Below are positions 1 through 10,695 of a stretch of DNA of 10,695 nucleotides, one piece after another (the first letter of the stretch is position 1; each line of letters begins with the position of its first letter). The translations under genes were made by a program, and so were the position numbers. This stretch comes from Candidatus Latescibacterota bacterium (GTDB taxonomy: Bacteria; JAAXHH01; JABIQT01), in NCBI GenBank assembly GCA_018667995.1, contig JABIQT010000176.1, positions 1 through 10,695 on the forward strand, given 5' to 3'. The notes under the pieces were generated by a model that was not told where the DNA came from, ran no database searches, and was given only the letters and a program-made list of their open reading frames with translations.

Positions 1-816
1 GGCGCAGAGGGACTCAATGTCGGTGATGAGGTCACGGCGGTACCGACGACAGAAGTGTGTGGTACTTGTCGTTTTTGTCGGGAAGGACACCTCAGTCTAT
101 GTGACAAGAGGCGGTCTATAGGCAGCGGCGTTCATGGATCTTTTACGAAGTACGTTGCCGTGCCGGCTTGGGCGGTACGGAAGATTCCACCAAATATCGA
201 CCTTCAAGCTGGCGCATTGAGTGAGCCTCTCTGTTGCTGCGTGAAAGCGGTATCAATGAGAACCGGAATCGTCGCGGGTGATATTGCCGTGGTAACCGGT
301 CCCGGACCCATCGGCCTTATGACAGCCCAGGTGGCGCGAGCAGAGGGCGCTTATGTCGTTCTTACGGGTACTTCGGTCGACGATGCTCGTCTGGAACTTG
401 GCCGTCGGTGGTCCGACCGCATCGTCAATGTGGAGCAGGAAGATCTGGGCGGCGTGATCGACGATCTTACGGACGGCCTGGGCGCAGATGTCATCCTCGA
501 ATGCTCCGGTTCGGCCGCAGCAACCAGGTCAGCTGTTGACCTGGTCCGGAAGCAGGGCACGATTATGCAGATAGGTCTCCATGGCAAACCTTTTGAAATA
601 GATCTCTTCCAAGCCGAATTGAAAGAGATCGACATTAGAACGTCGTTCGCTGGCTCGCTGCCGGCATGGGATCGGACTATGCGAATGATGGCCCAGGGAA
701 AATTCGACCTGAAACCGTTAATCTCGGACGTTGTACCACTCACAGAATACCAGACAGCATTTGATAGATTACTCAAGAAAGAGGGCATGAAGATGATCCT
801 CGAACCGGTAGAGTGA
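1..816 (+). CDS. Zinc-dependent medium-chain alcohol/polyol dehydrogenase (threonine/sorbitol dehydrogenase type), 5'-truncated
   Basis: The reading frame is open from base 1 to the TGA at 814-816, so the true start lies left of the window; about 271 residues are visible against roughly 340 for the family. The visible part begins just before the structural zinc lobe, whose four cysteines (C-x2-C-x2-C-x7-C) are encoded at about 58-102. A Ser-Glu-Pro motif follows at about 220-228, where this family keeps an active-site glutamate. A Rossmann NAD(P)-binding motif (GPGPIGLM) lies at about 298-321. The N-terminal catalytic zinc ligands are outside the window. Such enzymes oxidise a secondary alcohol in a polyol, sugar acid or amino acid with NAD(P); the substrate cannot be read from the sequence. 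A GTG at 55 is internal and would remove part of the structural zinc lobe, so it is not the start. The lyase gene begins 1 nt after the stop, implying one transcript and coupled translation. Confidence 0.9.
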   Translation, partial: GAEGLNVGDEVTAVPTTEVCGTCRFCREGHLSLCDKRRSIGSGVHGSFTKYVAVPAWAVRKIPPNIDLQAGALSEPLCCCVKAVSMRTGIVAGDIAVVTGPGPIGLMTAQVARAEGAYVVLTGTSVDDARLELGRRWSDRIVNVEQEDLGGVIDDLTDGLGADVILECSGSAAATRSAVDLVRKQGTIMQIGLHGKPFEIDLFQAELKEIDIRTSFAGSLPAWDRTMRMMAQGKFDLKPLISDVVPLTEYQTAFDRLLKKEGMKMILEPVE

Positions 817-817
817 T

Positions 818-2179
818 ATGCCCGCTCACGTAACTGAATCGGTGTTCTTCAAGGACATCTATGGCACAGATTCAATGCGATCCGTCTTTGGTGACGAATC
901 GCTCATTCAATACTGGCTCGATGTGGAGTCCGCTCTGGCACGCGTGCAGGCGGAAATGGGTATCATCCCCACTGAGGCTGCAGAGGAGATCACGCGAAAG
1001 GCACGAGCCGGTAATCTAGATTTCGCGGATATGGCGTTGGAGATGGAGAAGACCAGTCATCCCATCGTGCCACTGATTCGCGCCCTCCAGAGAATATGCG
1101 ACGGCGACACGGGCCAGTACATTCACTGGGGCGCTACGACTCAAGATATCACCGATACCGGAGTCATTCTTCAGCTGAGAGATGCCATTGGCCTGATCCA
1201 GGATGATTTAGAGGTTATGGAAGGTGCTCTGTTGGACCTGGCCCGAACACATCGGGATACGGTTATGCCCGGGCGTACGCATGGGCAGCATGCACTGCCA
1301 ATTACTTTCGGTTACAAAGTGGCGGTCTGGGCGGCAGAGGTACGGCGTCATCTGGAGAGGATAGAGCAGGCGCGACCGCGAATACTCGTGGGACAGTTTG
1401 CCGGAGCCGTGGGCACGCTGGCTTCGGTATCTGCAGACGGGATGGAGATTCAGCGCAGATTGCTCTCCGAGTTGAATCTGGATGCGCCAACTATCTGTTG
1501 GAACACGGCTCGGGATGCCATCGCCGAGGCCATGTCTCTTTTAGGATTGATAACGGCCACCGTTGGGAAAATCGCCAACGAGATCGTAAATCTTCAGCGA
1601 ACAGAAATCGGTGAGCTGGAAGAGCCATTCGTGATGGGTAAGGTGGGCAGTAGCACCATGCCCCACAAGCGGAACCCGATGATTTGCGAAGCAATTGTGG
1701 GCGTGTCCAGGCTGGTGCGCCAGAATATCCCGGCCGCGCTCGAGGCCATGACCCATGAACATGAACGCGACTGGGCCATGATTCACATGGAGTGGGCATT
1801 TGTACCTGAGACGTGTCTCTACACGGCCGGAGCCTTAACCCAGCTGAACAGAGTGATCAATGGACTAATCGTCTATCCCGACCGCATGGCCAGCAACCTG
1901 GACATGCTCAAGGGGCTCCTGCTTTCGGAGGCGGTAATGTTGCGACTTGCCGAGTCAGTAGGCAGGCAAGATGCCCATGACCTAGTGTACCTCGCTTCCA
2001 TGCATGCCCACGAACAGCATCTCCCTTTGAAAGATGTACTTCTGAGGGACAGTGAGGTATCGAAGCATCTTTCGCCGCAGGAGCTGGAGGATTTACTAAG
2101 ACCTGAGCGGTATACCGGATTGGCCGGAGAGTTCGTCGATCGGGTCGCGCAGGAGTCATACCGAGCGAAGCAGAAATAG
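818..2179 (+). CDS. Fumarase/aspartase superfamily lyase (adenylosuccinate lyase / carboxymuconate cycloisomerase-like)
   Basis: A 453-residue protein of normal family length. The three conserved regions of the superfamily are present: Thr-Ser-His at 79-81 followed by HWGATTQD at 103-110; GRTHGQHALP at 152-161 with the expected catalytic histidine; and the signature loop GSSTMPHKRNP at 277-287, whose serine acts as catalytic base in characterised members. These homotetrameric cytosolic enzymes eliminate fumarate from succinyl compounds, or run related lactonisation or elimination reactions. HWGATTQD resembles PcaB-type cycloisomerases and non-purine relatives more than housekeeping PurB. The flanking dehydrogenase and SDR also argue for a catabolic role rather than purine synthesis. 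The ATG at 818 follows the upstream stop by one base (TGATATG), and a weak purine-rich stretch (GGTAGAG, 807-813) sits inside the upstream gene. The exact reaction is unknown; orthology to pcaB is possible but unsupported, as no other protocatechuate genes are visible. Confidence 0.88.
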   Translation: MPAHVTESVFFKDIYGTDSMRSVFGDESLIQYWLDVESALARVQAEMGIIPTEAAEEITRKARAGNLDFADMALEMEKTSHPIVPLIRALQRICDGDTGQYIHWGATTQDITDTGVILQLRDAIGLIQDDLEVMEGALLDLARTHRDTVMPGRTHGQHALPITFGYKVAVWAAEVRRHLERIEQARPRILVGQFAGAVGTLASVSADGMEIQRRLLSELNLDAPTICWNTARDAIAEAMSLLGLITATVGKIANEIVNLQRTEIGELEEPFVMGKVGSSTMPHKRNPMICEAIVGVSRLVRQNIPAALEAMTHEHERDWAMIHMEWAFVPETCLYTAGALTQLNRVINGLIVYPDRMASNLDMLKGLLLSEAVMLRLAESVGRQDAHDLVYLASMHAHEQHLPLKDVLLRDSEVSKHLSPQELEDLLRPERYTGLAGEFVDRVAQESYRAKQK

Positions 2180-2207
2180 AGCAGTCTATACTTTCACAAT
2201 CAACACA

Positions 2208-2213
2208 GAGGAG
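2208..2213 (+). promoter_or_regulatory. Ribosome binding site deciding the SDR start
   Basis: GAGGAG ends 1 nt before an ATG at 2215 but 7 nt before the ATG at 2221. Only the second spacing suits ribosome binding, so 2221 is taken as the start. Confidence 0.7.
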
Positions 2214-2220
2214 TATGAAG

Positions 2221-2991
2221 ATGGATCTTGGATTGAAAGATAAAGTCGCATTGGTGACCGGATCAAGTCGTGGGATAGGCCGCTCCATTGCGCTTGGACT
2301 CGCAGAAGAAGGTTGCAACGTCAGTCTTTGCGCCAGGGGTGAGACAACGCTCCGTCAGACTGAGTCTGAGGTGAGCGCCAAGGGCGTACGGACGGTGGCG
2401 ACGGCGGTAGACATGATGCAGGCTGGAGGGGTGCAGCAGGTCGTGCAGAACACCTTGGAGGAGTTCGGCCGGATCGACATTCTGATCAATAATGTGGGCG
2501 GCAGCAAGTGGACGCCATTTGGTGATGTAGCCGACGAAGAGTGGAATGAGATATTCGACATGAATCTTTGGGCGGCTGTTCGTGCCACGCGCTCCGTTCT
2601 CCCGACCATGAAGGAGCAGGGAAGCGGTGTGGTCGTAACTATATCTTCCATTTTTGGCCGAGAGTCCGGAGGCCCAGTTACCTACAATGCCACAAAAGCG
2701 GCAGAGATAAGTATGGCCAAGACGTTAGCTAAAGAGTTGGCTCCCGATGGGATTAGGGTAAACTCCATCGCTCCGGGATCTATCATCTTTCCTGGTGGAA
2801 ACTGGCAGAAGCGTCTTGATGACGATCCTGAAGGCATAGGCAATTTCGTCAAACAGGAGATTCCATGGGGACGATTTGGTACTCCGGAAGAGGTGGCAAA
2901 CGTAGTGGTTTTTGTGGCCTCTGATCGCGCGAGTTGGGTGACGGGCGCCTGTATCAATGTGGACGGCTGTCAGTCGCGCTCGCTGATATAG
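2221..2991 (+). CDS. Short-chain dehydrogenase/reductase (classical SDR)
   Basis: A 256-residue protein of typical classical SDR length. The cofactor motif TGSSRGIG spans residues 13-20. The NNVG motif at 90-93 replaces the more usual NNAG. The catalytic tetrad appears complete: Asn115 in DMNLWA, Ser142 in ISS, and Tyr155 and Lys159 in YNATK. The C-terminal VTGACINVDGC matches the family's usual end, where a Gly-Gly often stands in place of Gly-Cys. Such enzymes oxidise or reduce hydroxyl/keto groups with NAD(P) in the cytosol. The FabG-like fold does not prove a fatty-acid role; being third in a dehydrogenase-lyase-SDR run argues for catabolism. The gap to the lyase gene is 41 nt, with a good ribosome site before 2221. 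An ATG two codons upstream (2215) is in frame but too close to that site. No clear terminator follows the TAG at 2989-2991. Confidence 0.92.
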   Translation: MDLGLKDKVALVTGSSRGIGRSIALGLAEEGCNVSLCARGETTLRQTESEVSAKGVRTVATAVDMMQAGGVQQVVQNTLEEFGRIDILINNVGGSKWTPFGDVADEEWNEIFDMNLWAAVRATRSVLPTMKEQGSGVVVTISSIFGRESGGPVTYNATKAAEISMAKTLAKELAPDGIRVNSIAPGSIIFPGGNWQKRLDDDPEGIGNFVKQEIPWGRFGTPEEVANVVVFVASDRASWVTGACINVDGCQSRSLI

Positions 2992-3133
2992 GCGTGTCAG
3001 TGGTCAATTGGGAAGTCTCGTGAACCTTAGACGTACAGCTAAGGCATCAGACGGTATCCCTCAAGGTCGTTTGGCGGTTAGAAGGCCCAAACAGATTTCA
3101 GCTCGACGGCACTCCTCTGGCTCGTGTCAACTT

Positions 3134-3730
3134 GTGTCCTGCAGGGGCTCCTCTGTCCGATGGCCGCTGGTCGCGTTGCTGATTCTGTGGACGCCGAAGT
3201 CCGTATGGGCACAGAAAACGGAACCGACCATTGAGATGGGCGTAGGTGGTGGGCTCGGTTTTCCGAGCGGCTCTCCATCAATTCGGAGTGGTCCGTTCGC
3301 CTAGGGCCATGTCGATGTAGAGCTGCGGGACAGTTTCTGGATGACGGGTGGATTGGGCGGAATGCGCTCAACCTCTTCTGGCGATCCTGATTTTACCTTG
3401 AATTTGTACCATGTCAGACTGGCACTGCGTTACGATATTCCAATCGGTGAAGACCGTGGAATCAGGCTTCACGGAGCAGTAGGCCTGATTTACCAGTACT
3501 TTGATCCATCTGGTGTGGTTAATGCTGAGGACGCATTTGGATTCCTCGGAGTCCATGCGGAACTCAGAGTCTCCTATCCCCTTGTCCACAAATGGCGATT
3601 GCAGAATTATGTGAGGTTCACGACGGTCTCCGCGGACTTAGCTGTTCTGCCCGTAACGAAGAGCAAGGGATTACCGACCTCGCGAGCTGTGCACATGCAT
3701 CTCGGACTTGCCTTAACGTTCCGTCCGTGA
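3134..3730 (+). pseudogene. Outer-membrane beta-barrel-like protein interrupted by one in-frame TAG
   Basis: Two open stretches lie in the same frame, separated only by TAG at 3302-3304. Read through, they make one protein of about 198 residues. The N-terminus has an arginine followed by a hydrophobic core (WPLVALLILW) and a Val-Trp-Ala cleavage-like site, a plausible signal peptide. The rest has alternating short hydrophobic strands and glycine-rich turns (MGVGGGLGF near the start, HLGLALTF at the end), like small outer-membrane barrels. An aromatic residue near the C-terminus fits the class. The stop falls after the first strand, and the frame beyond it is intact for 142 codons, so a single substitution (CAG to TAG is one option) or a base-call error would explain it. 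The start is unsure: GTG 3134 fits the signal peptide best; TTG 3071 has an AAGG upstream; TTG 3008 and GTG 3020 are also in frame. Family and function are not recognised. Confidence 0.6.
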
Positions 3731-4020
3731 TTTCATCCTAATGGTGGACGATTGAACCGGTAATACCGTACGGAATTGTTGCAGCGAATGGCTTCAGCGA
3801 TTCCTGGCTATTTTTCATCCGATTGAGGTTGTGTAAACAACTTCTCTTTGTGCTCGTTTCGATGCCGTAGGCGAATCGCAGCGAATCGCAGCGAATCACT
3901 CCAATCAGGCATTGTGATCTTGACTTTGAGATGGCACCGCCCCATTTTGAACTGAATTATTGGATCCATCGCCCCTTCAAATTATCGCTGGTTTCTTCTT
4001 ACCTCAAAGCCCGATAAAAA
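3731..4020. other. Intergenic region upstream of glgC
   Basis: There are 290 bases with no convincing gene. The stretch holds a short tandem repeat at 3871-3898 and a palindrome CCGTACGG at 3766-3773. A TTGACT at 3920-3925 could serve as a -35 element, but no good -10 hexamer lies 16-18 nt downstream (CATTTT at best). No rho-independent terminator or structured RNA is evident. It probably carries the promoter of the glgC run, since the preceding gene ends at 3730. Confidence 0.5.
3871..3898 (+). repeat. 10-bp tandem repeat GCGAATCGCA, about 2.8 copies
   Basis: GCGAATCGCA occurs at 3871-3880 and 3881-3890, followed by GCGAATCA at 3891-3898. The sub-unit GCAGCGAAT occurs at 3878-3886 and 3888-3896, and once more about 90 nt upstream at 3781-3789. 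The block lies 123 nt before the glgC start. A 10-bp period is close to one helical turn, so a regulator site is possible; slippage in a non-coding spacer is equally plausible. Confidence 0.8.
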
Positions 4021-5277
4021 ATGGATAATGTCATTGCAGTAATCTTGGGAGGGGGGCGCGGTACGCGCCTTTTCCCCCTGACCACACGACGGTCAAAGCC
4101 GGCAGTGCCAATTGGTGGTCAATACCGGTTGATCGATATTCCCATTAGTAACTGTCTTCACGCTGAGATCCGCAAAATCTACGTGCTGACGCAGTTCAAT
4201 TCCGTATCGCTCCATCGCCACATTCATCAGACTTACCGTTTTGACGATTTCTCCGCGGGCCGGGTGGACATTCTTGCAGCCGAACAGACCGACGAACATG
4301 TGGACTGGTATCAAGGGACGGCCGACGCAGTGCGAAAGCAAGTTCGTAGGTTTTCTGCGAACAAGGCGGACCAGGTTCTAATCCTTTCGGGCGATCAGCT
4401 CTATCGCATGGATTACAGAAAACTCATTGCCCATCACCGTGATAGCGGCGCGGATATTACGCTCGCCGTTCAGCCTGTGTCGGGCGAAGCCGCTCGTCGC
4501 TTTGGAATTGTCAAGGCTGATGTGAATGATAGAATTTCAGATTTCCATGAAAAACCCCAGGAAGAGACAGACCTGGCTGAGCTCCGGAATGCCAGCACCG
4601 GCGGGACCGACGATCGATATCTGGCATCTATGGGTATCTATGTTTTTAATCCTGACGTACTGCATGAAGTCCTATCCGGTAGTACCGAGGAAGACTTTGG
4701 CAAACACATCATTCCTCGTGCCATAAACAGCCACAGGGTCCACGCCTTCGAATTTGATGGCTATTGGGAAGATATTGGGACCATAAGGGCGTTCTTTGAA
4801 GCGAATCTTGCTATGACCGATCCGGTGCCATCTTTCGACCTGTACGAGCCAAGACCATTCTACACGCATCCGCGATTCTTGCCTGGAGCAAAAATGGAGG
4901 ACTGCACGACCGATAGGGTAATCGTGGGTGCGGGGTCTGTGCTGTTTGGCGCAGCTATCTCCCGCGCTATCATCGGCATACGCAGCCGCATCGGCCCGGA
5001 TGTAGATGTGAATCGAGCCATAATCATGGGAGCGGATTTCTTCGAAACAGAGGAAGATCGCGCGGAGAACCGCGAAATGGGACGGCCGGACGTTGGTATC
5101 GGCCGTGGTTCAGTGATAGAGAATGCCATCATCGACAAGAACGCGCGAATCGGGGAGAACGTCCAGATTCGTAATGTTGATAAGTTATCTGATGCCGATG
5201 GCGACCAATATTTCATACGGGACGGTATTGTTGTTGTCCCGAAGAAGGGCATTATTCCCTCCGGAACAGTTATCTGA
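4021..5277 (+). CDS. glgC: Glucose-1-phosphate adenylyltransferase (ADP-glucose pyrophosphorylase)
   Basis: A 418-residue protein of normal GlgC length. It makes ADP-glucose from glucose 1-phosphate and ATP, the committed step of bacterial glycogen synthesis, in the cytosol. The nucleotidyltransferase domain opens with GGGRGTRLFPLT (10-21), followed by SKPAVPIGGQYRLIDIP (25-41), SNC (43-45) and VLTQFNS (55-61). WYQGTADAVR (96-105), LSGDQLYRMDY (122-132), FHEKP (175-179) and GYWEDIGT (247-254) complete the active site. Residues from about 290 on form the left-handed beta-helix domain that carries allosteric contacts in known enzymes. Motif style is close to the cyanobacterial/plant-like branch rather than the enterobacterial one. 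The ATG at 4021 follows an A-run and has no clear Shine-Dalgarno, so initiation may be weak or near-leaderless; the N-terminus MDNVIAVILGGG is nonetheless the expected one. No glgA, glgB or glgP is in the window. Confidence 0.96.
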   Translation: MDNVIAVILGGGRGTRLFPLTTRRSKPAVPIGGQYRLIDIPISNCLHAEIRKIYVLTQFNSVSLHRHIHQTYRFDDFSAGRVDILAAEQTDEHVDWYQGTADAVRKQVRRFSANKADQVLILSGDQLYRMDYRKLIAHHRDSGADITLAVQPVSGEAARRFGIVKADVNDRISDFHEKPQEETDLAELRNASTGGTDDRYLASMGIYVFNPDVLHEVLSGSTEEDFGKHIIPRAINSHRVHAFEFDGYWEDIGTIRAFFEANLAMTDPVPSFDLYEPRPFYTHPRFLPGAKMEDCTTDRVIVGAGSVLFGAAISRAIIGIRSRIGPDVDVNRAIIMGADFFETEEDRAENREMGRPDVGIGRGSVIENAIIDKNARIGENVQIRNVDKLSDADGDQYFIRDGIVVVPKKGIIPSGTVI

Positions 5278-5279
5278 CT

Positions 5280-5284
5280 GGAGG
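5280..5284 (+). promoter_or_regulatory. Ribosome binding site of the csaA remnant
   Basis: GGAGG starts 3 nt after the glgC stop and ends 6 nt before TTG 5291, the expected first codon of csaA. This perfect site and spacing support the gene having once been translated from there, in the same transcript as glgC. Confidence 0.65.
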
Positions 5285-5290
5285 CAACGT

Positions 5291-5619
5291 TTGGCGGGTT
5301 ACGAGGACTTTTACCGCTTGGAGATTTGAGCCGGGGTAATTACCGGGGTGCTTGACTTTCCTGAAGCAAGGAACCCGGCCTATCGTCTCCCATCGATTTC
5401 GGAGAGCTTGGTTTGATGAACTCAAGTGCTCAACTCACCGGGCATTACGCGAAGAAAGATTTAGTTAATAAGAGAGTTGTTGCTGTCACGAATATCCCTC
5501 CCAAGAGAATCGCGGGATTCATTTGCGAAGTATTGGTACTTGGAGTCACAGATTCTCATGGCGAAATTGTCCTGCTAGAGTCAGATAGGCCTGTGCCAGC
5601 CGGCGCACGGATTCATTGA
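5291..5619 (+). pseudogene. csaA: CsaA-type tRNA-binding/chaperone protein, broken by one TGA and one frameshift
   Basis: Joining two frames rebuilds a whole CsaA of about 109 residues, the family's normal size. From TTG 5291 the frame reads LAGYEDFYRLEI, then TGA at 5327-5329, then AGVITGVLDFPEARNPAYRL. This matches the CsaA N-terminus, where an arginine codon stands in place of the stop (CGA to TGA would do it). At about 5389-5391 (a run of three C) one base appears missing. The next frame continues IDFGELGLMNSSAQLTGHY and then RVVAVTNIPPKRIAGF, EVLVLG and RPVPAGARI, ending in TGA 5617-5619. CsaA is a small dimeric OB-fold protein related to the C-terminal tRNA-binding domain of methionyl-tRNA synthetase, with reported chaperone activity in Bacillus subtilis. 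The open part at 5416-5619 alone would give a 67-residue half-protein lacking the first strands, unlikely to fold properly. Sequencing error is an alternative, but two independent lesions would be needed. Confidence 0.88.
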
Positions 5620-5676
5620 GCGGCTGCAGTCTAATATGAAGCGCTGGTTTTCTTGCCCTACCTCAACCATTAATAC

Positions 5677-5680
5677 GGAG
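5677..5680 (+). promoter_or_regulatory. Ribosome binding site deciding the PHP protein start
   Basis: GGAG sits 9 nt before ATG 5690. The in-frame ATG at 5636 has no comparable site, so 5690 is preferred. Confidence 0.55.
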
Positions 5681-5689
5681 TATCCACCT

Positions 5690-6592
5690 ATGTCGTCGGT
5701 TCAACTTGCCTCTCCTTATCGAGAAGGTTTACGCTGGTTCAAGGGCAATCTCCACACCCATACCACGCGTAGCGACGGAGCTCGAGAGCCCGAAGAGGTG
5801 GTGCGGGATTACCAGGCCCGGGGATACGACTTCCTCGCGATCACCGATCACGACATTCTTGTGGAACCTGAACCCTACCAACACAACACCACCATGACGC
5901 TAATTCCTGGAGTAGAGGTGACTGCCAACGGTCCCCACCTCCTCCATATCAACACGTCCGAAAGGGTGCCGCCGCACAGAGATCGTCAGGACGTGTTGGA
6001 TGAAATAGCCGAACAAAAAAACAGCTTTGCCGTGCTCAATCATCCCAACTGGCTTGCACCGCTGCCGGGACTGCACTATACCCACAGCAATATGCGGGAG
6101 CTCAGCCGCTACGCTGGGATCGAGATTTACAATGGTGTTATCGAACGGTTACCCGGCACTGCACTTGCCACGGATCAGTGGGACCAGCTGCTGTCGAATG
6201 ATATGAGGCTTTGGGGATACGGCCATGATGACTCTCATCTCGCGGGTGACGTAGAGCTGGCGTGGAACATGGTCCAGGCGCCGGAGTCATCGGCATCGGA
6301 ACTTGTTGATTCCCTCAGGGAAGGCCGGTTTTACGTGTCTACGGGGATATACATTCAGAGTATTGCGGTGAGCGAACGGACCATAAGGGTGATCACCTCC
6401 AATGCAACGCGGATTCGTTTCATCAGCCGTTGGGGTGTGATTCAGGATACGTTGGATAGTCAGGCCGCGGAGTTTACGGTACCCGAGGACCCAGACGAGG
6501 CAAGCATCCTCGGGTATATCAGGGTCGAATGCTACGGTGGAGGCAGTGCAATGGCGTGGAGTCAACCACTGTGGATCGAAACAGGGAACTGA
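5690..6592 (+). CDS. PHP-domain metallohydrolase (CehA/McbA-like)
   Basis: A 300-residue protein. Polymerase-and-histidinol-phosphatase (PHP) fold motifs are visible in order: HTH at 22-24 with RSDG at 27-30; TDHD at 52-55; GVEV at 74-77; NHPN at 117-120; EIYN at 145-148; and GHDDSH at 178-183. These His, Asp and Glu residues form the metal site, used in the family to hydrolyse phosphoesters and some other esters. The C-terminal 90 residues (from about 210) look beta-rich and are common in stand-alone PHP proteins of the CehA/McbA type. No signal peptide is seen, so it is probably cytosolic. The substrate is unknown. An in-frame ATG at 5636 would add 18 residues (MKRWFSCPTS...) with no family resemblance. 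The gene lies 70 nt after the csaA remnant and in the same direction, so it may share the glgC transcript. Confidence 0.88.
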   Translation: MSSVQLASPYREGLRWFKGNLHTHTTRSDGAREPEEVVRDYQARGYDFLAITDHDILVEPEPYQHNTTMTLIPGVEVTANGPHLLHINTSERVPPHRDRQDVLDEIAEQKNSFAVLNHPNWLAPLPGLHYTHSNMRELSRYAGIEIYNGVIERLPGTALATDQWDQLLSNDMRLWGYGHDDSHLAGDVELAWNMVQAPESSASELVDSLREGRFYVSTGIYIQSIAVSERTIRVITSNATRIRFISRWGVIQDTLDSQAAEFTVPEDPDEASILGYIRVECYGGGSAMAWSQPLWIETGN

Positions 6593-6676
6593 TCGCAGAA
6601 GCGTCCACCCCGAGGTGCGTCATTGTGCCTGTCTGTTTCCTTAGTCCCAACGATTTCCCTCGCAAGGTAAATAGTA

Positions 6677-6988
6677 ATGACAAGTCGACTTGAACAACTA
6701 GAGGTACTGGCTTTTCGAAATCCTGAGGACAGTTTCGTCCAATACGCTATCGCGCTTGAATATGTCAGCGTAAAGCGATTCGAGGAGGCGGCTGTGATTC
6801 TCGAGCGTTCTATGGAGCAGGATCCAACCTATGTACCAGCATTTCATCAAGCTGCTCGAACGTATGAGCAGATGGATGAAACGGAAGACGCGCGAAGATG
6901 CTATGAGCTTGGAATAGCCTGCGCCGAACAGCAGGGCGATACCCACGCCAGAGGAGAGATGGAAGAAGCCTTGAGAATGATGGAGTAG
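6677..6988 (+). CDS. Small tetratricopeptide (TPR) repeat protein
   Basis: A 103-residue acidic protein made almost wholly of helical repeat. Two TPR units can be seen. The first, about 20-53, holds AIALEYV and FEEAAVILERSMEQDP. The second, about 54-88, holds AARTYEQMDETEDARRCYELGI. A shorter helix at the end (GEMEEALRMME) probably caps the array. TPRs bind partner proteins; no catalytic domain, signal peptide or membrane segment is present, so it is likely a soluble cytosolic adaptor. Stand-alone two-TPR proteins of this kind are common in FCB-group genomes, though the partner is usually unknown. AAGG at 6664-6667 lies 9 nt before the ATG. The 84-nt gap after the PHP gene shows no clear terminator or promoter. 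Confidence 0.8.
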   Translation: MTSRLEQLEVLAFRNPEDSFVQYAIALEYVSVKRFEEAAVILERSMEQDPTYVPAFHQAARTYEQMDETEDARRCYELGIACAEQQGDTHARGEMEEALRMME

Positions 6989-7035
6989 TCTACCGGGAGC
7001 TCAGTTCTACTATCGAAAATCGACTCATTGTACGC

Positions 7036-7350
7036 ATGGCGCAGACCGTTGTCGGCTGGTTATTTATCTTCCTTGGCATCATTGGGATTTTCTTGCCTAT
7101 ATTACAGGGCATACTCTTCCTGGTAATCGGCCTGATGCTGCTAGCTCCCCATTACGCCTTCGCCCAGTCACTCCTGCATAAGGCCGAATCGAAATACCCT
7201 GATGAATACGCCAAGATGATGGATGTGCAGGACCGTCTCATGGCCAACAAGCCACTGATGGCTGCTGGGATTCTTGTATTGGCGATACTTCTGGTGGTGG
7301 GAGTGTACTATGCTGTGGCTGCGATAACGGCACTATCAAGCGGGACTTAG
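7036..7350 (+). CDS. Small membrane protein, DUF454/PGPGW-like
   Basis: A 104-residue protein with two hydrophobic blocks. Residues about 4-40 form a long segment with a central FLPILQG turn, probably a hairpin of two helices. Residues about 73-97 form a third helix. Between them lies a charged loop (HKAESKYPDEYAKMMDVQDR) that should face the cytosol or lie along the membrane. The layout GIIGIFLP...GILFLVIGLMLLA resembles the small inner-membrane families DUF454 and PGPGW, neither of which has a settled function, although the PGPGW motif itself is absent. No Shine-Dalgarno is obvious before ATG 7036, and no better in-frame start is seen. It is the last gene of the plus-strand run and ends 45 nt from the convergent DUF1854 gene. 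Confidence 0.7.
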   Translation: MAQTVVGWLFIFLGIIGIFLPILQGILFLVIGLMLLAPHYAFAQSLLHKAESKYPDEYAKMMDVQDRLMANKPLMAAGILVLAILLVVGVYYAVAAITALSSGT

Positions 7351-7353
7351 GGA

Positions 7354-7382
7354 AGGCCCACTCGTGATCTGGGGGGTGGCCT
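7354..7382. terminator. Possible weak hairpin between convergent genes
   Basis: AGGCC(C)AC at 7354-7361 can pair with GTGGCCT at 7376-7382 with one bulged C and a 14-nt loop. It lies in the 45-nt gap between two converging genes, where a bidirectional terminator is expected. There is no T-tract on either strand, so the call is weak. Confidence 0.2.
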
Positions 7383-7395
7383 GATGCGTAAGGTG

Positions 7396-7902
7396 CTAGA
7401 TCATTCTCCGAATGAATCCTCGACTTCTTCGATCCAAATTCTGCAGGTCTTTGATCTCAAATCGATTGCCGTGCGCGTCTGATATGATAAACCTATCAGG
7501 GGAAACCTCTACGATGTGTTCTCTGATACCGTTAAAACTGATTGAAACGGCGCCACGATCAGTCATACCCTCTATCAGTGTACGACCTGCTGAATTCTCA
7601 GCTCGGTCCAGCCGGGTGATTTGTGGGGTGAAATACCGCCAGCTGAGTTCCTCTTCTAAGATGGTCCGAGTTTTTTCCTCCAACCCATTGAGCGTCTCAA
7701 CCATACCAATGTAAGTCTCTTCCAAGTCGAAGAAGGATATGAATTTGTTTTCGTCTGACAGTGGAAACGCCCGGTAAACTCGCACTGGCCCCCACAGTTT
7801 ATCAGCCTCGCTCAAATAGGGAAAACCGTGATCGCCCCGATCAAGTTTCAGATCCTCCGGATTCAGGAAGATTTGGTTCCGGCGTTCCAGTGTGTCGGTC
7901 AT
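7396..7902 (-). CDS. DUF1854 family protein, partner of the adjacent ABC transporter
   Basis: A 168-residue soluble protein with no signal peptide or membrane segment. It carries features of DUF1854: an N-terminal FLNPEDLKLDRG stretch, GPVRVYRAFPLSDENKFISFFD in the middle (split here as GPVRVYRAFP and DENKFISFFD), ELSWRYFTPQITR, and a C-terminal DAHGNRFEIKDLQNLDRRSR. The family's biochemical function is not established. In other bacteria DUF1854 genes commonly follow a long ABC transporter gene, sometimes near cyanophycin genes (recalled from annotation practice, not testable here). Its ATG (7902-7900) overlaps the transporter's TGA (7901-7899) as ATGA, so the two are probably translationally coupled and made in fixed proportion. 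GGGG at 7911-7914 lies 8 nt upstream and can serve as ribosome site. A regulatory or accessory subunit for the transporter is a reasonable inference. Confidence 0.82.
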   Translation of the reverse strand: MTDTLERRNQIFLNPEDLKLDRGDHGFPYLSEADKLWGPVRVYRAFPLSDENKFISFFDLEETYIGMVETLNGLEEKTRTILEEELSWRYFTPQITRLDRAENSAGRTLIEGMTDRGAVSISFNGIREHIVEVSPDRFIISDAHGNRFEIKDLQNLDRRSRGFIRRMI

Positions 7903-10091
7903 CCTATGATCCCCACGAGGCTGGAGACATTATGGTGAAGTTGCACAAGCTGGAAATATTCACCCTCTCGTGCCATCAACTCGTCATGCGTTCCCAATTC
8001 CACAGGACGGCCCTGTTTCAGCACCAGTAGCCGATCGGCATCTCTCAATGTCGATAGCCTGTGGGCTATGGCGAAGGTAGTCCGTCCCTCCATCAGGCGT
8101 CCCAGGGCTTCTTGGATCTTCTTTTCGGTTTCCAGGTCCAGGGCCGAAGTGGGTTCATCCAGGATAAGAATTCGCGGATCATGCAGGATGGCTCTGGCTA
8201 TGGCAATCCTTTGTCTTTCGCCGCCTGAGAGCCGGCCGCCTCTCTCGCCTACTAAGGTATCGTAGCCATCTGGAAGTTTCAGGATGAATTCATGGGCATT
8301 CGCATTGATGGCTGCCTCGATGAGCCGGTCGCGCTCTACATCCGGATTCCCGTAGGCGATGTTGTCCGAAACGCTGCCGGCGAATAGAAATGGGTCCTGC
8401 TCCACATAACCGATCTGCCTTCGCAGATCTGTGAGTCGCATCTGTCGGATATCGATACCATCTATAAGAATGGCACCCTCGTCTACCGTATAAAAGCGGC
8501 AAAGCAGCTTGATGAAAGTCGATTTTCCCGCACCGCTGTGCCCCACCAGGCCAATCATCTCTCCCGGCTCAATGGTAACATCAAGATCCTGAAGGACCGG
8601 TTGATGTGCCAGGTAACCAAACATGACATTCCGGAATTCCACTCTACCCTCGATATGTGGGTCTACAACGGCGCCCTCCGGTTCATACGTTTCTGCTGGA
8701 CTGTCTATTACCTCAAAAGTACGGGTGATCGCAGTCATCATTTCCGGAATCCAGTCAGCCATACTGGTGAGGTACTGGACCGGCCCGTAGAACATGGCCA
8801 GATATCCGAAGAACAGAATCAGGGTGCCCAACGTCATAGTGCCCTGTTGCACCTGTTGCCCGCCAAACCACCAGACGAGCAGTCCACCAATGGATACAAC
8901 AAAGGCGAGAATTGGACGTACTGTCCTGGATCTTACGTGGATGTTGCGCTCTGATTCGAAGACTTTCTCGTTCTCATCGTGCATACGCTCGGACTGGCGT
9001 TGCTCCTGAGCAAAGATCTTCACCACTCTGATACCTGAGAGCGAGTCAGTGATCTGTTCGAAGAAGGTTGCCCAACGATCCCACGACTTGCCGTAATACC
9101 ATGCCAGATACTTCTCAATCTTGACGGATGCTACTACTATTATTGGTATGGGCGCCAGTACGAGGATCGCCAGTTGCCAGTTCATAGCGAAAAGTACAGC
9201 TGACATCCCGATGACCATCAGTCCCTGCTGAATGAGCTGAGGCGCGAAGTCTATCCAGAAGTAATGTATTGATTTCGCATCGCGGGCAATCCGAGCCATC
9301 AGACCGCCAGACTGCTGAGTATCATAGTATTTGAGCGGTAGCAATTGGAGCACTCTGAGGAGTTCGGATCGGGCGTCAAACGCCAAACGGTCTCCCAGGG
9401 TACTCATCATCCTTCCACTCCAAATCTGCACGATCACATGCACAATTCGCGAAAGGACCAGGGCCAGAACCACAGGTACTAGCAGACCAAACTGATTCGG
9501 TACCGTCAGTACATCGTCTACCAGGATTTTCGTGAGATATGGTGGCAGCAAATCAATAATGGAGGCGACCATAGTGATCATCACGGCCGTAGTGAGCGTA
9601 CGCCAGTGTGGTCCACAGAATGCCCAGAGGCGGGAAAATGTCCGAAGGTGGGCCGCATGACTGGACCAGTCCGGTGGCGCCTCCTCTTCGATTATGGGGT
9701 ATCGGTCCCAGATATCGGATCGGTAGTTGGGGCCGCAGACGGCCTGCAGGCGTTCCACTGCATTGGAGAAATCATCTGCCACGGTATGGGTAAATCGTAG
9801 CAGTCGAAGGTCCTGGCCCGCTACAACCGTATGAAGCGCACTGACACCAGCCATAGGCTCGATGGAGATCTTGGTGATATCCGAAAGTGCGAAATTATGG
9901 AGGATCTCGCCACCGTGACCTACAGGCGCAATTACGAGCAAGCGTGACGTGGTGACAGCCAGAAATGTATCCGACATCCGCCCATCAGTGCCGACATCCG
10001 CGCGACAGGCGAACCGGGGAGGCCCGGCCTGTTTATGCTGGCTGTGAAGTATTCCGTGCAACGGTTCGGGAAACGTCTCCGTCATCAACAT
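7899..10091 (-). CDS. ABC exporter-type half-transporter (fused membrane and ATPase domains) with N-terminal extension
   Basis: A 730-residue protein, about 130-150 residues longer than ordinary 580-600-residue half-transporters. Residues 1-145 are an extra soluble domain with alternating beta strands (DTFLAVTTSRLLVIA, DITKISIEP) ending in a helix; this looks like a PH-like fold. Residues about 160-450 form the six-helix type I exporter membrane domain. The ATPase domain has Walker A GHSGAGKS (517-524), Q-loop Gln565, signature LSGGERQ (621-627), Walker B ILILDEP (641-647) and H-loop His677, all intact, so it should hydrolyse ATP. It probably works as a homodimer in the inner membrane. The substrate is unknown; the sequence resembles MsbA/multidrug exporters only in general. 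ATG 10091 is chosen because GGGAG lies 8 nt upstream; ATG 10085 is in frame two codons in. Only 3 nt separate it from the preceding gene's stop, and it overlaps the DUF1854 start. Confidence 0.93.
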   Translation of the reverse strand: MLMTETFPEPLHGILHSQHKQAGPPRFACRADVGTDGRMSDTFLAVTTSRLLVIAPVGHGGEILHNFALSDITKISIEPMAGVSALHTVVAGQDLRLLRFTHTVADDFSNAVERLQAVCGPNYRSDIWDRYPIIEEEAPPDWSSHAAHLRTFSRLWAFCGPHWRTLTTAVMITMVASIIDLLPPYLTKILVDDVLTVPNQFGLLVPVVLALVLSRIVHVIVQIWSGRMMSTLGDRLAFDARSELLRVLQLLPLKYYDTQQSGGLMARIARDAKSIHYFWIDFAPQLIQQGLMVIGMSAVLFAMNWQLAILVLAPIPIIVVASVKIEKYLAWYYGKSWDRWATFFEQITDSLSGIRVVKIFAQEQRQSERMHDENEKVFESERNIHVRSRTVRPILAFVVSIGGLLVWWFGGQQVQQGTMTLGTLILFFGYLAMFYGPVQYLTSMADWIPEMMTAITRTFEVIDSPAETYEPEGAVVDPHIEGRVEFRNVMFGYLAHQPVLQDLDVTIEPGEMIGLVGHSGAGKSTFIKLLCRFYTVDEGAILIDGIDIRQMRLTDLRRQIGYVEQDPFLFAGSVSDNIAYGNPDVERDRLIEAAINANAHEFILKLPDGYDTLVGERGGRLSGGERQRIAIARAILHDPRILILDEPTSALDLETEKKIQEALGRLMEGRTTFAIAHRLSTLRDADRLLVLKQGRPVELGTHDELMAREGEYFQLVQLHHNVSSLVGIIG

Positions 10092-10094
10092 TCA

Positions 10095-10695
10095 TTATTC
10101 TCCCGGAAACCGGTTGGGATACAGTAGACGAGATATTTCTTCTATCCCGAGCACGACTCGGGGGCCTGGTCGGCTGATCCAGTTGCCAGTCACTCCATAC
10201 ACCCGCTTCTTCCTTATCGCTTGAAGGTCCCGCCATCCCGGCATGGTTGCTGCGGTCGCCAAAATCTCTTTTGCTAATTCATCGCGGGATGCATTGCTGT
10301 CGGTGGTCACAAGGAGAACGTCGGGATCCTTTGAGACGATGTTCTCAAGACTGTAGACCCCCCATGCGCCTTCGGGCAGATCACTTGCTATATTGGCGCC
10401 TCCTGCTAATTCAAATATGTTACCAGTGAAGGATCCCGGGCCAGGTGTCCACTGTGATGGATATTTTGGGTTTCCAAGAAAGACCGAAACGCGTTGTTCT
10501 ATGGGAATACTGCTTACGCGCTGTGACACCCGATTAATCCGGTTTCTCAGATCATTGATAAGCTCGTCCCCCTGGGCTTCCCGACCCGTGAGACGGCCGA
10601 TTGTCGCAATGGCTTCAAGCACGCCGCCCACCGTTTGCGGATCCAGGACGAATACCGTGATACCCAGTTCCGTCAAACCTTTGATTACCTCTGCA
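10095..10695 (-). CDS. Periplasmic solute-binding protein of the BtuF/FepB (cobalamin/iron chelate) type, 5'-truncated
   Basis: The frame is open from the right edge of the window to TAA at 10097-10095, so the N-terminus, including any signal peptide, lies beyond the window; about 199 residues are seen. The visible part begins with AEVIKGLTELGITVFVLDP and TVGGVLEAIATIGRLTG, the linker-helix region joining the two lobes in class III binding proteins such as BtuF. The C-terminal lobe follows with VFLGNPKY, the aromatic loop WTPGPGSFTG, ELAGGANIA, YSLENIVSKDPDVLLVT, and the end segment WRDLQAIRKKRVYGV. These proteins capture cobalamin, haem or iron chelates in the periplasm and deliver them to a BtuCD-type importer. 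No such permease is in the window; it may lie to the right. The gene ends 3 nt before the exporter-type ABC gene, so they are probably co-transcribed. A TTG at 10676 is internal. Confidence 0.88.
   Translation of the reverse strand, partial: AEVIKGLTELGITVFVLDPQTVGGVLEAIATIGRLTGREAQGDELINDLRNRINRVSQRVSSIPIEQRVSVFLGNPKYPSQWTPGPGSFTGNIFELAGGANIASDLPEGAWGVYSLENIVSKDPDVLLVTTDSNASRDELAKEILATAATMPGWRDLQAIRKKRVYGVTGNWISRPGPRVVLGIEEISRLLYPNRFPGE
10100..10104 (-). promoter_or_regulatory. Ribosome binding site of the ABC transporter gene
   Basis: GGGAG on the minus strand lies 8 nt before ATG 10091, inside the last codons of the upstream gene. It favours 10091 over the in-frame ATG at 10085. Confidence 0.6.

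Follow-up and report, generated by a model that had tools for sequence, protein, structure and literature searches.

CsaA is a tRNA-binding, chaperone-like protein, and csaA is a small, dispensable bacterial gene. Proteins of the Trbp type are close structural analogues of CsaA. The two groups have the tRNA_bind OB-fold superfamily (PF01588) in common, although Trbp111 and the MetRS beta-like proteins (TIGR00399 type) form a separate subfamily. CsaA is present in some bacteria without Trbp (PMC11286949). Here we describe a csaA locus in a stretch of 10,695 nucleotides from a Candidatus Latescibacterota bacterium, which is referred to below as the window. It aligns with the described CsaA proteins (TIGR02222; 2nzh/2nzo, 3g48 and 1gd7) over the full length and agrees with them in the position of the start codon, and the blocks IDFG-LG, SAQ-T-Y, PPKRIAGF and EVLVLG are common to both. 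It differs from the family in its coding sequence, in which codon 13 is a stop and the frame breaks at codon 34.

The csaA locus downstream of glgC

The outline of a complete csaA is found at positions 5291–5619, directly downstream of glgC, when two reading frames are joined. The features are:

4021–5277, + strand: glgC (glucose-1-phosphate adenylyltransferase), intact; from the ORF call and curated profiles
5280–5284, + strand: GGAGG, ribosome-binding-like site, followed after six bases by TTG 5291
5291–5389, + strand: csaA, most likely a pseudogene, N-terminal part (codons 1–33); from frame translation and profile scan
5327–5329, + strand: in-frame TGA at codon 13; the residue is arginine in 85 of the 87 intact homologues
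5387–5391, + strand: frame break, one base short of what the family needs; from the frames and the homologue alignment
5392–5619, + strand: csaA, C-terminal part in the other frame, including its own stop; from frame translation and profiles

The frame starting at TTG 5291 reads LAGYEDFYRLEI, then TGA, then AGVITGVLDFPEARNPAYRL, while the other frame reads IDFGELGLMNSSAQLTGHY..., contains IDFGELG and ends at TGA 5617–5619. A preliminary description of this DNA had noted the GGAGG six nucleotides before the TTG, and had placed the internal TGA at a family arginine; the site is indeed seen, and the alignment of the 87 intact homologues bears out the arginine. The same description located a one-base loss within the CCC at 5389–5391. 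From codon 33 (CTC) to the ATC of IDFG there are only two bases (5390–5391), at a point where the homologues have one variable residue, and one base is therefore missing. Since this alignment column is variable in the family, the missing base can be placed no more finely than about 5387–5391, so that the loss stands but its exact position does not. A mechanical ORF call on the region yields 68 residues from TTG 5413, or 67 from ATG 5416, and nothing longer, in line with the earlier expectation that automatic annotation would give only a fragment.

When the sequence is read through, with X standing in for the stop and for the two-base codon, its score against TIGR02222 chap_CsaA is 134.7 bits, above the curated cut-off of 119.65; the sequence also exceeds the cut-offs of two related tRNA-binding-protein (CsaA-type) profiles. 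Positions 1–106 of the 107 in TIGR02222 are covered, at normal length, after read-through only, which agrees with the original proposal that a complete CsaA results from joining the frames. Among solved structures the nearest are 2nzh and 3g48, both named CsaA and aligned over the full length, and the alignment with 3g48 starts at the TTG and runs to the end. A CsaA profile was also built from the 87 intact CsaA sequences and used in a six-frame scan of the window and of shuffled DNA. Each half of the gene is significant in its own frame (E about 1e-8 and 1e-27), and the shuffled window sequence gave chance scores only, with nothing comparable to the two halves.

The gene is thus csaA, and it carries two lesions in the assembled sequence. 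On account of the TGA and the frame break, the feature is most probably an ordinary pseudogene that belongs to a known family and was inactivated recently: a recognisable gene with two disabling mutations, encoding no CsaA protein. It resembles ordinary bacterial pseudogenes in combining a nonsense mutation with a frameshift, in being a short, dispensable gene and in its probable position at the end of an operon, and no difference from them is evident.

The neighbouring GlgC scores above the cut-offs of NF002772 (591.8 against 537) and TIGR02091. A comparable GlgC, 33–39% identical, was found in two of the 14 relatives searched (G001 and G011), the other 12 giving weak partial matches only. 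It is probable that glgC and csaA belong to one operon and are co-transcribed. None of the 87 loci containing CsaA has glgC beside csaA, and the neighbourhood therefore offers no conserved link between the two genes.

Upstream of glgC, the ORF at 3155–3730 (+ strand) is outer-membrane beta-barrel-like, with a signal-peptide-like start, and is broken by a single in-frame TAG at 3302–3304. Its homologues in G001, G011 and G013, of the same order, are open (197–204 residues, 26–30% identity). This would probably be another pseudogene on the csaA contig, or else another error. Elsewhere in the window, an ABC transporter and a DUF1854 protein (7396–10091, − strand) resemble the cyanophycin-metabolism-associated pair NF052233 and NF052234, both scoring under the curated cut-offs.

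Probable decay and related proteins in the phylum

Most of the residues that are invariant across the 87 CsaA homologues are kept in csaA, which suggests that the inactivation is recent. Two changes other than the stop, F69I and S79C, fall at positions that are near-invariant in the family, and they would fit a relaxed constraint on the gene; Q73R is a change that 2nzh and 3g48, both solved CsaA proteins, also have. Translation from TTG 5291 would stop after 12 residues, and internal re-initiation near 5413–5416 could yield no more than a C-terminal fragment without the first OB-fold strands. With such products in prospect, the gene product is most likely absent, and the function of csaA has presumably been lost. 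One could imagine that the fragment from 5413 or 5416 has been kept and is expressed as a functional truncated tRNA-binding peptide, given that its frame of 67–68 residues is open and retains conserved residues. This is hardly credible, however: a compact OB fold would be left without its first third, and S79C alters a near-invariant position within what remains.

csaA was searched for in 16 genomes of the phylum, namely this one and 15 order-level relatives, and was not found in the 15 others. The matches in the phylum besides the window are MetRS-type domains or a stand-alone protein with an open frame of about 118–199 residues, at 28–32% identity. The absence of csaA from the 15 other genomes implies that it is dispensable in the phylum and that its absence is tolerated. 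Intact csaA occurs in other phyla, and the matches to CsaA queries come from distant genomes, with 46–58% identity.

The present genome (G000) retains an intact copy of the stand-alone protein at C624, which is a MetRS beta-like tRNA-binding protein. It was ruled out as a CsaA, as it scores 43 bits against TIGR02222 compared with 134.7 for the broken csaA. Because a related tRNA-binding protein has been kept, and because Trbp and CsaA proteins are alike, the loss of csaA is unsurprising, and the retained Trbp-type protein may compensate for it.

Probable gene decay and alternative explanations

We put the probability at about 0.8 that csaA, which starts at TTG 5291 and probably shares a transcript with glgC, was disabled by two mutations, one of them nonsense and the other the deletion of a single base. 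The lesions would accordingly be carried by living cells. It is less likely that csaA is intact in the organism and that both lesions are artefacts, arising where coverage was low or strains were mixed. The assembly is fragmented and of moderate quality, with 1165 contigs totalling 6.06 Mb and a completeness of about 85%, and errors could arise in one place from thin coverage or a mixture of strains; moreover, the survival of most family-invariant residues is what an intact gene would show. The interruption of the ORF at 3155–3730 could mean that the contig is locally poor, but it fits local decay too and so does not decide between decay and error. On the other side, one of the two csaA lesions is a substitution, untypical of long-read error. 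The two lie within about 65 bases of each other, and the long genes of the window (glgC, a 730-residue ABC transporter and a PurB-like lyase), like its other assigned genes, are open.

Further evidence comes from a survey of lesions. Of 61 contigs sampled, namely 60 and the window, 44 were used (276 kb, including the window), and ORFs of other loci were aligned to these. The alignments in the best frame span about 88 kb of coding sequence, with a leaning to conserved genes, and outside csaA they reveal neither a stop nor a frame break in mid-gene that is convincing. The csaA TGA is the sole well-supported internal stop (24 references) and the csaA frame break the sole one backed by many references (26). 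Many of the stops first listed were due to wrong-frame reference ORFs, and most of these were removed by the best-frame filter; the leftover ones were judged by eye to fall in shadow frames or at the ends of genes and were rejected. Errors spread at a general rate would not be expected to put two lesions into csaA and no comparable ones into about 88 kb, and decay is preferred over error for this reason. The decay first proposed from the sequence is therefore supported, by two independent lesions with no counterpart in the aligned sequence of the sampled contigs. Contamination of the bin is a conceivable source of the contig: its GC content and tetranucleotide distance are typical of the sampled bin contigs, although its genes resemble those of phylum relatives weakly.

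Both halves of csaA are still family-like, as they would be if the TGA were read as an amino acid and a programmed frameshift then gave a full CsaA. Such recoding is very improbable, and we reject it, because it requires two unrelated events within 110 codons and because TGA is the normal terminator of other genes in the window, glgC included. In addition, the frame break has no apparent slippery heptamer, and the family residue at the stop is arginine, not cysteine or selenocysteine.

The interruptions of csaA and of the ORF at 3155–3730 on one contig suggest local gene decay, or a questionable contig. The inactivation of csaA is most likely ordinary gene decay. For annotation, a lone call of 67–68 residues would mask the probable loss of CsaA in this genome.
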